Source: Collimonas fungivorans Ter331 (GTDB taxonomy: Bacteria; Pseudomonadota; Gammaproteobacteria; Burkholderiales; Burkholderiaceae_D). Taken from it: a stretch of 64,000 nucleotides of DNA. The position numbers and the translations under genes were made by a program. Numbering within the stretch: position 1 is the stretch's first letter; every line of letters begins with the position of its first letter. The notes under the pieces are model-generated. The model did not search any database and was not told the DNA's origin. It worked only from the letters and a program-made list of their open reading frames with translations. The stretch spans positions 3,244,542-3,308,541 of the forward strand of contig NC_015856.1 in assembly GCF_000221045.1 (NCBI RefSeq), given 5' to 3'. Below are positions 1 to 64,000 of the stretch, one piece after another.

Positions 1-94
1 GGCCGATCTGGCGCGCGATGCCGGCGTCCAGGGTTTTACCGACGATGCCGCGAATGTCGTAAGCCTTGAATATGGAATTTTGAATCGGGAGCAT
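1..94 (-). CDS. Phosphomannomutase/phosphoglucomutase, N-terminal fragment (cut by window edge)
   Basis: Only the first 31 codons are inside the window. The peptide begins MLPIQNSIFKAYDIRGIVG, and the FKAYDIRGIVG block is the N-terminal signature of the AlgC/ManB alpha-D-phosphohexomutase family. These enzymes interconvert mannose-6-P and mannose-1-P. The catalytic serine loop lies beyond the edge. It is the last visible gene of the leftward exopolysaccharide operon, starting 23 bases after the manC stop. Together the two would supply GDP-mannose, so a manB role is likely, although dual phosphoglucomutase activity is equally possible. Confidence 0.85.
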   Translation of the reverse strand, partial: MLPIQNSIFKAYDIRGIVGKTLDAGIARQIG

Positions 95-117
95 AGTGTT
101 GTACCAGGTTGGCTGCC

Positions 118-1539
118 TTAGCAGCGTTTATAGATGTCTTCGAAACGCACGATGTCGTCTTCTCCCAGGTAGCTGCCCGACTGCACCTCGATCAGGTGCA
201 GCGGCAGTTTCCCTGGATTCTCCAGCCGGTGCCGGACGCCGATCGGAATGTAGGTCGATTCGTTCTCGGTCAGGAATTTCTCCTCGTCGCCGCAGACAAT
301 GCGCGCCGTGCCGCTGACCACCACCCAGTGTTCGGCGCGGTGGTGATGCATCTGTAGCGAAAGTTTCCCGCCCGGATTGACGGTAATCCGTTTCACCTGG
401 AAGCGGTCGCCGCCGTCGATGCCTTCATAACAGCCCCACGGCCGGTAGACACGTATGTGGTTCATGTGTTCCGTGCGGCTGTTTTTCTTCAGGGCTTCGA
501 CGATTTTCTTGACGCCTTGCACCTGGTCCTTGTGCACTACCAGCACCGCGTCCTTGGTTTCCACCACCACCGTGTCCTGCATGCCGATCACCGCCACGAA
601 GCGGCTCTCGGCACGGATCATCGAATCGCGGACACCGTCGGTATACACATCGCCGCGCAGCACGTTACCGTCGGCGTCGCCGTCCAGTATCTGCCATAAG
701 GCCGACCAGGAACCGATATCGCTCCAGCCGATGTCCGCCGGCACCACCACCGCGTGCCGGGTATTCTCCATGACGGCATAGTCGATCGATTCCGCCGGGC
801 AGCTGGCGAAGGCGGCCTCATCCAGGCGGCAAAAATCGAGATCATGGTAAGACGCCTGGAAAGCCCGGGCGCAGCTCTCGGCGATCGCCGGCCGGTACTC
901 GCGCAGTTCCGCCAGGTAGCGCGCCGGCTGGAACAGGAACATGCCGCTGTTCCAGCTATAGGCGGCATCCGCCGCAAATGTCTCGGCGCGCGCCTTGTCC
1001 GGCTTCTCGATGAATTTCTCCACCGCGTAGCAGCCGTCGATGCCATTGAATGCGGCCTTGGCGCGGCGAATATAGCCATAACCGGTTTCGGCGGCGCTAG
1101 GCACGATGCCGAAGGTCGCCAGCGCGCCTTGTTCGACTGCCTGCGCTGCGCACTGGACGGCCTTGTGGAAGGCTTGCGCATCGCCGATCACATGGTCGGC
1201 CGGCAGCACCAGCATGATGGCGTCCTTGTCATGTTGAAGCAGGAAATGCGCCGCCACCGCGACCGTCGGCGCAGTATTCTTGCTTTCCGGCTCCAGCAGG
1301 ATGGCCAGCGGCGCCATGCTGATGCCGCGCAACTGCTCCGCCACCATGAACCTGTGCTCATTGCCGCAGGTGAGCAACGGCGGCATCAGTTCCGGCCAGT
1401 CCGCCAGCCGCAGCAGCGTTTCCTGCAGCATCGAATGCTGCGAACGCAACGGCAGCAACTGCTTGGGCATGGCCTCGCGCGAGAGCGGCCACAGACGCGT
1501 GCCGGAACCTCCGGCCAGGATCACTGGATAGATTTTCAT
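118..1539 (-). CDS. manC: Mannose-1-phosphate guanylyltransferase / mannose-6-phosphate isomerase (type II, bifunctional)
   Basis: The 473-residue length is typical of the bifunctional ManC/AlgA/CpsB family. The N-terminal nucleotidyltransferase half carries GGSGTRLWPLSR near residues 10-21 and a later FIEKPDKA loop. The C-terminal cupin half carries the metal-binding QMHHHRAEHW near residues 396-405. The family makes GDP-mannose from mannose-1-P and GTP, and can also isomerise fructose-6-P. It starts 2 bases after the stop of the preceding nucleotidyltransferase gene, so the two are probably translationally coupled. The job here is inferred to be cytoplasmic supply of GDP-mannose for the polysaccharide assembled by the genes to its right. 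Confidence 0.95.
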   Translation of the reverse strand: MKIYPVILAGGSGTRLWPLSREAMPKQLLPLRSQHSMLQETLLRLADWPELMPPLLTCGNEHRFMVAEQLRGISMAPLAILLEPESKNTAPTVAVAAHFLLQHDKDAIMLVLPADHVIGDAQAFHKAVQCAAQAVEQGALATFGIVPSAAETGYGYIRRAKAAFNGIDGCYAVEKFIEKPDKARAETFAADAAYSWNSGMFLFQPARYLAELREYRPAIAESCARAFQASYHDLDFCRLDEAAFASCPAESIDYAVMENTRHAVVVPADIGWSDIGSWSALWQILDGDADGNVLRGDVYTDGVRDSMIRAESRFVAVIGMQDTVVVETKDAVLVVHKDQVQGVKKIVEALKKNSRTEHMNHIRVYRPWGCYEGIDGGDRFQVKRITVNPGGKLSLQMHHHRAEHWVVVSGTARIVCGDEEKFLTENESTYIPIGVRHRLENPGKLPLHLIEVQSGSYLGEDDIVRFEDIYKRC

Positions 1540-1541
1540 GG

Positions 1542-2672
1542 TCAGCTCACCGCGCTTTCATTTTCCGGCAGCCGGTCGCGGGCATCGCCCCAGTCGGGTA
1601 TGCCGGCTTCAGGCAAACGGCGCATCTGGCCGGCACGGTCTACGCTGTATTGCTTGAATACGATCGCCTCGTCCAGCTGGGCGCCGCCCAGGATCCGGGT
1701 GTATTCGAACAATACGCTGCGCACTACTTGCGCGCCGGAGCATATATGGCTGCCATGCCCGATCCAGGTAGGGCCGACGATCTTGCTGCCGGCATCGATG
1801 CGGCAGCCCGAACCGATATACACCGGCCCCTCGATCGTCGTACCATCCCAGTCTATGCTGATGTTGAGGCCGGCCCAGACGCCCTCGGCGATCTGCTTGC
1901 CGGGTATTTCCAGCTGCGCTACCCGGCCCTGCATCACGTTCTGCAGGACGCTCCAGAAATCGGTGACGCTACCGATGTCTATCCAGTTGAAAAACCGCTG
2001 CTGCGCATAGAATGGCAAGCCCTTCTTCGCCATCAACGGAAACAGCTCGGAGCCGATATCGAACATGATATCGGCCGGGATAAGGTCTATCACTTCCGGC
2101 TCGAAAATGTAAATGCCGGTGCTGGCGAAATTGGATAAGGCTTCATCTTGCTTCGGTTTTTCCTGGAACGACTCGACCCTGCTTTCCTGGTCCATCACCA
2201 CGACGCCGTAATTATCGACCTTGTCCCACGGCACTTCCTTGGTAATGACACTGGCCAAGGCCCCTTTCTGCTTGTGCTCGAACAGCGCCGAACTGAGATC
2301 GAGGTCGATCAAGGCATCGCCGCAGATCACGATCACGGTATCGTCGAAGAATTGCCCGAACTGCTGGATCTTCTTGATGCCGCCCGCCGACCCCAGGGGT
2401 TCCGCCGTCACCTCGCCGAAATCATTGATATAACCCTCGAAGGAATAACCTATCTGCACTCCATACTGGCTGCCGTCGCCGAAAAACTCTTCGATCTTGT
2501 GGTGCAGATGGCTGACGTTGACCATGATCTCGCGCACGCCGTAACTGGCAAGATATTCGACCAGGTAAGCCATCACCGGCTTGCCCAGGATCGGGATCAT
2601 GGGCTTCGGCAGGTCGTAGGTCAGCGGGCGCACGCGGGTGCCTTTGCCGGCCGCTAGAATCATTGCTTTCAT
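1542..2672 (-). CDS. NDP-sugar pyrophosphorylase-like nucleotidyltransferase
   Basis: 376 residues. The start MKAMILAAGKGTRVRPLTYD is the sugar-nucleotidyltransferase signature, and LPKPMIPILGKP follows. The first ~235 residues form the Rossmann-like catalytic domain (CGDALIDLDL, FQEKP). The last ~120 residues contain hexapeptide-like turns (PVYIGSGCRI, GPTWIGHGSHI) that suggest a left-handed beta-helix. Relatives are annotated as mannose-1-phosphate guanylyltransferase or glucose-1-phosphate nucleotidyltransferase, and the sequence alone does not fix the nucleotide or sugar. It lies between the WecG-type transferase and manC. A second, non-redundant activated sugar is possible. Confidence 0.85.
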   Translation of the reverse strand: MKAMILAAGKGTRVRPLTYDLPKPMIPILGKPVMAYLVEYLASYGVREIMVNVSHLHHKIEEFFGDGSQYGVQIGYSFEGYINDFGEVTAEPLGSAGGIKKIQQFGQFFDDTVIVICGDALIDLDLSSALFEHKQKGALASVITKEVPWDKVDNYGVVVMDQESRVESFQEKPKQDEALSNFASTGIYIFEPEVIDLIPADIMFDIGSELFPLMAKKGLPFYAQQRFFNWIDIGSVTDFWSVLQNVMQGRVAQLEIPGKQIAEGVWAGLNISIDWDGTTIEGPVYIGSGCRIDAGSKIVGPTWIGHGSHICSGAQVVRSVLFEYTRILGGAQLDEAIVFKQYSVDRAGQMRRLPEAGIPDWGDARDRLPENESAVS

Positions 2673-2716
2673 GTTTCACCTCACACAAGTTGAATCAAAA
2701 ACAGGCTGAATCAGTC

Positions 2717-2799
2717 GTAGGGTGGGCACCTGTGCCCACGCGGACCGTCGGTCATGCAGGGACCGCCTACAGCGTGGGCAGAAGATCTGCCCACCCTAG
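2717..2799. repeat. Double-hairpin dispersed repeat, copy 1 (REP/MITE-like)
   Basis: An 83-bp element bounded by GTAGGGTGGGC and its complement GCCCACCCTA. It contains two stem-loops, GTGGGCAC-CT-GTGCCCAC on the left and GTGGGCAGA-AGA-TCTGCCCAC on the right, separated by about 30 bp. It fills the gap between the wecG-like gene and the nucleotidyltransferase gene in the eps operon. Two more copies lie at 54617 and 63620. The structure resembles REP/BIME elements moved by RAYT enzymes; no such enzyme is in the window. Confidence 0.85.
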
Positions 2800-2814
2800 G
2801 TCCAATTGCGTTTT

Positions 2815-3549
2815 CTAACTGCCGCTTTTCTTGCGGCACAGCAGCAGGAACGTCAGGATATCGAAGGTATAACGACGCAACAGCCGCCGCGGCTCCAGGC
2901 ACAGGCGGTACAGCCATTCCAGCCGCAGCCTTTGCACCAGGTGCGGCGCGCGCGGCTTATAGCCGCCCCAGAAATCGAACAGGGCGCCGACGCCGACCAC
3001 GACTTTGGCGTTGAGCGCCTGGCGGTTCACCAGGATCCACTCTTCCTGCATCGGATTGCCCAGCGCCACCAGCACCACTTCCGCCTGCGAACGGTTGATC
3101 AGGGCCACCAGGCCATCCCGCTGCTCCTGCAAACCGCGATAGCCGTCGCAGCTGCCGACCACGATCTGCTTCAACGGCCCGCCCACATGCGCTACCGCCT
3201 TGTCCAGGATTTCCGGCCGGCCGCCCAGCATGAACACCCGTTTGGGCGCGCCCGTTCCGCACAGGAGGTGCGGGATGAAATCGGTGCCGTTCAGGTTTTC
3301 CTTGAACGCCTCGCGGCCGAACAGGAAAGCTGCGATATCCATGCCGACGCCGTCGTTGACGATCGTCACCGAGGCATTCCGCATTTTCTCCAGCAGATGG
3401 TTGCAGCGCACGATGAAATTCGTGTTGGCGAAAAACAGCGTTATTTTTTTATTGACCCACATCGCATGCTGCAAGTACCTGGCCAGCACGGAGGCGGTAG
3501 TCTTGACCACCGGGAAACCGGCGATCGGGATTGTCTTCTTTGTGTTCAT
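2815..3549 (-). CDS. WecG/TagA/CpsF family glycosyltransferase
   Basis: 244 residues, the usual size for the family. It contains the block VALGNPMQEEWI near residues 160-171, the family's conserved (S/A)LG(S/N)PxQE motif, and NDGVGMD near residues 65-71, matching the conserved NADG(M/V)G donor-site region. Members transfer ManNAcA, ManNAc or related sugars onto lipid-linked intermediates at the inner face of the membrane. The start is preceded by a clear AGGAG ribosome site. It follows the flippase gene in the same leftward operon, so it probably adds one sugar of the exopolysaccharide repeat unit. The exact sugar is not deducible. Confidence 0.9.
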   Translation of the reverse strand: MNTKKTIPIAGFPVVKTTASVLARYLQHAMWVNKKITLFFANTNFIVRCNHLLEKMRNASVTIVNDGVGMDIAAFLFGREAFKENLNGTDFIPHLLCGTGAPKRVFMLGGRPEILDKAVAHVGGPLKQIVVGSCDGYRGLQEQRDGLVALINRSQAEVVLVALGNPMQEEWILVNRQALNAKVVVGVGALFDFWGGYKPRAPHLVQRLRLEWLYRLCLEPRRLLRRYTFDILTFLLLCRKKSGS

Positions 3550-3616
3550 GAAAAAACTCTCCTAAACAGCGTCTCCTGAAAAAAAAGCAAGACGCTTGAA
3601 CCCATCGCGCTGCCGT

Positions 3617-5092
3617 CTATCGGGCGCGGCCCAGCCGCATAGCCGACAGCAATAATCCATGCCAGGAAGCGTTGACCGACCTGATCTGCCAGCCGGTGAC
3701 AACCACCATGAATGGATACAACAAGCAGGCGATAAGGACACCGCCCGCAACCAAGGTCACGTTGCTGATTCCCGGCGGCACCAGCAACAGGTATGCCGTC
3801 AGTCCAAGGACCAGGAAGGTGCTGCCCACCAGCGGCGGCGCCAGCGCGTACCAGACCTGCTGCGCGTTGAGGCCGAGCTCGCGGTTGAGCCGGATCTGGG
3901 ACGGGGGAAAAACCAGCAGGTAGGCGCCGCAAAACGACAGGCTCATGCCAAGCAGGCCGAAGCGGTAGCAGCTCACGGCCAGCACGGTCGCCAGCGTCAA
4001 TTGGGCAATGCCGAACAGCACCGGCAGGCGGTTTTTTCTTATGGCGAAAAACAGGTAGTCGTTCAGGTGCACGATGGACGACAGCAGGTACAGCAGCGCC
4101 AGCACGCTGACCACCGGCGCCGCAGGCAGCCACTTGGCGCCGAACACGGCGGCCACCAGCGGCTCGGCCAGCACCGCCTGGAAACACAGCAAGGGAGCGA
4201 CGCAGAACAGCGTGATGCCAAGGATCTTCAAGTACCCGCGCCCCATCGCCGCCATATCCGCGCCGGCGTCGGAAAATACCGGCAACGCCACTTTCTGCAT
4301 GGAGCTGGCGATCACCAGGTACACCGCCGAGGTCACCCGTTTGCCCAGGTTGTACAAGCCGGTGGCGTATGGCCCCAGGAAAATGCTGACCAGCAGCGAA
4401 TCGCCATTGGTATTGGCAAACTGCAGAATGCCGGTCAGTCCGACCTGGCGGATGTCGCTCCAGTATTTCTTGTTCAATGCGCGGTCAAACACGATGCGCG
4501 GCAGCCAGCGGCTTTGCGCCACCACCAGCACCAGCGCCAGCCCGGATGCCGCAACCTGCTGCACCACCAGCGACATCGCGCCCCAGCCGCCGGCAGCAAG
4601 CGTTATGCCGACCACGCCGCCGGTCATCACCGAGCCGATCGAGCGGATCGCCAGCTGGCGGAACATCATGTTGCGCACCAGCCTGGCCTCGTAGGCACGC
4701 ATCAAGCCGAAAAACAGCACCGAAAAGCTCATGCCCTGCAATACCGTTTTCAGCTCCGGCGCCCGATACAAGGAGGAAACCAGGCCTGCCGAAAAAAACA
4801 TCAGGGCGGCGAGCAGCAAGCCCGCCAGGGTGCAGCATGTAAACACCCAGGAGAAAAACCTGTCGTCCGGCAGGCCGGCGCGTATCACCGGCATCGCAAT
4901 TGCATCGAACACCACCAGCCGGGTGAACAGGATGAAAAGATGGGCGATGGTCAGCAAACCGAATGCGTCCGGCGCCAGGAAACGTGCCAGCACCGCAAAA
5001 ATCACGAATGAAATGACTTGCTGTGCGAGATTGTCCACGATCGACCAGATCGATCCGGACGCCAGGCCGCCGCCTGTGCTTTTCTGATTCAT
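3617..5092 (-). CDS. Wzx-type lipopolysaccharide/exopolysaccharide flippase (MOP superfamily)
   Basis: 491 residues, very hydrophobic, with 12-14 predicted membrane segments, starting with a cytosolic stretch and then IVDNLAQQVISFVIFAVLAR. The ALARFLAPDAFGLLTIAH-type opening and the later FANTNGDSLLVSIFLGPYATG stretch are typical of PST-family Wzx transporters (WzxC/AmsL-like). The family moves undecaprenyl-linked repeat units from the cytosolic to the periplasmic face. It sits between a GT2 glycosyltransferase and the WecG-like transferase of the eps operon. This, with the Wzy-like protein at 9242-10546, supports a Wzx/Wzy-dependent pathway. Confidence 0.92.
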   Translation of the reverse strand: MNQKSTGGGLASGSIWSIVDNLAQQVISFVIFAVLARFLAPDAFGLLTIAHLFILFTRLVVFDAIAMPVIRAGLPDDRFFSWVFTCCTLAGLLLAALMFFSAGLVSSLYRAPELKTVLQGMSFSVLFFGLMRAYEARLVRNMMFRQLAIRSIGSVMTGGVVGITLAAGGWGAMSLVVQQVAASGLALVLVVAQSRWLPRIVFDRALNKKYWSDIRQVGLTGILQFANTNGDSLLVSIFLGPYATGLYNLGKRVTSAVYLVIASSMQKVALPVFSDAGADMAAMGRGYLKILGITLFCVAPLLCFQAVLAEPLVAAVFGAKWLPAAPVVSVLALLYLLSSIVHLNDYLFFAIRKNRLPVLFGIAQLTLATVLAVSCYRFGLLGMSLSFCGAYLLVFPPSQIRLNRELGLNAQQVWYALAPPLVGSTFLVLGLTAYLLLVPPGISNVTLVAGGVLIACLLYPFMVVVTGWQIRSVNASWHGLLLSAMRLGRAR

Positions 5093-5136
5093 CGCATTCC
5101 TAGTCTCAGATCGGGCATGGGGTTCTCCATTGCTTG

Positions 5137-5979
5137 CTAGCCGCGCCAGCCGCGCACGCGCGCCAGCACGCTCAGGTATTTGAAACGCGCCTTGAGGAAA
5201 TCGCCGCGGGCCAGCGCCAGCACGATGCCGCCGCAGGTCCTCAGGCAGGTAGTCGGGAAATACCAGAACGGATATTTGTTGATCCGCATTACGCGGCCGA
5301 TCCCGGTTTCATATTTTTTCTGGCGGTGGCAGGCGCTGGCGTCGAAATCCGCCGTCTTCACCGGATGATGCAAGGTCATGTCGACCAGGAATTTCAATTT
5401 GAACCCATGCCGCAGGCTGCGCAACAGGTAATCGGTCCCTTCCGCCGCGCCCCACACCGTGCCGGCGCCGACCCCCAGCGATTCGTCGAAACCGCCGACC
5501 GTATCGACCACGCGCCGGCGCAGGAAAATGCTGAATTCGATCGCGCCGCGCCAGACGTTATAGCGGTTCAGCAGCGCGCTGTTCTCCAGCCAGCGCCCCT
5601 CGACATTGCCGTCGCCGTCGGTGAAGCGGCCGGTAATGCCATCCAGCTCCGGATGGCTGGCCAGCACCGTGATCACCTGTTCCAGCAAACCGTCCGGATA
5701 CCAGCAATCGTCGTCGGGAAAAGCGATCACGTCGCCGTCGGCCAGGACCAGGCCGGCATTGCGCGCGCGCGAGGCGCCCAGCGCAGCCGAACGCACGTGC
5801 CGCAGCGGGAATTTCCGGCGATACAGATCCAGCAGCGGCACCAGCCTGTCGTCGCCGTTCTGGTCGACCACGATCAGCTCAAAATTCCGGTAGTCTTGCG
5901 CATCCAGCGATTCCAGCAAACGGGCGACTTCGTCAACCCGCCCTACCGTCGCCAGCACCAGCGAAAATTTCATTTGCAT
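5137..5979 (-). CDS. Glycosyltransferase family 2
   Basis: 280 residues with a GT-A fold. It opens with FSLVLATVGRVDEVARLL, has IVVDQNGDD, then ASRARNAGLVLADGDVIAFP followed by DDD, the metal-binding DxD region. The acceptor-side motif appears as GVGAGTVWGAAEGTDYL near residues 170-186, the ED-type catalytic region in related proteins. It is predicted to be cytosolic or membrane-associated and to add one sugar to the lipid-linked repeat unit. Sugar and linkage cannot be told. It lies between the GH5 gene and the flippase in the eps operon. Confidence 0.9.
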   Translation of the reverse strand: MQMKFSLVLATVGRVDEVARLLESLDAQDYRNFELIVVDQNGDDRLVPLLDLYRRKFPLRHVRSAALGASRARNAGLVLADGDVIAFPDDDCWYPDGLLEQVITVLASHPELDGITGRFTDGDGNVEGRWLENSALLNRYNVWRGAIEFSIFLRRRVVDTVGGFDESLGVGAGTVWGAAEGTDYLLRSLRHGFKLKFLVDMTLHHPVKTADFDASACHRQKKYETGIGRVMRINKYPFWYFPTTCLRTCGGIVLALARGDFLKARFKYLSVLARVRGWRG

Positions 5980-6004
5980 TCCTTTACAATCGTGTCACGC
6001 ACTG

Positions 6005-7012
6005 CTACATGCCTTTTTTCAGGATGGTCATTTGCGGCCGTTCGCCGTTGCCGTCGGGCTGCACGCTGAACGGATAAGTCCCCAGCCACTGCCCGGCGGC
6101 CCAATAGGTCCAGCCGCCCCAGGCGGAATTGCCCTTGATGGCATCCATCATTGCCGTCAAGGCCGCCAGGCACTGCTGGTTGGCCGGCACCCCGAATTCG
6201 CCAAGAAACAGGCGGCGCCGGGTCGAAGTGGCCCACAGGGCGACGTTGGCCATGATTGCGCTCAGGCCGGCCGGCTCCACGCACTCGTTGCCGGTGCCGG
6301 AAAAATTCGCGTCCGCGTACTGATGCACTTCGATCATGTAGTTATCGGCGGGATCACGAAAGAAACGGAAAGCGTCTGCATTCGACACCACGCCGTCTTT
6401 TGCGTACCAGGAATGGGCGCCGCTCCAGCCGCCGCCGGGAACCAGGATCAGGTGCCGCGAGCCTTTCCTGCGCAAGGCGTTCAGCGTTTCCTGCGCGGTT
6501 GCCGCCCATTCCGCGGTCGGTAGTTTGGCCGGTTCGTTCATCAAGCCGAAGGCGACGTTCGCCGGATCCTTGAAATTGGCCAGCAGGCGCTGCCAAAGGT
6601 CGGTCAGGGCCGCGCGCGGCACTTGCGGCGAACCGATAGGCTGACCGCGATATTGGCCATAGTTGTGCACATCGAGGATCATGCACACGCCAATCGAACT
6701 GGCGGCTGCAACGCTATCCTTGATACGCTGCAGTTCGGCCTGGTCCAGTTCGCCGAACAGCTTCGGCTGCACCCTCTCCCACAGAAACGGCAGGCGGAAG
6801 GTGTTCATGCCCATGGATTGGAACAGGCGCATTTCATCCAGGTCCGGGTACACGTAGTCGGTAAATACCTTGCCGGGCAGTTTTTCCGCGGCGAATTCGG
6901 CGCCGCTCAGGTTGACGCCGGCCATCGGCTTGCCGTCCATGCAAGCGGCGAACGAAGCCTGGCCAGACAAGGCGCACGCCAGGGTCAATGCGGAGAACAG
7001 GAATTTGATCAT
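6005..7012 (-). CDS. Secreted glycoside hydrolase family 5 (cellulase-type endoglucanase)
   Basis: 335 residues with a Sec signal peptide (hydrophobic run of residues 4-22, predicted AxA cleavage around GQASFAA). The GH5 catalytic pair is visible: the acid/base Glu in FGLMNEPAKL (about residue 160) and the nucleophile Glu in RRLFLGEFGVPAN (about residue 272). DVHNYGQYRG carries the conserved His. GH5 enzymes cut beta-1,4-glucans or mannans. Its ATG overlaps the acyltransferase stop (ATGA), so it is part of the eps operon. Polymer-specific glycanases are common in such loci, trimming or releasing the exopolysaccharide in the periplasm; that role is inferred. Confidence 0.92.
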   Translation of the reverse strand: MIKFLFSALTLACALSGQASFAACMDGKPMAGVNLSGAEFAAEKLPGKVFTDYVYPDLDEMRLFQSMGMNTFRLPFLWERVQPKLFGELDQAELQRIKDSVAAASSIGVCMILDVHNYGQYRGQPIGSPQVPRAALTDLWQRLLANFKDPANVAFGLMNEPAKLPTAEWAATAQETLNALRRKGSRHLILVPGGGWSGAHSWYAKDGVVSNADAFRFFRDPADNYMIEVHQYADANFSGTGNECVEPAGLSAIMANVALWATSTRRRLFLGEFGVPANQQCLAALTAMMDAIKGNSAWGGWTYWAAGQWLGTYPFSVQPDGNGERPQMTILKKGM

Positions 7013-8091
7013 CTGGTGTCACCTCCTAAGGGCATTGACCGGGATCCGGCCGCCAGCGGAAACGCGGTCAAGAATTTCCGCTTGAACAGGCTGCCCGCGG
7101 ATTTGATCAGGCGCGCTCCGGGTTTCTCGACCAGCCGATAGTTGAGCCATGAAAACAGCAAGACAAGGACGGCAACCGGCAGCAGGATAAACGTCGGGAA
7201 CGGCTCCGAATGGATTTTCCGGAGCAGGTAAATAATCGGCATATGCAGCAGGTAGATGGAGAAACTCCATTCACCGCATAAAACCATGGCCCGGTTTGCG
7301 AAAAAGACATTACCGACGGCAGACGGGAAGGACAGGCCGAATACCAGGAAGGCGCTGAAAACAGCGGTGAGGATGCTGTTATAGAACTCCTGGTTGCCGG
7401 CGAACGGCAGCACTGTCCAGCCCGCCGCAATCGATACCAGAGCGGCAACCGAAACCGCATGCAGGAGCGCGAACCATTTCCGGTTCTGGTCGCGGCTGTC
7501 GACATGCGAGCGCATAACGCCGGCAATCATGCCGAACAGGAAATAGTGCAATTTCGAGCCGACGAACGTGCCCGGAAAAATATCGCGGTACGACAGCAGG
7601 ATCAGGCTGGCGAGCGCCAGGAACAGCAGTCCGGCGACATCGGACCGGCCCAGGAACCGGCTGCCCGCGGCCCAGGCCAGCAGGAACAGGAAGTAGAACT
7701 CGACTTCGGGCGTGATGCTCCAGAATACCGACACATTGCCCGAGAAAAAAACATGGCGCAGGATATTCTTCCCCGATATCCCATAGACAAAATTCGGATC
7801 GAGATTGACGTAGATGACATAAGAAACCAGGAGAATCACGAGATAGGCGGGGGCAATCCTGGAAAAACGGGAAAACGCATAATCGGCGACGTTGATTGCC
7901 GAAAACCGCTTTCCGAGATACAGATAGGCCATGAGAAAGCCGCTCAAGGAAAAGAAGATCGCCACGCCGATTTCACCGAAAAGGTGATTTTTCCAAGGCA
8001 GGGCAAACCAGTCCAGCGCGTGGCCGTATACCACCAGCAGCGCCGCCAGCCCGCGCAAGCCCGTGATTGCGTCAATTTTTTCTCTATCCAT
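7009..8091 (-). CDS. Acyltransferase 3 family membrane protein (OafA/ExoZ-like)
   Basis: 360 residues with about ten membrane segments. The N-terminus DAITGLRGLAALLVVYGH is the family's conserved RGLAA...H signature, with the presumed catalytic His at residue 25. FSLSGFLMAYL and later SRIAPAYLVI (R-x10-H region equivalent) also fit. The family moves acetyl or succinyl groups across the inner membrane onto periplasmic sugars. It is most likely the O-acetylation enzyme of the exopolysaccharide. Its stop overlaps the GH5 start by 4 bases. Confidence 0.92.
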   Translation of the reverse strand: MDREKIDAITGLRGLAALLVVYGHALDWFALPWKNHLFGEIGVAIFFSLSGFLMAYLYLGKRFSAINVADYAFSRFSRIAPAYLVILLVSYVIYVNLDPNFVYGISGKNILRHVFFSGNVSVFWSITPEVEFYFLFLLAWAAGSRFLGRSDVAGLLFLALASLILLSYRDIFPGTFVGSKLHYFLFGMIAGVMRSHVDSRDQNRKWFALLHAVSVAALVSIAAGWTVLPFAGNQEFYNSILTAVFSAFLVFGLSFPSAVGNVFFANRAMVLCGEWSFSIYLLHMPIIYLLRKIHSEPFPTFILLPVAVLVLLFSWLNYRLVEKPGARLIKSAGSLFKRKFLTAFPLAAGSRSMPLGGDTR

Positions 8092-8121
8092 GGAAAATCC
8101 CGGATGCCTTGGGCTGCCGCC

Positions 8122-9255
8122 TCAACGCACCAGCTCCTTGTACACGTCGATATATTTTTCCGCGATGCGCCGCCAGTCGTAGCGTTCCACGAACTGCTGC
8201 ATCTGCGTGCGCCGCCGCGCGTAATCGGTCTGCATCTCTTGATGCAGCAGCATCAGGCTCGCCACGTTTTGTTCCTGGGTCGGCGCAGACAGCAGCAGCC
8301 CTGCCCGCGATTGTTCAAGCAGGTTGCGGAACGGCGGGATATCGCTCAATACCGGCGTCAGACCGGCGCTCATCGCTTCGATCGGCGCAATGCCGAAGCC
8401 CTCATGCCTTGACAGGCAGATGAAGTAGCTAGACTGCGCAATCAGCGCCGCCAACTCATGGTCAGCAGGATTCGCCACGATCTGCACCGCATCCGCAAGG
8501 CCGTTCTGCCTGGCCCAAGCACGCAGCTCTTCCGCGCTATGGTCATATTCGCGGCCGGCGATGATCAGCTTCCAGCCCGGTTGGCGCTGCGCCAGCTGCT
8601 GGAACAAGGCGAGCGTTTCGAGCAAGCCTTTGTTGACCGACCAGCGGCCGAAATAGATCAAGGTCCGCGTCAGCGCCGGCGCCGACTGGTTGCTGTATTT
8701 CTCGACGTTGACGCCGTTTTCGATCACGGCCAGTTTCGGCGGCTTGACGATGCCGGAAAACATGTCGCCGTCGTTGTCGCTGGTGGCGATGATCTTGTCG
8801 TACGCCATGGTCGAAGCGCGCGTGATTGTGTTGAAGTAGACTTTCTTGAGCCCGGAAGCGAAGCTGGTATGGAAAAACCCGCCATGGGTCGACGCCACCA
8901 GCGGCCGCCTGTGCAGGGGACGGGTCAGCGCCAGGTAATCGAAAAAGAAATCGATGCCGTGCACATGGATCACGTCGGCGTCCGCCACATGCTCCAGCAC
9001 GCTGGGACACAGCGGATACCTGCTGCTGCCGTGGAACGGCAGGCGCACCACGGCGACGCCGTTGACCAGTGCCTCGGAACTGAGGAATTCGGCGGAATTC
9101 CTGAACAGCCGGTTGAGCGTGACCACCTTCGGCAGCTGGCCGTGGTGCTCGCGCTGCTGCCTGGTGATATTCTGCACCACGTCTTCCATGCCCCCGATCG
9201 AGGGAGAATACTGGCGCACGATGTGCGTAACCTTAATCGGCCTATCCTTGGGCAT
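8122..9255 (-). CDS. Glycosyltransferase family 4 (GT-B fold)
   Basis: 377 residues. The N-terminal half begins VTHIVRQYSPSIGGMEDVVQ, a typical GT4 acceptor-domain start. The C-terminal half has LIYFGRWSVNKGLLETLALF and the EX7E signature within SRHEGFGIAPIEAMSAGLTP near residues 283-302. The family are retaining transferases, mostly using GDP-mannose, UDP-glucose or similar donors. A mannosyl role would fit the manC gene downstream but is inference. Its start lies 14 bases inside the end of the Wzy-like gene, consistent with coupled translation. Confidence 0.93.
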   Translation of the reverse strand: MPKDRPIKVTHIVRQYSPSIGGMEDVVQNITRQQREHHGQLPKVVTLNRLFRNSAEFLSSEALVNGVAVVRLPFHGSSRYPLCPSVLEHVADADVIHVHGIDFFFDYLALTRPLHRRPLVASTHGGFFHTSFASGLKKVYFNTITRASTMAYDKIIATSDNDGDMFSGIVKPPKLAVIENGVNVEKYSNQSAPALTRTLIYFGRWSVNKGLLETLALFQQLAQRQPGWKLIIAGREYDHSAEELRAWARQNGLADAVQIVANPADHELAALIAQSSYFICLSRHEGFGIAPIEAMSAGLTPVLSDIPPFRNLLEQSRAGLLLSAPTQEQNVASLMLLHQEMQTDYARRRTQMQQFVERYDWRRIAEKYIDVYKELVR

Positions 9256-10546
9256 GTTGTTTCTCCTTTGCTTTTCCCGACGATCGTGTGGCCGCGCCGG
9301 CAGGCGATGGCGAGGAGTCAGCCGCTTTTCCTACAGTGCAGCCGACCAGGAACCAGAGGATGCCGGCGGTTTTCAGCGCAAACAGCGAGGTGCCGCTGAC
9401 GCACAGGATCAGGGAGATGTACAGCGTGATATAGGCGCGGAAGCGGTTGCCCCGCTCGTCCTCCATCCTCAGCATCCAGAACGGCAGCCATAACAGGAAA
9501 CACAGCGGCAGACCGAGCCGCGTCAGCAGGGAGGGATAACCCATGTCGCCGAAATTGGTGTTGTAGCCGTCCAAGCCCAGCAGCATGCCGATATCCAGGT
9601 CCAGCAGCGTGCGGCCGCTTACGTACAGCCGGCCCAGGAAACTGTCGCTGTACCGGCCGTCGAAGAAGGTCCCGATCAGCAGCAGCATCAGTGCGCTCAG
9701 CAGCGGCAATACGATCAGCCAGGTGTTGCTGCTCTTGGCCAGCGGCGAACAGCGCAGCGCGATCAGCACGGCGACCGTGATCATGCCGTAACGCGAGTCG
9801 CTCATGATGATCATGAGGGCGGCGGCCAGCAGGAAAAAAAGCATGTCTTTGAACTCTTCACGCCGTTTCGACAAGCCCCAGGCAGCGACGATCACCGCAA
9901 AATTCCCGAGCGAAACCGGCTCCAGGAAAACCGAGGATATGCGGTGACTGCCGAGCAGCGACGGCAGTATGGTGCGGCCGATTCCCTCCGGCCTGATCCC
10001 GTTCAGCCCCAGCACGCTGTCTTTGGCCCAGTTGGAGCCGGCGGCGAGGCCGCCCTGGTTGACGTAATAGGAAAAGATATTGAAGATGCGCGAATAAAAA
10101 TCGAGGAAAAACCATTCGGCAAAACCGAAAGCCAGCACCAGCAGCACCGCCAGCTTGAGCAAGCGGTCGGCATACCGGATATCGCCGATCTGGCGGCCGA
10201 TGCCGTAGAACAGGATAGGAATCATCACGTCCCGGAATCCTTTCGGATCCAGCTGGTTGCGCATGATCGCCAGCAGGAACAGGTAGGCGGCAGCCAGGGC
10301 GGCGATGGCGACCAGTTCCAGCCGGATGTTCTTGCTCAGCACCACCATGCACAACAGGTAGATGACAAATTCCGAAAACACCACGCCTGCAGTCGAGATG
10401 GCATGGACGTTGGTATGGATGGCGCACAAGGCCGCCTGGTACAGCAGCGCGGCCATGAGTATCCAGAACGTCATCCGTTCGGCCGGCACCGACAAGCTGG
10501 CTGAGCGCGGGAAAATATAATCCCTGATGTTTGCAAAATTCTGCAT
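9242..10546 (-). CDS. O-antigen ligase/polymerase-like membrane protein (probable Wzy)
   Basis: 434 residues with roughly 10-12 membrane segments and a large polar periplasmic loop (about residues 150-215: FLDFYSRIFNIFSYYVNQGG through SLLGSHRISSVFLEPVSLGN). The loop motif RISSVFLEPVSLGNF resembles the conserved R(x)xG(x)fxdpN-type region of Wzy_C/WaaL proteins. Polymerases and ligases cannot be separated by sequence alone, but the position between EpsG and a GT4 gene, with Wzx and Wzz partners in the same operon, favours the exopolysaccharide polymerase. AAAGGGG precedes the start at good spacing. Confidence 0.82.
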   Translation of the reverse strand: MQNFANIRDYIFPRSASLSVPAERMTFWILMAALLYQAALCAIHTNVHAISTAGVVFSEFVIYLLCMVVLSKNIRLELVAIAALAAAYLFLLAIMRNQLDPKGFRDVMIPILFYGIGRQIGDIRYADRLLKLAVLLVLAFGFAEWFFLDFYSRIFNIFSYYVNQGGLAAGSNWAKDSVLGLNGIRPEGIGRTILPSLLGSHRISSVFLEPVSLGNFAVIVAAWGLSKRREEFKDMLFFLLAAALMIIMSDSRYGMITVAVLIALRCSPLAKSSNTWLIVLPLLSALMLLLIGTFFDGRYSDSFLGRLYVSGRTLLDLDIGMLLGLDGYNTNFGDMGYPSLLTRLGLPLCFLLWLPFWMLRMEDERGNRFRAYITLYISLILCVSGTSLFALKTAGILWFLVGCTVGKAADSSPSPAGAATRSSGKAKEKQHAQG

Positions 10547-10563
10547 GCGCTTGATCCCCTTTA

Positions 10564-11436
10564 TCAGAAACTCACCAGCACCGAACCCACCACTTCCGTG
10601 CCGCTGCGGCGCAGCTGGTCGCTGAAGGCGGTGAGATCGGCCACCCGGGTATGGTCTTTGCGCACCACCAGCAGCACCCCGCCGGCGCGGGCGGCGATAG
10701 TCAGGACGTCAGCCGCGCTGGAGCATGCCGGGGTGTCGTACAGGATGACGTCGAAACGGCTGCGCAAAGTCTGGTTCAAGGCGTTGAAGCTGGAGCGGTT
10801 GATCAGTTCCTGCGGATTGGGCACCGGCGCTCCGGCCGGCAGCAGCGACAGGTCGGCGAACGACTCGGCGACGGCGAGCGGTTCCAGGCCGGCGCGCCCT
10901 GCCAGTACATCGGCCAGCCCATGCCCCGCCGCCAGGTTGAATATCCGCTGCTGGCGCGGCTGGCGCAGGTTGGCGTCCACCAGCAGGGTCTGCAAGCCGA
11001 GCTGCGAAAACACGATAGCCAGGTTGGCAGCCATCAGACTGGTGCCGTCGCCCGCGTTGACGCTGGCGATGGCCAGCGTCTTGCGGCTGGCGGTGAACCA
11101 GCGCAGCATCAATTGGCTGCGCACCGAACGCAGCATTTCCACTTCGGCGCTGAAAGGCTGGTAGGCGGCAACCAGGGCGGCCGGATAATTTCCGGCGCTT
11201 TCCTGATAGGGATAGTCGAACTGGCGCGACAGCACTTGCTGGATATCCAGTTCGCTGACCAGCCCCAGCCGTTGCGCCGCTTCGCCGAAACGCAGCCCCT
11301 GTTCCTGCTGCAGCCGCCGCACGCGTTCTGCCTGCTCGGCCGTGAGCTTGCCTTGCTCCACCAGCATGCGGCCCATATTGCCATCCTTGCGGTGCGACAT
11401 TGCGCTATCAAAGAGAGGACTGACCGGTTTATTCAT
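10564..11436 (-). CDS. epsG: EpsG-type chain-length determinant kinase-like ATPase with MshEN-like N-terminus
   Basis: 290 residues. Residues ~20-80 (MLVEQGKLTAEQAERVRRL then RFGEAAQRLGLVSELDIQQV) resemble the MshEN/GSPII_E N-terminal module. Residues ~100-290 are a BY-kinase/MinD-like ATPase fold with LLVDANLRQPRQQRIF (Walker A') and FDVILYDTPA (Walker B). The Walker A position reads NAGDGTS, with Thr where CpsD/Wzc kinases have Lys, and no tyrosine-rich tail follows, so true kinase activity is doubtful. It follows epsF by 29 bases, as cytosolic partners of Wzz-type proteins usually do. It likely tunes chain length or export. Confidence 0.88.
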   Translation of the reverse strand: MNKPVSPLFDSAMSHRKDGNMGRMLVEQGKLTAEQAERVRRLQQEQGLRFGEAAQRLGLVSELDIQQVLSRQFDYPYQESAGNYPAALVAAYQPFSAEVEMLRSVRSQLMLRWFTASRKTLAIASVNAGDGTSLMAANLAIVFSQLGLQTLLVDANLRQPRQQRIFNLAAGHGLADVLAGRAGLEPLAVAESFADLSLLPAGAPVPNPQELINRSSFNALNQTLRSRFDVILYDTPACSSAADVLTIAARAGGVLLVVRKDHTRVADLTAFSDQLRRSGTEVVGSVLVSF

Positions 11437-11465
11437 TTTGTTTCACCTTTCCGGTTGGCGCGCGA

Positions 11466-12857
11466 TCACCGCGATAAAAACAGCTGAGGGAACGCAATCC
11501 TGCGCGCCGGCTTGCGCCAGACGATGGTGCCCAGCACCGGCGCATCCAGCACGTTGAGCAGGTCGCTGCCGGTCCTGACGCGCCGGTTTGTCAGTTCCGC
11601 CAGCACCGCCAGGGCTAGCCCCAGCATGCTGCCGAACAACAGCGACAGCACCATGTTGAGCGGGATATTCGGGCTGGCGGGGCGAGTCGGCACTGTGGCC
11701 GGACTCAGCACGGAGACGTCGGACTGGTTCGACTGCCCTTCCAGTTCGGTCTGGCTCAGGCGCTGGGCGGCGGCATCGTAGGCATGCTGGGCGCTCTCGA
11801 CATCCTTGGCCAGCACCGCCAGTTCGTCGCGGGCGCGGTTGAGCTGCAGCACCTTGGCGGTCTGCGCCGTCAGCGCGGCGCGGATTGCACCCTCGCGCTG
11901 GCGCTGGATGCGGGCGTTGTTGGCGGCTCCCGCATTGGTGGCGCTGATGCTGTTGTTAAGCTCGGAACGCAACTGGTCGACCTCAGCCTTGGCGGCCTGG
12001 TACTGCGGATGGTTGCGGTCCAGGTTCTGCGACAGCAAGGCAAACTTCCCTTCCGCCGCCGCCAGCGACGCTTTCAGGTTTTGCACCAGCACGTTGGAAA
12101 TCACGTCCGGCGAATCGCGGCCGCCGCTGCCCATCGCCTGGCTGCCGCGCGACGACGCCTCCGCCCCCTGCCCTTGCGCCAGCACCAGCTGGCTCGACAG
12201 TTCATTGAGGCGTGCGGTCTCGACATCCAGATGACCATCGGCGCTGACCAGGCCATGCTCCTGCTGATAGCGCGACATTTTTTCCTCGGCTTGCTCCAGC
12301 GCGGCGCGCAAGGTCGTGGTCTGCTGCGTGAAATAGGTGGCCGCCTGCCGCAACGGTTCAACCTTGATCTGCAGGTTCATCTGCTGATAGGCTGCCGCAA
12401 TGGCGTTTGCCGCCTGCGCCGTGAATGCCGGATCGCTGCCCTTGGCGGTGATTTCTATCATGCTGCTTTCACGCGAAGGCGTTACATCCACCATCTTTTG
12501 CAAGGAATCGGCCAGCCATTCGCGGATCGAACCCTTGCCGTTCGCCACTTGCCGGAAGCGTTGCTGAGTGACCGGACTGTCGGCCAGGCCCAGCATGTCG
12601 ACCGCCTTCAGCGCCACGCCCCTGCTGCCGACGATATCGACCTGGGTCGCGACGTAGCCGGACACCAGCTGCGCCGGCAGCACCCGGCCCGACACCGGAT
12701 CCGTGCCCTTGTAGTTAAGCAGCAGCGTAGTCGAAGTGCGGTAGATCCTTGGCAAGGTGAAACTGACCGCGGCAGTGGCCACGACAGCAATCAGCAAGGT
12801 CAGCAGGATGACCTTGTAGCGTGCACGCAGGATGCTCAGAAGCTGTGGGAAAGTCAT
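11466..12857 (-). CDS. epsF: EpsF-type chain length determinant (Wzz/PCP2 family)
   Basis: 463 residues. A first membrane segment lies at residues 16-34 (VILLTLLIAVVATAAVSFTL) and a second near residues 400-425 (IPLNMVLSLLFGSMLGLALA), with a long periplasmic coiled-coil-rich region between (residues ~160-380, many heptads). The Pro-rich TVPTRPASPNIPLN stretch just before the second membrane segment is the Wzz signature. It should form the inner-membrane co-polymerase that sets polymer length with the neighbouring EpsG and passes polymer to EpsE. AGGAG precedes its ATG. Confidence 0.93.
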   Translation of the reverse strand: MTFPQLLSILRARYKVILLTLLIAVVATAAVSFTLPRIYRTSTTLLLNYKGTDPVSGRVLPAQLVSGYVATQVDIVGSRGVALKAVDMLGLADSPVTQQRFRQVANGKGSIREWLADSLQKMVDVTPSRESSMIEITAKGSDPAFTAQAANAIAAAYQQMNLQIKVEPLRQAATYFTQQTTTLRAALEQAEEKMSRYQQEHGLVSADGHLDVETARLNELSSQLVLAQGQGAEASSRGSQAMGSGGRDSPDVISNVLVQNLKASLAAAEGKFALLSQNLDRNHPQYQAAKAEVDQLRSELNNSISATNAGAANNARIQRQREGAIRAALTAQTAKVLQLNRARDELAVLAKDVESAQHAYDAAAQRLSQTELEGQSNQSDVSVLSPATVPTRPASPNIPLNMVLSLLFGSMLGLALAVLAELTNRRVRTGSDLLNVLDAPVLGTIVWRKPARRIAFPQLFLSR

Positions 12858-12903
12858 GAAAGCTCCTCTCTAATGGCGGCGTGAAAATGATGGCGGATCA
12901 ACA

Positions 12904-13722
12904 TCAGAACAGGCTCTCTTTCACATAGACGACATCGTCCGTCTGCAATACTTCGTCGCGCTTGGCGTCTATCATCACGGTATTGCCGTTGCTGTCGCGC
13001 CGCTTGATGCGTACTCCGCGCTCGGTGCCGCGCGGCGTCAGGCCGCCCCCGATCGACAAGGCCTGGGCGATGGTCATGTTGCGTTCCAGCCGGTAGCCGC
13101 CGGGATGCTGCACTTCACCGTAGATATAGAATTTAGGCGCGCGGTCGACATAGATCATGTCGCCGTTGACCAGGTCCAGGTTCGATTTCATGTCGACGGA
13201 CTGGATCATTTCCTGCAGGTTGACCACCTGCTTGCTGCTCTTGCCGTTGCGGGTGCGGATCACCACGGCGGTATCGCCGCCTTCCGGTCCGACACCGCCG
13301 GCCATCGCCAGCATGTCGGTCACGCTGCGCTTGCCTGCGATCGGATAGCGGCCCGGATGCAGCACCTGGCCGAGCACCGATACCTGCTGGCTTTGCAGCT
13401 CGGTGACCGTGACGTTGACTTCCGCCTTGCGCAGGAATCCGCCGCCGGTCAGCATGTCGGAGATTTTTTTCTCGGCTTGCGCAGTCGACAAACCGCCGAT
13501 GCTGACCGCGCCTATCAGCGGAAAGGTGATGTTGCCGGCATCGCTGACCTTGGTTTCCAGGCTCAGGTCCGGATTCCCGAATACCGAGATCTTCAAGCCG
13601 TCGCCGGCGCCGATCGGCGTATCCGCCGCGCTGGCGGAATTGCTGGAAAACGCCAGCAGCAGCGTCAGCAACAACGCCAAGCATAGGTAAGTTCGTCTCA
13701 TCATGATGGCCACCCCATTCAT
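12904..13722 (-). CDS. epsE: EpsE-type polysaccharide export protein (Wza-like outer-membrane channel)
   Basis: 272 residues with a cleavable signal peptide (LCLALLLTLLLAFSSNSASA). A polysaccharide-export (Poly_export) domain follows: TPIGAGDGLKISVFGNPDLS then ITFPLIGAVSIGGLSTAQAE. At least one SLBB domain comes next (VSVLGQVLHPGRYPIAG) and a second (FYIYGEVQHPGGYRLERNMT). The family forms the periplasmic/outer-membrane exit channel. No lipobox Cys is seen, unlike classical Wza. ATG at 13722 has GGAAGGA at 8-base spacing; an in-frame ATGATG at 13704 is the alternative start. Confidence 0.93.
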   Translation of the reverse strand: MNGVAIMMRRTYLCLALLLTLLLAFSSNSASAADTPIGAGDGLKISVFGNPDLSLETKVSDAGNITFPLIGAVSIGGLSTAQAEKKISDMLTGGGFLRKAEVNVTVTELQSQQVSVLGQVLHPGRYPIAGKRSVTDMLAMAGGVGPEGGDTAVVIRTRNGKSSKQVVNLQEMIQSVDMKSNLDLVNGDMIYVDRAPKFYIYGEVQHPGGYRLERNMTIAQALSIGGGLTPRGTERGVRIKRRDSNGNTVMIDAKRDEVLQTDDVVYVKESLF

Positions 13723-13748
13723 TTATTGTTCCTTCCGGTACAGGTTAT

Positions 13749-14738
13749 TCATTTGAGCCCCGCGACACCGGACACCTCGATGCTCCTGCGCACCACGGCC
13801 TGCTGCTTGCCTGGCGAAGTTGCCGTGACCGGCAAGGCATTGTTATCGATATCGCCGGCCGGTTTCTCCGCGGGTTTCTCTATGTATTCAAGCTTGGCCG
13901 CCGCGCGCAGGCGGGTGATTTCTGCAATCGCCGTTTCCTGCATCTTCTTGTTCACCAGGTAGCGTTCGATCTGCGGTTCGGCGGCGTCCGGCGCAACCGG
14001 GCTATCCCTGAGTTCGGTCAATGCGCACAATAAATCGCGCTGCCCGTCTTTCATGACAAACAGGCGGTTCCTGCCCAGCGCCTGGAGCCGGCTGCCGACC
14101 TCTGGCGGAAGCTCGGCGCTGCTGTAGGAATACTGCCTTTGCACATGGGCGATCTTGCGTTGCCGGAGCCAGGCAGCCACCTGGTTCAGCGACTTCGAGG
14201 AATCCATCATGGCTTTCAGCGCCGCGCTGAAATCCTGGTCGGCGATGACCAGCTGTTCAACCTCGAATACCTTGCGGCGCGCAAACATCTCCGGATGCGC
14301 GTGAAAATAGCTTTCGATTTCCGCCTTGCCCGGCTGTTCCTGGTTTCCGGCCTTGGATTCCAGGTAAGCCTGTACGATGGCCTGGGTCTTGAACCGTTCG
14401 ATAATCTGTATCAACGCCGGATCGCGGTCGATCTTGTTGCGCAACGCTTCGTCCAGCAGCAGCTGGCGATCGATCAGCGCCTCCACGGCCTGTTCGCGCA
14501 CGGCTTGCGGCGGCGCAGTGCCGTCCTGCCTCAGCCGCTTTGCATATTGCAGTTCGACCTCAAGCTGCGGCGCGCTGATCTCTTCGCCATTGATCCTGGC
14601 TACCACCTGGCCGTTCTTTTTTTTCTGGTCGTCGCAGGCCGATAAATTTATTACGGTAAGCAGCATCAGGATGCCTATTCCTTTCACGCCTAGCATGTTG
14701 TCGATGAGAGACCTGCGGCCTATGCGTTCAGAGCACAT
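13749..14738 (-). CDS. epsD: EpsD-type peptidyl-prolyl cis-trans isomerase lipoprotein
   Basis: 329 residues from the chosen start. The ATG at 14738 has GGAGGAG ten bases upstream; the longer frame to 14831 has no support, and ATG 14696 is another option. A hydrophobic segment ends in the lipobox LSAC, followed by DDQKKKNGQ, so it is predicted to be a lipoprotein facing the periplasm. It has the SurA-like N-terminal helical region (VVARINGEEISAPQLEVEL) and a PPIase-like middle. This is the EpsD family seen in EpsBDEFGL loci, thought to help fold or assemble export components. It sits upstream of epsE with 26 bases between them. Confidence 0.85.
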   Translation of the reverse strand: MCSERIGRRSLIDNMLGVKGIGILMLLTVINLSACDDQKKKNGQVVARINGEEISAPQLEVELQYAKRLRQDGTAPPQAVREQAVEALIDRQLLLDEALRNKIDRDPALIQIIERFKTQAIVQAYLESKAGNQEQPGKAEIESYFHAHPEMFARRKVFEVEQLVIADQDFSAALKAMMDSSKSLNQVAAWLRQRKIAHVQRQYSYSSAELPPEVGSRLQALGRNRLFVMKDGQRDLLCALTELRDSPVAPDAAEPQIERYLVNKKMQETAIAEITRLRAAAKLEYIEKPAEKPAGDIDNNALPVTATSPGKQQAVVRRSIEVSGVAGLK

Positions 14739-14820
14739 CAAGATCCGACTCCTCCGATTCCTGTTATCAAGACAATGTCCACCGGCGCCATTGCGGCCAG
14801 CACGCCGATGGTGGCCGGGA

Positions 14821-15339
14821 TCATGCCGCATGTTGTGCGGCCAGCCGCGACGCAGAACCGAAACCGATGGAGGTGCGCATCGGCCGACGGCGAATCTGGT
14901 ACAGCAGCAAGCTGAGCGCGATCAGGAGCATCGCCCAGCGCGCAGGCTTTTGCGGCGGTTTGGCCCTGAAATCCTTCAGAAAATAAAACAGCAGGTCATC
15001 CGGCCCATTGATGCCGACCGCCATTTTCCTGGGAGCCTGGAGCAGCCCGGGGCCGGTCGAAAATGCCGTCGGCACAATGCCGGCCGCAGGCCAGGCGTGA
15101 GCGCTGCGTGCGGCAAAGATGTCCGGCGACGGCGCTGCCTCGGGCTGCGCCGCTTCCATCTCCGCCATCGCCGATGCGGAAACAGAAGCGGCAGCTTCGC
15201 TTCCGGGGTGATAGCCATACACCGCCGACGCGCTCACGGGTTCCGGCTGTCCGCCCAGCTGGAAAACCGGCGCCGCCGCCAGGCTGGGGCCGCAATAGGC
15301 AGCCAGCAGCAAACTCATCGAAAGTACAATTCCTCGCAT
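14821..15339 (-). CDS. Small exported protein with degenerate PEP-CTERM-like tail
   Basis: 172 residues; the family is not recognised. It has a signal peptide (GIVLSMSLLLAAYCGPSLAA), a low-complexity Ala/Pro/Ser-rich middle, and a C-terminal single hydrophobic segment preceded by KPPQKPARW and followed by QIRRRP. This copies the plan of PEP-CTERM sorting signals (Pro-rich motif, ~15-residue membrane segment, Arg cluster). However, the Glu of the PEP box is missing and 22 residues follow the Arg cluster. No exosortase (EpsH/XrtA) is in the window. It lies between epsB and epsD, so it is likely a membrane-anchored accessory protein of the exopolysaccharide machine. Confidence 0.7.
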   Translation of the reverse strand: MRGIVLSMSLLLAAYCGPSLAAAPVFQLGGQPEPVSASAVYGYHPGSEAAASVSASAMAEMEAAQPEAAPSPDIFAARSAHAWPAAGIVPTAFSTGPGLLQAPRKMAVGINGPDDLLFYFLKDFRAKPPQKPARWAMLLIALSLLLYQIRRRPMRTSIGFGSASRLAAQHAA

Positions 15340-15430
15340 GATTCCCTCCAGGTAAAATTCATCACATTTCCTGAACCGTCTGATACAAAAACAGTCTCCG
15401 CCGACGCGCAGTTACGCCTTCCTGTTGCGC

Positions 15431-16813
15431 TTAATAAGCGTTATCTTTCTTCAACACCTCTTTGACGGTGCGCACGATGATCCACAGGTCCAGCGCCAGC
15501 GACCAGTTGCGCAGGTATTCCAGGTCGAACTCGATCCGCGACCGCATTTTGTCGAGGGTATCGGTCTCTCCGCGGTAACCGTTCACCTGCGCCCAGCCGG
15601 TGATGCCCGGCTTCACCTTGTGCCGCAACATGTAGCCTTTGATCAGCTTGCGATACATCTCGTTGTGGGCGACGGCGTGCGGACGCGGTCCGACGATGCT
15701 CATGCGGCCTTGCAAAACATTGAAGAACTGCGGCAATTCGTCCAGCGATGTGCGCCGCAGGAAACCGCCAAAGCGTGTCACACGGGCGTCGTTCTTCTTG
15801 GCCTGGTCAACCACCGCGCCATCTTCGGCAACCGTCATCGAGCGGAATTTGTAGACGATGATTTCCTCTCCGTTCAGCCCGTAGCGGCGCTGCGCAAAAA
15901 TGATGCGCCCGGGCGAAGAAAGCTTTACGCCGATCGCGATCGCCAGCATCACCGGCAACAGCATGATCTGGATCAGCAGCGCCAGGACGATGTCGCTGCC
16001 GCGTTTGAGGACGCCGCGCAAGCCGATAAAAGGCGTCTCGCAAATGCCGATCACCGGGATCCCCGCGATGTGGTCGAGCCGCGCCTGGATCAGGCCGAAG
16101 GTATAGATGTCGGGCACGAAATAGACGGATGCCGTGGTGTCGCGCAATTCCTCCATCAGCGCCAGCACCCGCGGCTGCGCCGACATCGGCAGGCAGATGA
16201 AGATGGTGCGTATCTTGTGGGCGCGTACATAGGGACCGACGTCCGAGATCGCGCCGAGATGCTGGCAATTTATCCCCGCCGGACGGACGACCTGGTCGCG
16301 GTCATCGAAAAAGCCGCGCATGTCGATGCCGGCATTGCTGCCGGAAGACAGGCACTTGAGGACGTCGTCGATCGGATCGTTGGAGCCGACGATGATTGCC
16401 GAGCGCAGCCTAAGCTCACGGCCGAAATGGAAAGCCAGCATGTATGCCGTGAGGCGGCTTGCTAGCAGCGCGAAAGGCGCCAGCGCAAACCAGGCCAGGA
16501 TGACGCGGTCCGAAAACTCGTAGCGCAGCCCGGTTCCCTGGCCTATCAGGATCAGGATGATGACGGTGATGGCCCAGCCCATGAAGATATCGCCGGCATA
16601 GGCGAGCTGCTTGCCGATATGCAGGGTGCGGTACAGGTCGATCTGCTCGTAGACGTAAGAGGAAATGAAGAAGGCGATAATCATCAGCACCAGGTAATCG
16701 CCGGTGAATATTTCGTCCTGGGTCATGACGATCAGGTACAGGGAACCAAGGATAATGAGCGGGTCAAGCAGGCGCTTGAAAAAAGAAACCAGCGGGATGT
16801 CGTTCTCAGTCAT
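15431..16813 (-). CDS. epsB: Undecaprenyl-phosphate sugar phosphotransferase (EpsB/WcaJ-type initiating enzyme)
   Basis: 460 residues from ATG 16813 (the longer frame to ATG 16834 overlaps the epsL stop). Four N-terminal membrane segments (DPLIILGSLYLIVMTQDEIF onward) lead to a CoA-binding-like domain and then the catalytic bacterial sugar transferase domain (residues ~265-460). That domain carries GVLKRGSDIVLALLIQIMLL, RYGLNGEEIIVYKFRSM, RRTSLDELPQFFNVLQGRMS and VGPRPHAVAHNE, all diagnostic of polyprenyl glycosylphosphotransferases. It loads the first sugar-1-phosphate, usually glucose or galactose, onto undecaprenyl phosphate. It is the second gene of the operon. Confidence 0.95.
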   Translation of the reverse strand: MTENDIPLVSFFKRLLDPLIILGSLYLIVMTQDEIFTGDYLVLMIIAFFISSYVYEQIDLYRTLHIGKQLAYAGDIFMGWAITVIILILIGQGTGLRYEFSDRVILAWFALAPFALLASRLTAYMLAFHFGRELRLRSAIIVGSNDPIDDVLKCLSSGSNAGIDMRGFFDDRDQVVRPAGINCQHLGAISDVGPYVRAHKIRTIFICLPMSAQPRVLALMEELRDTTASVYFVPDIYTFGLIQARLDHIAGIPVIGICETPFIGLRGVLKRGSDIVLALLIQIMLLPVMLAIAIGVKLSSPGRIIFAQRRYGLNGEEIIVYKFRSMTVAEDGAVVDQAKKNDARVTRFGGFLRRTSLDELPQFFNVLQGRMSIVGPRPHAVAHNEMYRKLIKGYMLRHKVKPGITGWAQVNGYRGETDTLDKMRSRIEFDLEYLRNWSLALDLWIIVRTVKEVLKKDNAY

Positions 16814-16823
16814 TTCTCCACCC

Positions 16824-18128
16824 CTAGAATGCATAACGCGTGTTGAGCGTCACGCCGTTGCTGACATAACCGCCCGGCCCGCTTTTCACGGTCTGCGTGC
16901 TGCGGATGCCGGACAGCTGGACGCGCCAGCGCTGCGTCGGGTTGTACACCACGCTCAGCGCGGTGTCGCGCAATATATCGTTCTGGTTGATATTGCCCAG
17001 GGTGCCGGTCCCGGCCGATGGACCGAAATCCCGTTTCTGGTATTTGACCTGCGCCACCAGCCGGATTTTTTCCGAATACTGCCAGGCCGAGGCAAGACTG
17101 GCGCCGCGGTTCAAGGAATAGATGGTGGACAGATCGTCCACCGCGCCGATCTCGCGCCAGCCGGACACGGTGACGTCGATTTTCCCGGTCGGCGACCAGT
17201 CCGCCGAGAGACGGGAATTGACGCCGCTGAAGTTCCTGACCGAGGCCGCATCCTGTTTCCTGCTGACCCAGCCGCCCAGGAAGTGCAGCTGCGTCTTGCC
17301 GGTGAGCAGCCAGTCGATCTTGGCTTTGACTTCATCCTGGTTATAGCCGTTGAACACCAGCAAGCCGTTGTCCAGTTCCGGATTCGGGAAATCGGCATGC
17401 GTATGGCGCAGCTGCAGGCCGATGGTGCTGCCGCTGGCGGCGAGATAATCCAGTCCCGCTTCGGTCTGGTTGCGCGTGTTGTCGAGCGGTTGCTGCGACG
17501 CCAGGTCGTACTTCAGTTTTGTGTAAGTCAGTCCGCCGCGCACGCGCCAGCTCGGATGGAACAGCCAGGAACCGTCGGCGTAGGCGTTTTCCTCGGTCCG
17601 TATATTGCGCTCCAGCAGATGGAAGTCGATGAAAGGCGTCAGGCCCTGCGAATAACTGGCGCCGACGTTTCCTTCGAAATGGTCGCCCGCATGCCAGTTC
17701 CAGTTCGCCGCCAGGTTCTTGTCGTAATGATCGAGTTCGCCGAAGCGGTCGTAGTCGACCTTGGTCACATTCAGGTTGGCTGTCAGGTGCTGCCGGCTGA
17801 GCGTCTTGTCGACGGCCAGGCCGAACAGGTAGCGTTGCGTGGTGTCGGACAGGTCGCTGCCTATTCCCAGTGCTTGCGCGGCCGCGGAATTCTGCAGCCT
17901 CAGCAGGTTGCTGTCGTAGCCGACGCTGTAGCCGGCATAGGGAGTAATCGCGTCCGCCGGCGGCTGCACGATGTCGGCGGGCGGCATGATGTCGGTCGGC
18001 ACCAGGTCGCTGGCGCCGGCTTGTGTGGCGACGCAAGAGCATATCGGCAGCAGGATAAAGATTTCCCACGGCGCGATCTTCCATCGCGTTCGGCAAAACT
18101 GGGCGCCGGATTTTGAACGTCTGTTCAT
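16824..18128 (-). CDS. epsL: EpsL-type outer-membrane beta-barrel exopolysaccharide protein
   Basis: 434 residues. A signal peptide (EIFILLPICSCVATQAGASD) is followed by a body of alternating polar/hydrophobic beta-strands ending in an aromatic residue (NTRYAF, terminal Phe), typical of an outer-membrane barrel inserted by BAM. The pattern matches the EpsL family of putative exopolysaccharide biosynthesis proteins. The molecular role is not established; a porin-like or export-site function is guessed for the family. It is the first gene of the leftward operon, with GAGGTG just upstream and a 1.1-kb gap before it, so the main eps promoter should lie there. Confidence 0.88.
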   Translation of the reverse strand: MNRRSKSGAQFCRTRWKIAPWEIFILLPICSCVATQAGASDLVPTDIMPPADIVQPPADAITPYAGYSVGYDSNLLRLQNSAAAQALGIGSDLSDTTQRYLFGLAVDKTLSRQHLTANLNVTKVDYDRFGELDHYDKNLAANWNWHAGDHFEGNVGASYSQGLTPFIDFHLLERNIRTEENAYADGSWLFHPSWRVRGGLTYTKLKYDLASQQPLDNTRNQTEAGLDYLAASGSTIGLQLRHTHADFPNPELDNGLLVFNGYNQDEVKAKIDWLLTGKTQLHFLGGWVSRKQDAASVRNFSGVNSRLSADWSPTGKIDVTVSGWREIGAVDDLSTIYSLNRGASLASAWQYSEKIRLVAQVKYQKRDFGPSAGTGTLGNINQNDILRDTALSVVYNPTQRWRVQLSGIRSTQTVKSGPGGYVSNGVTLNTRYAF

Positions 18129-18142
18129 TACACACCTCTCTA

Positions 18143-18157
18143 ACGCAGCAGCTGCGT
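18143..18157 (-). promoter_or_regulatory. Short palindrome in the epsL leader, just upstream of its ribosome site
   Basis: ACGCAGC-A-GCTGCGT, a 7-1-7 inverted repeat, lies 15-29 bases upstream of the epsL ATG and directly abuts the GAGGTG ribosome site. It could be a protein-binding palindrome rather than an RNA hairpin, because the one-base spacer cannot form a stable loop without opening pairs. Function unknown. Confidence 0.4.
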
Positions 18158-19222
18158 CATTAATGCATCGATCCAGACCGGGTATTTGTAGTTTTTTGCC
18201 GCGGAAATGACACAGTGGAAATTTCCGTTTATGGATCGATTCGCTTTTCGGAAAACCAGTCAGCGATCAAATATTGAATCTTTCGAAAAACCGGGCCTTG
18301 CACCCTCATCGCAGACGGATTCCCGCCTCGGCGACCAGTTGCAGAAAACTAAAGCTGCGCAGCAGGCAACAATGCCTGCATGTATTCAAGCTGCCAACGG
18401 CAGCTGTGGCAACGAATGAAATATGAGCGGATGGAAAGAAAAGCAGGAAACGCCGGGTACCGGCGCGATGCCCGGCATGCGGACACCGGTTTGCAAGGAG
18501 CGGATTTTATCCTTTGCATCTATGGCAAAGGAGACTCCAGGGCGATCAAGATTCTCACAGAGAGATTGAGCGGTTTTCAGCATGATATTCCCCTTAACAA
18601 GATGCTCATCGAGCCCACTGCGGCTCATACTGCAATCTGAATAAAGTTGAAACTGTTGGTCGGTTTCTGACAATCTGAGAACGCCAGAATTCGGTCGGCA
18701 TTTCTGGAAAAATCGCACTGCGAACGCATGTTGCAGGACAACATAATGACACCAGCATGAGAAATTTAGTTCGGAATTGAAACGATTTGTTACATGTTTC
18801 CGCTCATCAGTTCTCACGTTGACAACTACTTCGTTAACTGTTTGAAAATACAGATAAACATTAAATTTCCAATTCAACAAATTTCTTTACACATCCCTTG
18901 TAAGCCAATAAACATAAGGCTTTCACAATGTAATGCATTAATCAAACTAAATTTATCAGTGCTCCGATCGACGTGCCTCTGAAAAATTTCCAGACACCTC
19001 TTCGTATGCCTCGAGGATTTTTGACAGTCATCCATTGACGCTAGTTTCATTCAAAAACGCCTCATTGTGCAAAGCAATAAATTCATCGCAAAAATCCCTT
19101 TACATAAATGGCGACTGCGGATTCAATTAGGTCAATTCGCAGATCACTTCGAGAAATGTTATAAATCGTATGCCCATTAAAACGAAATTCTTTTTCCGAA
19201 AAATCGCGAAAGGAAAATTAAA
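18158..19222. other. 1.1-kb non-coding region between epsL and the PAP2 gene
   Basis: The gap separates divergent epsL and the PAP2 phosphatase. The part from about 18640 to 19200 is much more AT-rich than the surrounding DNA. The largest open frame (18386-18880, minus) has no recognisable domain and no good ribosome site. I see no gene, tRNA or clear terminator. The region must carry the promoters for the eps operon and for the PAP2 gene. GGAAATTTCC near 18218 is a small palindrome in the eps-proximal part. Confidence 0.6.
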
Positions 19223-19936
19223 ATGTGGAACAACCATGTGAATCTCGCGGTGATGCATTGGCTATCTCAATTCACAGCAATGTCGGCCCCCTTCAACCAG
19301 ATCGTTCACTACATTTCCGGCTCGAACCTGTTCAAGGGCCTGCCCATCATCGGCATACTCTGGTATTTCTGGTTCAGGGACGCCGATCCGAAATCGGACA
19401 GCAGGCGGATCATCGTCGGCACCTTGATCGGCTGCGTGGTCGCGGTGCTGATCGCCAGGACCGCGAACAATCTGGGCCCATACCAGCCGCGGCCTTTCGC
19501 CAACACGGCGCTGGCCTACCATGAGCACATCGGCCTGCCGGTGCCTGAGAGCCAGGCCTTGTACATATGGAGCTCTTTCCCCAGCGACCACGCTGCCTTG
19601 TTCTTCAGCCTGGCGACGGGAATTTTCCTGATTTCACGGAAAGCCGGTTCCTTGCTATATCTGTATGTGCTGGTCTTCATCGCATTGCCGAGGGTGTACC
19701 TTGGCTTGCACTATCCCACCGACATTGCGGCGGGAGCAATCCTTGGAATAGCGTGTGTCGCCTTGCCGACGCGCAGCAGCGTGAGCAAGCTATACGACGC
19801 ACGCAGCGCAACGCTGCTGGAGCGATATCCCGCGGCCTACCAGACGGCGCTGTTCATCGTCAGCACTGAAATAGGCATGATGTTCGGGGATGTGCGGCTG
19901 CTTCTGGAAGGGATAGTGAAATACTTTCCCAGGTAA
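19223..19936 (+). CDS. PAP2 superfamily phosphatase (probable undecaprenyl-diphosphatase)
   Basis: 237 residues with five to six membrane segments. The acid-phosphatase motifs are present: C1 in NNLGPYQPRPF (R-P), C2 as WSSFPSDHAA (PSxxxSDH-like), and C3 as RVYLGLHYPTDIAAG (SRxxxxxHxxxD-like). Ser-to-Arg context changes in C3 are common in the family. Members of this BcrC/PgpB-like group remove phosphate from undecaprenyl pyrophosphate on the periplasmic side. It diverges from the eps operon, so recycling of the lipid carrier used by Wzx/Wzy is the most economical role. AAAGGAAAA precedes the ATG. Confidence 0.9.
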   Translation: MWNNHVNLAVMHWLSQFTAMSAPFNQIVHYISGSNLFKGLPIIGILWYFWFRDADPKSDSRRIIVGTLIGCVVAVLIARTANNLGPYQPRPFANTALAYHEHIGLPVPESQALYIWSSFPSDHAALFFSLATGIFLISRKAGSLLYLYVLVFIALPRVYLGLHYPTDIAAGAILGIACVALPTRSSVSKLYDARSATLLERYPAAYQTALFIVSTEIGMMFGDVRLLLEGIVKYFPR

Positions 19937-20020
19937 GGGCGAGGTCTGCGTTGCCAATACTTCTTGCGGCATTGAGCAATTTTGTGGCGCGAGAAGTCAT
20001 CGAGCTATTTTTTTCCCAAC

Positions 20021-20049
20021 TTGATAAAGTTGCGCAACGCAAGTATATT
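20021..20049 (+). promoter_or_regulatory. Promoter of the MarR-GNAT gene
   Basis: TTGATA (20021-20026), a 17-base spacer and TATATT (20044-20049) form a near-consensus sigma-70 promoter. It lies 33 bases upstream of the ATG at 20082. The spacer holds one palindromic operator candidate and a second follows the -10 box. Confidence 0.7.
20029..20038. promoter_or_regulatory. Operator candidate 1 of the MarR-GNAT regulator
   Basis: GTTGCGCAAC, a perfect 10-bp palindrome inside the -35/-10 spacer. It shares the GTTGC/GCAAC arms with the second site at 20051. A repressor bound here would block RNA polymerase. Confidence 0.55.
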
Positions 20050-20050
20050 T

Positions 20051-20065
20051 GTTGCACTACGCAAC
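20051..20065. promoter_or_regulatory. Operator candidate 2 of the MarR-GNAT regulator
   Basis: GTTGC-ACTAC-GCAAC, a 5-5-5 inverted repeat immediately downstream of the TATATT -10 box, over the expected transcription start. It has the same arms as the site at 20029, with a wider spacer. Confidence 0.55.
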
Positions 20066-20081
20066 TTTTATTGAGGGCGCC

Positions 20082-21065
20082 ATGAATTACTTCAGCTTCC
20101 CTGCCAAACCCCGGGAACACACCATCCTGGAACTGCGCGAGTTTTCACGGAAACTGGTGCGTGAGCTGGGTTTCATGCGGCCGTCGCTGGCAGAGAGCGA
20201 TCTTGCGCCCTCTGCCGTGCACGCCATCATCGAAATCGGCCTGGTGCCAGGCATCCAGGCGCGCAACCTGGCTAGCGTGCTGCGGCTGGACAAGTCGAAT
20301 ACCAGCAGGCAGGTGGCAAAACTTGAAGCACTGGGACTGATAAGGCGCGAGAACTCGGACGACGACGGCCGCTCTTTGATGCTCTATCTGACCAGCGAGG
20401 GCCAGAAACTGCGCAAGAAAATCGACCGGTTTGCCACCGACCAGGTATCCGGCGCATTGCGGCAGCTGAGCCGCGCCGATCAGCAAACCCTGGTGCGCTC
20501 GCTTGCGCTTTACACCGATGCGCTGACGCAGAACAACGCCGGCAAGGCGCCGCCTTCGGGCGCATCGATAGACGAGCAGATCCTGCAGGGCTACCGGCCC
20601 GGATGCATAGGCGATATCGCCAGCCTGCATGGACGCTACTATGCACAGACCTCGGGCTTCGGCGTTTTCTTCGAAAGAAGGGTGGCGACCGAACTGGCCG
20701 CATTTGCCGAGAAACTGCCCTGCGATGGCAAGGCGCTCTGGCTCTACGTCGAAAACGGCAAGACGCTGGGCTCGATCGCGATAGACGGCGACACGAGCAG
20801 CGGCGTCGCCCACCTGCGCTGGTTCATCGTCGACGATACATTGCGCGGATCAGGCGTCGGCCGCCGACTGCTCTCGCTCGCCATGGATTTTGTCGACGGC
20901 AGCTTCGACCAGACCTACCTGTGGACCTTCAAAGGCCTCGACGCCGCACGCCACCTGTACGAGTCGTCAGGTTTCAAACTGACTGAGGAAGCCGAAGGAT
21001 CACAGTGGGGAACCGTGGTTGTCGAACAAAGGTTCAGCCGCCGCTCGGCAAAAAAGCGCCGCTGA
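20082..21065 (+). CDS. MarR-type winged-helix regulator fused to a GNAT acetyltransferase
   Basis: 327 residues from ATG 20082, which has GAGGG six bases upstream (a TTG at 20049 is in frame but unsupported). Residues ~15-150 are a MarR winged helix (ARNLASVLRLDKSNTSRQVA recognition region, ENSDDDGRSLMLYLTSEGQK wing). Residues ~165-325 are a GNAT domain with VDDTLRGSGVGRRLLSLAMD (acetyl-CoA loop) and LWTFKGLDAARHLYESSGF. Such fusions are widespread in proteobacteria; the acetyl acceptor is unknown. The palindromes in its own promoter point to autoregulation. Confidence 0.92.
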   Translation: MNYFSFPAKPREHTILELREFSRKLVRELGFMRPSLAESDLAPSAVHAIIEIGLVPGIQARNLASVLRLDKSNTSRQVAKLEALGLIRRENSDDDGRSLMLYLTSEGQKLRKKIDRFATDQVSGALRQLSRADQQTLVRSLALYTDALTQNNAGKAPPSGASIDEQILQGYRPGCIGDIASLHGRYYAQTSGFGVFFERRVATELAAFAEKLPCDGKALWLYVENGKTLGSIAIDGDTSSGVAHLRWFIVDDTLRGSGVGRRLLSLAMDFVDGSFDQTYLWTFKGLDAARHLYESSGFKLTEEAEGSQWGTVVVEQRFSRRSAKKRR

Positions 21066-21095
21066 CACGCACGACAGGCTGAGACAGCAGCATCG

Positions 21096-21881
21096 TCAGA
21101 ACGCCCACACCGGCTGGCGTTTACCGAGGAAGGCGTCGATCCCCTCGCCGGCATCCTGCTCCATCATGTTGCGCGCCATGACCTCGCTGGCGTAATCGTA
21201 GGCCTCGTCCAGGGCCAGCTGCCGCTGGCGGTAGAACATCGATTTACCGTAGCGCACCGCCGCCGGGCTTTTTGCCACGATTTCGCTTACCTTGCGCGCT
21301 ACCGCTGCGTCCAGCTCTTCTTCGGCTACGGTTTCGTTGATCAGTCCCCAGTCAGCCGCCGTGGCGGCGTCGATGAAACGCCCGGTGACCAGCATGTCGA
21401 ATGCGCGCTTTGGCGAAATATTGCGCGACAGGGCCACCGCCGGCGTCGCACAGAACAAGCCGACATTGATGCCGGAGACGGCAAACCGCGCAGTCTCCGC
21501 GGCAATCGCCAGGTCGCAGCTGGCGACCAGCTGGCAGCCGGCGGCAGTGGCGACGCCATGCACCCGCGCAATCACCGGCACCGGCAACGCCTGGATGCTT
21601 TGCATCAGCCGGCTGCAGCGAAGAAACAGCTGCCGGTAACAGTCCAGTTGCGGATGGCTGCGCATTTCCCGCAAATCGTGCCCGGCGCAGAAAGCTTTGC
21701 CGGCGCCGGCCAGGACGACGCAGCGGATGGCGGGATCGGCGGCGATGGCATCGATCTCGTGCTGCAAGGCATCGAGCAGCGCCTCGGACAAAGCGTTGAA
21801 TTGCAGCGGCCGCTGCATCCGCAATGTCGCCACGCCGTTGCTGTCTTCCCTCTGCAGCATGGTCAAAAGATTAGCTTCCAT
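21096..21881 (-). CDS. Crotonase-superfamily protein, ECHDC3-like (annotated enoyl-CoA hydratase)
   Basis: 261 residues from ATG 21881, which has GGGAG seven bases upstream; the longer frame is unsupported. The crotonase fold is clear: LAGAGKAFCAGHDLREM (first oxyanion region), VHGVATAAGCQLVASCDLAI and INVGLFCATPAVAL. In true hydratases the second region reads GGGxE and the third has a catalytic Glu. Here both glutamates are absent (AAGCQ and FCATP), as in the ECHDC3 branch. Hydratase activity is therefore unlikely; a thioesterase, isomerase or non-catalytic role is open. It converges on the MarR-GNAT gene with only 30 bases between. Confidence 0.88.
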   Translation of the reverse strand: MEANLLTMLQREDSNGVATLRMQRPLQFNALSEALLDALQHEIDAIAADPAIRCVVLAGAGKAFCAGHDLREMRSHPQLDCYRQLFLRCSRLMQSIQALPVPVIARVHGVATAAGCQLVASCDLAIAAETARFAVSGINVGLFCATPAVALSRNISPKRAFDMLVTGRFIDAATAADWGLINETVAEEELDAAVARKVSEIVAKSPAAVRYGKSMFYRQRQLALDEAYDYASEVMARNMMEQDAGEGIDAFLGKRQPVWAF

Positions 21882-21951
21882 CGATATGCTCCCGAGCCGG
21901 TTGGTTGATCCTGTCATGCGCCGGATTATTTTACCGCGCCAATCGATTGCC

Positions 21952-22911
21952 CTATTGAATTGGCGCATGGTCTAGCCGTTCGGTTTCTTTGACGTGGTGC
22001 GAGGTCTGCGGCTTGATGAACAAGGCAACCACCGCCGGATGTTTTGCCAGCACGCGCTTTTCCAGTTCAATCACGCAAGCTTCTATGTCGGGCGAACGGA
22101 ATTCATCTGCAAATTCCAGGCTGAGCGCGGCCAATATCTGCTGCGGCGCCAGGTGCACGGTGACCAGGTGATGGGCGTGCACCACGCCGTCGACATCTCC
22201 GGCTATGCGCAAGATTGAATCGAGCGTGCTCTGATGCGCGCTTTCGCCTATGAGCAAGCCCTTGGTTTCGCGCGCCAGTATCAGCGCGGTGGCCGTCAGT
22301 ACAAGGCCGATCAGTATCGACGCGACGCCGTCCAGGACCGGAAGTTTCAGCGCAACCGAACAATACACGCCGATAAAAGCGATCAGCAACCCTGCCAGGG
22401 CGGCGCTATCCTCCAGCAGCACGATGAAAGAAGGCGGATCCTTGCTGTGCCGGACCGCCCGCAACAGGCCGATGCCGGGCCTGCCTTGCTTGAACTTGCA
22501 CAGCGTGAACCCCCATGAACTGCCTTCGAACAGAGCCGATAGCGCGAGCACTGCATAATTGACATGCACGTCCTCAATCGCTTGCGGCTGCAGTATATGT
22601 GTCACGCCTTCATAGATGGATACCCCGGCGCCCAAGGTGAAAACCAGAAGTGCAACCACGAAACTCCAGAAATAAATCTCGCGGCCATGGCCCAGCGGAT
22701 GATCGCGGTCAGGGCCGCCGGCGCTGCGGCGCATGCCATACAGCAGCAGGATTTCATTGCCTGTATCGACCACCGAATGGATGCCTTCGCTCAGCATGGC
22801 AGAGCTGCCGGTCCAGGCAGCGGCCACGAACTTGGTGGCGGCGACCAGCAGGTTGCCGGCAAGCGCAACATAGATGATCGTGCGCGATGAATTTCCTGAG
22901 GGGACAGCCAT
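21952..22911 (-). CDS. Cation diffusion facilitator (CDF) family metal transporter
   Basis: 319 residues from ATG 22911 (a TTG at 22962 adds 17 residues; neither start has a strong ribosome site). Six membrane segments are followed by a cytosolic C-terminal domain (residues ~220-319) rich in acidic/His positions (VDGVVHAHHLVTVHLAPQQI). The second segment holds SAMLSEGIHSVVDTGNE, where Glu, His and Asp occupy the metal-site positions. The fifth holds LLEDSAALAGLLIA. This EDSAAL variant is typical of the ZNT9-like CDF branch rather than FieF/ZitB. Likely exports Zn, Mn or Co in exchange for protons; the metal is not resolved. Confidence 0.88.
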   Translation of the reverse strand: MAVPSGNSSRTIIYVALAGNLLVAATKFVAAAWTGSSAMLSEGIHSVVDTGNEILLLYGMRRSAGGPDRDHPLGHGREIYFWSFVVALLVFTLGAGVSIYEGVTHILQPQAIEDVHVNYAVLALSALFEGSSWGFTLCKFKQGRPGIGLLRAVRHSKDPPSFIVLLEDSAALAGLLIAFIGVYCSVALKLPVLDGVASILIGLVLTATALILARETKGLLIGESAHQSTLDSILRIAGDVDGVVHAHHLVTVHLAPQQILAALSLEFADEFRSPDIEACVIELEKRVLAKHPAVVALFIKPQTSHHVKETERLDHAPIQ

Positions 22912-23125
22912 TATATTTAAAGAAAAAAGCGGGCGCTGGACCGGATGATATTCAAGCAACAAACCAGGCCCCGCTGCCGTTTCTACCGGGAGATGCCAAT
23001 ACGATATTCGACAATCGTGTTCCGGTCTGTACGCTAAGTAACAAAAAGGCCGGGCAAAGACACGCAGCCGTTTTCCGGATAAAGTAGTCCGGGCGTTTCC
23101 CCACCTTCACTTAACGGAGATCGTC

Positions 23126-23677
23126 ATGAGTCAATACAAGATCGCAGTAGTCGTCGGCAGCCTTCGCCGCGATTCGTTCAACCGCAAGCTGGCCAGCGCC
23201 ATCGCCAAGCTGGCGCCGTCGGACTTTGTATTCGAGCAGTTGCAGATCGATGACCTGCCCCACTACAACCAGGACGACGACGGCAACCAGTCGGCGCCGG
23301 TCAAGCGGCTCAAGGCTGCCGTCAGCGCCGCCCAGGGCCTGCTGTTCGTGACGGCCGAATATAACCGCTCGATTCCCGGCGTATTGAAGAATGCCATCGA
23401 CCAGGCTTCCCGCCCCTATGGCCAGAGCGCCTGGAAAGGCAAACCGGCCGGCATCCTGGGGGTATCGGTCGGCGCCGTCGGCACGGCGCTGGCGCAACAG
23501 CATCTGCGCAATGTCCTGGCCTACCTGGATGCGCCGACGCTGGGCCAGCCCGAGGCTTTCATCCAGGCCAAGGACGGCTTGTTCGATGACGCCGGCAATA
23601 TCGGCGAGGACAGCAAGAAGTTCCTCCAGGCCTGGATGGACAGTTATGTCGCCTGGGTAAAAACACACAACGCCTGA
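23126..23677 (+). CDS. NADPH-dependent FMN reductase (ChrR/YieF-like quinone reductase)
   Basis: 183 residues, a flavodoxin-like fold. The FMN phosphate loop is VVVGSLRRDSFNRKLA near residues 9-24, and the family signature LLFVTAEYNRSIPGVLKNAI is near residues 73-92. These homotetrameric cytosolic enzymes reduce quinones, chromate or azo dyes with NAD(P)H. CGGAG lies six bases before the ATG. It is monocistronic and converges on the topoisomerase gene with an 8-base gap, so no independent terminator separates them. Confidence 0.93.
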   Translation: MSQYKIAVVVGSLRRDSFNRKLASAIAKLAPSDFVFEQLQIDDLPHYNQDDDGNQSAPVKRLKAAVSAAQGLLFVTAEYNRSIPGVLKNAIDQASRPYGQSAWKGKPAGILGVSVGAVGTALAQQHLRNVLAYLDAPTLGQPEAFIQAKDGLFDDAGNIGEDSKKFLQAWMDSYVAWVKTHNA

Positions 23678-23685
23678 GCAATGCC

Positions 23686-24735
23686 CTAGTCTGGAGCGTG
23701 CAAAAGCCTGAGGAAACGGCGTTCGGCGACGCTCAGGCCTGACTTGCGCGGCGGCGGCCGGTCCGGCGGCAGCCAGCGTGCCGGCGCCGCGCCCGTCAGC
23801 AGCGCCAGCACCCGCGGATGGATGTAGGATTTGCGGCAGACCGTGACCGTATTGCCAAGGCGCGCGGCCACCTCGGCCAGCAACTGGTTCACGATCGCCT
23901 TGCCGGGATCGGGATTATCGCCGGTTGCAATTCCGCGCCAGAGCTGCAAGGCGTGCACGCTGCCATGCCAGGTGCGAAAATCCTTGGCCGTGAATTCGCC
24001 ATCGCTGGCGGCTTGCAGATACTCGTTCACATCCGCGGAGCCGACGCTATGGACGGCGCCGTCGTCGTCCAGGTACTGGAACAGTTCCTGGCCCGGCAAT
24101 ATCTGGCAGCGCTTCACTACCCGTGCGATGCGTTTGTCCTCCAGCCTGACTTCGTGCGCAATGCCGCTTTTCCCGCGGAACCGCAGCCGCAGCTTGCTGC
24201 CGCTGACCGCAACATGGCGCTTGCGCAAGGTGGTCAGGCCGAAAGAAGCATTGCTGCGCGCATATTCGTGATTGCCTACCCGCATCAGCGTCGTATCCAG
24301 CAAGTGCACGATTGCGGCCACTACCGTCCGGTGCAAAACCCGGGGGCCGGCGAGCGCTTCCAGGTCGCGCGTTACATTGGCCCGGATGCGCGGCAAGGCG
24401 GCGCCGAAATCGGCCATGCGGTCGAATTTGGTTTCGTCGCGCGCCTGGCGCCACTGCGGGTGATAAAGGTATTGCTTGCGGCCGCGCGCATCGCGCCCGG
24501 TAGCCTGGATGTGGCCGCGCGCCGACGGGCAGATCCAGACCGCGGCGTACGCCGGCGGGATGGCCAGCTTGCGGATGCGCTCCAGTTGCCGTGCATCGCT
24601 CACGCGCATGCCGTCGGCCTGGCGGTAAGTGAAACCCTTGCCTTTACGCAGGCGGCAGATACCGGGGGCGCCGTCGCTGACATATATCAGCCCGGGCGGC
24701 ACTGTCTGCGCGTCGCCGGCGGCAGCTGCGCCCAT
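23686..24735 (-). CDS. DNA topoisomerase IB (poxvirus-type)
   Basis: 349 residues from ATG 24735; the frame also opens from a TTG at 24756. The N-terminal part (GLIYVSDGAPGICRLRKGKG onward) and the catalytic core with RVGNHEYARSNASFGLTTLR and GKSGIAHEV match bacterial TopIB. KDFRTWHGSV supplies the core Arg/His and CRKSYIHPRVLAL contains the active-site Tyr. The enzyme relaxes supercoils through a 3'-phosphotyrosyl intermediate. It follows a small basic protein gene by about 30 bases, so the two may be co-expressed. Role in vivo is not well established for the bacterial family. Confidence 0.92.
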   Translation of the reverse strand: MGAAAAGDAQTVPPGLIYVSDGAPGICRLRKGKGFTYRQADGMRVSDARQLERIRKLAIPPAYAAVWICPSARGHIQATGRDARGRKQYLYHPQWRQARDETKFDRMADFGAALPRIRANVTRDLEALAGPRVLHRTVVAAIVHLLDTTLMRVGNHEYARSNASFGLTTLRKRHVAVSGSKLRLRFRGKSGIAHEVRLEDKRIARVVKRCQILPGQELFQYLDDDGAVHSVGSADVNEYLQAASDGEFTAKDFRTWHGSVHALQLWRGIATGDNPDPGKAIVNQLLAEVAARLGNTVTVCRKSYIHPRVLALLTGAAPARWLPPDRPPPRKSGLSVAERRFLRLLHAPD

Positions 24736-24739
24736 GCGG

Positions 24740-24769
24740 CTCAGGCTCAGACTCAAACTCGGACTCAGG
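24740..24769. repeat. Five degenerate hexamer units (CTCAGG-like)
   Basis: CTCAGG, CTCAGA, CTCAAA, CTCGGA and CTCAGG run head to tail on the plus strand between the TopIB ATG and the stop codon of the small basic protein. On the minus strand they give repeated Ser-Leu codons if the TTG start is used. Confidence 0.5.
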
Positions 24770-25106
24770 CGCCGGTCCGGCGGCCGCCCAGCGCATGCTC
24801 CAGCTGCGCCTTGTTCATCTTGGAACGCCCCTTGACGCCGCGCTGCTTCGCCTCATTGTAGAGTTGCGCGAAAGTGCGGCCGCCGGCGCCGCGGTGCGAA
24901 CGCAGGCCGCCGCGCCGGCCGGCCGATATGTCTTTTACCGACGAGCCGCTGGCCTGTTCCGCCTCGCCGTGCTGCGCCCTTTCCTTGTTGACGGTACGGG
25001 CGGCGATCTCTTCCGCGAGCTGGTTACGTTTGCCGTGCTTGACCAGGCTTTCCTTGATATGCGCGTACTGGCGTTCGCGCTTCTTGCTCCATGCATTTGC
25101 CGGCAT
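24765..25106 (-). CDS. Small basic DNA/RNA-binding-type protein (Rho_N-like C-terminus)
   Basis: 113 residues from ATG 25106, which has AAAGGA seven bases upstream; the frame to 25163 adds 19 unlikely residues. Very rich in Lys/Arg/Gln. The N-terminal half (AWSKKRERQYAHIKESLVKH) and the C-terminal TFAQLYNEAKQRGVKGRSKM resemble proteins labelled plasmid stabilisation or Rho N-terminal-domain-like. The ...LxxxAKxxxVxGxSKMxKxxLxxAL pattern is the SAP/Rho_N helix-extended-helix. A nucleic-acid-associated role is likely. It sits directly upstream of topoisomerase IB. Exact function unknown. Confidence 0.78.
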   Translation of the reverse strand: MPANAWSKKRERQYAHIKESLVKHGKRNQLAEEIAARTVNKERAQHGEAEQASGSSVKDISAGRRGGLRSHRGAGGRTFAQLYNEAKQRGVKGRSKMNKAQLEHALGGRRTGA

Positions 25107-25420
25107 GACAATTCCTTTCAAAAAAACAAACTGAATGTTTTCCCTCGGCGGCGATGAGCGCACGCCGCCAGGGTGCCCGATAAGTCACCTTATAAAACGT
25201 ATCGCGTTGCGGATCGGTGCGTTATTCAACATTGCGTTGAATCTTTTTGCCGTGATGGCAAAACCAAAAGAAAGGAAACACGTTTCCCTGCCCGCTTTGT
25301 TGGTTAGCGTACAGATCGTGCCGCCCAGGGCTCCCATACTGACAGCTCCAGCGGCAGCTGCCGGCTTGCGCAGCCGTCTTGACGCAGCCATCTTGAATCA
25401 ACAACGTTTTCTGTAGGGTG
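25107..25420. other. Intergenic region between the basic-protein gene and the antiporter gene
   Basis: About 310 bases between divergent genes. It should hold both promoters. Reading frames here (for example 25185-25391 minus) show no domain or ribosome site. Moderately AT-rich around 25200-25280. Confidence 0.5.
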
Positions 25421-25427
25421 AGGAGGT
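25421..25427 (+). promoter_or_regulatory. Consensus Shine-Dalgarno AGGAGGT without a normal start codon downstream
   Basis: AGGAGGT fully matches the anti-SD. At the ideal distance (7 bases after AGGAGG) the in-frame codon is ATC at 25434; ATT at 25428 is too close. No ATG, GTG or TTG in the antiporter frame occurs until TTG 25473, which would cut into the first membrane segment. Confidence 0.6.
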
Positions 25428-25433
25428 ATTGCC

Positions 25434-26771
25434 ATCGATCAATCAATCATCTGGTACCTGATCGTCGGCGCCTTGCTGTTGTCCATGGGCCTGATGGCTT
25501 CCCTGCTGGATCGACTGCCGGTCAGCCCGGCCATGTTTTACCTGCCTGTCGGCTACATTCTCGGGCCAGCGGTGAGTGGCCTGATCAATGTCGCGCCGGC
25601 CCAGCATGCCGAGTTGCTGACCACCTTGGCCAAGCTGGCGCTGCTTTTGTCCCTGTTCACTGTCGGCCTGAAATTGCGCCTGCCGTTCCGCGACCGCATC
25701 TGGCGCCTGCCGCTGCGGCTGGGCGTGCTGGCGATGCTGGTGACGATTCCGCTGCTAACGCTGGCCGGCCTGTTCATCTTCGATCTGCCGCTGGGCGCGG
25801 CAATCCTGCTGGGCGGCATCCTGGCGCCGACCGACCCGGTGCTGGCTTCCGACGTCCAGATCAAGCACGTCAGCGACCGCGACCGCATCCGCTACAGCCT
25901 GACCGGCGAAGGCGGCCTGAACGACGGCACCGCCTTTCCGTTCGTGATGCTTGGCTTGGCGTTGCTCGGCGTGCCCGCGGCGGCTGCTTACACCAACGAT
26001 TACGCCATGCTGCATATCGCCTGGGGTGTGCTGGCTGGGCTGGTCGGCGGCTGGTTTCTCGGCTGGCTGCTGGGACGGCTGGTAGTCGGCTTGCGGCGGC
26101 AGTTCCGGCTGGCGCTGGGGATGGAAGAGTTCCTTGGCATCGGCCTGATCGCGCTGGCCTATGGCGCGACTGAACTGGTGCACGGCATCGGTTTCCTGGC
26201 GGTGTTCGCCGCCGGCGTGGCGATGCGCCGCATCGAATCGACCAACAGCGGCCAGCAAGGGGTCGATCCTAATCAACCCCCGACCGTGTCGCACATGCCC
26301 CAGGCGGCCGACAAGGAAGAAGTGGCGACTCATCCGGCCAAGGCCTCCGCCTACATGACGGAAACGGTGCTCGGCTTTAACATGCAGCTGGAACAGTTTG
26401 CCGAATTCCTGATGGTGACCCTGACCGGCATCCTGCTGTCGCATATCGGCTTTTCGGCGGCAGGGGCGCTGCTTGCCCTGCTGCTGTTTTTCGTGATCCG
26501 GCCGCTTTCGGTGGCGCTGGCCCTGGTGGGCGCCGATGTCACGCCTCTGCAGCGGCGCCTGATGGCATGGTTCGGCATCAAGGGCATAGGCTCCCTGTAT
26601 TACCTGGTGTTCGCACTGCAATACCACTGGACCGCGCCCGACGGCTACCGCTCTGCCGCGCTGGCGCCGCACATCAGCTCGATGGTGTTGACGGTGGTGG
26701 CGATGTCGATCGTCATGCATGGCATTTCGTCGACGCCGCTGATGGACATGTACCAGCGCCGCCGGCGCTGA
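25434..26771 (+). CDS. Monovalent cation:proton antiporter, CPA1/NhaP type
   Basis: About 445 residues if translation begins at ATC 25434 behind the AGGAGGT site; a TTG start at 25473 gives 432. It has 12-13 membrane segments. The first segment reads WYLIVGALLLSMGLMASLL and only exists in full with the upstream start. PTDPVLASDVQIKHVSDRDR and LTGEGGLNDGTAFPF are the CPA1 ion-path motifs (TDP and the GExxxND region). A hydrophilic stretch near residues 275-310 interrupts the helices. Predicted to exchange Na+ or K+ for H+ at the inner membrane. It converges on the monooxygenase gene with one base between stops. Confidence 0.88.
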   Translation: MDQSIIWYLIVGALLLSMGLMASLLDRLPVSPAMFYLPVGYILGPAVSGLINVAPAQHAELLTTLAKLALLLSLFTVGLKLRLPFRDRIWRLPLRLGVLAMLVTIPLLTLAGLFIFDLPLGAAILLGGILAPTDPVLASDVQIKHVSDRDRIRYSLTGEGGLNDGTAFPFVMLGLALLGVPAAAAYTNDYAMLHIAWGVLAGLVGGWFLGWLLGRLVVGLRRQFRLALGMEEFLGIGLIALAYGATELVHGIGFLAVFAAGVAMRRIESTNSGQQGVDPNQPPTVSHMPQAADKEEVATHPAKASAYMTETVLGFNMQLEQFAEFLMVTLTGILLSHIGFSAAGALLALLLFFVIRPLSVALALVGADVTPLQRRLMAWFGIKGIGSLYYLVFALQYHWTAPDGYRSAALAPHISSMVLTVVAMSIVMHGISSTPLMDMYQRRRR

Positions 26772-26772
26772 A

Positions 26773-28146
26773 TCAGGCTTGGCCGGCTTGGCGGTAGTTT
26801 GCGGCCGGATGCCTGGCGGGCAAGGTCGGCTGTCCGGCCTCGAACAGTTTCTCGCGCAGCGTGCCTTCTTCGTACTCCAGCTTGTAACAGCCGCGCGCCT
26901 GCAACTCGGGGATCACCAGGTTGACGAAATCTTCGAAACTCTCCGGCGCCACCGTGCGCGTCAGGTTGAAACCGTCGATATCGGTATCCCTGACCCATGC
27001 CTCCAGCTGGTCCGCCACCTGCTGCGGCGAACCTACAATGGTGACATAACGGCCGCCCAGCGCCAGCTGGTCCAACAGCTTGCGCACCGTCCAGCCGGCG
27101 TCGGCCGCCGTCACCGCCTTGGCGGAAGACTGGATGGCGTTGCTGCTGGCCGGCTTGATGGCTTCGTCGATGCCGTAAGCCGAAAAATCAAAGCCGGTGC
27201 CGCTGGCAAAATGCGCCAGGCCCGCTTCCGGGTTGGCATGGCGGCAGTATTCGGCATATTTCTCGCGCGCCTCGGCAGCGGTCGGCGCAACGACCACGGA
27301 GATGCCCATGAAGATTTTCAGGTCTTCCCGGCGGCGGCCCGCCAGCTGCGCCTGGTCGCGCAAATCGCTGACCAGCTTGCGCGCCGCTTCCGGCTTCTGG
27401 CTAGAGATGAATACGCATTCGGCATGGGCCGCCGCGAACTGCTGGCCGCGATCCGAAGCGCCGGCCTGGTACAGCACCGGCGTACGCTGCGGCGACGGCT
27501 CGCTCAGATGATAGCCGTCCACCTGGTAATGCTCTCCGCGATGACTGATGCGGTGTACCTTGGCAGGATCGGCATATACCCGGCGCTGACGGTCGCGCAA
27601 CACGGCGCCGTCTTCCCAGCTGCCTTCCCACAATTTGTACAGCACTTGCATGAATTCTTCGGCGCGCTCGTAACGCGCATCGTGCTCCGGCTGCTGGCTC
27701 AGGCCCATGGCGCGCGCTGCGCTGTCGAGGTAGCCGGTGACGATATTCCAGCCTATCCTGCCGCGCGTCAGGTGATCCAGGGTCGACATGCGGCGCGCGA
27801 ACAGGTACGGCGCTTCGTAGGTCAGGTTGACGGTGACGCCGAAACCGAGGTGTTTGGTGACTGCGGCCATCGCCGACACCAGCAGCAGCGGATCGTTGAC
27901 CGGCAGCTGTATCGATTCGCGCAAGGTGAGGTCGGCCGAGCCCTGATAGACGTCGTAGACGCCGACGATGTCGGCCAGGAACAGGCCGTCGAACTTGCCG
28001 CGCTCCAGCAGCCTGGCCTGTTCGGTCCAGTATTCGATGCTGGTGTAGTCGCTCGAGCGGTCGCGCGGATGGGTCCACAGGCCATGGTTGATATGCCCCA
28101 CGCAGTTCATGTTGAAGGCGTTGAGGCGGATTTGTTTCTTCGGCAT
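26773..28146 (-). CDS. NtaA/DmoA-type FMN-dependent monooxygenase (luciferase-like)
   Basis: 457 residues, typical for the NtaA/SnaA/DszA subgroup. It opens with IRLNAFNMNCVGHINHGLWT, with the family's NCVGH...WTHPRD region. RGRIGWNIVTGYLDSAARAM is the conserved GWNIVT block, and PVLYQAGASDRGQQFAA matches the QAGxSxxG motif. The enzymes use FMNH2 from a separate reductase to oxidise sulfur or amine compounds. It ends the leftward operon with two SfnB-like genes (8-base gap), which points to sulfur scavenging from sulfones/sulfonates. The exact substrate is unknown. No FMN reductase gene is in this operon. Confidence 0.92.
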   Translation of the reverse strand: MPKKQIRLNAFNMNCVGHINHGLWTHPRDRSSDYTSIEYWTEQARLLERGKFDGLFLADIVGVYDVYQGSADLTLRESIQLPVNDPLLLVSAMAAVTKHLGFGVTVNLTYEAPYLFARRMSTLDHLTRGRIGWNIVTGYLDSAARAMGLSQQPEHDARYERAEEFMQVLYKLWEGSWEDGAVLRDRQRRVYADPAKVHRISHRGEHYQVDGYHLSEPSPQRTPVLYQAGASDRGQQFAAAHAECVFISSQKPEAARKLVSDLRDQAQLAGRRREDLKIFMGISVVVAPTAAEAREKYAEYCRHANPEAGLAHFASGTGFDFSAYGIDEAIKPASSNAIQSSAKAVTAADAGWTVRKLLDQLALGGRYVTIVGSPQQVADQLEAWVRDTDIDGFNLTRTVAPESFEDFVNLVIPELQARGCYKLEYEEGTLREKLFEAGQPTLPARHPAANYRQAGQA

Positions 28147-28154
28147 GCTAGGAC

Positions 28155-29363
28155 CTAGATGGCGCCGTGACGCGGCGGATTTTTATTGTTCAGGTAATAG
28201 TTGCCGACAGCGTGATATTTCCAGCGCACCGGATCGTGCAAGGTGTGAGTGCGCGCATTGCGCCAGTGACGGTCGAGGTTATGCTCGGACAAGGTCGCCT
28301 GCGTGCCGGCCAGTTCGAACAGCTTGCTGCCCGCCGCCAGCGATATTTCGGTGGTCAGCACGCGCGCTTCGGCCACCGCGATCGAGGCGGCGGCGACGCT
28401 GTCAATATCGGGCGCCGCTGCGGCACGGTCCACCGCTTCCCCCGCCAGTTCAAGCAAAGCTTCGGCGCCGGCCAGGCGCACCGCCAAGTCGCCGAATTCC
28501 CGCACGGTCAACGGATCGTCTATCGCACGCTCGACCTTGCTGTCGATCCATGCGCGCGAACGCGTGCGCACGAATATCGCCGCATCATGCAACGCAGCGC
28601 GGGCGATGCCGACATCGATTGCCGCATGCAGCAATTGCGCCACGGGCCCCAGCGACGTCGGACGTTCAAAGGCGCTCTGGAACGGCAGCACCTCCTCCGC
28701 CTCAACCCACACGTTGTCCAGCACCACCGAACCGCTGCCGGTAGTGCGCTGGCCGAAACCGGACCAGTCGTCAATCACGTTGACGCCGGCCGCATCGCGT
28801 TTGACGATCGCCAGCTGCTGCACGCCGTCGTCGTCGATCACCGACACCGGGATGCGATGCGCATACAGCGCGCCGGTCGCATAAAATTTGCGGCCGTTGA
28901 TGCGGAAACCGTCGCCTTCCTTGCTAAGGCGGGTGCGCCGTTCCTGCGAAGTACGGGTGCCGAGTTCCGCCAGCGCATTGCCGAAACGCTCGCCGGCCAG
29001 GATCCGCTCGAAATAAAAACGCTTTTGCGTTTCACTGCCGTTGACGCGCAGGATCTCGACGGCATAAAAATGATTCTGCGGAATCTGTCCCAGCGAACCG
29101 TCGGCTGCGGCAATAGTGGCGATCACTTCAGCCAGCGTGGCAAACGAGACGCCGGCGCCGCCGTAGGCGCGCGGTACGGAAATGCCCCACAGGCCGGAGC
29201 GGGAAAACTGTTCCAGTTCATTCAGCGGCAGCTGCCGTTGGCGGTCGCGCAGGCTGGCTTCCTTGCTGAACGAGGCTGCCAGCGCGCGGGCCGCGGCCAG
29301 CGCCTGGATATCGTCGAGGATACGCACCACCGGGCCTTCGGCGGCTTTGATAGGGTTGGTCAT
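28155..29363 (-). CDS. SfnB-like acyl-CoA dehydrogenase-fold sulfur acquisition oxidoreductase (copy 1)
   Basis: 402 residues from ATG 29363, four bases after the stop of the paralogous gene. Acyl-CoA dehydrogenase fold: N-terminal helical domain (LNELEQFSRSGLWGISVPRA, then DGSLGQIPQNHFY), a beta middle domain with KFYATGALYAHRIPV and DWSGFGQRTTGSGSVVLDNV, and a C-terminal four-helix domain ending RNARTHTLHDPVRWKYHA. This subgroup (SfnB, DszC-like) uses reduced flavin and oxygen on organosulfur compounds. Strongly similar to the gene just upstream, indicating tandem duplication. Confidence 0.9.
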   Translation of the reverse strand: MTNPIKAAEGPVVRILDDIQALAAARALAASFSKEASLRDRQRQLPLNELEQFSRSGLWGISVPRAYGGAGVSFATLAEVIATIAAADGSLGQIPQNHFYAVEILRVNGSETQKRFYFERILAGERFGNALAELGTRTSQERRTRLSKEGDGFRINGRKFYATGALYAHRIPVSVIDDDGVQQLAIVKRDAAGVNVIDDWSGFGQRTTGSGSVVLDNVWVEAEEVLPFQSAFERPTSLGPVAQLLHAAIDVGIARAALHDAAIFVRTRSRAWIDSKVERAIDDPLTVREFGDLAVRLAGAEALLELAGEAVDRAAAAPDIDSVAAASIAVAEARVLTTEISLAAGSKLFELAGTQATLSEHNLDRHWRNARTHTLHDPVRWKYHAVGNYYLNNKNPPRHGAI

Positions 29364-29367
29364 GATG

Positions 29368-30612
29368 TCAGTTCCAGGAGTGGCGTGCCGGCGCAATGCC
29401 GTTCAGCACATAGTTGCCGATGGCGTGCAGCTTCCAGCGCACCGGATCGTGCAAGGTATGGGTGCGCGCGTTGCGCCAGTGGCGATCCAGGTTATGTTCA
29501 GCCAGGGTGGCGGCGGAACCGGCCAGTTCAAACAGTTTTTCGCTGGCGTGCAAGGCGATCTCGGTGGTCAGCACCTTGGCCTTGGCGACGGCAATCGAAG
29601 CGCGCGCCGAGGCTTCGGCGTCGATCGTCACGGCGGAGATCTGGTCGAGCACGCCGGCGGCCTTGGCCAGCAGCGCGTTAGCCGCATGCAGCCGGATCTT
29701 CAGGTCGCCGATATCGCGGATGATGTAAGGATCGTCGCTGGCGCGCTCCACCCCGCTGTCGGCCCAGGGGCGGGACCGGGTGCGCACAAAGCTGATGGCG
29801 TCGTCCACCGCGGCTTCGGCAATGCCGGCGTCGATTGCCGCCTGGATCAGTTGCGACACCGGGCCCTGGATGCTGGCCTGCTCGGCCAGCTTGTGCAGCG
29901 ATATGACATTTTCCGCCGCCACCGGCAGGTTATCCAGCAGCACTGTGCCGCTGGCGGTGGTGCGCTGGCCGAAACCGGACCAGTCGTCGACGACGGTCAG
30001 GCCTTGCGTACCGCGCTTGACGAACACCAGCACCACGCGCCCCTGTTCATCGAGCGCCTTGACCGGCACCCAATGCGCAAACAAGGCGCCGGTGGAATAG
30101 AATTTCTTGCCGTTGAGGCGATAGCCGCTGGGCGTTTCCAGCAAGCGCGCTTTCATCTCGAGAATGTTCTTGGTGCCGCGTTCCGGGCCGGCGTTGCCGA
30201 TCCGCTGGCCGGCCAGCACGTCGGCGTAGATGCGCGCCTTCTGCGCGGCGTCGGCGTTCTGCGCGACTACGCCGAGGATGCCGAAATGGTTTTGCGGGAT
30301 CTGTCCCAGTGCAGGATCGGCCGAGCACAGCACGCGAAATACTTCGGCCAGCGTGCGATAGGAAACCTCGGCGCCGCCGAATGCGCGCGGCACGCTGATG
30401 CCGCCCAGGCCGCTGGCCGAGAATTTTTCGATTTCCGCCCACGGCAGGCGCCGTTCGCGGTCGCGCTCGCTGGCGCCGGTGCGGAATTCGGCGGCCAGCG
30501 CACGTGCTATGTCCAATGCCTCGTGGTCGCTGCCGATGCGGTGCGCCGGAACGACCCGGGGTAACAGGTCGGCCTGGTTTTCTTCAATTGCGATTGTCGC
30601 GGTAGACGACAT
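29368..30612 (-). CDS. SfnB-like acyl-CoA dehydrogenase-fold sulfur acquisition oxidoreductase (copy 2)
   Basis: 414 residues, first gene of the three-gene leftward operon, with GAGGT seven bases before its ATG. Domain order and signature strings match copy 1: LGGISVPRAFGGAEVSYRTL, ALGQIPQNHFGI, KFYSTGALFAHWVPV, DWSGFGQRTTASGTVLLDN and the end RNARTHTLHDPVRWKLHA. The conserved tail suggests both keep the same active-site architecture but differ in the substrate-facing loops. Paired SfnB-like enzymes may act on consecutive substrates or form a heteromer; both are inferences. Confidence 0.9.
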   Translation of the reverse strand: MSSTATIAIEENQADLLPRVVPAHRIGSDHEALDIARALAAEFRTGASERDRERRLPWAEIEKFSASGLGGISVPRAFGGAEVSYRTLAEVFRVLCSADPALGQIPQNHFGILGVVAQNADAAQKARIYADVLAGQRIGNAGPERGTKNILEMKARLLETPSGYRLNGKKFYSTGALFAHWVPVKALDEQGRVVLVFVKRGTQGLTVVDDWSGFGQRTTASGTVLLDNLPVAAENVISLHKLAEQASIQGPVSQLIQAAIDAGIAEAAVDDAISFVRTRSRPWADSGVERASDDPYIIRDIGDLKIRLHAANALLAKAAGVLDQISAVTIDAEASARASIAVAKAKVLTTEIALHASEKLFELAGSAATLAEHNLDRHWRNARTHTLHDPVRWKLHAIGNYVLNGIAPARHSWN

Positions 30613-30916
30613 GAATCACCTCTTCTGTGGCGCGCTTAAGCACAACTCGTGATTGCGCTTTATTGCGGAAGAGGAAACGATAGCTTGCGGGCGCAACTTG
30701 CGTCCAATAAGAAAAACGCAGGAGGGTATGCGAAAAACGTTTTACCGGTTTTTCACGCGATGCAGTTCAGATCAGGTAGATACAACAAGGAATACAGCAA
30801 GGCAGGCCTGGAGCCGCGGTCAATCATCCATTACATCGAAGGACCGCGGCCAAGATAGAGAATGGCAGGAAGGGAAGGCAGCAACGATCAGTGCATTAAA
30901 AAACCAAACTGCGGAA
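30613..30916. other. Intergenic region upstream of the sulfur-acquisition operon
   Basis: 304 bases between the glnB stop and the first SfnB-like gene, both on the minus strand. It should contain the operon promoter. No gene or clear inverted repeat was found; a CysB-type or sigma-54 site could not be assigned. Confidence 0.5.
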
Positions 30917-31324
<408 letters not shown>

Positions 31325-31450
31325 TCAGCTCAAGTGCGGGCGCAAGCTAGAAGAGTATATGAAAAACCCGGTTTGTCTATACGCTCAAATCAATAAGTGT
31401 ATTTAAAAGACAGTCCATCGGGTCCTTCACCGTTCCAGGCAGACCTGCCG

Positions 31451-33508
31451 TCAGCCGGGAATATTGTCGAGGTCGTCCAGCCAGACCGTCGCTTCCGAAT
31501 CGCTCGGGGCACGCCAGTCGCCGCGCGGCGACAGCGAACCGCCGCTGCCCACTTTAGGTGCATTCGGCACGCAGGAGCGCTTGAACTGGCTGGTCCGGAA
31601 AAAGCGATCGAGGAAAATCGCCAGGTTGCGCTTGATCGCCGCCAGGTCGTACTGGTTGCGCACCACTTTGGCGTCGTTGGGCCAGTTGCCGGCGGTCTTG
31701 TCGTGCCAGGCCGAGAGCGCCAGGAACGCGACTTTCGATGGCGCGAAGCCATACCGCAGGATGTAGTACAGGTTAAAGTCCTGCAATTCATACGGGCCGA
31801 TGACGTTTTCCGTGATCTGTTCCGGCTTGCTGCCGGCCCCGGCCTTGCCGGGCACCAGTTCCGGGCTGATCTCGGTGCTCAGCACATTGAGCAGCACGTC
31901 GGAACCCTGGCCGCCGATGGCGCCGGTCTCGGCCACCCAGCGCACCAGGTGGCTGATCAGGGTCTTCGGTACGCTGGCGTTGACGTTGTAATGCGACATG
32001 TGGTCGCCCACGCCATACGTGCACCAGCCCAGCGCCAGCTCGCTCAGGTCGCCGGTGCCGATGACGATGGCGTTGTTGAAATTGGCCAGCCGGAACAGAT
32101 GGTTGGTGCGTTCGCCTGCCTGCACGTTTTCGAAAGTGATGTCGAACTGGTCCTGCCCCGCGGCGTAAGGATGACCCAGGTCTTTCAGCATCTGCAGGCA
32201 GCTCGGGCGGATATCGATTTCCGCCGCAGTGGCGCCGACCACCTGCATCAGTTGCCGGGCCTGCAGCAGGGTGCGGTCGCTGGTGGCGAAACCCGGCATG
32301 GTGTAAGCCAGGATATTGGCGCGCGGCAGGTTCAGGCGGTCCATCGCCTTGGCGCAGACCAGCAAGGCGTGGGTCGAATCGAGCCCGCCCGAAACGCCGA
32401 TCACCACCTTGGATATCTTGCTGGCGGACAGGCGCTGCACCAGCGCCTGCACCTGGATGTTGTAGACCTCGGTGCAGCGTTCGTCGCGGCGTTTCGGATC
32501 GGCCGGGACATAAGGGAAACGCTCGACGCTGCGCGCCAGCGGCAAGGCCTGGTCCAGAGGCAGCGCCAGCTCGAAGCGGATCGTCTCGAACCTGGCGACT
32601 TCGCCGGCATGGCGCCGCACCGACTGGCCGAAGGTGGTCTGGCGCATCCGCTCGCGCGACAAGCGTTCCAGGTCGACATCGGCAAAGATGATGTGCGAAT
32701 CGTCCAGGAAACGTTCGGACTCGGCCAGCAGTTCGCCGTTTTCGTAAATCAGGCCTTGGCCGTCCCAGGCCAGGTCGGTGGACGATTCGCCCTTGCCCGC
32801 CGAGGTATACAGATACGCCGACAGGCAGCGCGCAGACTGCTGCGCCACCAGCTGGTGGCGATACCCCGCCTTGCCCACCACCACGTTGGAGGCGGACAGG
32901 TTGACCAGCACGCTAGCGCCGGCCAGCGCCGCGAAGGACGACGGCGGAATCGGCACCCATACGTCTTCGCAAATCTCGACGTGGAATTTCAGCAGCGGCA
33001 GGTTGCTGACCTCGAACAGCAGCCCGGTGCCGAACGGGATGCTAACGCCGAACAATTCAACCTGGCTGGCCGCGGCGTTTTCAGCGGGGCTGAACTGGCG
33101 CATTTCGTAGAACTCGCCGTAGTTCGGCAGGTAGCTTTTCGGGACGATGCCCTGGATCCGGCCGCCGGCGATCACTACCGCGCAGTTGAACAGCTGGTGG
33201 CCGACGCGCAAAGGCAGGCCGACGATCATCGCCAGCGACAGCGTGGCTGAAGCTTCCACCACCGTCGCCAGAGCCGCTTCGCAGGCATCCAGCAAAGCGC
33301 GCTGGTGGAACAGGTCGTCGCAGGTGTAGGCGGACAAACCCAGCTCCGGGAACGCCACCAACACAGCGCCCTGCTGCTCGGCCTGCCGGGCCAGCACGAT
33401 GGTTTCGGCGGCGTTGAACGCCGGGTCGGCTATCCTGCACTTCGGGATGGCGACGGCGACGCGCGCGAAATCATGGGAGTAAAGGTTCAGAAATTTGTTG
33501 GTTGTCAT
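31451..33508 (-). CDS. nadE: Glutamine-dependent NAD+ synthase
   Basis: 685 residues from ATG 33508 (AGGAAG upstream); the longer frame to 33919 overruns a neighbouring gene and is rejected. Residues ~1-290 are a nitrilase-type glutaminase with the Glu in [16 protein letters not shown], the Lys in [15 protein letters not shown] and the Cys in [11 protein letters not shown]. Residues ~330-685 are the synthetase with P-loop [16 protein letters not shown] and [16 protein letters not shown]. It converts nicotinic acid adenine dinucleotide to NAD+ with ammonia from glutamine. Size and architecture match the long, octameric NadE type. Confidence 0.95.
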
Positions 33509-33665
33509 TATTCTTCCTGCGCTCTGCTTGATGGGCAAGCTTGATGAGCAATTATCGCACGCTAATGGCCTGCCCTTGGGCGCAGGCGGCAGAACCCCGG
33601 CGGCGGTGCTAAACTCGGCGTTTTCGCCACCCACATTCCACCCACATTCACAGCTCGCCAAGTCC

Positions 33666-34847
33666 TTGATTAACAAGACAACAACCAAGACCTCCACGCG
33701 CATTGTTTCATCCCTGAGCGAAGTCGGCCAGGCGGCATGGGACGGACTGCTGGCCCTGCAGGCCGAGGCCAATCCTTTTCTCTCGTTTGCCTTCCTGCAC
33801 GCCTTGCATGAAAGCGGCAGCGCCTCGGAAAAATCAGGCTGGCAGCCGCAATACCTGACCCTTTGGGAAGAAAGCTGCAACCCGCCGCAACTGATCGCGG
33901 CCCTGCCCCTGTACGTCAAATTCCATTCCTACGGCGAATACGTGTTCGACTGGGCCTGGGCCGACGCCTACCAGCGCAACGGCCTGGAATACTATCCGAA
34001 GCTGCTGTCGGCGATCCCGTTCACGCCGGTCACCGGCGGCCGCCTGCTGGCGCGCGACGAGCAGGCGCGGGCGGCGCTGATCGAAGTGCTGCGATCGTTG
34101 CGCAAAGATACGCAAACCTCGTCCACCCATATCCTTTACCCGCCTGCCGCACAAGCCGCAGCCCTGCAACAGGCCGGCTTCATGCTGCGCAGCGGCGTCC
34201 AGTTCCACTGGCTGAATCCGGGTTACCGGGATTTCACGGCGTTCCTCGATACGCTGGAACGCAAGAAGCGCAAGAACATCCTGGCCGAACGGCGCAAGGT
34301 GGCCGATGCCGGCGTGCGCCTGCGCCAGGTGCGCGGGACAGATGCGACCGAGGCCGACTGGATCTTCTTCCACCGCTGTTATGCGCAAACCTATGCCGAG
34401 CACCACTCTACGCCTTACCTGAACCTGGATTTTTTCCTTCGGATAGCGGCCAGCATGCCGCAGAATATCCTGCTGATCGTCGCCGAGCGCGAGGATGACA
34501 GGCGCCGGCCGATTGCCTCGTCGCTGCTGATCCATACCGACCAGACCTTGTACGGCCGCTACTGGGGTGCGCTCGAGTTCGTGCCCTGCCTGCATTTTGA
34601 AACCGCCTATTACCAGCCGCTGGAATTCTGCATCGAGCAAAAGATCACCTGCTTTGAAGGCGGCGCCCAAGGCGAACACAAGATGGCGCGCGGCTTCCTG
34701 CCGCAAAAAACCTGGTCGGCGCACTGGCTGGCCCACCCCGCTTTCGCCGATGCGGTAGCGAATTTCCTGGAACGCGAAGCGGACGGCATCGACAACTATA
34801 TGGATGAACTGAACGACCGCAATCCGTTTCGATCGCTGTCGTCCTAG
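33666..34847 (+). CDS. GNAT/FemAB-like acyltransferase (COG3146 type)
   Basis: About 393 residues from TTG 33666; the reading frame is open from 33495 but its first part overlaps nadE and looks non-coding. The start is uncertain and has no clear ribosome site. Family signatures: [19 protein letters not shown] near the N-terminus, WDWAWADAY-like [44 protein letters not shown] and the late [19 protein letters not shown]. The family is conserved in proteobacteria, related to peptidoglycan FemX-like transferases, but its substrate is unknown. It diverges from nadE. Confidence 0.85.
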
Positions 34848-34873
34848 CACGTCCTAGCAAGACAGCCGGCAGT

Positions 34874-36196
34874 TTACCGCCGCCGTTTTTTTGTCAGGAA
34901 CACCAACGCTGCCGCAACTACCGATGCCGCGGCCAGGCCATACAGCCCGCCCTGGATCGACCCGGTCTTTTGCTCCAGATAGCCAAAGGTTGCCGGCGCA
35001 ACGAAACCGCCCAGATTCCCCAATGAATTGATCAGTGCGATAACGCCAGCCGCGATCCGGGCGTCCAGGTAACCTTGGGGAATAGGCCAAAAAAGTGAAG
35101 AAGCCGCCTTGAATCCTATCGCCGCGAAGCAGATCGCCACAAACGCAAATACGGGCCCGCTCGTGGTTGACATGAACATCCCGCAAGCCGCGACCACCAG
35201 CGCTATCGCCACCCACATCTGCTGATGCTTGAAGCGTGCCGCCAGGGAAGCGAAAATGTACATTGCAACGATGGAGATCAGCCAGGGTATGGAGTTGAAC
35301 AGGCCGATCTGGAAATCGCTGAAATGCCCCATCTTCTTGATGATGCTTGGGAGCCAGAACGTCGCTCCATAGATGGTCAGCTGGATCGCAAAATAGACGA
35401 AACAGAAAAGTGCGATGCGGCCATCTTTCAGCAATGCAAGTGAACTCACATGTTTTGGCCGGTTGGCTTCACGCTCTTTTTGTTCGGCGTCGATGACCTC
35501 CGCCAAGGCCTTGCGCTCGGAATCGGTCAGCCATTTTGCGTCGCGCGGATGGGAGTCGAGCCTGAACCAGACTACCAGGCACAGGACAATCGATGCGGCG
35601 CCTTCGATAATGAACATCCATTGCCACCCGTGAAATCCGCCGCCTTCGATCTGCAGCAGTGCACCGGACAACGGGCCGGAAATCACGGAAGCCAAAGCCG
35701 AGCCGCTGAGAAAAATCGCCATGGCTTTCCCGCGTTCGCTGTTCGGCAGCCACTGGGTAAAGTAATACACCACGCCTGGAAAGAAGCCGGCTTCCGCAAC
35801 GCCCAGCAGCAGCCGCATTACATAGAACGAAGTTTCACCGGTAATGAATGCCATTCCGGTAGCCACGACTCCCCATGTGAACATGATGCGCGTCAGCCAG
35901 GCCTTGGCCCCGAAACGCTGCTGCAGGATGTTCGAAGGCACCTCGAATACCGCATAGGCCACGAAAAACAGGCCGGCTCCAAGCCCGAACGCTGCCGCGC
36001 CTATGCCAAGGTCCGTCTGCAAATGAGAACGGACGAAGCCGATATTGACGCGATCTATATAGTTTGCGATAAACATGACGACGAACAGGGGCAATATCCG
36101 CCATTTCACTTTACTGACCGCAATGTCCAGTTCGCTCCGGACATTGCTGCCAGTTGCATCGCCGCCCTTGGCGCCCGCAGATAGAAGTGCACTCAC
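34874..36196 (-). CDS. MFS transporter, anion:cation symporter family (phthalate/D-galactonate/tartrate-like)
   Basis: 440 residues from a GTG start (GGAG eight bases upstream). Twelve membrane segments. The opening ILPLFVVMFIANYIDRVNIG, with NYIDRVNIGF, is the ACS family hallmark, and VPSNILQQRFGAKAWLTRIM is the segment 2-3 motif. It is likely a proton-coupled importer of organic acids or sugar acids. There is no catabolic gene beside it to name the substrate. Downstream it runs toward the GNAT gene (convergent, 26-base gap). Confidence 0.9.
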   Translation of the reverse strand: MSALLSAGAKGGDATGSNVRSELDIAVSKVKWRILPLFVVMFIANYIDRVNIGFVRSHLQTDLGIGAAAFGLGAGLFFVAYAVFEVPSNILQQRFGAKAWLTRIMFTWGVVATGMAFITGETSFYVMRLLLGVAEAGFFPGVVYYFTQWLPNSERGKAMAIFLSGSALASVISGPLSGALLQIEGGGFHGWQWMFIIEGAASIVLCLVVWFRLDSHPRDAKWLTDSERKALAEVIDAEQKEREANRPKHVSSLALLKDGRIALFCFVYFAIQLTIYGATFWLPSIIKKMGHFSDFQIGLFNSIPWLISIVAMYIFASLAARFKHQQMWVAIALVVAACGMFMSTTSGPVFAFVAICFAAIGFKAASSLFWPIPQGYLDARIAAGVIALINSLGNLGGFVAPATFGYLEQKTGSIQGGLYGLAAASVVAAALVFLTKKRRR

Positions 36197-36608
36197 CTTA
36201 CTGTCTCCTCGAATTCGATTTGCCGGACCTGTTATATTTTTAGCGGGCCAGCATTTTGTTACTGAAATAGATGTCTGTCATCGTACAAGTAAAAATATCG
36301 ATCGACAAGATTCTTTTTAAGGCATCACCCAAGAAAATAAAGCAGCGCCGAGTCAATTTGCTAACATTTGTATCGGATCAGGTTGCTATGTGCCGGTTTT
36401 CAGCCCATCCGACTGCCAAGAGCAATTCATTATGTTGTCTGTTGTCATACAATATGGTTATTTGAACGCATATTGATCGCGGCGAGGCTGGCGCTTGCTG
36501 TATCAGTCTCATCCCAATACTATTGTCGGCCACGGCATCCCGGCCATGCGCAAACATCCGTTCCGATCAGCTTCCTTTTAGCGGCCCGGCTTTACACAAA
36601 GAACCGCC
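36197..36608. other. Intergenic region between the MFS carrier and EamA gene A
   Basis: 412 bases between divergent genes, AT-rich around 36280-36470. It must hold both promoters. No gene, RNA or strong palindrome identified. Confidence 0.5.
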
Positions 36609-37490
36609 ATGCAACCCACCCATATCCTGCTAGCCTTGTTGACCGTCACGATCTGGGGCATGAATTTTGTCGTGATCAAGATCGGCCTGGCAGGCTTGCC
36701 GCCGCTGCTGTTTTCGGCGCTGCGTTTCGTGTTTGCCGCGCTGCCGCTGGTGTTCTTCATCAAGCGGCCGGCAATTCCCTGGCGCTACCTAGCCGGTTTC
36801 GGCCTGTTCCAGTTCGCCCTGCAGTTTTCCTTGCTGTTCTCGGGCATGCAGCTGGGCATAGGCGCCGGCCTGGCGTCGCTGGTGATCCAGCTGCAGGCGT
36901 TTTTCACGATCGGCCTGGCGGTGCTGCTGCTGGGCGAGCGGCCGCTGCTGACGCAGTTGCTGGGCGCGCTGGTGGCGCTGGCCGGCATCGTGCTGGTGGC
37001 GACGCACCTGGAAGCGCAGGCCACCGTGATCGGCTTCCTGCTGGTGATCGGCGCCGGCCTGAGCTGGGCCAGCGCCAATATCGTCACCAAGAAAATCGGC
37101 AAGGTCAATCCGCTGGCGCTGATGGCCTGGGGTTCGCTGATGGCGGCGCCGCCTTTGCTGCTGGCTTCGGCCGTGCTTGAAGGGCCTGCCGCCTGGCACG
37201 TTGCCTTTGCCCATTTCGGCTGGACTTCGGCGGCGGCGGTGTTCTACCAGTCCTATCCGAACACCATCATCGGCTACGGCATCTGGACCATCCTCATGCG
37301 CAAATACCCGGCCGCCACGGTAGCGCCGTTCTCGCTGCTGGTGCCGCTGGTGGGCATGCTGAGCGCCGCCGTTTTGCTGGGTGAATCGCTGCAGTGGTGG
37401 AAAATCGTCGCTGGCGTGCTGGTGCTGGGCGGCCTTGCCTTGAATCTGTTCGGCGGGCGCCTGATGCTGGCGCTGAAGGCCAGGGCGTGA
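36609..37490 (+). CDS. EamA (DMT superfamily) exporter, copy A
   Basis: 293 residues with ten membrane segments in two EamA repeats (residues ~5-135 and ~145-285). The opening IWGMNFVVIKIGLAGLPPLL and the second-half GAGLSWASANIVTKKIGKVN are typical of RhaT/YdcZ-like drug/metabolite exporters, often amino-acid exporters (EamA, YedA). Highly similar to the copy at 38500 (shared RFVFAALPLVFFIKRPAIPW region). It converges on the LysR gene with only 6 bases between stops. Ribosome site AAAGAA is weak. Confidence 0.9.
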   Translation: MQPTHILLALLTVTIWGMNFVVIKIGLAGLPPLLFSALRFVFAALPLVFFIKRPAIPWRYLAGFGLFQFALQFSLLFSGMQLGIGAGLASLVIQLQAFFTIGLAVLLLGERPLLTQLLGALVALAGIVLVATHLEAQATVIGFLLVIGAGLSWASANIVTKKIGKVNPLALMAWGSLMAAPPLLLASAVLEGPAAWHVAFAHFGWTSAAAVFYQSYPNTIIGYGIWTILMRKYPAATVAPFSLLVPLVGMLSAAVLLGESLQWWKIVAGVLVLGGLALNLFGGRLMLALKARA

Positions 37491-37496
37491 AGCGTT

Positions 37497-38402
37497 TCAG
37501 GCCGGACGCTGCAAGCCCTGTTCGACCGCTTCCAGGAACAGCCTGACCTTGGACGACAGGTAGCGGTTCGGCAGGTAGATGCCGTACAGCCGGCGGCGCG
37601 GCAACGGCGCATATTGCGGCAGCAGCTTGACCAGCTTCTTTTGCGCCAGGTCGGCGCCGATCATGTAGTCCGGCAGCAAGCCTATGCCCATTCCGCGCAG
37701 CACACACTCGCGCAGCCACACGCTGTTATTGCAGTTGATGCGCGGATCGATGCCGATTTCATGGCGCTGCCCCGGCTTGCCGCCGAGCTCCTCGAACTGC
37801 CACACGTCCTTGGCTGACATCACGTTATCGGCCAGGCAGTCGTAGGCCGGCAGTTCGGCCAGCGCCTGCGGCTGGCGGCGCGTGGCAAAATATCCGGCGC
37901 TGCCGACCACGCTCCAGTCGATCTGGTGCAGCAGGCGCGCATGCACATTCTCCGGCGGCGTGGTGGCGATGCGCAAGGCGACATCGATGCCGCGCTCGGC
38001 CAGGTCGAAGAACAGGTCGGACAGCGTCAGCTCCAGTTCGATCTCCGGGTGCTGCCGCATGAAATCGCAGATGATGTCCGGCAGGCAGGCATTGGCGAAA
38101 TTGGCCGGCGCCGTCACCCGCAAGATCCCCTGCGGCGAATCCTGGCGGCGCAACACCTCCTGCTCCGCTTCCGCCACATCCGACAGGATGGTCTTGCAGC
38201 GCCGGTAAAACAGTTCGCCGGCTTCGGTCAGGCTGAGGCTGCGCGTGGTCCGCTGCAGCAGGCGCACCCGCAGCTCGCGCTCCAGCGCGCTGACCTGTTT
38301 GCTGATGTGCGAATTGGACACTTCCAGCCGTGCCGCCGCAATCGAAAAGCTGCCGTGGTCCGCCACGGCGGCGAACGCCACCATTCTTTGCAAATCGATC
38401 AT
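37497..38402 (-). CDS. LysR-family transcriptional regulator
   Basis: 301 residues. The winged helix-turn-helix lies at residues ~1-60 (MVAFAAVADHGSFSIAAARL then SNSHISKQVSALERELRVRL), followed by the linker helix and an effector domain (residues ~90-295, LRVTAPANFANACLPDIICD). The HTH and effector pattern is the AaeR/DmlR-like subgroup. It diverges from EamA copy B with 97 bases between, containing an ATGATT-N16-AATCAT inverted repeat. It therefore most likely controls that exporter and itself; effector unknown. Confidence 0.93.
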   Translation of the reverse strand: MIDLQRMVAFAAVADHGSFSIAAARLEVSNSHISKQVSALERELRVRLLQRTTRSLSLTEAGELFYRRCKTILSDVAEAEQEVLRRQDSPQGILRVTAPANFANACLPDIICDFMRQHPEIELELTLSDLFFDLAERGIDVALRIATTPPENVHARLLHQIDWSVVGSAGYFATRRQPQALAELPAYDCLADNVMSAKDVWQFEELGGKPGQRHEIGIDPRINCNNSVWLRECVLRGMGIGLLPDYMIGADLAQKKLVKLLPQYAPLPRRRLYGIYLPNRYLSSKVRLFLEAVEQGLQRPA

Positions 38403-38420
38403 ATTTTTTATGTGGAAATA

Positions 38421-38448
38421 ATGATTTTATAAAAACCGATTTAATCAT
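38421..38448. promoter_or_regulatory. Inverted repeat ATGATT-N16-AATCAT between lysR and eamA copy B
   Basis: Six-base perfect arms 16 bases apart, located 19-46 bases upstream of the LysR start in the divergent promoter region. The AT-rich dyad is a plausible LysR binding site serving both genes. Confidence 0.5.
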
Positions 38449-38499
38449 CATACAGAAACAATAGACTTGCTTCATCCTTCCCTTACGGAGCAATTCGAC

Positions 38500-39384
38500 A
38501 TGCAACCTACCGATATCCTGCTTGCTGTACTGACCGTCTCCATCTGGGGCTTCAATTTCGTCGCGATCAAGATCGGCCTGCAGGGTTTGCCGCCTATCCT
38601 GTTCTGCGCAATGCGCTTTATCTTCGCGGCGCTGCCCCTAGTGTTTTTCATCAAACGGCCGGCGATTCCCTGGCGTTTGCTGATCGCCTACGGCGGCTTG
38701 CAGTTCGCCGGCCAGTTTTCCTTGCTGTTCTATGGGATGAAGCTGGGATTTGCACCGGGCCTGGCGTCGCTGGTGATGCAGTTGCAGGTTTTCTTCACGG
38801 TCGGACTGGCGGTTCTCGTCCTCGGCGAGCGTCCGCGCGCGGCGCAGGTTGCAGGCGCCCTGATCGCCTTTGCCGGCATGGGCCTGGTAGCCGCGCACCT
38901 GGACGGCGCCGCTACCGTCACCGGCTTCCTGCTGGTGGTGGGCGCCGGCCTCAGCTGGGCCGCCGCCAATATCGTCACCAAGCAGATCGGCAAGGTCAAT
39001 CCGCTGGCGCTGGTGGCGTGGGGTTCGCTGCTGGCGGCGCCCGGCCTGCTGCTGGCCTCGCTGGCGATCGAAGGGCCGGCAGCCTGGCAGGATGCCGCCG
39101 CCCGCTTCAGCTGGATCTCGGCCGGCGCCGTGCTGTTCCAGTCTTATCCGACCACCATTCTCGGTTTCGCCATCTGGTCGACCCTGATGCGCAAATACCC
39201 GGCCGCCACGGTCGCCCCGTTTTCGCTGCTGGTGCCGGTGGCCGGCATGCTGAGCGCGAGCCTGGTGCTGGGCGAAGCGCTGCAGCCATGGAAAATCATG
39301 GCCGGGCTGCTGGTGCTGTGCGGTTTGCTGCTGAACCAGTTCGGCGGGCGCCTGATGCTGCTGGTGAAAGCGGCTAGGCAATAA
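38500..39384 (+). CDS. EamA (DMT superfamily) exporter, copy B
   Basis: 294 residues from ATG 38500, which has GGAG ten bases upstream (the frame to 38467 starts with TTG and is unsupported). Ten membrane segments, two EamA repeats. The start TDILLAVLTVSIWGFNFVAI and GAGLSWAAANIVTKQIGKVN are near-identical to copy A at 36609, so the two arose by duplication with the LysR gene between them. It is divergent from lysR and probably its target. Substrate unknown; family members export amino acids and related metabolites. Confidence 0.92.
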   Translation: MQPTDILLAVLTVSIWGFNFVAIKIGLQGLPPILFCAMRFIFAALPLVFFIKRPAIPWRLLIAYGGLQFAGQFSLLFYGMKLGFAPGLASLVMQLQVFFTVGLAVLVLGERPRAAQVAGALIAFAGMGLVAAHLDGAATVTGFLLVVGAGLSWAAANIVTKQIGKVNPLALVAWGSLLAAPGLLLASLAIEGPAAWQDAAARFSWISAGAVLFQSYPTTILGFAIWSTLMRKYPAATVAPFSLLVPVAGMLSASLVLGEALQPWKIMAGLLVLCGLLLNQFGGRLMLLVKAARQ

Positions 39385-39495
39385 GGACAATGCTCCTTCA
39401 GGTTGCAACAATCCGCGCACCATAAAATCCCCGCCTGAGGAGCCAAGACCATGACAGCGCATAGACCGCCACAAATGTGAGGCGACTCTCAGATA

Positions 39496-39523
39496 GTCCG
39501 AAATAAAACTACATTTTTCGGAC
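39496..39523. promoter_or_regulatory. AbiEi operator candidate, site 1
   Basis: GTCCGA-N16-TCGGAC, with perfect 6-base arms, upstream of the abiE -35 box. Identical arms and spacer length to site 2, centre-to-centre 43 bp. AbiEi antitoxins of this family bind inverted repeats in their promoter. Confidence 0.75.
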
Positions 39524-39529
39524 AAATTC

Positions 39530-39558
39530 TTGAAAAATGTCCGAAAAAGATATATAAA
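39530..39558 (+). promoter_or_regulatory. Promoter of the abiE operon
   Basis: TTGAAA (39530-39535), a 17-base spacer and TATAAA (39553-39558), 18 bases before the abiEi ATG. The second operator overlaps spacer and -10 box. Confidence 0.7.
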
Positions 39559-39566
39559 TATCGGAC
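39539..39566. promoter_or_regulatory. AbiEi operator candidate, site 2
   Basis: GTCCGA-N16-TCGGAC, same arms and spacing as site 1, overlapping the -10 region and ending next to the AGGAG ribosome site. Binding would stop transcription initiation. Confidence 0.75.
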
Positions 39567-39576
39567 AGGAGAAATA

Positions 39577-40284
39577 ATGTCTGCTCTTAAACCCCACATT
39601 TCGGCACTGATCGAAGCAGCTGGCCCTGGGCAAGTCTGGGTACCAACCGATTTTGCACAACTGGGCAGCCGTGATGCCATCGACAAGACCCTGCAGCGCA
39701 TGGTGCGGGCAGGAGAGTTGCGTCGCATCGACAGAGGCCTATATGACCGGCCCAAGCTGAACAGCCTGACCCAGCGCCCCACGTCTCCCGACTACCGTGC
39801 GGTAGTGGAAGCTATTGCCCGCCGGGATCAATTGCGCCTGCTGGTCGACGGCATGACCGCCGCCAATGACCTTGGCCTGACCGATGCGGTACCGGCTCGC
39901 GTCACCATCCATACCGACACCCGCCGTCGCACAGTGCAACTAGACAAGCTAGTCGTTGAGTTCAAGCAGACGGCGCCCAGCCGCCTTTACTGGGCGGGAC
40001 GTCCAGCCATGCGCATCGTACAGGCGTTGTACTGGTTGAAAGACACATTGACTGCGGAGCGTTCTCTTGTCCTGAACAAATTGTCCAAGGTTCTGGACGA
40101 TCCTGTACACGGCGCTGCGATCCGCCGCGATCTGCGCGAGGGCTTCAGCTTGTTGCCGGCGTGGATGCAAAGCCTGGTCCGCGAACTCCCCGGGTGCGCC
40201 TCGCAGGCGACACGTCAATCTCCCGGCGCTGAAAAGCCGTCATCAGTGCGTCGCCGCACTGTCAAACAGGTGGACGCGCATTGA
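39577..40284 (+). CDS. abiEi: Type IV toxin-antitoxin AbiEi-family antitoxin (DUF6088-type)
   Basis: 235 residues, ATG behind AGGAG at 5-base spacing. The N-terminal winged helix (GQVWVPTDFAQLGSRDAIDK then LQRMVRAGELRRIDRGLYDR) is the antitoxin DNA-binding domain. The middle (AIARRDQLRLLVDGMTAAND, ARVTIHTDTRRRTVQLDKLV) matches the DUF6088/AbiEi_4-like antitoxin core. It should repress the operon through the two upstream repeats and antagonise the toxin without stable complex formation, as in other type IV systems. Its stop overlaps the toxin start (TTGA). The operon has the hallmarks of a mobile defence cassette, though no mobile gene is adjacent. Confidence 0.88.
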   Translation: MSALKPHISALIEAAGPGQVWVPTDFAQLGSRDAIDKTLQRMVRAGELRRIDRGLYDRPKLNSLTQRPTSPDYRAVVEAIARRDQLRLLVDGMTAANDLGLTDAVPARVTIHTDTRRRTVQLDKLVVEFKQTAPSRLYWAGRPAMRIVQALYWLKDTLTAERSLVLNKLSKVLDDPVHGAAIRRDLREGFSLLPAWMQSLVRELPGCASQATRQSPGAEKPSSVRRRTVKQVDAH

Positions 40285-41339
40285 ATCCGGCATTCCATAC
40301 CGTCATCACCGCCAGTGATGACGAGCGCCGAGATTTGTTTCTCGGCGCTGCAGCCCGTCTTGGCACAGCGGTCCAGAATGTCGAAAAGGATTTCTGGGTC
40401 TGCTGGGTGCTGGACGCACTGTTCAACGGCCTGGAGAACGACGGGCCCCGACTGCTGTTCAAAGGCGGCACCTCGCTTTCCAAGGCTTTCGGCCTCATCT
40501 CGCGCTTTTCCGAAGACATCGATATCACCGTGTTCCGTGATGATTTGGGACAAGGTGCAGAGGCTGCCGATCTGGATGCGCTGAGCGGGAGGAAGCGCCG
40601 CGCACGTCTCGCAACCATCCGCGATGCATGTCAGGGCTATATCGCCGGGCCGTTGACCGCGCAATTCGTCCAGCTCGCATCATCTGTCATTCCCGCAAAC
40701 CGTTTTCGGCTGGAACCCGACCCCGACGACAAAGATGGTCAAAGTCTGCTGTTCTGGTATCCCGCGGTCACGGTTACTGCCGGCGATTACATCCGTTCAG
40801 CCGTGAAGATTGAGGCCGGCGCCAAATCTGCCCTCGATCCGCATGCCGCAGCCACCGTCACGCCGTATGTCACGCAAGATCTTCCCGACCTGGACCTGAC
40901 CGTGACGAACGTTACCACCGTGAATCCCGAACGTACTTTTTGGGACAAGGTCATGATCTTGCACGGCCTCCGCCAGTGGCACGACCGTCGAGGCGAGTTA
41001 CGACACGGCGGGCAACGCGTTTCTCGTCACTACTATGACGTGCATCAACTAATGCAGGCGCCGCTGGCGGCCGCATGGCAATCCGATCACGCGCTGGCGA
41101 TCGATTGCGCCCGCCATGCACGACTGTTCTTCGGCAGTGCCGATTTGGGACTCGATATTGCCGCACCAGGCACGTTCACGCTGGCGCCGAGCCTCATGAT
41201 GCGAGATGCAATTGAAAGAGATTACGAAGCAATGACTGGCATGATCTTCGGCCACATCCCACAACTTGATGCGATACTGGACAGCGCAGAACGCTTCGAG
41301 CAGATCGTCAACGGCGCAGGCCCACTCAACCCGCTGTAG
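40281..41339 (+). CDS. abiEii: AbiEii/AbiGii-family nucleotidyltransferase toxin
   Basis: 352 residues from a TTG overlapping the antitoxin stop. The DNA polymerase beta-type nucleotidyltransferase motifs are clear: LLFKGGTSLSKAFGLI (residues ~58-73) and RFSEDIDITV (residues ~75-84, the paired acidic catalytic residues). NPERTFWDKVMILHGLRQWH near residues 213-232 is the conserved C-terminal FWEK-type motif of AbiEii/MenT-like toxins. Such toxins transfer nucleotides to tRNA or other targets and give phage abortive infection or plasmid stability. The frame is intact and a bidirectional terminator follows. Confidence 0.9.
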   Translation: MNPAFHTVITASDDERRDLFLGAAARLGTAVQNVEKDFWVCWVLDALFNGLENDGPRLLFKGGTSLSKAFGLISRFSEDIDITVFRDDLGQGAEAADLDALSGRKRRARLATIRDACQGYIAGPLTAQFVQLASSVIPANRFRLEPDPDDKDGQSLLFWYPAVTVTAGDYIRSAVKIEAGAKSALDPHAAATVTPYVTQDLPDLDLTVTNVTTVNPERTFWDKVMILHGLRQWHDRRGELRHGGQRVSRHYYDVHQLMQAPLAAAWQSDHALAIDCARHARLFFGSADLGLDIAAPGTFTLAPSLMMRDAIERDYEAMTGMIFGHIPQLDAILDSAERFEQIVNGAGPLNPL

Positions 41340-41386
41340 CGTAGCTCGTACAGATCAGCCAAATTTGGAACTGATATTCCATGAAA

Positions 41387-41416
41387 TAAAAAAACGCACC
41401 GGAGTGCGTTTTTTTA
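41387..41416. terminator. Bidirectional intrinsic terminator between abiEii and ppa
   Basis: A-rich tract, stem ACGCAC / GTGCGT with a CGGA loop, then seven T residues. The flanking A and T tracts let it work for both converging genes. Confidence 0.85.
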
Positions 41417-41432
41417 TTAAACCCGGGACAAA

Positions 41433-41972
41433 TTACGCCGCGACGGATTTCTTGTAAGACTCAACGCCAGACAAGATTTCCTTGCGCGCCTCATCCGGAC
41501 CGAACCAGCCGTCGATCTTGACCCATTTGCCCTTTTCCAGGTCTTTGTAGTGCTCGAAGAAATGCTGGATCTGCTTCAGGCGCAGTTCATTCATGTCTTC
41601 CGGCTTTTGCCAGTGCGTGTAGATGCTCAGCACCTTGTCTACCGGCACCGCCAGCAGCTTGGCGTCCTGGCCGGCTTCGTCCGACATCTTCAGGACGCCG
41701 ATCGGGCGGCAGCGCACTACCACGCCTGGGAACAGCGGGAACGGAGTGATCACCAGCACGTCGACCGGATCGCCGTCGTCCGATAAGGTTTGCGGGATAT
41801 AGCCGTAGTTGCAAGGGTAATGCATGGCAGTACCCATGAAACGGTCGACAAAAATCGCGCCGGATTCCTTGTCGACTTCGTATTTGATCGGATCGGCATT
41901 CATCGGGATCTCGATGATGACGTTGAAATCGTTTGGCAAATCGCGCCCGGCCGATACTTGATTCAGACTCAT
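41433..41972 (-). CDS. ppa: Inorganic pyrophosphatase
   Basis: 179 residues, the standard size for family I bacterial enzymes. The signature [10 protein letters not shown] holds the metal-binding aspartates; [20 protein letters not shown]-like [20 protein letters not shown] carries the conserved Tyr/Pro block; [20 protein letters not shown] closes the active site. A soluble hexamer that hydrolyses PPi to drive biosynthesis. Monocistronic, converging on abiEii. Confidence 0.97.
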
Positions 41973-42163
41973 GGTGTGCTCTCGTCAATAATTAAAAATG
42001 CGCTACAAAAACCTTCTCAGCCCGAAATTATAACGGCTCAAAGCCCTATCGTGCGATGCAACATCGACTTAGTTGCCGCCTTGGTTGCCACAACGACAGC
42101 TATTTTTCCCTAATGAATAACCGCAAGGCAAGAATCTTGCAAATATTCCGGCTTTGACTTATA

Positions 42164-42181
42164 TTTCAGTAATTACTGAAA
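42164..42181. promoter_or_regulatory. Perfect 18-bp palindrome upstream of the GbsR-type regulator
   Basis: TTTCAGTAATTACTGAAA, perfectly self-complementary, ends 12 bases before the regulator ATG and follows a TTGACT box at 42154-42159. The position over the promoter fits an autoregulatory operator of the gene it precedes. Confidence 0.7.
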
Positions 42182-42193
42182 ATTCAAAACATC

Positions 42194-42841
42194 ATGAACC
42201 CTCCCAACGCCGCCCCACCCCCAAGCAACCCGCTTACCCCCCTGACGCCTTTGACCCAGCGCTTCATCTCGCATTTCGGCGAAATGGGCAGCCGCTGGGG
42301 CATCAACCGCACCGTCGGCCAGATCTATGCGCTGCTGTACGTGCTGGGCCAGCCGCTGAACGCCGACCAGATCGCCGACTACCTGACTTTTTCGCGCTCC
42401 AATGTCAGCATGGGCCTGAAAGAACTGCAGTCCTGGCGCCTGGTCAAGCTGCTGCACCAGCCGGGCGACCGCCGCGAATACTTCGAGCCGCCCAAGGATA
42501 TCTGGGACATTTTCAAGACCCTGCTGGAAGAGCGGCGCCGGCGCGAGATCGAACCGACCCTGTCGATGCTGCGCGACGCCTTGCTGGAAAACCCGGCCAA
42601 CGACACCGACAAACAGGCGCAACAGCGAATGCGCGAGATGTACAATCTGATCGAACTGTCCAGTTCCTGGTTCGACGATGTGCAACGCTTGTCGCCGGAA
42701 ACCCTGGCGTCGCTGATGAAGATGGGTTCCAAGGTCAAGAAACTGCTGGATGTGCGCGACAAGTTCCGCGTCGGCTCCGGCGGCAGCAAGAGCCACCACG
42801 ATCACCCCGATGTGCAGCTGACGGTTCAGCTAAAGGAATAG
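42194..42841 (+). CDS. GbsR/MarR-family transcriptional regulator heading the cyd operon
   Basis: 215 residues. The winged helix-turn-helix at residues ~20-100 (INRTVGQIYALLYVLGQPLN, DYLTFSRSNVSMGLKELQSW, HQPGDRREYFEPPKDIWDIF) matches the GbsR group (GbsR, CudC, OpcR), not classical MarR. The C-terminal helices (residues ~110-190) resemble the dimerisation region. It lies four bases upstream of cydP on the same strand, so it is probably co-transcribed with cydPABX and controls it. The inducing signal is unknown. Confidence 0.88.
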   Translation: MNPPNAAPPPSNPLTPLTPLTQRFISHFGEMGSRWGINRTVGQIYALLYVLGQPLNADQIADYLTFSRSNVSMGLKELQSWRLVKLLHQPGDRREYFEPPKDIWDIFKTLLEERRRREIEPTLSMLRDALLENPANDTDKQAQQRMREMYNLIELSSSWFDDVQRLSPETLASLMKMGSKVKKLLDVRDKFRVGSGGSKSHHDHPDVQLTVQLKE

Positions 42842-42845
42842 ACGC

Positions 42846-43088
42846 ATGCAGTCTTTCTCCGCAAAAAAAAGATTCACCCGGCTGCCGCTGGCAGTCGAAA
42901 TCACCCTGATCCTGATCGTCAAGATCGCCCTGCTGACGCTGCTCTGGAAAGCCTTCTTCTCTGAGCCGCAAACCAAGAAAATGCGCATGCCGACCGACCT
43001 CGTCGAGCAGCATTTCCTGAGCCGGCCGCCGGCCGTATCCTCATCTCCCTCTTCTTCCCACCCTTCCCCTCCGGAGACCCGCCAATGA
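42846..43088 (+). CDS. cydP: Cytochrome bd small subunit CydP
   Basis: 80 residues with one membrane segment (LPLAVEITLILIVKIALLTL) after a short basic N-terminus, and the sequence WKAFFSEPQTKKMRMPTDLV typical of the CydP putative small subunit found before cydA in many proteobacteria. AAAGGA precedes its ATG. Its stop overlaps the cydA ATG (ATGA). The Ser/Pro-rich tail is variable. Its role in oxidase assembly or stability is inferred from location. Confidence 0.85.
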   Translation: MQSFSAKKRFTRLPLAVEITLILIVKIALLTLLWKAFFSEPQTKKMRMPTDLVEQHFLSRPPAVSSSPSSSHPSPPETRQ

Positions 43089-44671
43089 TCCCTATTGATG
43101 AAGTCGTCGCTCTGTCCCGCCTGCAGTTTGCGGCGACCGCGATGTTCCATTTCCTGTTCGTGCCTCTCACGCTAGGGCTGGCCTGGATCCTGGTCATCAT
43201 GGAGTCGGTGTATGTGATGACCGGCAGTCCCATCTATAAAGACATGACGCGTTTCTGGGGCAAGCTGTTCGGCATCAACTTCGCCATGGGGATCGCCACC
43301 GGCATCACGCTGGAATTCCAGTTCGGCACCAACTGGTCCTACTACTCGCACTATGTCGGCGACATCTTCGGCACGCCGCTGGCGATCGAGGGCATGATGG
43401 CCTTTTTCCTCGAATCGACCTTCGTCGGCCTGTTCTTCTTCGGCTGGGACCGCCTGTCGCGGGTCCAGCATCTGTTGATCACTTTCCTGGTGGCGCTGGG
43501 CTCGAGCCTGTCGGCGCTGTGGATCCTGATCGCCAACGGCTGGATGAACAACCCGGTCGGCGCCGAGTTCAACTACGAAACCATGCGCATGGAGCTGACC
43601 AGCATCGTCGACGTCATCTTCAATCCGGTGGCCCAGGTCAAGTTCGTCCATACGCTATCGGCCGGTTATGTCGCGGCGTCGATGTTCGTGCTTGGCATCT
43701 CCGCCTACTACCTGCTGAAAGGGCGCGACACCGCGTTTGCGCTGCGTTCGTTCGCGATTGCCGCCGGTTTCGGCCTGGCTTCGACCTTGTCGGTGATCGT
43801 GCTCGGCGACGAATCCGGTTATACCGCTGGCGAAGTCAACAAGGTCAAGATGGCGGCGATGGAAGCCGAATGGCATACCGAACCGGCGCCGGCCGGCATC
43901 ACCGTGTTCGGCTGGCCCAACGAGAAGGAGCAGCGCACCGATTTCGCGTTCAAGATTCCTTACGTGCTGGGCCTGATCGGCACCCGTTCGGTGGACAAGC
44001 AGATCACCGGCATCCACGACCTGAAAAAAGAACATGAAGTGCGCATCCGCAACGGCATGCTGGCGTATGCCGCCCTGACCCGCCTGAAAGGCGGCGACAA
44101 GTCGCCGGAAGCGGTAGCCGCCTTCGACAAGCTGAAAGACGATCTCGGCTACGGCTTGCTGCTGAAGAAATACACGCCGAAGGTGGTCGACGCCACGCCT
44201 GAGCAGATCGCCATGGCGGTCAACGACACCTTTCCCAAAATCGCGCCGATGTTCTGGTCGTTCCGGCTGATGGTCGGCCTCGGCATTCTGTTCCTGTTCA
44301 TCTTCTCTTGCTCGTTCTACTTCCTGATCCGCAAGAAACTGGCGAAACAGCGCTGGCTGCTGCGCCTGGCGGTGTACAGCATCCCGCTGCCGTGGGTGGC
44401 GATCGAACTGGGCTGGCTGCTGGCCGAATACGGCCGCCAGCCGTGGACCATCTCCGGCGTGCTGCCGACCCATCTGTCGGCTTCGACCCTGCAACCCGGC
44501 AGCCTCTACTTCAGCCTGGCAGGTTTCCTCGGCTTCTATGGTTTCCTGTTCATCATTGAAATGATACTGATGGTGAAATACGCCCGCCGCGGCCCGAGCA
44601 GCCTGCATACCGGCAAGTACCACTGGGAACGCCTGGAAACATCAACTACCGGCTCCACCGCCAAGGCATAA
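43085..44671 (+). CDS. cydA: Cytochrome bd ubiquinol oxidase subunit I
   Basis: 528 residues, nine membrane segments. Haem ligands are visible: His22 in FHFLFVPLTLGLA (haem b595 ligand), a His near residue 190 in QVKFVHTLSAGYVA and a Met in FWSFRLMVGLG. The periplasmic Q-loop (residues ~250-390) is of the long L-type, and GRQPWTISGVLPT is the conserved quinol-site region. It oxidises ubiquinol and reduces oxygen to water without proton pumping, with high oxygen affinity. Second gene of cydPABX. Confidence 0.97.
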   Translation: MIPIDEVVALSRLQFAATAMFHFLFVPLTLGLAWILVIMESVYVMTGSPIYKDMTRFWGKLFGINFAMGIATGITLEFQFGTNWSYYSHYVGDIFGTPLAIEGMMAFFLESTFVGLFFFGWDRLSRVQHLLITFLVALGSSLSALWILIANGWMNNPVGAEFNYETMRMELTSIVDVIFNPVAQVKFVHTLSAGYVAASMFVLGISAYYLLKGRDTAFALRSFAIAAGFGLASTLSVIVLGDESGYTAGEVNKVKMAAMEAEWHTEPAPAGITVFGWPNEKEQRTDFAFKIPYVLGLIGTRSVDKQITGIHDLKKEHEVRIRNGMLAYAALTRLKGGDKSPEAVAAFDKLKDDLGYGLLLKKYTPKVVDATPEQIAMAVNDTFPKIAPMFWSFRLMVGLGILFLFIFSCSFYFLIRKKLAKQRWLLRLAVYSIPLPWVAIELGWLLAEYGRQPWTISGVLPTHLSASTLQPGSLYFSLAGFLGFYGFLFIIEMILMVKYARRGPSSLHTGKYHWERLETSTTGSTAKA

Positions 44672-44683
44672 GGAGAAACCGCC

Positions 44684-45823
44684 ATGTTCGATTATGAAAC
44701 CTTAAAGATCATCTGGTGGGGCTTTGTCGGCGTGCTGCTGATCGGCTTCGCCCTCACCGACGGCTTCGACTTCGGGGTCGGCATGATGCTGCCCTTCATC
44801 GGCAAGACCGACGGCGAACGACGGGTCGTCATCAATTCCATAGGCAGCACCTGGGAAGGCAACCAGACCTGGTTCATCACCGCCGGCGGCGCCATTTTCG
44901 CGGCCTGGCCGCTGGTGTACGGCGCGGCCTTCTCCGGTTTCTACGTCGCCCTAATGCTGCTGCTGTTCTCGCTGTTCTTCCGCCCGGTCGGCTTCGACTA
45001 CCGCAGCAAGGTGGCCGATACGCGCTGGCGCAATGCCTGGGACTGGGGCCTGTTCGCCGGCGGCTTCGTGCCGCCGCTGATCTTCGGCGTGGCCTTTGGC
45101 AACCTGTTCCTCGGCGTGCCTTTCCATTACGACGACACCATGCGGGTGGAATATACCGGCAACTTCTTCCAGCTGCTCAATCCGTTCGGCCTGCTGGCCG
45201 GATTGCTGAGCGTAGCCATGCTGCTGATGCACGGCGCGGCCTACCTGCAAGTGAAGACCGACGATGTGATCGCACAGCGCGCCCGCAACGTCGCCAAGAT
45301 CGCCGGCCTGGTTACCGCCGCGCTGTTCGTCGCCGGCGGCTTCTGGGTCGCCTACGGCATCGACGGCTATCGCATCAGCGCCATGCCGGACATGAACACT
45401 GCCTTCATGCCGACCGCCAAAACCGTGACCACGGTCGCCGGCGCCTGGTTCGACAACTATGCGCACTGGCCGGCAATCTGGGCCCTGCCGGTGGTGGCGG
45501 TGGCGGCAGCATTGCTGTGCACGGCGTTCAGCAGCGCCAACAAGGCCATGGCGGCATTCCTTTCCAGCGGGATCAGCGTCACCGCGGTGATCCTCACCGC
45601 CGGCGCATCGCTGTTCCCGTTCATCATGCCGTCCTCGCTCGATCCCAACAGCAGCCTCACCATCTGGGATGCGGTATCGAGCCACAAGACGCTGGGCATC
45701 ATGTTCTGGGTGGTGGTCATCATGCTGCCGATCATCATGCTCTACACCACCTGGGTGTACCGGGTCATGCGCGGCAAGGTCACCCTCAAGCATATCGAAG
45801 ACAACGAACACACCGCTTACTGA
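44684..45823 (+). CDS. cydB: Cytochrome bd ubiquinol oxidase subunit II
   Basis: 379 residues, about eight membrane segments. The start [20 protein letters not shown] and [14 protein letters not shown] are signatures, and [20 protein letters not shown] and [10 protein letters not shown] follow in the expected places. It shapes the haem and proton pocket beside CydA. AAGGAG precedes its ATG, 12 bases after cydA. It is followed by cydX. Confidence 0.97.
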
Positions 45824-45842
45824 CAGGACAAGGGAGAAACTT

Positions 45843-46013
45843 ATGTGGTATTTCGCATGGATATTGGGAGTCGGCCTGGCGCTGGCGTTCGGCATCATCA
45901 ACGTCATGTGGCTGGAAGCCAACTATGCCTTCGGCAGCCGCGATGAAGAAACCACGCGCGAGCGTTTTGAAAGCGCTGCCGCCGAGCACGAAGCCAAGGC
46001 GCGGAAAAAATGA
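45843..46013 (+). CDS. cydX: Cytochrome bd small subunit CydX
   Basis: 56 residues, beginning MWYFAWILGVGLALAF, the classic CydX start with one membrane segment, followed by WLEANYAFG. The family is required for a stable CydAB complex. GGGAGAAAC lies before its ATG, 19 bases after cydB. Its C-terminal tail is longer and more charged than the 37-residue E. coli protein. Its stop overlaps the next start (ATGA). Confidence 0.93.
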   Translation: MWYFAWILGVGLALAFGIINVMWLEANYAFGSRDEETTRERFESAAAEHEAKARKK

Positions 46014-46507
46014 ACGGGCCAGCCTGCATCGTGGCGCTGAGCGCCAGCGCCCGCTCGCTATTGCCGGGCCATGATTTTGCAGATGCTTACCAGGTCGACG
46101 CTGCGGTTTCCGGCCTGACTGCGCGCCAGGCGACGCAAGCCATCGTTACGCATCCGCCGGCCTGGGTCAGGCATCTGGTGAAGACGCGCAACTGCATCGT
46201 CAGCCTGTTCCAGCTGAGGACAGTGGAGATCGGCGTCGACCAGCCGCTGCAGCCGACCATAGGCGGCTTCCCGGTCGTCGCCCAGTCGGCCGAGGAAGTT
46301 GTGCTGGGATTCGACGACAAGCATCTCGACTTCAGGATCAGCGTGACGGTCAATGCCGGTTCCGACACCGGCACCCTGGTGACCGTCGCCACCGTGGTCA
46401 AGACCAATAATTTCTTCGGCCGCGCCTACCTGGCGACAATCATGCCCTTCCACCGGCTGATTGTGCGGCACTTGCTGGAACACGCCAGGTTCGGCCAGGT
46501 CAGCTAG
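46010..46507 (+). CDS. DUF2867-family protein
   Basis: 165 residues, no signal peptide or membrane segment. Blocks such as ATQAIVTHPPAWVRHLVKTR and GFDDKHLDFRISVTVNAGSD match the DUF2867 domain, and YLATIMPFHRLIVRHLLEHA fits its conserved C-terminal part. Biochemical function unknown. Its ATG overlaps the cydX stop, so it is translationally coupled to the cyd operon, hinting at a link to respiration, though the coupling may be incidental. Confidence 0.8.
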   Translation: MNGPACIVALSASARSLLPGHDFADAYQVDAAVSGLTARQATQAIVTHPPAWVRHLVKTRNCIVSLFQLRTVEIGVDQPLQPTIGGFPVVAQSAEEVVLGFDDKHLDFRISVTVNAGSDTGTLVTVATVVKTNNFFGRAYLATIMPFHRLIVRHLLEHARFGQVS

Positions 46508-46736
46508 CGGCCTCGGCTACACATCCGGTTTCAGCTGCCGTTGCCGCCTCGTCCGCGCCGTCGCCGGCGCTGATGGCCAGCGCCACCTGCTCCAGCTTGG
46601 TCACCGCCACATTCAGCGAATCGTTGATCTGCGCCTTGGCGTGCTCGGGCATGGTTTCCGCTATCTGCGCCAAGGCCCCTGCCAGGTCGATTACCGCCAG
46701 CGTCAGGTCGGCAATCAGGTCGCGCTCGTTTATCAT
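46500..46736 (-). CDS. Small acidic helical protein, family unknown
   Basis: 78 residues, nearly all predicted helix, acidic, with many Ala/Leu (DLTLAVIDLAGALAQIAETM, AVTKLEQVALAISAGDG). No motif recognised. ATG at 46736; it overlaps the end of the DUF2867 gene by 8 bases on the opposite strand. Probably real because the frame is well formed and shows normal codon bias, but no ribosome site is strong. Could be a small regulator or chaperone; undetermined. Confidence 0.5.
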   Translation of the reverse strand: MINERDLIADLTLAVIDLAGALAQIAETMPEHAKAQINDSLNVAVTKLEQVALAISAGDGADEAATAAETGCVAEAAS

Positions 46737-46850
46737 CGGTCAAGGTCCAGTATCATACGGGGACGGCATTATTACATTACGCGGCCGAATGCAAAACCGC
46801 CGTGGAATAAAAACGTCATAAAAAACTCCATTCCTGCTGGAACCTGAATC

Positions 46851-48005
46851 TTGAATCATCGAACAACACAAACATCGCTGGCCTTGTTTTGCAAGGTGGT
46901 CGACAACTACGGCGACATCGGCATCTGCTGGCGCCTGGCGCGGCAGCTGGAGCAGGAACATGGCATCGCCGTCACCTTATGGGTAGACGACCTGGCCAGT
47001 TTCCAGCGGATCTGCCCGCAAGTCGCCGTCGATCGCGAACTACAGCAAGTTGGCGCGGTAACAATACGCCACTGGTCCGGCCAGGATGGCGTGTTTGCGG
47101 CCGCCGACGTGGCCGACATCGTGATCGAATTTTTCGCCTGCGACATACCGCCCGGTTATATTGCGGCGATGGCGGAGCGCGTACCGCATCCGGTGTGGCT
47201 CAACCTGGAAGGACTGAGCGCCGAAGCCTGGGTGGAAGGCTGCCATGCGCTGCCCTCGCCGCAATCGCGGTCCTTGACCAAATATTTTTTCTTCCCCGGC
47301 TTCACCAACAAGACCGGCGGCCTGCTGCTCGAATCCGGCCTGCTGCAGCAGCGCCAGGCATTTCAACAGGATCCAGCTGTGATGGCGGCCTTTCTCCGGC
47401 AGTTTGGCGTAACACCTGCAGAGACGGCATCCCTGAAAGTTTCGCTGTTCTGCTATCCGCAAGCGCCGGCGCCGGCTTTGTTCGAGGCATGGCAAAACGG
47501 CGGCGCGGCGATGACTTGCCTGGTGCCGGAAGGCGTCGCCGTCGACGCCGTCGAAACATTTCTCGGGCGAGCCGCGTTAGCCGGGGCCAGCGCAACCCGC
47601 GGCGCACTGACCGTGCGGGTGCTGCCCTTCATTCCGCAGCAAGATTACGACAAGCTGCTGTGGGCCTGCGACCTCAATTTCGTGCGGGGCGAGGATTCCT
47701 TCGTGCGCGCCCAGTGGGCCGGCAAGCCCTTCGTCTGGCACATCTACCCGCAAGACGAAGACTTGCATCATGTCAAATTGAACGCATTTTTGCAGTCCTA
47801 TACGGCCACAACCGAGAACCTGGCCGAATTTTCCCTGAACTGGAACGAAGCCGCCAAAAAAACCGCGGACTGGGCCGCGCTATGGGCGTCGCTGGCAGCC
47901 GACATGCCGAAAATTGCCATCATGGCCATGGATTGGCAGCGGCAAATGTTGGCAAATGGCGACTTGGCCTGCAATTTACTGAAGTTTGCCAAAACAGTTA
48001 GGTAA
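46851..48005 (+). CDS. earP: EF-P arginine rhamnosyltransferase EarP
   Basis: 384 residues from a TTG start. The GT-B family signature VVDNYGDIGICWRLARQL contains the catalytic Asp18/Asp22 pair (Asp13/Asp17 in Pseudomonas). The late EDSFVRAQWAGKPFVWHIYP stretch holds the donor-binding region. It adds rhamnose from dTDP-L-rhamnose to Arg32 of EF-P, needed for polyproline translation. The efp gene follows 139 bases downstream with Arg at position 32, confirming the pairing. Inverting cytosolic transferase. The rml genes for dTDP-rhamnose are not in this window. Confidence 0.96.
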   Translation: MNHRTTQTSLALFCKVVDNYGDIGICWRLARQLEQEHGIAVTLWVDDLASFQRICPQVAVDRELQQVGAVTIRHWSGQDGVFAAADVADIVIEFFACDIPPGYIAAMAERVPHPVWLNLEGLSAEAWVEGCHALPSPQSRSLTKYFFFPGFTNKTGGLLLESGLLQQRQAFQQDPAVMAAFLRQFGVTPAETASLKVSLFCYPQAPAPALFEAWQNGGAAMTCLVPEGVAVDAVETFLGRAALAGASATRGALTVRVLPFIPQQDYDKLLWACDLNFVRGEDSFVRAQWAGKPFVWHIYPQDEDLHHVKLNAFLQSYTATTENLAEFSLNWNEAAKKTADWAALWASLAADMPKIAIMAMDWQRQMLANGDLACNLLKFAKTVR

Positions 48006-48144
48006 GAGGCATGGAAAAATAGGTTAAAATATACGGCTAATTTTTGACGCATTTTAAAAATTCAATCATACGTGGGCTTGCGGCGTTTTTTGCCAGTAGG
48101 CTACAGATGATTCTTAAGTAACCTACTTTTTACGTATATTCGCT

Positions 48145-48714
48145 ATGAAACCTGCAAAAGAAATTCGTGTTGGCAACATCATCATGGTCGACAGCAAGCC
48201 TATGATCGTCTTGCGCTCTGACGTCAACGGTTCGAGCCGCACGGGCTTCACCTACAAGTGGAAACTGAAGAACCTGCTGACCAACGCCCCGATGGAAAAC
48301 GTTTTCCGCGGCGACGACAAGTTCGACGTGGTCGTGCTCGACAAGAAACCAGTGACTTATTCGTACTTCGCCGATCCGTTGTTCGTGTTCATGGACGCCG
48401 ACTACGAACAGTATGAAATCGAAGCAGAAAACCTGGGCGACGCCCTGCACTACCTGAAAGACGGCATGGAATGCGAAGCCGTGTTTTACGACGGCAAGGC
48501 AATCTCGGTCGAACTGCCGACCACAATCCAGCGCCAGGTTGTCTACTCGGAGCCGGCAGTCAAGGGCAACACTTCGGGCAACGTCCTGAAAGAAGCCAAG
48601 ATCGAAAACGCTATCGAAGCCAACCAGCACATCGTCATGGTGCCGCTGTTCGTCAGCTCCGACGACATGATCGAAATCGACACACGCACCAACGAGTTCA
48701 AGAAGCGCGCTTAA
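48145..48714 (+). CDS. efp: Translation elongation factor P
   Basis: 189 residues, three-domain EF-P. The N-terminal KOW domain has the tip loop [19 protein letters not shown], with Arg32 (GSSR), the residue modified by EarP. The remaining part holds [19 protein letters not shown] and [20 protein letters not shown]. It relieves ribosome stalling at polyproline. No clear SD lies before the ATG, so the leader may be short or translation may rely on other signals. An intrinsic terminator follows. Confidence 0.97.
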
Positions 48715-48730
48715 TACTCCCGCCTTCAAA

Positions 48731-48765
48731 AAAAACGCTGCGGATTCTTCCGCAGCGTTTTTTTT
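48731..48765 (+). terminator. Intrinsic terminator after efp
   Basis: Stem AACGCTGCGGA / TCCGCAGCGTT with a TTCT loop and T8 tract; an A tract precedes it, so it may also end the leftward MFS gene. Confidence 0.9.
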
Positions 48766-48794
48766 CGCCCGCCCGATATCGAGCGGGGCGCCGC

Positions 48795-50045
48795 TTATTC
48801 GCTCAGGGTCTCGGCCAGGTTCTTGTTGTTGAAACCGAAACTGGCGATCACCGCCAGGCTTGCCAGCGCCAGTCCGCCGCCCAGCCACAGGGTAGACGAG
48901 ATGCCGAGCGAATCGACCACCACGCCGCCGGTGGACGAACCTACCGCAATCGCTACCTGCACAATGCTGACGAATAACGCGGAACCGGCTTCCGGCAAGT
49001 CAGGGGACGACAATTGCAGCCAGATGCTGGCGCACAACGGGATGGCGCCGAACGCCACGCCCCAGGCCAGCACCATCGTCACCACGCCCGCTTGCGATGC
49101 ATGCAGCAGCGGCAACGCCAGCAAAGCCACCATCAGGATCGCCACCATGGAAAACAGCGAAAGCTGCAGGTTGCGGGAGACGGTGGTCGAGATCGCAAAA
49201 TTCGAAACGAAGCCGACGAAACCGAAGCCCAGCAGTACCGAAGTAATCGCCGGCAGGCTGAATCCTGCGCTTTGCACCAGGAACGGCGTGACATAGGTGT
49301 AGGCGGAAAAGTGCGCGCCAAACACCAGCGCCACCATCAGCAAGCTTTTGCGGATAGTCGCCCGGCCCAGCAATGCGCCCAGGTCGCTGAAGCGAATCGC
49401 CGCTTTCGACGGCAGCGAAGGCAGCAGCAGCGCTTGCGCAGCCAGCGCCACGGCGGCCAGCACGCCGGTGGCGATGAACGATGCGCGCCAGGAAGCCAGG
49501 GTGCTGATGAAGGTGCCGAGCGGCACCCCGATCACCGTGGCGAAGGTGACGCCGGTCAGTATCATGGCGGTCGCCTTGGCGGCGTGCTCTTCCCGCACCA
49601 GCCGCGCCGAAGTCGCCAGCGCCAGCGTCCAGAATCCGCCCAGCGCCGCGCCCAGCAGGGCCCGTCCTAGCAGCATCGTGCCAAAGCCGGGAGCCATCGC
49701 CGATATCAGGTTGGACGCCAGCAGCAGCACCGACAGCATCAGCAAGATCAGGCGGCGGTTAATGCGCCCTGCTCCCAGCATCAGCCCCGGCGCCGAGATG
49801 GCCGCGATCACTCCCGGCGTGGTCACCATCAAACCGGCGGTGCCGGGCGAAACGCCAAGGTCGTGCGCGATTTGCGGCAGCAGCCCGACCGGCAGGAATT
49901 CCGTGGTGACAAACGCAAACGCGCCTATCGCCACCGCCACCACCGACAGCCACGAACGCAAAGGCGATGCCGTGCTGCTGACATGCACGGGCAGGTCGAG
50001 AAGGCTGTCGTTTTGCGCGCTGATCGCCGCCATATTTTTTTCCAT
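48795..50045 (-). CDS. MFS exporter, DHA1 family (Bcr/CmlA/arabinose-efflux-like)
   Basis: 416 residues from ATG 50045, which has AGGAG six bases upstream. Twelve membrane segments. VAIGAFAFVTTEFLPVGLLP and LMLGAGRINRRLILLMLSVL follow the DHA1 layout (motif A variant). PLGTFISTLASWRASFIATG is the antiporter motif C region. Likely exports sugars, drugs or metabolites. Two CTGTA-N11-TACAG sites in the 257 bp upstream link it to the Rrf2 regulator at 50303. Confidence 0.9.
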   Translation of the reverse strand: MEKNMAAISAQNDSLLDLPVHVSSTASPLRSWLSVVAVAIGAFAFVTTEFLPVGLLPQIAHDLGVSPGTAGLMVTTPGVIAAISAPGLMLGAGRINRRLILLMLSVLLLASNLISAMAPGFGTMLLGRALLGAALGGFWTLALATSARLVREEHAAKATAMILTGVTFATVIGVPLGTFISTLASWRASFIATGVLAAVALAAQALLLPSLPSKAAIRFSDLGALLGRATIRKSLLMVALVFGAHFSAYTYVTPFLVQSAGFSLPAITSVLLGFGFVGFVSNFAISTTVSRNLQLSLFSMVAILMVALLALPLLHASQAGVVTMVLAWGVAFGAIPLCASIWLQLSSPDLPEAGSALFVSIVQVAIAVGSSTGGVVVDSLGISSTLWLGGGLALASLAVIASFGFNNKNLAETLSE

Positions 50046-50169
50046 GTGAAACTCCTGTTCTTTACGCCTGATAGAAATAACCAAAATCGATAAAAATGCA
50101 GCCGGCACTGACCAGCCGTGCCGGCTGCCTTGCATCTGGTTTGCGGCAACCCGCCTCGCCGCGACTAAA

Positions 50170-50190
50170 CTGTAATATTTTTTAATACAG
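50170..50190. promoter_or_regulatory. CTGTA-N11-TACAG operator site 1 (MFS promoter)
   Basis: CTGTA and TACAG, 11 bases apart, extended by matching AAA/TTT on the outside (AAACTGTA...TACAGTTT). 125 bases upstream of the MFS ATG. Confidence 0.7.
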
Positions 50191-50262
50191 TTTAGAATGT
50201 AAAAATAGGATCAAAATCGATCCCTTACTCAATCAACCATACCAATTAACTGCGCCAATTAA

Positions 50263-50283
50263 CTGTATATGATTTTTATACAG
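50263..50283. promoter_or_regulatory. CTGTA-N11-TACAG operator site 2 (MFS promoter)
   Basis: The strongest copy: perfect 13-base arms AATTAACTGTATA / TATACAGTTAATT (50257-50289) around a 7-base core. Lies between the Rrf2 stop and site 1. Confidence 0.75.
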
Positions 50284-50302
50284 TTAATTATAAAAAAAAC
50301 CA

Positions 50303-50737
50303 CTATGCCTCAGTCTTGTCGGCGATCTTGTTGACCAGCTCGGACAATTTTCTTTCCCGCAGGATCTCCAGCAAAGCGCCCTCGACTTCCGACACCACCG
50401 GATCCAGCACCATATCCATGCCGCAGCTGACCGGACAACAGAGGTCTTTCGAACGCGTATTGTGCTTCAGCACCGGCCCTTCCTCCACCGCCTGGTAGAT
50501 CTCCGCCAGGTTGATGTCCGACGCCGGCCGCGCCAGCTGCACGCCGCCGCCCTTGCCTTCCTTGGTCAACACCAGCTTGGCCTTGCTCAGCTTGCGCAGC
50601 AGTTCACGCACAAAAACGGGATTGGTATTGACGCTCGTGGCAATGGCGGTGGAAGGCAAAAACACTTCCCCGCCCCTGGTCGCGTACTCGACGCTGACTA
50701 AAATGTGTGCCGCCACGGCAAATCGACTCGACTTCAT
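50303..50737 (-). CDS. Rrf2-family transcriptional regulator
   Basis: 144 residues with the Rrf2 winged helix (SSRFAVAAHILVSVEYATRG, VRELLRKLSKAKLVLTKEGK then GGGVQLARP). Three Cys cluster near residues 97-103 (LCCPVSCGM), unlike the C-x7-C-x5-C iron-sulfur pattern of IscR/NsrR; this is the YwnA-like subgroup, so a redox- or thiol-sensing role without a cluster is likely. The same 21-bp site occurs overlapping its own start region and twice before the MFS exporter, which makes it the probable repressor of both. Confidence 0.9.
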   Translation of the reverse strand: MKSSRFAVAAHILVSVEYATRGGEVFLPSTAIATSVNTNPVFVRELLRKLSKAKLVLTKEGKGGGVQLARPASDINLAEIYQAVEEGPVLKHNTRSKDLCCPVSCGMDMVLDPVVSEVEGALLEILRERKLSELVNKIADKTEA

Positions 50738-50738
50738 A

Positions 50739-50759
50739 CTGTAATCTTATTCGATACAG
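50739..50759. promoter_or_regulatory. CTGTA-N11-TACAG operator site 3 (rrf2 promoter)
   Basis: Same arms and spacer as sites 1 and 2, immediately upstream of the rrf2 ATG (50737), suggesting negative autoregulation. Confidence 0.7.
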
Positions 50760-50883
50760 ATACCCTCAGTCAAGTAACTTTGTAGCATAAGCTTATTCGG
50801 ATGCGTATTGCCCATCGAGGCCACAGCGCCGACGTCTTCCGCGACGGTGCGCGGACAGGACGCCGGCTGCCGAGATGGGCGAT

Positions 50884-51777
50884 TTACCCGGCCTTGGCCA
50901 ACATATTGAAAATACTGGAAAAATCCAGCCCGCCGGCGCCGCTCTTGCTGTGGATGTCGTACAGGTTGCGCGCCAGCGCGCCGAGCGGCACGCTGCTGCC
51001 AGTGGACAGCGAATTTTCCACCGCCAGCCCGAGGTCCTTGAGCATCAGGTCGACGCCGAAGCCGCCGGCATAGCCCTTGGACGCCGGCGCATTTTCCATC
51101 ACTCCCGGACACGGGTTGTAGACTTCCAGCGCCCAGTTGCGGCCCGAACTTTTCGCCATGATTTCCGACAGCACCTTGGGATCCATGCCGTTCGCCATGC
51201 CGAGCCGGATCGCCTCGCAGCTGCCGATCATCAGGATCCCCAGCAGCATGTTGTTGCACACCTTGACGGTCTGGCCGCTGCCGTTGTCGCCGGCGTGGAA
51301 AATTGCCTTGCCCATTTTTTCCAGGTATGGCTTGGCCAGGGCAAAGCCTTCGGCGGAACCGCCGACCATGAAAGTCAGGGTACCGGCGGCAGCACCGCCG
51401 GTGCCGCCCGAAACCGGCGCATCGAGCATGGTGAAGCCTTTGTCGCGCGCCGCCGTCGCCACCTTGCGCGCAGCGTCGGGAGCGATGGTCGAGCAGTCGA
51501 TCAGCAACGTGCCCGGCGCCGCCTGCGCCAGGATGCCGTTGGGGCCGAGGTAGGCGCCCTCAACGTGGCGGCTGGCCGGCAGCATCGTGATGACGATCCT
51601 GGCTGCCGCCACCGCGGCCGGCAAATCGCTGCCGGTGCTGCCGCCGCCGGCGACAAACTTGTCGACGCTGGCCGCCAGCAGGTCATGGCCGCTGACCTTG
51701 CAGCCGGCCTTCACCAGGTTCAGCGCCATCGGCAAACCCATATTGCCGAGGCCGATAAAAACGATGTCGCTACTCAT
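50884..51777 (-). CDS. mmsB: 3-hydroxyisobutyrate dehydrogenase
   Basis: 297 residues. N-terminal Rossmann fold (IVFIGLGNMGLPMALNLVKA), the family signature DAPVSGGTGGAAAGTLTFMV near residue 120, and the catalytic Lys in GSGQTVKVCNNMLLGI. It oxidises 3-hydroxyisobutyrate to methylmalonate semialdehyde in valine breakdown, feeding MmsA just upstream (36-base gap). Third gene of the leftward binding protein-mmsA-mmsB operon. Beta-hydroxyacid dehydrogenases overlap in specificity, but the mmsA neighbour makes the call strong. Confidence 0.94.
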   Translation of the reverse strand: MSSDIVFIGLGNMGLPMALNLVKAGCKVSGHDLLAASVDKFVAGGGSTGSDLPAAVAAARIVITMLPASRHVEGAYLGPNGILAQAAPGTLLIDCSTIAPDAARKVATAARDKGFTMLDAPVSGGTGGAAAGTLTFMVGGSAEGFALAKPYLEKMGKAIFHAGDNGSGQTVKVCNNMLLGILMIGSCEAIRLGMANGMDPKVLSEIMAKSSGRNWALEVYNPCPGVMENAPASKGYAGGFGVDLMLKDLGLAVENSLSTGSSVPLGALARNLYDIHSKSGAGGLDFSSIFNMLAKAG

Positions 51778-51813
51778 GTCAAACTCTCCTGTGACTTGTT
51801 AGGCTGCGTGCGA

Positions 51814-53319
51814 TCACTTCATGGAAATCGTCGTATTGATCTCGCCGCCGTCCGCATCCGGCGCAAACCAGCGCGCGGTCACGGTCTTGGTCTGGGTCCA
51901 GAACTGCACCGCCTGCTTGCCGTTGGGGCCGAGGTCGCCCAGCTTGGAAGCGCGCGAACCGGTAAAGCTGAAATAAGCCACCGGCACCGGGATCGGCACA
52001 TTGATGCCGACCTGGCCGACATCGATCTCGTTCTGGAACTTGCGCGCGGACCAGCCCGAGGAGGTAAAGATCGACGTGCCGTTGCCGTTCGGGTTGGCGT
52101 TGATGAAGGCAATCGCTTCGTCCAGCGTCTCCAGTTCGACCACACACATGGCCGGGCCGAAGATCTCTTGCGTATAGATATCCATCTCGGCGGTCACGCC
52201 GGAAAAAATGGTCGGACCGACAAAATTGCCGTCGGGGTAACCGGCCACCTGGCAGTTGCGGCCATCCAGCAGCAGCCGCGCGCCCTGCTCCACGCCCGAT
52301 CCGATCAGGCGTTCGGTGCGCGCCTTGGCGGCTTTCGACACCATCGGCCCGAGGTCGGCCTTGCGGTCGCTGCCCGGCCCGATCTTCAGGCCGCGCGAAC
52401 GCTCAACGATTTCCGGCAGCCAGGAACGCGCCTTGCCCACCAGCAGCACCATCGAATTCGCCATGCAGCGCTGGCCGGCGGCGCCGAATGCCGCGCCCAG
52501 CAGGTTGTTGATGGCCTGGTCCTTGTTGGCGTCGGGCAGCACGATGCAGTGGTTCTTGGCGCCCATCATGCATTGCGCGCGCTTGCCGGCTTCGCTGGCA
52601 CGGCGATAGATATGGGTGCCGACAGTGGTCGAGCCGATGAAGGAAATCGCCTTGATGTCGGGATGGTCGCACAGCATGTTGGCCACCTCCGGGCCGCCAT
52701 GCACCACGTTCAACACGCCCGGCGGCAAACCGGCCTGCTGCGCCAGTTCGACCAGGAACAGCGAAGAAGAAGGGTCCTGTTCGGACGGCTTCAGGATGAA
52801 GGTATTGCCGCAGGCGACCGCTACCGGGAACATGAAGCAAGGCAGCATCACCGGGAAGTTGAACGCCGTGATGCCGGCGCCGACGCCGAGCGGCTGGTTG
52901 ATGGTGTAGACATCGACGCCGGTGGCGGCATTTTCGGCCAGTTCGCCCAGCTGCAGCGAAGTGATGGAGCAGGCGTGCTCGACCACTTCCAGGCCGCGCA
53001 TCACTTCGCCTTCGGCATCCGGCAGGGTCTTGCCGTGCTCGCGCGTAATCAGCTCGGCCAGCGGCGCGATGTTTTCGCGCAGCAGCTGCTGGAACTTGAG
53101 CATGATGCGCATGCGCTGCGCCAGCGAAGTGTTGCGCCAGCTGGCGAAGGCCTGCTTGGCGTCGGCTACCGCGTGGTCGACTTCAGCTTTGGTGGCGAAC
53201 GGCACGCGCGCCACTACTTCCTGGGTCGCCGGATTGAGGACATCGCGCCATTCGGTGCTGGCCGACTGCACGGTCTTGCCGCCGACATATAGAGGGATGT
53301 TAGGGATATTGGTAGACAT
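51814..53319 (-). CDS. mmsA: Methylmalonate-semialdehyde dehydrogenase (CoA-acylating)
   Basis: 501 residues from ATG 53319 (GAGGAAG upstream; the frame to 53337 is unsupported). ALDH fold with the catalytic Cys in [18 protein letters not shown] near residue 285, the pre-catalytic [20 protein letters not shown], and [20 protein letters not shown], typical of the MmsA/IolA subgroup. It makes propionyl-CoA (or acetyl-CoA from malonate semialdehyde). The missing general-base Glu is normal for this CoA-dependent class. Middle gene of the operon. Confidence 0.95.
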
Positions 53320-53386
53320 GATGGCTTCCTCGAACAATTAAAAAATGAACGGTGCCGGCGCCGCGGCGCTGAGCACCCAGTGTGTA

Positions 53387-54601
53387 TTACTTGACCAAGG
53401 GACAGGACGCGTCCATCGGTTTGAAAGCCTGCTGTGCCGGGATGGTCGACAGCAGCTTGAGATAATCCCAAGGCGCTTTCGATTCGGCCGGCGTTTTTAC
53501 CTGGTACAGATACATGTCATGGATCACGCGGCCATCGGGGCGGATGGAAGCATTGCGCATGACGGCGTCATGGATAGGGATCTCGCGCATTTTCTGGGTC
53601 ACGATTTTCCAGTCGTGCGACTTGGTTGCGGCCGCCGCCTTCAGGTAGTGATAGACGCTGGAATAGACGCCAGCATGCACCATGGTCGGCTTGTTGCCTT
53701 TATAGAGCGTTTCGAAACGCTTGGAGAATGCGCGCGTATCGCTGTCGAAATCCCAGTAGAAACCGTCGGTGTAGACCAGGCCCTGGGCGTCGTTCAGGCC
53801 CAGCGCATGCACATCCGACAAGAACACCAGCAAAGCCGCCAGGCGCTGGTTCTTGGCGCCGATGCCGAACGAGCGCGCCTGCTTGATCGCATTGACCGTA
53901 TCCTGGCCGCCGTTGGCCAGGCCGATCACCTGCGCCTTCGAGCTTTGCGCCTGCAGCAGGAACGACGACAGGTCGCTGGCGTTGAGCGGATGGCGGATCG
54001 ATCCGACCACGGTGCCGCCGAGGCGCTTGACGACATCGCCGGCATCTTTTTCCAGCGACTGGCCGAAAGCGTAGTCGACGGTGACGAAGTACCAGGACTT
54101 CTGTCCCATCTTGGTCAATGCCGCGGCGGCGCCGGCTGCCTGCGAGTAGGTATCGAACATCCAGTGGAAACCATTGGGCGCGCATTCGGCATTGGTCAGC
54201 ACGCCGGTCGCCGGGCCGCTGTACATGGCGATGCCGCCCTTGTCGCGGATCAGGCGCTGCACCGCCAGCGCCACCGAGGAATTGGTCAGATCGGCGATGG
54301 CGTCGACCTTGTCGCGGTCTATCCATTCACGCGCCTTGGAAGCGCCGATGTCGGCCTTGTTCTGGTGATCCGCGGTCAGCAGTTCGATTTTCATGCCCTT
54401 GCATTCGGCCTTCAGGCAATCCTCGATCGCCATCTTGGCCGCCGCCACCGAGCCCGGTCCGCCCATCGCCGAATACGGCCCGGACATGTCGGTCAGGATG
54501 CCGACCTTGTAGACCTCGCCTTCCTGGGCCAGGGCCTGGCTCCCGGCCAGCAAACCCAAAAAAATCACGGCCGAACTACGTAGCAGCAGCTTGTTGCGCA
54601 T
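53387..54601 (-). CDS. ABC transporter periplasmic substrate-binding protein (LivK/branched-chain amino acid type)
   Basis: 404 residues from ATG 54601, with AGGAG six bases upstream. A signal peptide (LLLRSSAVIFLGLLAGSQALA) precedes a type I periplasmic-binding fold (VYKVGILTDMSGPYSAMGGP, AREWIDRDKVDAIADLTNSS, YFVTVDYAFGQSLEKDAGDV). The permease and ATPase genes are not adjacent, so it is an orphan binding protein using a shared transporter or acting in sensing. Its position before mmsA and mmsB suggests valine or related acids as ligand. Divergent from a LysR gene. Confidence 0.9.
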   Translation of the reverse strand: MRNKLLLRSSAVIFLGLLAGSQALAQEGEVYKVGILTDMSGPYSAMGGPGSVAAAKMAIEDCLKAECKGMKIELLTADHQNKADIGASKAREWIDRDKVDAIADLTNSSVALAVQRLIRDKGGIAMYSGPATGVLTNAECAPNGFHWMFDTYSQAAGAAAALTKMGQKSWYFVTVDYAFGQSLEKDAGDVVKRLGGTVVGSIRHPLNASDLSSFLLQAQSSKAQVIGLANGGQDTVNAIKQARSFGIGAKNQRLAALLVFLSDVHALGLNDAQGLVYTDGFYWDFDSDTRAFSKRFETLYKGNKPTMVHAGVYSSVYHYLKAAAATKSHDWKIVTQKMREIPIHDAVMRNASIRPDGRVIHDMYLYQVKTPAESKAPWDYLKLLSTIPAQQAFKPMDASCPLVK

Positions 54602-54616
54602 GAGGTCTCCTGTTTT

Positions 54617-54688
54617 GTAGGGTGGGCATGCAATGCCCACGCAGTTGCACGGGCATCCTTCTGCGTGGGCGCCTTGTGCCCCATCCTA
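54617..54688. repeat. Double-hairpin dispersed repeat, copy 2
   Basis: 72-bp element beginning GTAGGGTGGGC. The left hairpin GTGGGCAT-GCA-ATGCCCAC is perfect; the right half (GCGTGGGCGCCTTGTGCCCC) is degenerate and ends CATCCTA. It lies in the divergent promoter region between the binding-protein gene and the LysR gene, only 15 bases from the ATG of the former. Confidence 0.8.
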
Positions 54689-54730
54689 TTTTTTATGAAT
54701 TTCTATATAGACATTCTGCATGTGCATTAT

Positions 54731-54743
54731 TATTGGAACAATA
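54731..54743. promoter_or_regulatory. Palindrome TATTG-GAA-CAATA in the LysR/binding-protein divergent region
   Basis: A 5-3-5 inverted repeat, 50-62 bases upstream of the LysR GTG. T-N11-A architecture fits a LysR recognition site. Confidence 0.5.
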
Positions 54744-54762
54744 GACAATAATTCACAATGGC

Positions 54763-54778
54763 TTTGCATTTATGCAAA
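54763..54778. promoter_or_regulatory. Palindrome TTTGCAT-TT-ATGCAAA before the LysR gene
   Basis: 7-2-7 perfect inverted repeat just upstream of the AAGGAG ribosome site. It contains the in-frame ATG at 54772, arguing that translation starts at the GTG at 54793 and that this is an operator. Confidence 0.5.
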
Positions 54779-54792
54779 ACAAGGAGAAACAG

Positions 54793-55743
54793 GTGAAATC
54801 GACGAAAGCCATGCTGGATTGGGATAACCTGCGCGTGTTCCTGGAGCTGACGCGCAGCCAGGGCCTGGTGGAAACGGCAAAGAAACTCGGCATAGACCAC
54901 TCGACCGTGTCGCGCCGCATGCACCGTTTCGAGGAACAGGTCGGCAGCCAGCTGTTCGAGCGCAACAACCAGGGTTACACGCTGACCGCGGAAGGCCACC
55001 GGCTGATCGAATATGCGGAGCGGGTCGAGAGCACGGTGTATGCCGCCGCGGAAGAACTGAGCGGCCACAACCGGCTGCTGTCGGGCCAGGTCCGGCTCGG
55101 CGCCACCGAAGGTTTCGGTACCTTCGTGCTGGCGCCGCACCTGGCGCATTTCTGCGCGCGGCATCCGCACATCACGGTCGACCTGTTGCCGGTGCCGCGC
55201 TTCGTCAATCTGTCCAAGCGCGAAGCCGACATCGGCGTCACCATCGAACGCCCGCAAAGCGGCAATTATGTGGTCACCAAGCTGACCGACTACCTGCTCA
55301 AGCTGTACGCCACCCGCTCCTACCTGGAGACGCATGCACCGATCAAGACCTTGCAGGACTTAAATCATCACGCTTTCATCGGCTACGTCGACGACCTGGT
55401 GTTCAGCGAAGAGTTGCGCTACAAGGACAATGTGGCGCCGGCCGCCTTCCGCGCCTTCCGCAGCACCAGCGTGATTGCCCAGTACACGGCGGCGCGCAGC
55501 GGCCAGGGGCTGGCGATCCTGCCCTGCTTCCTGGCGCAGCAAAGCGACGACCTGGTGCCGGTGCTGGACGGCCAGGCCGATATCCAGCGCGCGTTCTGGC
55601 TGGTAGCCGCCACCGAAACCCGCAATGTGGCGCGGGTAGCCGCGCTATGGCGCTACCTGCGTGAAGTGATCGAACCTAACCGGCCGTTCCTGATGGGGGA
55701 ATCACGCCACATGACTTACTCGGATACAATTGTCTCAGCCTGA
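54793..55743 (+). CDS. LysR-family transcriptional regulator (likely regulator of the mms operon)
   Basis: 316 residues from GTG 54793, which has AAGGAG at six-base spacing; the ATG at 54772 lies inside a palindrome and lacks an SD. The HTH is at residues ~5-65 (WDNLRVFLELTRSQGLVETA, LGIDHSTVSRRMHRFEEQVG); the effector domain follows (VRLGATEGFGTFVLAPHLAH). It diverges from the binding protein-mmsA-mmsB operon with two palindromes between, so control of that operon is likely; inducer unknown. Confidence 0.9.
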   Translation: MKSTKAMLDWDNLRVFLELTRSQGLVETAKKLGIDHSTVSRRMHRFEEQVGSQLFERNNQGYTLTAEGHRLIEYAERVESTVYAAAEELSGHNRLLSGQVRLGATEGFGTFVLAPHLAHFCARHPHITVDLLPVPRFVNLSKREADIGVTIERPQSGNYVVTKLTDYLLKLYATRSYLETHAPIKTLQDLNHHAFIGYVDDLVFSEELRYKDNVAPAAFRAFRSTSVIAQYTAARSGQGLAILPCFLAQQSDDLVPVLDGQADIQRAFWLVAATETRNVARVAALWRYLREVIEPNRPFLMGESRHMTYSDTIVSA

Positions 55744-55775
55744 ATTATTCCATCAACTCGCATCCCGACTCCCCC

Positions 55776-56609
55776 ATGATTTTGACTGGCCCCGAACTCG
55801 CCCGCGCACTTGAGCAGGCCGAGGCGACACATTTGAGCCGGCAGGTTGCAGCCTGCCGCCAGCTCGGACACAAGGACGCGCGCGCCATCGCCATCTCCGG
55901 CGGCGTCGCGGCGCTCACCGATCCGGCTTTCGGACGCAAACTCAACCATGTCACAGGACTGGGCATGGGAGCGCCGCTGGACTCCGGCGAGCTGGCGCTG
56001 CTGGAAGCCGCATACGCCGTCCATGGACTGGAGACGCAGGTGGATGTCTGTCCTCACGCCGACAGCAGCACGCTGGCGGTCCTGGCCGAGCGCGGCTATG
56101 CGGCCAATGCTTTCAGCAACACCTACGTGCGCCGCTTGGCGCCGGCGGATGCTTATGCCGCGGCCGGCAGCGGCATAGAGGTAATCGCCGACAGGGTTCT
56201 GGTGGAAGCCACATTTGCCGGCGACTCGGTGGCCGGATTTTCGGTGCAGGCGGTAAGTCGCCCCGTCATCTTGCTGGAGACGCTGGCGCGGATTGCCTTG
56301 CAGCGGAGCGATACGCTACTGTTCGCCGCGGCGATAGACGGTAAGGTAGCCGGCACTGCCGGCATGAGCCTGATCGAGACGTCGGCGGGACTACTGGCGC
56401 ATTTGTATATCGCCAGCACGCTGCCGGCATACAGAGGACGCGGGATCCAGCTAGCGCTGCTGCACGCGCGGCTAGCGGCGGCCCGCAGCGCCGGCTGCAC
56501 ATTGGCCAGCGTTACTGCACGGCCGGCGAATACCAGCGCACGCAACACCGAGCGCGTCGGCTTTAGCCTGGCTTACACTAAAACGACTTTCGCCAAGCGC
56601 CCGGCTTAA
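55776..56609 (+). CDS. GNAT-family N-acetyltransferase with N-terminal extension
   Basis: 277 residues. The GNAT core is C-terminal (residues ~150-270): AAIDGKVAGTAGMSLIETSA, LYIASTLPAYRGRGIQLALL (acetyl-CoA loop, R/Q-x-x-G-x-G/A) and RPANTSARNTERVGFSLAYT. The first ~140 residues (AIAISGGVAALTDPAFGRKL) resemble the truncated N-terminal GNAT half seen in two-domain homologues. Substrate unknown. It converges on the DUF1439 gene with 2 bases between. Confidence 0.88.
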   Translation: MILTGPELARALEQAEATHLSRQVAACRQLGHKDARAIAISGGVAALTDPAFGRKLNHVTGLGMGAPLDSGELALLEAAYAVHGLETQVDVCPHADSSTLAVLAERGYAANAFSNTYVRRLAPADAYAAAGSGIEVIADRVLVEATFAGDSVAGFSVQAVSRPVILLETLARIALQRSDTLLFAAAIDGKVAGTAGMSLIETSAGLLAHLYIASTLPAYRGRGIQLALLHARLAAARSAGCTLASVTARPANTSARNTERVGFSLAYTKTTFAKRPA

Positions 56610-56611
56610 GC

Positions 56612-57181
56612 TCAGGACTCGTTGATTTCCACCGCGATGCCATCCTGCTGCACCGTGATCGCACCGGGTTCGAAGGTCTTGCCGTTCAGGCGCAATTCTT
56701 CGCTGCGGAAGGTATAGATAGGATAATTGTTCAGCACCTGCTGCGCCACCACCGCGCCGATCTGGCTCAGCTGCGGCTTGTATTGGGCGGGCACGTTGCT
56801 GAAGTCGATATTGTCGACAGTAGGATTGTCGAGCTGGACGGCGCGCGTCGCGCGGTCGTACTTCAAGCCGCTGCTGAGGGTGATGGCGCCATTCAGCGTC
56901 CCTGCCAGCAGCAGAGGACTGACCACGCTGACATTCACCTGCGTCAGCACGCGGTTTTGCGCCGGGTTGAGCGTCAGGTGCGGATTCTTCAGGCCGACAT
57001 TGAACACTTCCGCATAACGCAGCTGCTGCGGGAACTTGCTTTCGATGGCGGTCTGCAGCTGCTGTTGCGAAAACGTGTATTCGTTGGACCAGATGTTGTA
57101 GCCGGCCCAGGCGCCGGCCGCAACCGCCGTCGCGCTCAGGCCCAGCATAGTCTTCACCAGTGTGCGTCGTATTGTATGCAT
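56612..57181 (-). CDS. DUF1439-family exported protein
   Basis: 189 residues from ATG 57181 (CGGGA upstream). A hydrophobic N-terminal segment (VKTMLGLSATAVAAGAWAGY) indicates export or anchoring; the body (NEYTFSQQQLQTAIESKFPQ, TLNPAQNRVLTQVNVSVVSP, GLKYDRATRAVQLDNPTVDN) matches the DUF1439 family of periplasmic lipoprotein-like (YceB) proteins, but no lipobox Cys is seen. Function unknown; a lipid- or envelope-associated role is often suggested for the fold. Confidence 0.85.
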   Translation of the reverse strand: MHTIRRTLVKTMLGLSATAVAAGAWAGYNIWSNEYTFSQQQLQTAIESKFPQQLRYAEVFNVGLKNPHLTLNPAQNRVLTQVNVSVVSPLLLAGTLNGAITLSSGLKYDRATRAVQLDNPTVDNIDFSNVPAQYKPQLSQIGAVVAQQVLNNYPIYTFRSEELRLNGKTFEPGAITVQQDGIAVEINES

Positions 57182-57234
57182 TGTTTCCCGTGGCTTGCGG
57201 CCTGCCGCAACTACGTTATAGTTGCCGCAAGCCA

Positions 57235-57518
57235 TCAGCTTTTGTATGGTTCAAGCACACAGTATAGATGGATATCTTCAGGTTCAAGCGATACAGCTCA
57301 GGATCCGGTTTATCGAGCAGCTTGCAGCCAAGCCGCACATAGAAATCGACGGTGTTGCGCGAGTTCGTGGCGGAGATATGGATTTGTTCCGCGCCCATTT
57401 CCCTGGCGCGCTTGCAGGCTGTACGAAACAATCCGCTGGCCAGCCCGCGGCCGCGATAGTGGGCAAAACTATATTCAATAAACGCATCGCGGACAAGTTC
57501 AATCCGAAGGACCTTTGC
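57235..57518 (-). pseudogene. GNAT acetyltransferase remnant (5' truncated, frameshifted)
   Basis: The C-terminal half of a GNAT domain is readable: FAHYRGRGLASGLFRTACKR (acetyl-CoA loop) and GAEQIHISATNSRNTVDFYV then LGCKLLDKPDPELYRL. In intact relatives this is followed by LEPEDIHL. Here that sequence is found only after a one-base shift (near 57285), ending at a TGA at 57235. Upstream there is an in-frame TGA at 57519 and no start codon. The N-terminal half is missing. The remnant overlaps the last 20 bases of the VOC gene, suggesting a deletion that joined the two. Confidence 0.8.
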
Positions 57519-57891
57519 TCACCGCTTCAATCCTGTGCCCATCCGGGTCGATCAAAAAAGCGGCATAGTAATTTTCCTCGTACTCAGGACGCAGGCCGGG
57601 CGCGCCGTTGTCGCTGCCGCCCACACGCAATGCGGCGCGATGGAAAGCATCGACGGCAGCGCGGGACGGCGCCGCAAACGCCAGGTGAAAGCCTGGTCCG
57701 GGCGGCGCTGCGTCTGGACGCAGTTTCAGGCAAAGCAAGTCTTCGCCATCCGTCAGCCCATACCCGACCGCGGTTGCATCCTCGAACACCCGGCGCAGGC
57801 CAAGCGCGCCAAGCGCCGCATCGTAAAACGCGCCTGACAGGGAAAGATCGCGGACGCCGAGGGAGACATGATGAATCATGGATGCTGTCAT
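57499..57891 (-). CDS. VOC-family (glyoxalase/bleomycin resistance-like) protein
   Basis: 130 residues from ATG 57891, which overlaps the esterase stop (ATGA); ATG 57909 and 57879 are in-frame alternatives. One VOC metal-binding module in two beta-alpha-beta3 halves: MIHHVSLGVRDLSLSGAFYD (metal His), PGPGFHLAFAAPSRAAVDAF-like PPGPGFHLAFAAPSRAAVDA (second His) and YYAAFLIDPDGHRIEAV (metal Glu). The tail SKGPSD after EAV looks like read-through into the GNAT remnant. Enzyme activity unknown. Confidence 0.88.
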   Translation of the reverse strand: MTASMIHHVSLGVRDLSLSGAFYDAALGALGLRRVFEDATAVGYGLTDGEDLLCLKLRPDAAPPGPGFHLAFAAPSRAAVDAFHRAALRVGGSDNGAPGLRPEYEENYYAAFLIDPDGHRIEAVSKGPSD

Positions 57892-58781
57892 TTTGCCGGC
57901 AATGCCCATAACAAGCCACGCGTGATCAAGGGAGGAAATACCGTCAGATGGTCTTCATCCTGGATCACCTCGGAACGCACTTTCAGGCCGGGATAACGAT
58001 GTGAATTCATTTGTTTCTCGAAGTCCTTCATGTCCTGCACCATATCGCTTTCCTTGTTATAGCGTGGATTGTGATCGCCCGGCTTGACCGTTTCGAACGA
58101 GCCGATCAGCATCAGTACCTTGGCCGGCATGTCTTTATGCGCCGCAGCATAAAGACGCTCCTGGCTGAACATGACCTTCTTGTCGTACCACAGCGAGGGG
58201 CTGCCTAGAATGTACTGGTCGAACATCTGCGGCTCCGTCAGCAGGACATGCAAGCCGAGCAACGATCCATAGGAGTGGCCGGCATAGATTTTACGGCTCA
58301 TGTCGGCACGGTAGTTTGCGGCGACAAACGGAAATACTTCCCGTTCGATGAACTGCCGATACTGCTCGGCCTGCCCCGACAATTCCTTGCCTTTGCCGCT
58401 GGTGGTGTCGGTCGGCGTGTAATCCCGGTTGCGGCTGAAGACCGGGTCGTCGCCTTTGGAATAGGACAGCCCGACCAGGATGAATTCCTGGATTTTATTG
58501 CCATGGACGACCAGCCGGTTGCCAATGCTGCGCACCAGCGGGAAGCCGTAGTTGGCATCGGTGATGAACAGCACCGGATAACGCTTCTGCGATGTCGCAT
58601 AGGAGGCCGGCAAGCTCACGAACAGCTCGTAGTCACGGTGCAGTATCTTCGATGAAATGCTCTGCACCTCGGTCCCTTCCAGTTCATATGGACGGGGCGC
58701 GGCGTTTGCCGGGGCCGGCGGGACTGAAAAAACCAGGGTAAACAATAAGGCAGGAAGGAGCTTGCGAAGTTTTTGCGGCAT
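57888..58781 (-). CDS. Secreted alpha/beta-hydrolase, esterase (Fes/IroE/BesA-like)
   Basis: 297 residues from ATG 58781; the frame runs on to 59021 but that part looks non-coding. Signal peptide (LLPALLFTLVFSVPPAPANA). The nucleophile Ser is in KIYAGHSYGSLLGLHVLL (GHSYG), followed by FDQYILGSPSLWYD; the catalytic His is probably in IQDEDHLTVFPP. The fold and SPSLW block match putative siderophore/acyl esterases of the esterase D type. Substrate unknown. Upstream partner of the VOC gene in a two-gene operon. Confidence 0.87.
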   Translation of the reverse strand: MPQKLRKLLPALLFTLVFSVPPAPANAAPRPYELEGTEVQSISSKILHRDYELFVSLPASYATSQKRYPVLFITDANYGFPLVRSIGNRLVVHGNKIQEFILVGLSYSKGDDPVFSRNRDYTPTDTTSGKGKELSGQAEQYRQFIEREVFPFVAANYRADMSRKIYAGHSYGSLLGLHVLLTEPQMFDQYILGSPSLWYDKKVMFSQERLYAAAHKDMPAKVLMLIGSFETVKPGDHNPRYNKESDMVQDMKDFEKQMNSHRYPGLKVRSEVIQDEDHLTVFPPLITRGLLWALPAK

Positions 58782-59256
58782 GTTTATACTTTCTCGTTCG
58801 TTTGCGATGGAGCGATGCTTCTGCCAGGCGATAATGTGTGCCGCAACGCCGGTTTCGTCAACCCTGCTTCGGGTGAAAAAGACGAACGGCGATAACCTGG
58901 CCGATGGTGATATCGTGCGTAAAATCATTTCCTGAAATCTCCCGCTACCTGCGGATCCGGTTCGAATACCAACCCGGCCATCGCTGCTTCCTCTTCGCGA
59001 TGGCAACAACTGCTGGCGCATCAGCCTTATACACTTTGCCTGACGCCGGCTTGCACCGGATCCCGTTATAGTTTTTGCAGCACGGGCGCGCCGAGCGCCT
59101 GGATTTGAGCAGCCAAGTTATTCAACCGACAATCCGGCCAGGCAATCTTTGCCCGCCTGTCGATTTCGACGATTTCCGTTCGACTAGGTATCGAGAGCCG
59201 TTAAATCTCGCGGCTTGATCGCTTCTTCGTACAAAGTCCTCTTTGGAAAGACCGAC
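58782..59256. other. Intergenic region between esterase and DHA2 transporter genes
   Basis: 475 bases between divergent genes. It holds both promoters. Reading frames on the minus strand (to 59021 and 59122-59496) are continuations or antisense with no domain. No repeat or RNA gene identified. Confidence 0.5.
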
Positions 59257-60696
59257 ATGACTGAAAATTCCATCCCTACCGCAACCCGCGACCGCCGCGG
59301 CCTGGCCCTGATCGTGCTGTGCCTGGGCGTGCTGATGATCGTGCTCGACACCACCATCGTCAACGTCGCGCTGCCGTCCATCAAGACTGACCTGAAGTTC
59401 TCCGACACCTCGCTGGCCTGGGTGGTGAACGCCTACATGCTGACTTTCGGCGGCTTCCTGCTGCTCGGCGGCCGGCTCGGCGACCTGTACGGCCACCGGC
59501 GGCTGTTCCTGATCGGTATCGCATTATTCACCGTGGCCTCACTGGCCTGCGGCCTGTCCACTACCCAGGGCTTCCTGCTGGCGGCGCGCGCCGTGCAAGG
59601 GCTGGCCGGCGCCGTGGTGACCTCGGTGGCGCTATCGCTGATCATGGACCTGTTCACCGAACCGGCCGAACGCGCCAAGGCGATGGGGGTCTACGGTTTC
59701 GTCTGCGCCGGCGGCGGCAGCCTCGGCGCCATGCTGGGCGGCCTGCTGACCGACACCCTGAGCTGGCACTGGATTTTCCTGGTCAACCTGCCGATCGGCA
59801 TCGCCGTCATCGCCCTTTCATTGCGGCTGCTGCCGGCGCTGCACAGCCAGGCGCAGTCCAGGCACCTCGACGTATTCGGCGCGATTACCGTCACCGCTGC
59901 GCTGATGCTCGCCGTGTATGCCATCGTCAACGGCAACGAAGCGGGCTGGGTGTCGTCTCGGACCTTGGGCCAGCTGGCCGTTGCGGCGGCGTTGCTGGCA
60001 ACTTTCCTGGTGATCGAAACGCGGGTGCGGGTGCCGCTGATGCCGCTGCGGCTGTTCCAGCTGCGTAACGTGGCGGTCGCCAATGTCGTCGGCGTGCTGT
60101 GGGCGGCGGCGATGTTCGCCTGGTTTTTCCTGTCCGCGCTCTACCTGCAGCTGGTGTTGGGCTACAAGCCGCTGCAGGTCGGGCTGGCGTTCCTGCCGGC
60201 CAACCTGATCATGGCCGTCTTTTCCCTCGGGATCTCGGCCAAGCTGGTGATGCGCTTCGGCATCCGGCGGCCGCTGGCGGTGGGCCTGCTGCTGGCAACC
60301 TGCGGCCTGCTGCTGTTTGCGCGCGCCCCGGTCGACGGCCACTTCATCGCCGACGTATTGCCGGGCATGGTCCTGCTCGGCCTGGGCGCCGGGATTGCCT
60401 TCAATCCGGTGCTGCTGGCGGCCATGAGCGATGTCGCACCGTCCGAATCCGGGCTGGCCTCGGGCGTGGTCAACACCTCGTTCATGATGGGCGGCGCGCT
60501 CGGCCTGGCGGTGCTGGCCAGCCTGGCGGCCTTGCATACCGAGAACCTGCTGGCGGCCGGCAATGAACCGCTGGGGGCGCTCAACAGCGGCTACCAGGCA
60601 GCTTTCCTGGTAGGCGCCTGCTTCGCCGGCCTGGGCGCCGCGCTTGGCGCCCTGCTGTTGCGCACCAAAACCATGGAGAGCGCCGTGCCTGCATAA
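59257..60696 (+). CDS. MFS exporter, DHA2 family (14-TMS, EmrB/QacA-like)
   Basis: 479 residues from ATG 59257 (GGAAAG upstream). Fourteen membrane segments. The DHA2 signature LMIVLDTTIVNVALPSIKTD is at residues ~28-47, GGRLGDLYGHRRLFLIGI is motif A, and GLLTDTLSWHWIFLVNLPIG is motif C. It should extrude lipophilic drugs or related compounds using proton motive force. No membrane-fusion partner is adjacent, so it is likely a stand-alone inner-membrane pump. No local regulator beside it. Confidence 0.94.
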   Translation: MTENSIPTATRDRRGLALIVLCLGVLMIVLDTTIVNVALPSIKTDLKFSDTSLAWVVNAYMLTFGGFLLLGGRLGDLYGHRRLFLIGIALFTVASLACGLSTTQGFLLAARAVQGLAGAVVTSVALSLIMDLFTEPAERAKAMGVYGFVCAGGGSLGAMLGGLLTDTLSWHWIFLVNLPIGIAVIALSLRLLPALHSQAQSRHLDVFGAITVTAALMLAVYAIVNGNEAGWVSSRTLGQLAVAAALLATFLVIETRVRVPLMPLRLFQLRNVAVANVVGVLWAAAMFAWFFLSALYLQLVLGYKPLQVGLAFLPANLIMAVFSLGISAKLVMRFGIRRPLAVGLLLATCGLLLFARAPVDGHFIADVLPGMVLLGLGAGIAFNPVLLAAMSDVAPSESGLASGVVNTSFMMGGALGLAVLASLAALHTENLLAAGNEPLGALNSGYQAAFLVGACFAGLGAALGALLLRTKTMESAVPA

Positions 60697-60768
60697 GTTA
60701 CCAGAGCTCCGCCGCACCAATCAGCGAAACGCCGTGCCCCGGTGTTTCCTACTTGCCGGGATAAACCT

Positions 60769-60939
60769 ATGTTTGAGAAAGAAACAGACGCAGCACTTGT
60801 CAGCGAAACCGAGTACCGCCTGCTGGTGGCGGAATTCGACCTCCTGTGGAATCGCGCGACGACGATGCAGGAGCAATCGCGCATGGAGAGCCTGATCAAG
60901 CTGATCGACGCCTTCGAGAACGGCCTCCGCCAAAATTAA
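60769..60939 (+). CDS. Small helical protein resembling an antitoxin N-terminus
   Basis: 56 residues from ATG 60769 (CCGGGA upstream). Fully helical: SETEYRLLVAEFDLLWNRAT then RMESLIKLIDAFENGLRQ. The spacing of Tyr, Leu and the closing LIDAFE recalls the N-terminal segment of HigA-type antitoxins (EYxxxLxxIxxL...LxxLIxAYE), but the following DNA-binding domain is absent. No toxin gene is adjacent. It may be a free-standing small protein or a decayed remnant; function unknown. Confidence 0.55.
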   Translation: MFEKETDAALVSETEYRLLVAEFDLLWNRATTMQEQSRMESLIKLIDAFENGLRQN

Positions 60940-61002
60940 TTTCCCATTCAGGATTAGAATGCACGGCAAGGCACACCTGCACTTATTACGATCGAACGGC
61001 TC

Positions 61003-61929
61003 ATGCAAAATATCATTACTGTAGCAAACGTCTCGAAAACCTACGCTTCCGGCCACCGCGCCCTCAACAACGTCAACCTGGAGATCCGCCGCGGCGAGAT
61101 CCTGGCGCTGCTGGGTCCGAACGGCGCCGGCAAGACCACACTGATCAGCTGCATCTGCGGCATCCTCAACATCTCCGAGGGCTCGGTGCGGGTCGACGGC
61201 CACGACATCGGCGCCGATTTCCGCGCGGCCCGCTCCATGATCGGCCTGGTGCCGCAGGAACTGACCACCGACGCCTTCGAAACGGTGTGGGCGACGGTGT
61301 CCTTCAGCCGCGGCCTGTTCGGCAAGCCGGCCAACCCTGCCCATATCGAAAAGGTGCTCAAGGACCTGTCCTTGTGGGACAAGAAGGACAACAAGATCAT
61401 GACCCTGTCCGGCGGCATGAAACGCCGGGTGCTGATCGCCAAGGCCTTGTCGCACGAGCCGCAGATCCTGTTCCTCGACGAGCCGACCGCCGGCGTCGAC
61501 GTCAACCTGCGCCACGACATGTGGCAGCTGGTGCGTTCGCTGCGGGAAAGCGGCGTCACCATCATCCTGACCACCCACTACATCGAGGAAGCCGAAGACA
61601 TGGCCGACCGCATCGGGGTGATCAACAAGGGCGAGATCATCCTGATCGAGGACAAGAAAGAACTGATGCACAAACTTGGCAAGAAACTGCTGACGCTGCA
61701 GCTGGAGCAGCCGCTGCAGCAGGTTCCGCCCGAACTTGCGGCCTACCAGCTGAGCTTGTCCAGCGACGGCAGCCAGCTGGTCTATACCTATGAAAGCGAC
61801 GGCGAACGCGTGACCATCATTTCGCTGCTCAACGCCCTCAGCGCACAAGGCATCCAGTTCAAGGATATCCAGACCACGCAAAGTTCCCTCGAGAATATTT
61901 TCGTCAACCTGATCAAGGACGGACAATGA
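61003..61929 (+). CDS. ABC transporter ATP-binding protein (DrrA/NodI-type)
   Basis: 308 residues. Walker [15 protein letters not shown] near residues 36-49, Q-loop [10 protein letters not shown], signature [15 protein letters not shown], Walker [13 protein letters not shown] and the H-loop [11 protein letters not shown]-terminal DUF4162-like extension (residues ~225-308) is typical of exporters of the ABC-2 class. It overlaps the permease start (ATGA). The pair probably forms a homodimeric exporter for a lipid, polysaccharide or drug; substrate unknown. Confidence 0.95.
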
Positions 61930-62687
61930 ATTTCCATGCAATCCGCGCCATCTACAACTTCGAAATGGCGCGCACCTGGCGTACCCTGCTGCAAAGCATC
62001 ATCGCCCCGGTGATTTCGACTTCGCTGTATTTCGTCGTGTTCGGCGCCGCCATCGGCTCGCGCATCGCCCAGGTCGACGGCGTCAGCTACGGCGCCTTCA
62101 TCGTGCCGGGGCTGGTGATGCTGTCGCTGCTCACGCAAAGCATCTCGAACGCCTCGTTCGGCATCTACTTCCCTAAATTCACCGGCACCATCTACGAGCT
62201 GCTGTCGGCGCCGGTGTCATACCGCGAAATCGTGATCAGCTACGTCGGCGCCGCCGCCAGCAAATCGATACTGCTCGGCCTGATCATCCTGGCCACGGCC
62301 GGACTGTTCGTGCCGCTGCACATCGAACATCCGCTCTGGATGATCCTGTTCCTGGTGCTGACCGCCGTCACCTTCAGCCTGTTCGGCTTCATCATCGGCA
62401 TCTGGGCCGACAATTTCGAGAAGCTGCAGCTGGTGCCGCTGCTGATCATCACGCCGCTGACTTTCCTCGGCGGCAGCTTTTACTCGATCAAGATGCTGCC
62501 GCCGGTATGGCACACGATCAGCCTGTTCAACCCGGTGGTGTACCTGATCAGCGGCTTCCGCTGGAGCTTCTACGGCACTGCCGATGTGCACATCACGGTC
62601 AGCCTGGCGATGACGCTGGCATTCCTGGCAGTGTTCCTGGGAATCGTGGCCTGGATCTTCAAGACCGGCTACCGGCTCAAGTCCTAG
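61926..62687 (+). CDS. ABC-2 type transporter permease
   Basis: 253 residues with six membrane segments ([39 protein letters not shown] and so on) and the ABC-2 signature near [20 protein letters not shown] then [16 protein letters not shown], the LNP-type motif before the last helices. Partner of the ATPase just upstream, from which it is translationally coupled. The size and single-permease layout match the YadH/YadG-like export systems, whose substrates are unproven. Confidence 0.94.
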
Positions 62688-62702
62688 AGGCCGGAGCCAG
62701 CC

Positions 62703-63269
62703 ATGCAGCCTGAGACTTTCAGCTTGCGTCCGGCGCGGATGGCCGACGTCCCGGTTTTGGAAGCGCTGATTGCCCGTTCCGGCGTCGGCCTGAGCACCGG
62801 TTTCTATTCGGACCAGCAGGCTGCGGCGGTCACCCGCCATGTGTTTGGCGTCGACACCCAGCTGGTCGCCGACCAGACTTATTTTATTATCGAAGACGGC
62901 GCCAAGGCCCTGGCTTGCGGCGGCTGGAGCAAGCGCCGCACGCTGTTCGGCGGCGACCGCGCGAAGAGCGGCCCCGATCCCCTGCTCGATCCGTTGCAGG
63001 AAGCTGCCCGCATACGCGCGTTCTTTGTCGATCCTGGCATGGAACGGCGCGGCCTCGGCAGCCAGCTGATGCGGCATTGCACTCGCGAAGCAGCCCTTAA
63101 CGGCTTCGGCACGCTGGAGCTGGTCGCCACGCTTCCCGGCGAGCCGCTGTACCTGGCTTTCGGCTTTGCCGTCATCGAAAGGTTCGAGCTCGACCTGCCC
63201 GGCGGCATCCAGGTGCCGGTGACGCGGATGAGGAAAAACATCGGACCGGCAGAAACCACGGCGGCATAA
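62703..63269 (+). CDS. GNAT-family N-acetyltransferase
   Basis: 188 residues. FSLRPARMADVPVLEALIAR opens a typical GNAT. IRAFFVDPGMERRGLGSQLM (acetyl-CoA loop, RRGLGS) and LELVATLPGEPLYLAFGF complete the fold. GGAG lies nine bases before the ATG, 15 bases after the permease gene, so it may be part of that operon. Acceptor unknown. Confidence 0.9.
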   Translation: MQPETFSLRPARMADVPVLEALIARSGVGLSTGFYSDQQAAAVTRHVFGVDTQLVADQTYFIIEDGAKALACGGWSKRRTLFGGDRAKSGPDPLLDPLQEAARIRAFFVDPGMERRGLGSQLMRHCTREAALNGFGTLELVATLPGEPLYLAFGFAVIERFELDLPGGIQVPVTRMRKNIGPAETTAA

Positions 63270-63623
63270 ATGAATGGCAGGCACACTCATCTCCAGCTAT
63301 CCCTGTACCTGATCGCCGCGGCGGTGTTCCTGGTGGGATTATTGTCCGCCGGCCTGATCTACCGCGCCGCTGCCGAACGGGAGAGCGCCGCCCTCAGCTA
63401 CCAGGTGGTGGGCGGCAGCGTCTATGCAGTCGACCCGGCCGATTCCAAGGCCTACCGGCGCGACGTCGAACTGTATGGCGGCACCTCGGGGCGGCTGATC
63501 GCCGACTTCAACCGCTGGCTGTCCAGCCTGTGGCATGGGAAACGGCTGGCGTACGTGCTCGCCATCTTTTCGGTTGGAATAGCCTACATCTGCTTCTCCG
63601 TCGCCCGCGGACAGGAGCCGTAG
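63270..63623 (+). CDS. Small membrane protein of unknown family
   Basis: 117 residues. Two membrane segments (LYLIAAAVFLVGLLSAGLIY at residues ~12-31; AYVLAIFSVGIAYICFSVAR at residues ~94-113) surround a polar, presumably periplasmic, middle. No family recognised. ATG is joined to the GNAT stop (TAAATG), so it is translationally coupled. Its TAG stop codon lies inside the repeat starting at 63620, so insertion may have truncated an originally longer protein. Confidence 0.65.
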   Translation: MNGRHTHLQLSLYLIAAAVFLVGLLSAGLIYRAAAERESAALSYQVVGGSVYAVDPADSKAYRRDVELYGGTSGRLIADFNRWLSSLWHGKRLAYVLAIFSVGIAYICFSVARGQEP

Positions 63624-63740
63624 GGTGGGCACCTGTGCCCACGCGTGACCGCGATAGCCGGAGTACATGACTGCGCGGCACCGGAATGGCATGTACGTGG
63701 CGTGAGTTCACGCGTGGGCAGAAAGGCCTGCCCACCCTAC
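63620..63740. repeat. Double-hairpin dispersed repeat, copy 3
   Basis: 121-bp element bounded by GTAGGGTGGGC and GCCCACCCTAC. Left hairpin GTGGGCAC-CT-GTGCCCAC, right hairpin GTGGGCAG-AAAGGC-CTGCCCAC. An inner pair CACGCGTGA/TCACGCGTG and GTACATG/CATGTAC make the whole unit self-complementary. The first TAG supplies the stop codon of the membrane-protein gene. Confidence 0.85.
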
Positions 63741-63818
63741 GCGAATATCCTGGCCAACGGCATTAGCAGGCTGCGCCGGGTTATGATGCGATGTTATTTC
63801 CTACAGGGTGAATCTTCC

Positions 63819-64000
63819 ATGCACAGTCTATCTTCCCCATCCAGCGCCAGGGGCTGGTCGTTCTGGTGGAAACCGGCGCTGTTCGTACTGGTAGCCGTGG
63901 TTGGCCTGTATTACGTCAAATGGTCGCCTTATTACCTCAAATCCTTCCTGGCCGCCGACAAGCACAGCATCGGCGCTTCCATTCTCGACGACCAGCAAGG
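63819..64000 (+). CDS. Membrane protein, N-terminal fragment (possible permease of the DUF318/ArsP type)
   Basis: The first 60 codons, running off the right edge. ATG 63819 follows AGGGTGA. A hydrophobic segment (KPALFVLVAVVGLYYVKW) is followed by SPYYLKSFLAADKHSIGASI. The KW-x-PYY...HSIG pattern recalls the start of COG0701/DUF318 permeases, but too little is present for a firm call. Confidence 0.45.
   Translation, partial: MHSLSSPSSARGWSFWWKPALFVLVAVVGLYYVKWSPYYLKSFLAADKHSIGASILDDQQ

What the first reader, a model, noticed from the sequence alone, without database searches (positions are those of the whole stretch)
50170..50759. Three CTGTA-N11-TACAG sites linking an Rrf2 regulator to an MFS exporter
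The same 21-bp dyad appears twice in the promoter of the MFS exporter and once immediately before the rrf2 start. Site 2 extends to 13-base perfect arms. The regulator is a YwnA-like Rrf2 protein with a CCPVSC cluster rather than the iron-sulfur pattern, so a thiol-redox or electrophile-responsive export system is plausible and apparently undescribed.
Basis: partly seen in the sequence, partly recalled or inferred. Interest (0 to 1): 0.74.

Follow-up and report, generated by a model that had tools for sequence, protein, structure and literature searches.

The report
Cysteine-type Rrf2 repressor guarding an exporter
In soil bacteria of the genus Collimonas (and their Herbaspirillum relatives) a small repressor, most likely a cysteine-based stress sensor, appears to switch off both its own gene and a neighbouring export pump by sitting on near-identical DNA palindromes, a new exporter-linked variant of a known regulator type.

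Summary
Three exact CTGTA-N11-TACAG dyads lie at 50170-50190, 50263-50283 and 50739-50759 and are the only exact ones in the 5.19-Mb genome. In 18 distinct Collimonas/Herbaspirillum loci one dyad sits exactly 22 bp before the rrf2 ATG (18 of 18) and one precedes the MFS gene (18 of 18); the middle one is Collimonas-only (10 of 12; Herbaspirillum 0 of 6). In five Herbaspirillum loci both arms of the MFS-proximal dyad change together. The regulator is YwnA-like; its invariant Cys101 lies at the predicted start of helix 5, like SifR's sensing cysteine. The dyads resemble the published SifR/HypR operator TGTAA-N9-TTACA, also found before 33 of 50 other homologues (reversed control 4 of 50). Best reading: an autorepressor of the non-Fe-S thiol type controlling an MFS exporter. 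Binding, effector and export substrate are untested.

The parts
50303..50737 (-). rrf2: YwnA/SifR-type Rrf2 transcriptional regulator, 144 aa, cysteines only at C100, C101, C105 (CCPVSC)
   Evidence: PF02082 E 1.7e-26; PDB 1ylf 5.5e-14 and YwnA 1xd7 4.6e-13; Cys positions; model helix 102-127
48795..50045 (-). MFS exporter-like gene, 416 aa, start preceded by CAGGAGTTTCACATG
   Evidence: PF07690 E 1.3e-31; PDB 'Sugar efflux transporter' 6kkk E 1.6e-42; below the curated cut-off of all 13 NCBIfam models listed
50739..50759 (.). site 3: operator abutting the rrf2 start codon; covers the predicted -10 (TAAGAT 50749-50744)
   Evidence: at -22 in 18 of 18 distinct loci; promoter-like match
50170..50190 (.). 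site 1: operator overlapping the predicted MFS promoter (arms 50165-50177/50183-50195)
   Evidence: conserved 18 of 18, with both arms changed to CTGTC/GACAG in five Herbaspirillum loci
50263..50283 (.). site 2: accessory operator 19 nt after the rrf2 stop (13-nt perfect arms 50257-50269/50277-50289)
   Evidence: Collimonas only, 10 of 12
50744..50773 (-). predicted rrf2 promoter TTGACT-18-TAAGAT; +1 would be the A of the ATG (leaderless mRNA, inference)
   Evidence: similar geometry in 18 distinct loci
50174..50203 (-). predicted MFS promoter TTTACA-18-AATATT
   Evidence: 9 of 12 consensus matches; 3 promoter-like sites in the region against 0.7 +/- 1.0 in shuffles
50207..50224 (-). terminator-like hairpin with T tail between site 2 and site 1, probable rrf2 terminator
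   Evidence: 2 such sites found against 1.2 +/- 1.2 in shuffles, so no excess by itself; conserved by eye in the Collimonas alignment

Best explanation
The rrf2 gene encodes a dimeric winged-helix repressor of the non-Fe-S, YwnA/SifR-like branch of the Rrf2 family. In its reduced form it binds the CTGTA-N11-TACAG dyads. At site 3 it covers the -10 element and start of its own gene (autorepression). At site 1 it covers the promoter of the MFS exporter gene; site 2 is a Collimonas-specific extra operator. An electrophile or thiol oxidant (quinone, hypohalous acid or organosulfur type) modifies Cys101 at the start of the dimerisation helix, with neighbouring Cys100 and Cys105 able to form a disulfide. 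The protein then leaves the DNA, and the exporter and the repressor are both made. Shown here: gene content, dyads, their conservation, joint arm changes, family placement, the invariant cysteine. Inferred: binding, repression, thiol sensing, export substrate, leaderless mRNA.
For: Dyads exact and locus-restricted. rrf2-MFS pair in all 21 Collimonas/Herbaspirillum loci fetched, window included (18 distinct). Site 3 and site 1 in 18 of 18, site 3 at a fixed -22. Both arms change together (CTGTC/GACAG) in five Herbaspirillum loci, as a dimer site would. Match to the SifR/HypR operator; sites 1 and 3 match it at 9 of 10 positions. The same operator type precedes the start of 33 of 50 other homologues, reversed control 4 of 50. 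A profile of the group scores YwnA 136.4 and BC1842 129.3 bits, then 67.7 (3k69), 63.3 (RsrR), 43.6 and less for IscR types. C101 invariant in 14 of 14 and 18 of 18 aligned rows (overlapping sets) and just before helix 102-127 in the model, as SifR C102.
Against: No binding or expression data. Against the canonical TGTAA-N9-TTACA pattern only 10 of 18 Collimonas/Herbaspirillum upstream regions reach shuffle p of 0.05 or less; L033-L037 show no such dyad near the start (0 of 5). Site 2 is lost in L011 and L029 and absent from Herbaspirillum. In site 3 the right arm varies alone. CCPVSC lacks the HxxPNPxC context given for SifR cluster 6, so the effector may differ. The NCBIfam superfamily model TIGR00738 is not reached (64.2 bits, cut-off 73.3). 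The fold search does not separate YwnA (rank 13) from the Fe-S protein RsrR (ranks 2-9, 11, 12). Model confidence is low just before the cysteines (mean pLDDT 59 for residues 91-100).
Confidence: 0.72

Rival explanations
1. Same repressor and operators, but the effector is not an electrophile: the CC-x3-C cysteines (perhaps with invariant His11) bind a soft metal or metalloid ion or an Fe-S cluster, and the pump exports something related.
For: C100, C101 and C105 conserved in 18 of 18 distinct loci; C100 is in none of the 10 other rows; H11 invariant in the aligned rows; in RsrR a histidine (H12) is a cluster ligand.
Against: Spacing fits none of the Fe-S patterns listed in PMC9218516; the profile places the protein with YwnA, not with RsrR or IscR; C105 is not special to the pair of genera: it also occurs in L034 and in L056, L057 and L059.
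Confidence: 0.15
2. Same repressor, but it responds to the substrate of the exporter as an ordinary non-covalent ligand, without cysteine chemistry.
For: The target looks like an exporter rather than a redox enzyme; repressor-exporter pairs commonly sense the exported compound (general knowledge).
Against: Invariant Cys101; SifR and HypR respond through thiols and ywnA/ywnB are induced by allicin.
Confidence: 0.15
3. The dyads belong to another transcription factor and lie next to rrf2 by chance.
For: No binding data; another conserved element, ATAAGCWTAT, suggests that a second factor may act at the rrf2 promoter.
Against: The same dyad type abuts or precedes starts of distant rrf2 homologues in other phyla; the only exact sites in the genome are here; published operator of the same branch.
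Confidence: 0.04
4. The palindromes are RNA hairpins (terminators or attenuators), not DNA operators.
For: Long A+T-rich arms at sites 1 and 2. RNA folding of the sites was not computed.
Against: The same letters recur at three places and across species, which a hairpin would not need; site 3 lies upstream of the predicted transcription start; a separate terminator-like hairpin lies between sites 2 and 1.
Confidence: 0.03

Closest known systems
SifR of Streptococcus pneumoniae (PMC9218516; abstract and sections 4, 6, 10, 11 read)
   Same: Rrf2 repressor without Fe-S ligand pattern; cysteine just before helix 5; operator TGTA-N11-TACA (published as TGTAA-N9-TTACA).
   Different: The SifR regulon named in the abstract is catechol/quinone and iron genes, no MFS exporter among them; SifR's cluster has one conserved cysteine in HxxPNPxC, here CCPVSC with three; here the operator abuts the repressor's own ATG.
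YwnA (B. subtilis, PDB 1xd7) with YwnB; BC1842 (PDB 1ylf)
   Same: Best sequence matches among solved structures; 1ylf is also the first fold match, 1xd7 rank 13; ywnA lies in a ywnAB operon.
   Different: Partner there is an oxidoreductase, YwnB; relatives seen here also have an NAD(P)-binding oxidoreductase next to rrf2 in 11 of 50 loci (I call it YwnB-like from recall, the call shows PF13460 for the L018 copy). The Collimonas partner is a transporter.
HypR of Staphylococcus aureus (PMC10715087 passages; operator from PMC9218516)
   Same: Rrf2 repressor, related operator, thiol-based derepression of the adjacent gene.
   Different: HypR uses Cys33-Cys99' between subunits; here residue 33 is Ala (by number, HypR sequence not aligned) and all cysteines are at 100, 101, 105. 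NCBIfam HypR model: 40.4 bits, cut-off 180.
IscR, NsrR, RsrR, RirA (Fe-S Rrf2 regulators)
   Same: Same family domain and fold.
   Different: Far below the NCBIfam cut-offs of IscR, NsrR and RirA; ligand spacing not met.
Sugar efflux / purine ribonucleoside / Cmx-type MFS exporters (PRK03545, PRK10213, NF033135; the name SotB is recalled)
   Same: MFS_1; closest solved structure is a sugar efflux transporter, 6kkk.
   Different: Below every curated NCBIfam cut-off listed, so the substrate cannot be named.

Membership tests
Rrf2 family (PF02082) | Pfam match above the gathering score | tested here: met
   93.4 bits, cut-off 30; fold match to Rrf2 structures
Rrf2 family (TIGR00738 superfamily model) | NCBIfam curated score | tested here: not met
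   64.2 bits, cut-off 73.3; I keep the family label on the Pfam score and the fold
YwnA/SifR-like (non-Fe-S) Rrf2 regulators | closest to YwnA among known structures, by sequence | tested here: met
   profile 136.4 bits YwnA, 129.3 bits BC1842, next 67.7; the fold search alone does not separate YwnA from RsrR
YwnA/SifR-like (non-Fe-S) Rrf2 regulators | conserved cysteine at the start of helix 5 | tested here: met
   C101 invariant 14 of 14 and 18 of 18 rows; helix 102-127 in the model
YwnA/SifR-like (non-Fe-S) Rrf2 regulators | operator TGTAA-N9-TTACA | tested here: met
   sequence only: sites 1 and 3 match 9 of 10; site 2 is 8 of 10 by eye; binding itself untested
SifR SSN cluster 6 | HxxPNPxC motif and a single conserved cysteine | tested here: not met
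   HNTRSKDLCCPVSC, three conserved cysteines; so not filed as SifR itself
SifR SSN cluster 6 | quinone adduct at the cysteine releases DNA | not testable with these tools
   needs protein
HypR (NF041852) | curated model score and Cys33/Cys99 pair | tested here: not met
   40.4 bits against 180; only C100, C101, C105
IscR/NsrR/RirA Fe-S regulators | cluster ligand spacing and curated score | tested here: not met
   IscR 34.6 bits against 207.55, NsrR 26.7 against 182, RirA 43 against 193; only C100, C101, C105
PRK03545 sugar transporter | curated score | tested here: not met
   221.2 bits against 401

The most novel reading that the evidence does not exclude
A distinct subclass of Rrf2 sensor, seen among the genomes searched only in Collimonas and Herbaspirillum, in which a three-cysteine CC-x3-C site (with invariant His11) replaces the single-cysteine switch and gates export instead of detoxification. 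Its effector (a metal or metalloid ion, or a two-step disulfide) would be new for the non-Fe-S Rrf2 branch.
Probability: 0.2. Interest if true: 0.62.

Novelty: new variant of a known kind. Interest (0 to 1): 0.42.

Why it matters
It would extend thiol-based Rrf2 regulation in Gram-negative soil bacteria from enzymatic detoxification to efflux, and offers a compact system (all three exact sites of the genome at one locus) in which sensor, operators and output can be tested in one construct. The recurrent placement of the operator at the start of the regulator gene in several phyla is a usable mark for finding such sensors and their targets.

Tried and rejected
Fe-S regulator: thought unlikely on curated scores and cysteine spacing, kept as a rival. 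Wider regulon: searched the genome with CTGTA-N11-TACAG (0 and 1 mismatch), ACTGT-N13-ACAGT (1 mismatch) and TGTAA-N9-TTACA (1 mismatch). I read the surroundings of only 11 of these other sites: 7 lie inside crude ORF calls; the others are beside a TetR-like gene (by eye, L098), in L126, at another Rrf2 gene (L127) and at an ORF edge (L050). Listings were cut, so weaker distant targets are not excluded. Looping by sites 1 and 2: spacing varies between species, no fixed helical phase, not pursued. MFS leader hairpin as attenuator: in the alignment it appears only in the window and its nearest relatives, so not general. Export substrate: no NCBIfam transporter model passed. More distant MFS homologues (42-45% identity, nine genomes) were fetched but their neighbourhoods were not examined. 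Tree: the careful search did not finish; only the quick tree is used, with 11 of the 18 distinct MFS-partnered proteins, and the place of YwnA inside the group is unresolved there.

Literature: searches 'Rrf2 MFS efflux redox', 'YwnA Rrf2', 'Rrf2 quinone cysteine repressor', 'Rrf2 Collimonas' (no paper), 'HypR Rrf2 operator MerA', 'Rrf2 family, MFS transporter', 'Rrf2 SifR', 'Rrf2 leaderless'. Beyond PMC9218516 I saw passages of PMC8119775, PMC6943732, PMC9239112, PMC10715087 and PMC13404960; all other papers were seen as listing only. In what I saw none describes an Rrf2-controlled MFS exporter. The library holds open-licence papers only.

Full report
Observation. They are the only exact CTGTA-N11-TACAG matches in the 5,186,898-bp genome. 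The number itself is no excess: the reversed control pattern has 9 exact matches, and at up to one mismatch there are 67 real and 268 control sites; 64 one-mismatch sites over 30 variants would predict about two exact ones (my arithmetic). Three inside 590 bp around one regulator, and their conservation, are the signal. Site 2 has 13-nt perfect arms and site 1 13-nt arms at 92%.

Genes. The regulator (50303-50737, minus strand) is an Rrf2 protein (PF02082, 93.4 bits), although it stays under the NCBIfam superfamily cut-off (64.2 against 73.3 bits). The genome has three Rrf2 proteins over the Pfam cut-off. The next gene (48795-50045, minus strand) is an MFS transporter (PF07690) nearest to the solved 'Sugar efflux transporter' 6kkk (E 1.6e-42). 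None of the 13 NCBIfam models listed for it reaches its cut-off, so the substrate is unknown.

Conservation. One genome-contig scan gave 22 loci; the 14 at 81-99% identity are all Collimonas or Herbaspirillum, which is also why I call the window Collimonas. A search of 145 genomes of the family matched 10: the window's own, six of its genus and three distant ones; one small genome of the genus (G083, 1.7 Mb) had neither the Rrf2 nor the MFS match. The MFS gene follows in all 21 Collimonas/Herbaspirillum loci including the window. In these 18, CTGT-N13-ACAG lies at -22 from the rrf2 ATG in 18 and in front of the MFS gene in 18. Site 2 is present in 10 of 12 Collimonas (not L011, L029) and 0 of 6 Herbaspirillum. 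In five Herbaspirillum loci both arms of site 1 read CTGTC/GACAG, a matched change. In site 3 the right arm varies alone (TACAG or GACAG), so the fifth base is not strict.

Promoter geometry. In the window the predicted rrf2 promoter is TTGACT-18-TAAGAT. In the 18 loci the hexamer ending 6 nt before the ATG matches TATAAT at 4 to 6 positions, with a -35-like hexamer 16-18 bp upstream matching at 3 to 5. The dyad covers the -10 and the bases up to the ATG. If transcription starts at the usual distance, the first base is the A of the ATG and the mRNA is leaderless; this is inference. The MFS gene in contrast has ACAGGAGTTT before its ATG in 12 of 15 Collimonas rows (alignment, duplicates included). 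A terminator-like hairpin between sites 2 and 1 (such hairpins are not in excess over shuffles there) is conserved by eye in the Collimonas alignment, so the MFS gene probably has its own promoter (TTTACA-18-AATATT), which site 1 covers.

Family. A profile from 14 homologues scores PDB YwnA 136.4 bits and BC1842 129.3, then 67.7 for 3k69, 63.3 for RsrR and 31.2 for E. coli IscR. The AlphaFold model (mean pLDDT 82.8) has helix 102-127, putting C101, invariant in 14 of 14 and 18 of 18 rows, at its start; the stretch just before is weakly modelled. In the PDB fold search 1ylf is first, RsrR entries follow, and YwnA is rank 13, so the fold alone does not decide the branch. PMC9218516 (abstract and sections 4, 6, 10, 11) describes SifR, a monothiol quinone sensor related to YwnA, with its cysteine at the N-cap of helix 5 and operator TGTAA-N9-TTACA, the same half-site spacing as here. 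The window protein has C100, C101 and C105 only, and all 18 distinct loci keep CCxVSC. C100 is in none of the 10 other rows; C105 is also in L034, L056, L057 and L059. The HxxPNPxC motif of SifR's cluster is not met, so I file it beside SifR, not as SifR.

Wider group. With the 14-row profile, 8 of 369 class-level and 71 of 398 phylum-level genomes match at E <= 1e-18, own genome included; loci were fetched for the best matches only. Among 50 fetched homologues outside the Collimonas/Herbaspirillum rrf2-MFS loci (L018-L025, L033-L037, L056-L092; they include paralogues in the window's genus and some close relatives of each other), a TGTAA-N9-TTACA match of at least 8 of 10 lies within 80 bp of the assumed start in 33, against 4 for the reversed pattern. 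By my count of that listing 21 of the 50 end between -4 and +1 of the start codon. None of the five loci L033-L037 has it. For the 18 rrf2-MFS loci the same test gives 17 with at least 8 of 10, reversed control 2, and shuffle p of 0.05 or less in only 10. Start codons were chosen by script.

Partners. Of those 50 loci, 11 carry a homologue of the L018 NAD(P)-binding gene downstream of rrf2 and none a homologue of this MFS (blastp E <= 1e-6, flanks of at most 3 kb). I call that gene YwnB-like from recall; the calls show PF13460 for L018. Pfam on ten genes near rrf2 gave, besides L018, F420_oxidored in L036, L068 and L070, Pyr_redox_2 in L079 and L080, other domains in L069 (SnoaL), L024 (Lactamase_B_2) and L072 (methyltransferase), and an NAD(P)-binding gene in L021 that is not adjacent to rrf2. 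In a quick tree of 46 proteins the 11 MFS-partnered rows form one group (SH-aLRT 99) on a long stem (1.98) inside a weakly supported group with YwnA and BC1842 (careful search unfinished). The picture is a partner exchange, oxidoreductase to exporter, in one lineage. One genome (G002) has an MFS orthologue (78% identity, with an in-frame stop), no Rrf2 match at E <= 1e-15 and no CTGT-N13-ACAG dyad in the 4 kb read, of which about 730 bp lie upstream of the gene: in line with joint loss, n = 1.

Mechanism. Repression by promoter occlusion at sites 3 and 1, relieved by modification of Cys101, is the best-supported model. SifR loses DNA on quinone addition at C102; HypR is inactivated by disulfide formation; ywnA and ywnB rise with allicin. 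None of this has been measured for the Collimonas protein, as far as my searches show.

Verdict. A sound observation and a good lead: a new exporter-linked variant of a published sensor class, with open questions about its three cysteines and its substrate.

Noticed in passing
window 50787-50796 (minus strand, -59 to -50 from the rrf2 ATG): An element ATAAGCWTAT (a perfect palindrome in the window) is kept at 8 of 10 or better in 18 of 18 distinct loci at -57 to -59; its position shifts with the -35/-10 spacer, so it stays in register with the -35 element: possible activator site for rrf2. No shuffle control was run.
   Followed up: partly
window 50095-50131: G+C-rich hairpin with 14-nt arms followed by a T-rich tail in the MFS leader, seen in the alignment only in the window and its nearest relatives: possible attenuator or stray terminator.
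   Followed up: partly
G000:C1:2530226-2530651 (L063, L127): Another Rrf2 paralogue in the same genome has TGTACTATCATTAGTTACA overlapping its start codon; the two operators differ in the bases flanking TGTA/TACA (C..G against A..T), a possible specificity rule.
   Followed up: no
L058, L063, L072, L073, L074, L079, L080, L082, L083, L085, L086, L089, L092: In these 13 more distant Rrf2 homologues an operator-like dyad overlaps the assumed start codon by one base, suggesting that leaderless autoregulated mRNAs may be common in this branch.
   Followed up: partly
L129 (G002 contig 70): MFS orthologue with an in-frame stop in a genome without an Rrf2 match at E <= 1e-15 and with no dyad in the 4 kb read.
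   Followed up: partly
L116-L124: More distant MFS homologues (42-45% identity) in nine genomes of two other genera of the family, none of which had an Rrf2 match at E <= 1e-15; their neighbours were not read.
   Followed up: no
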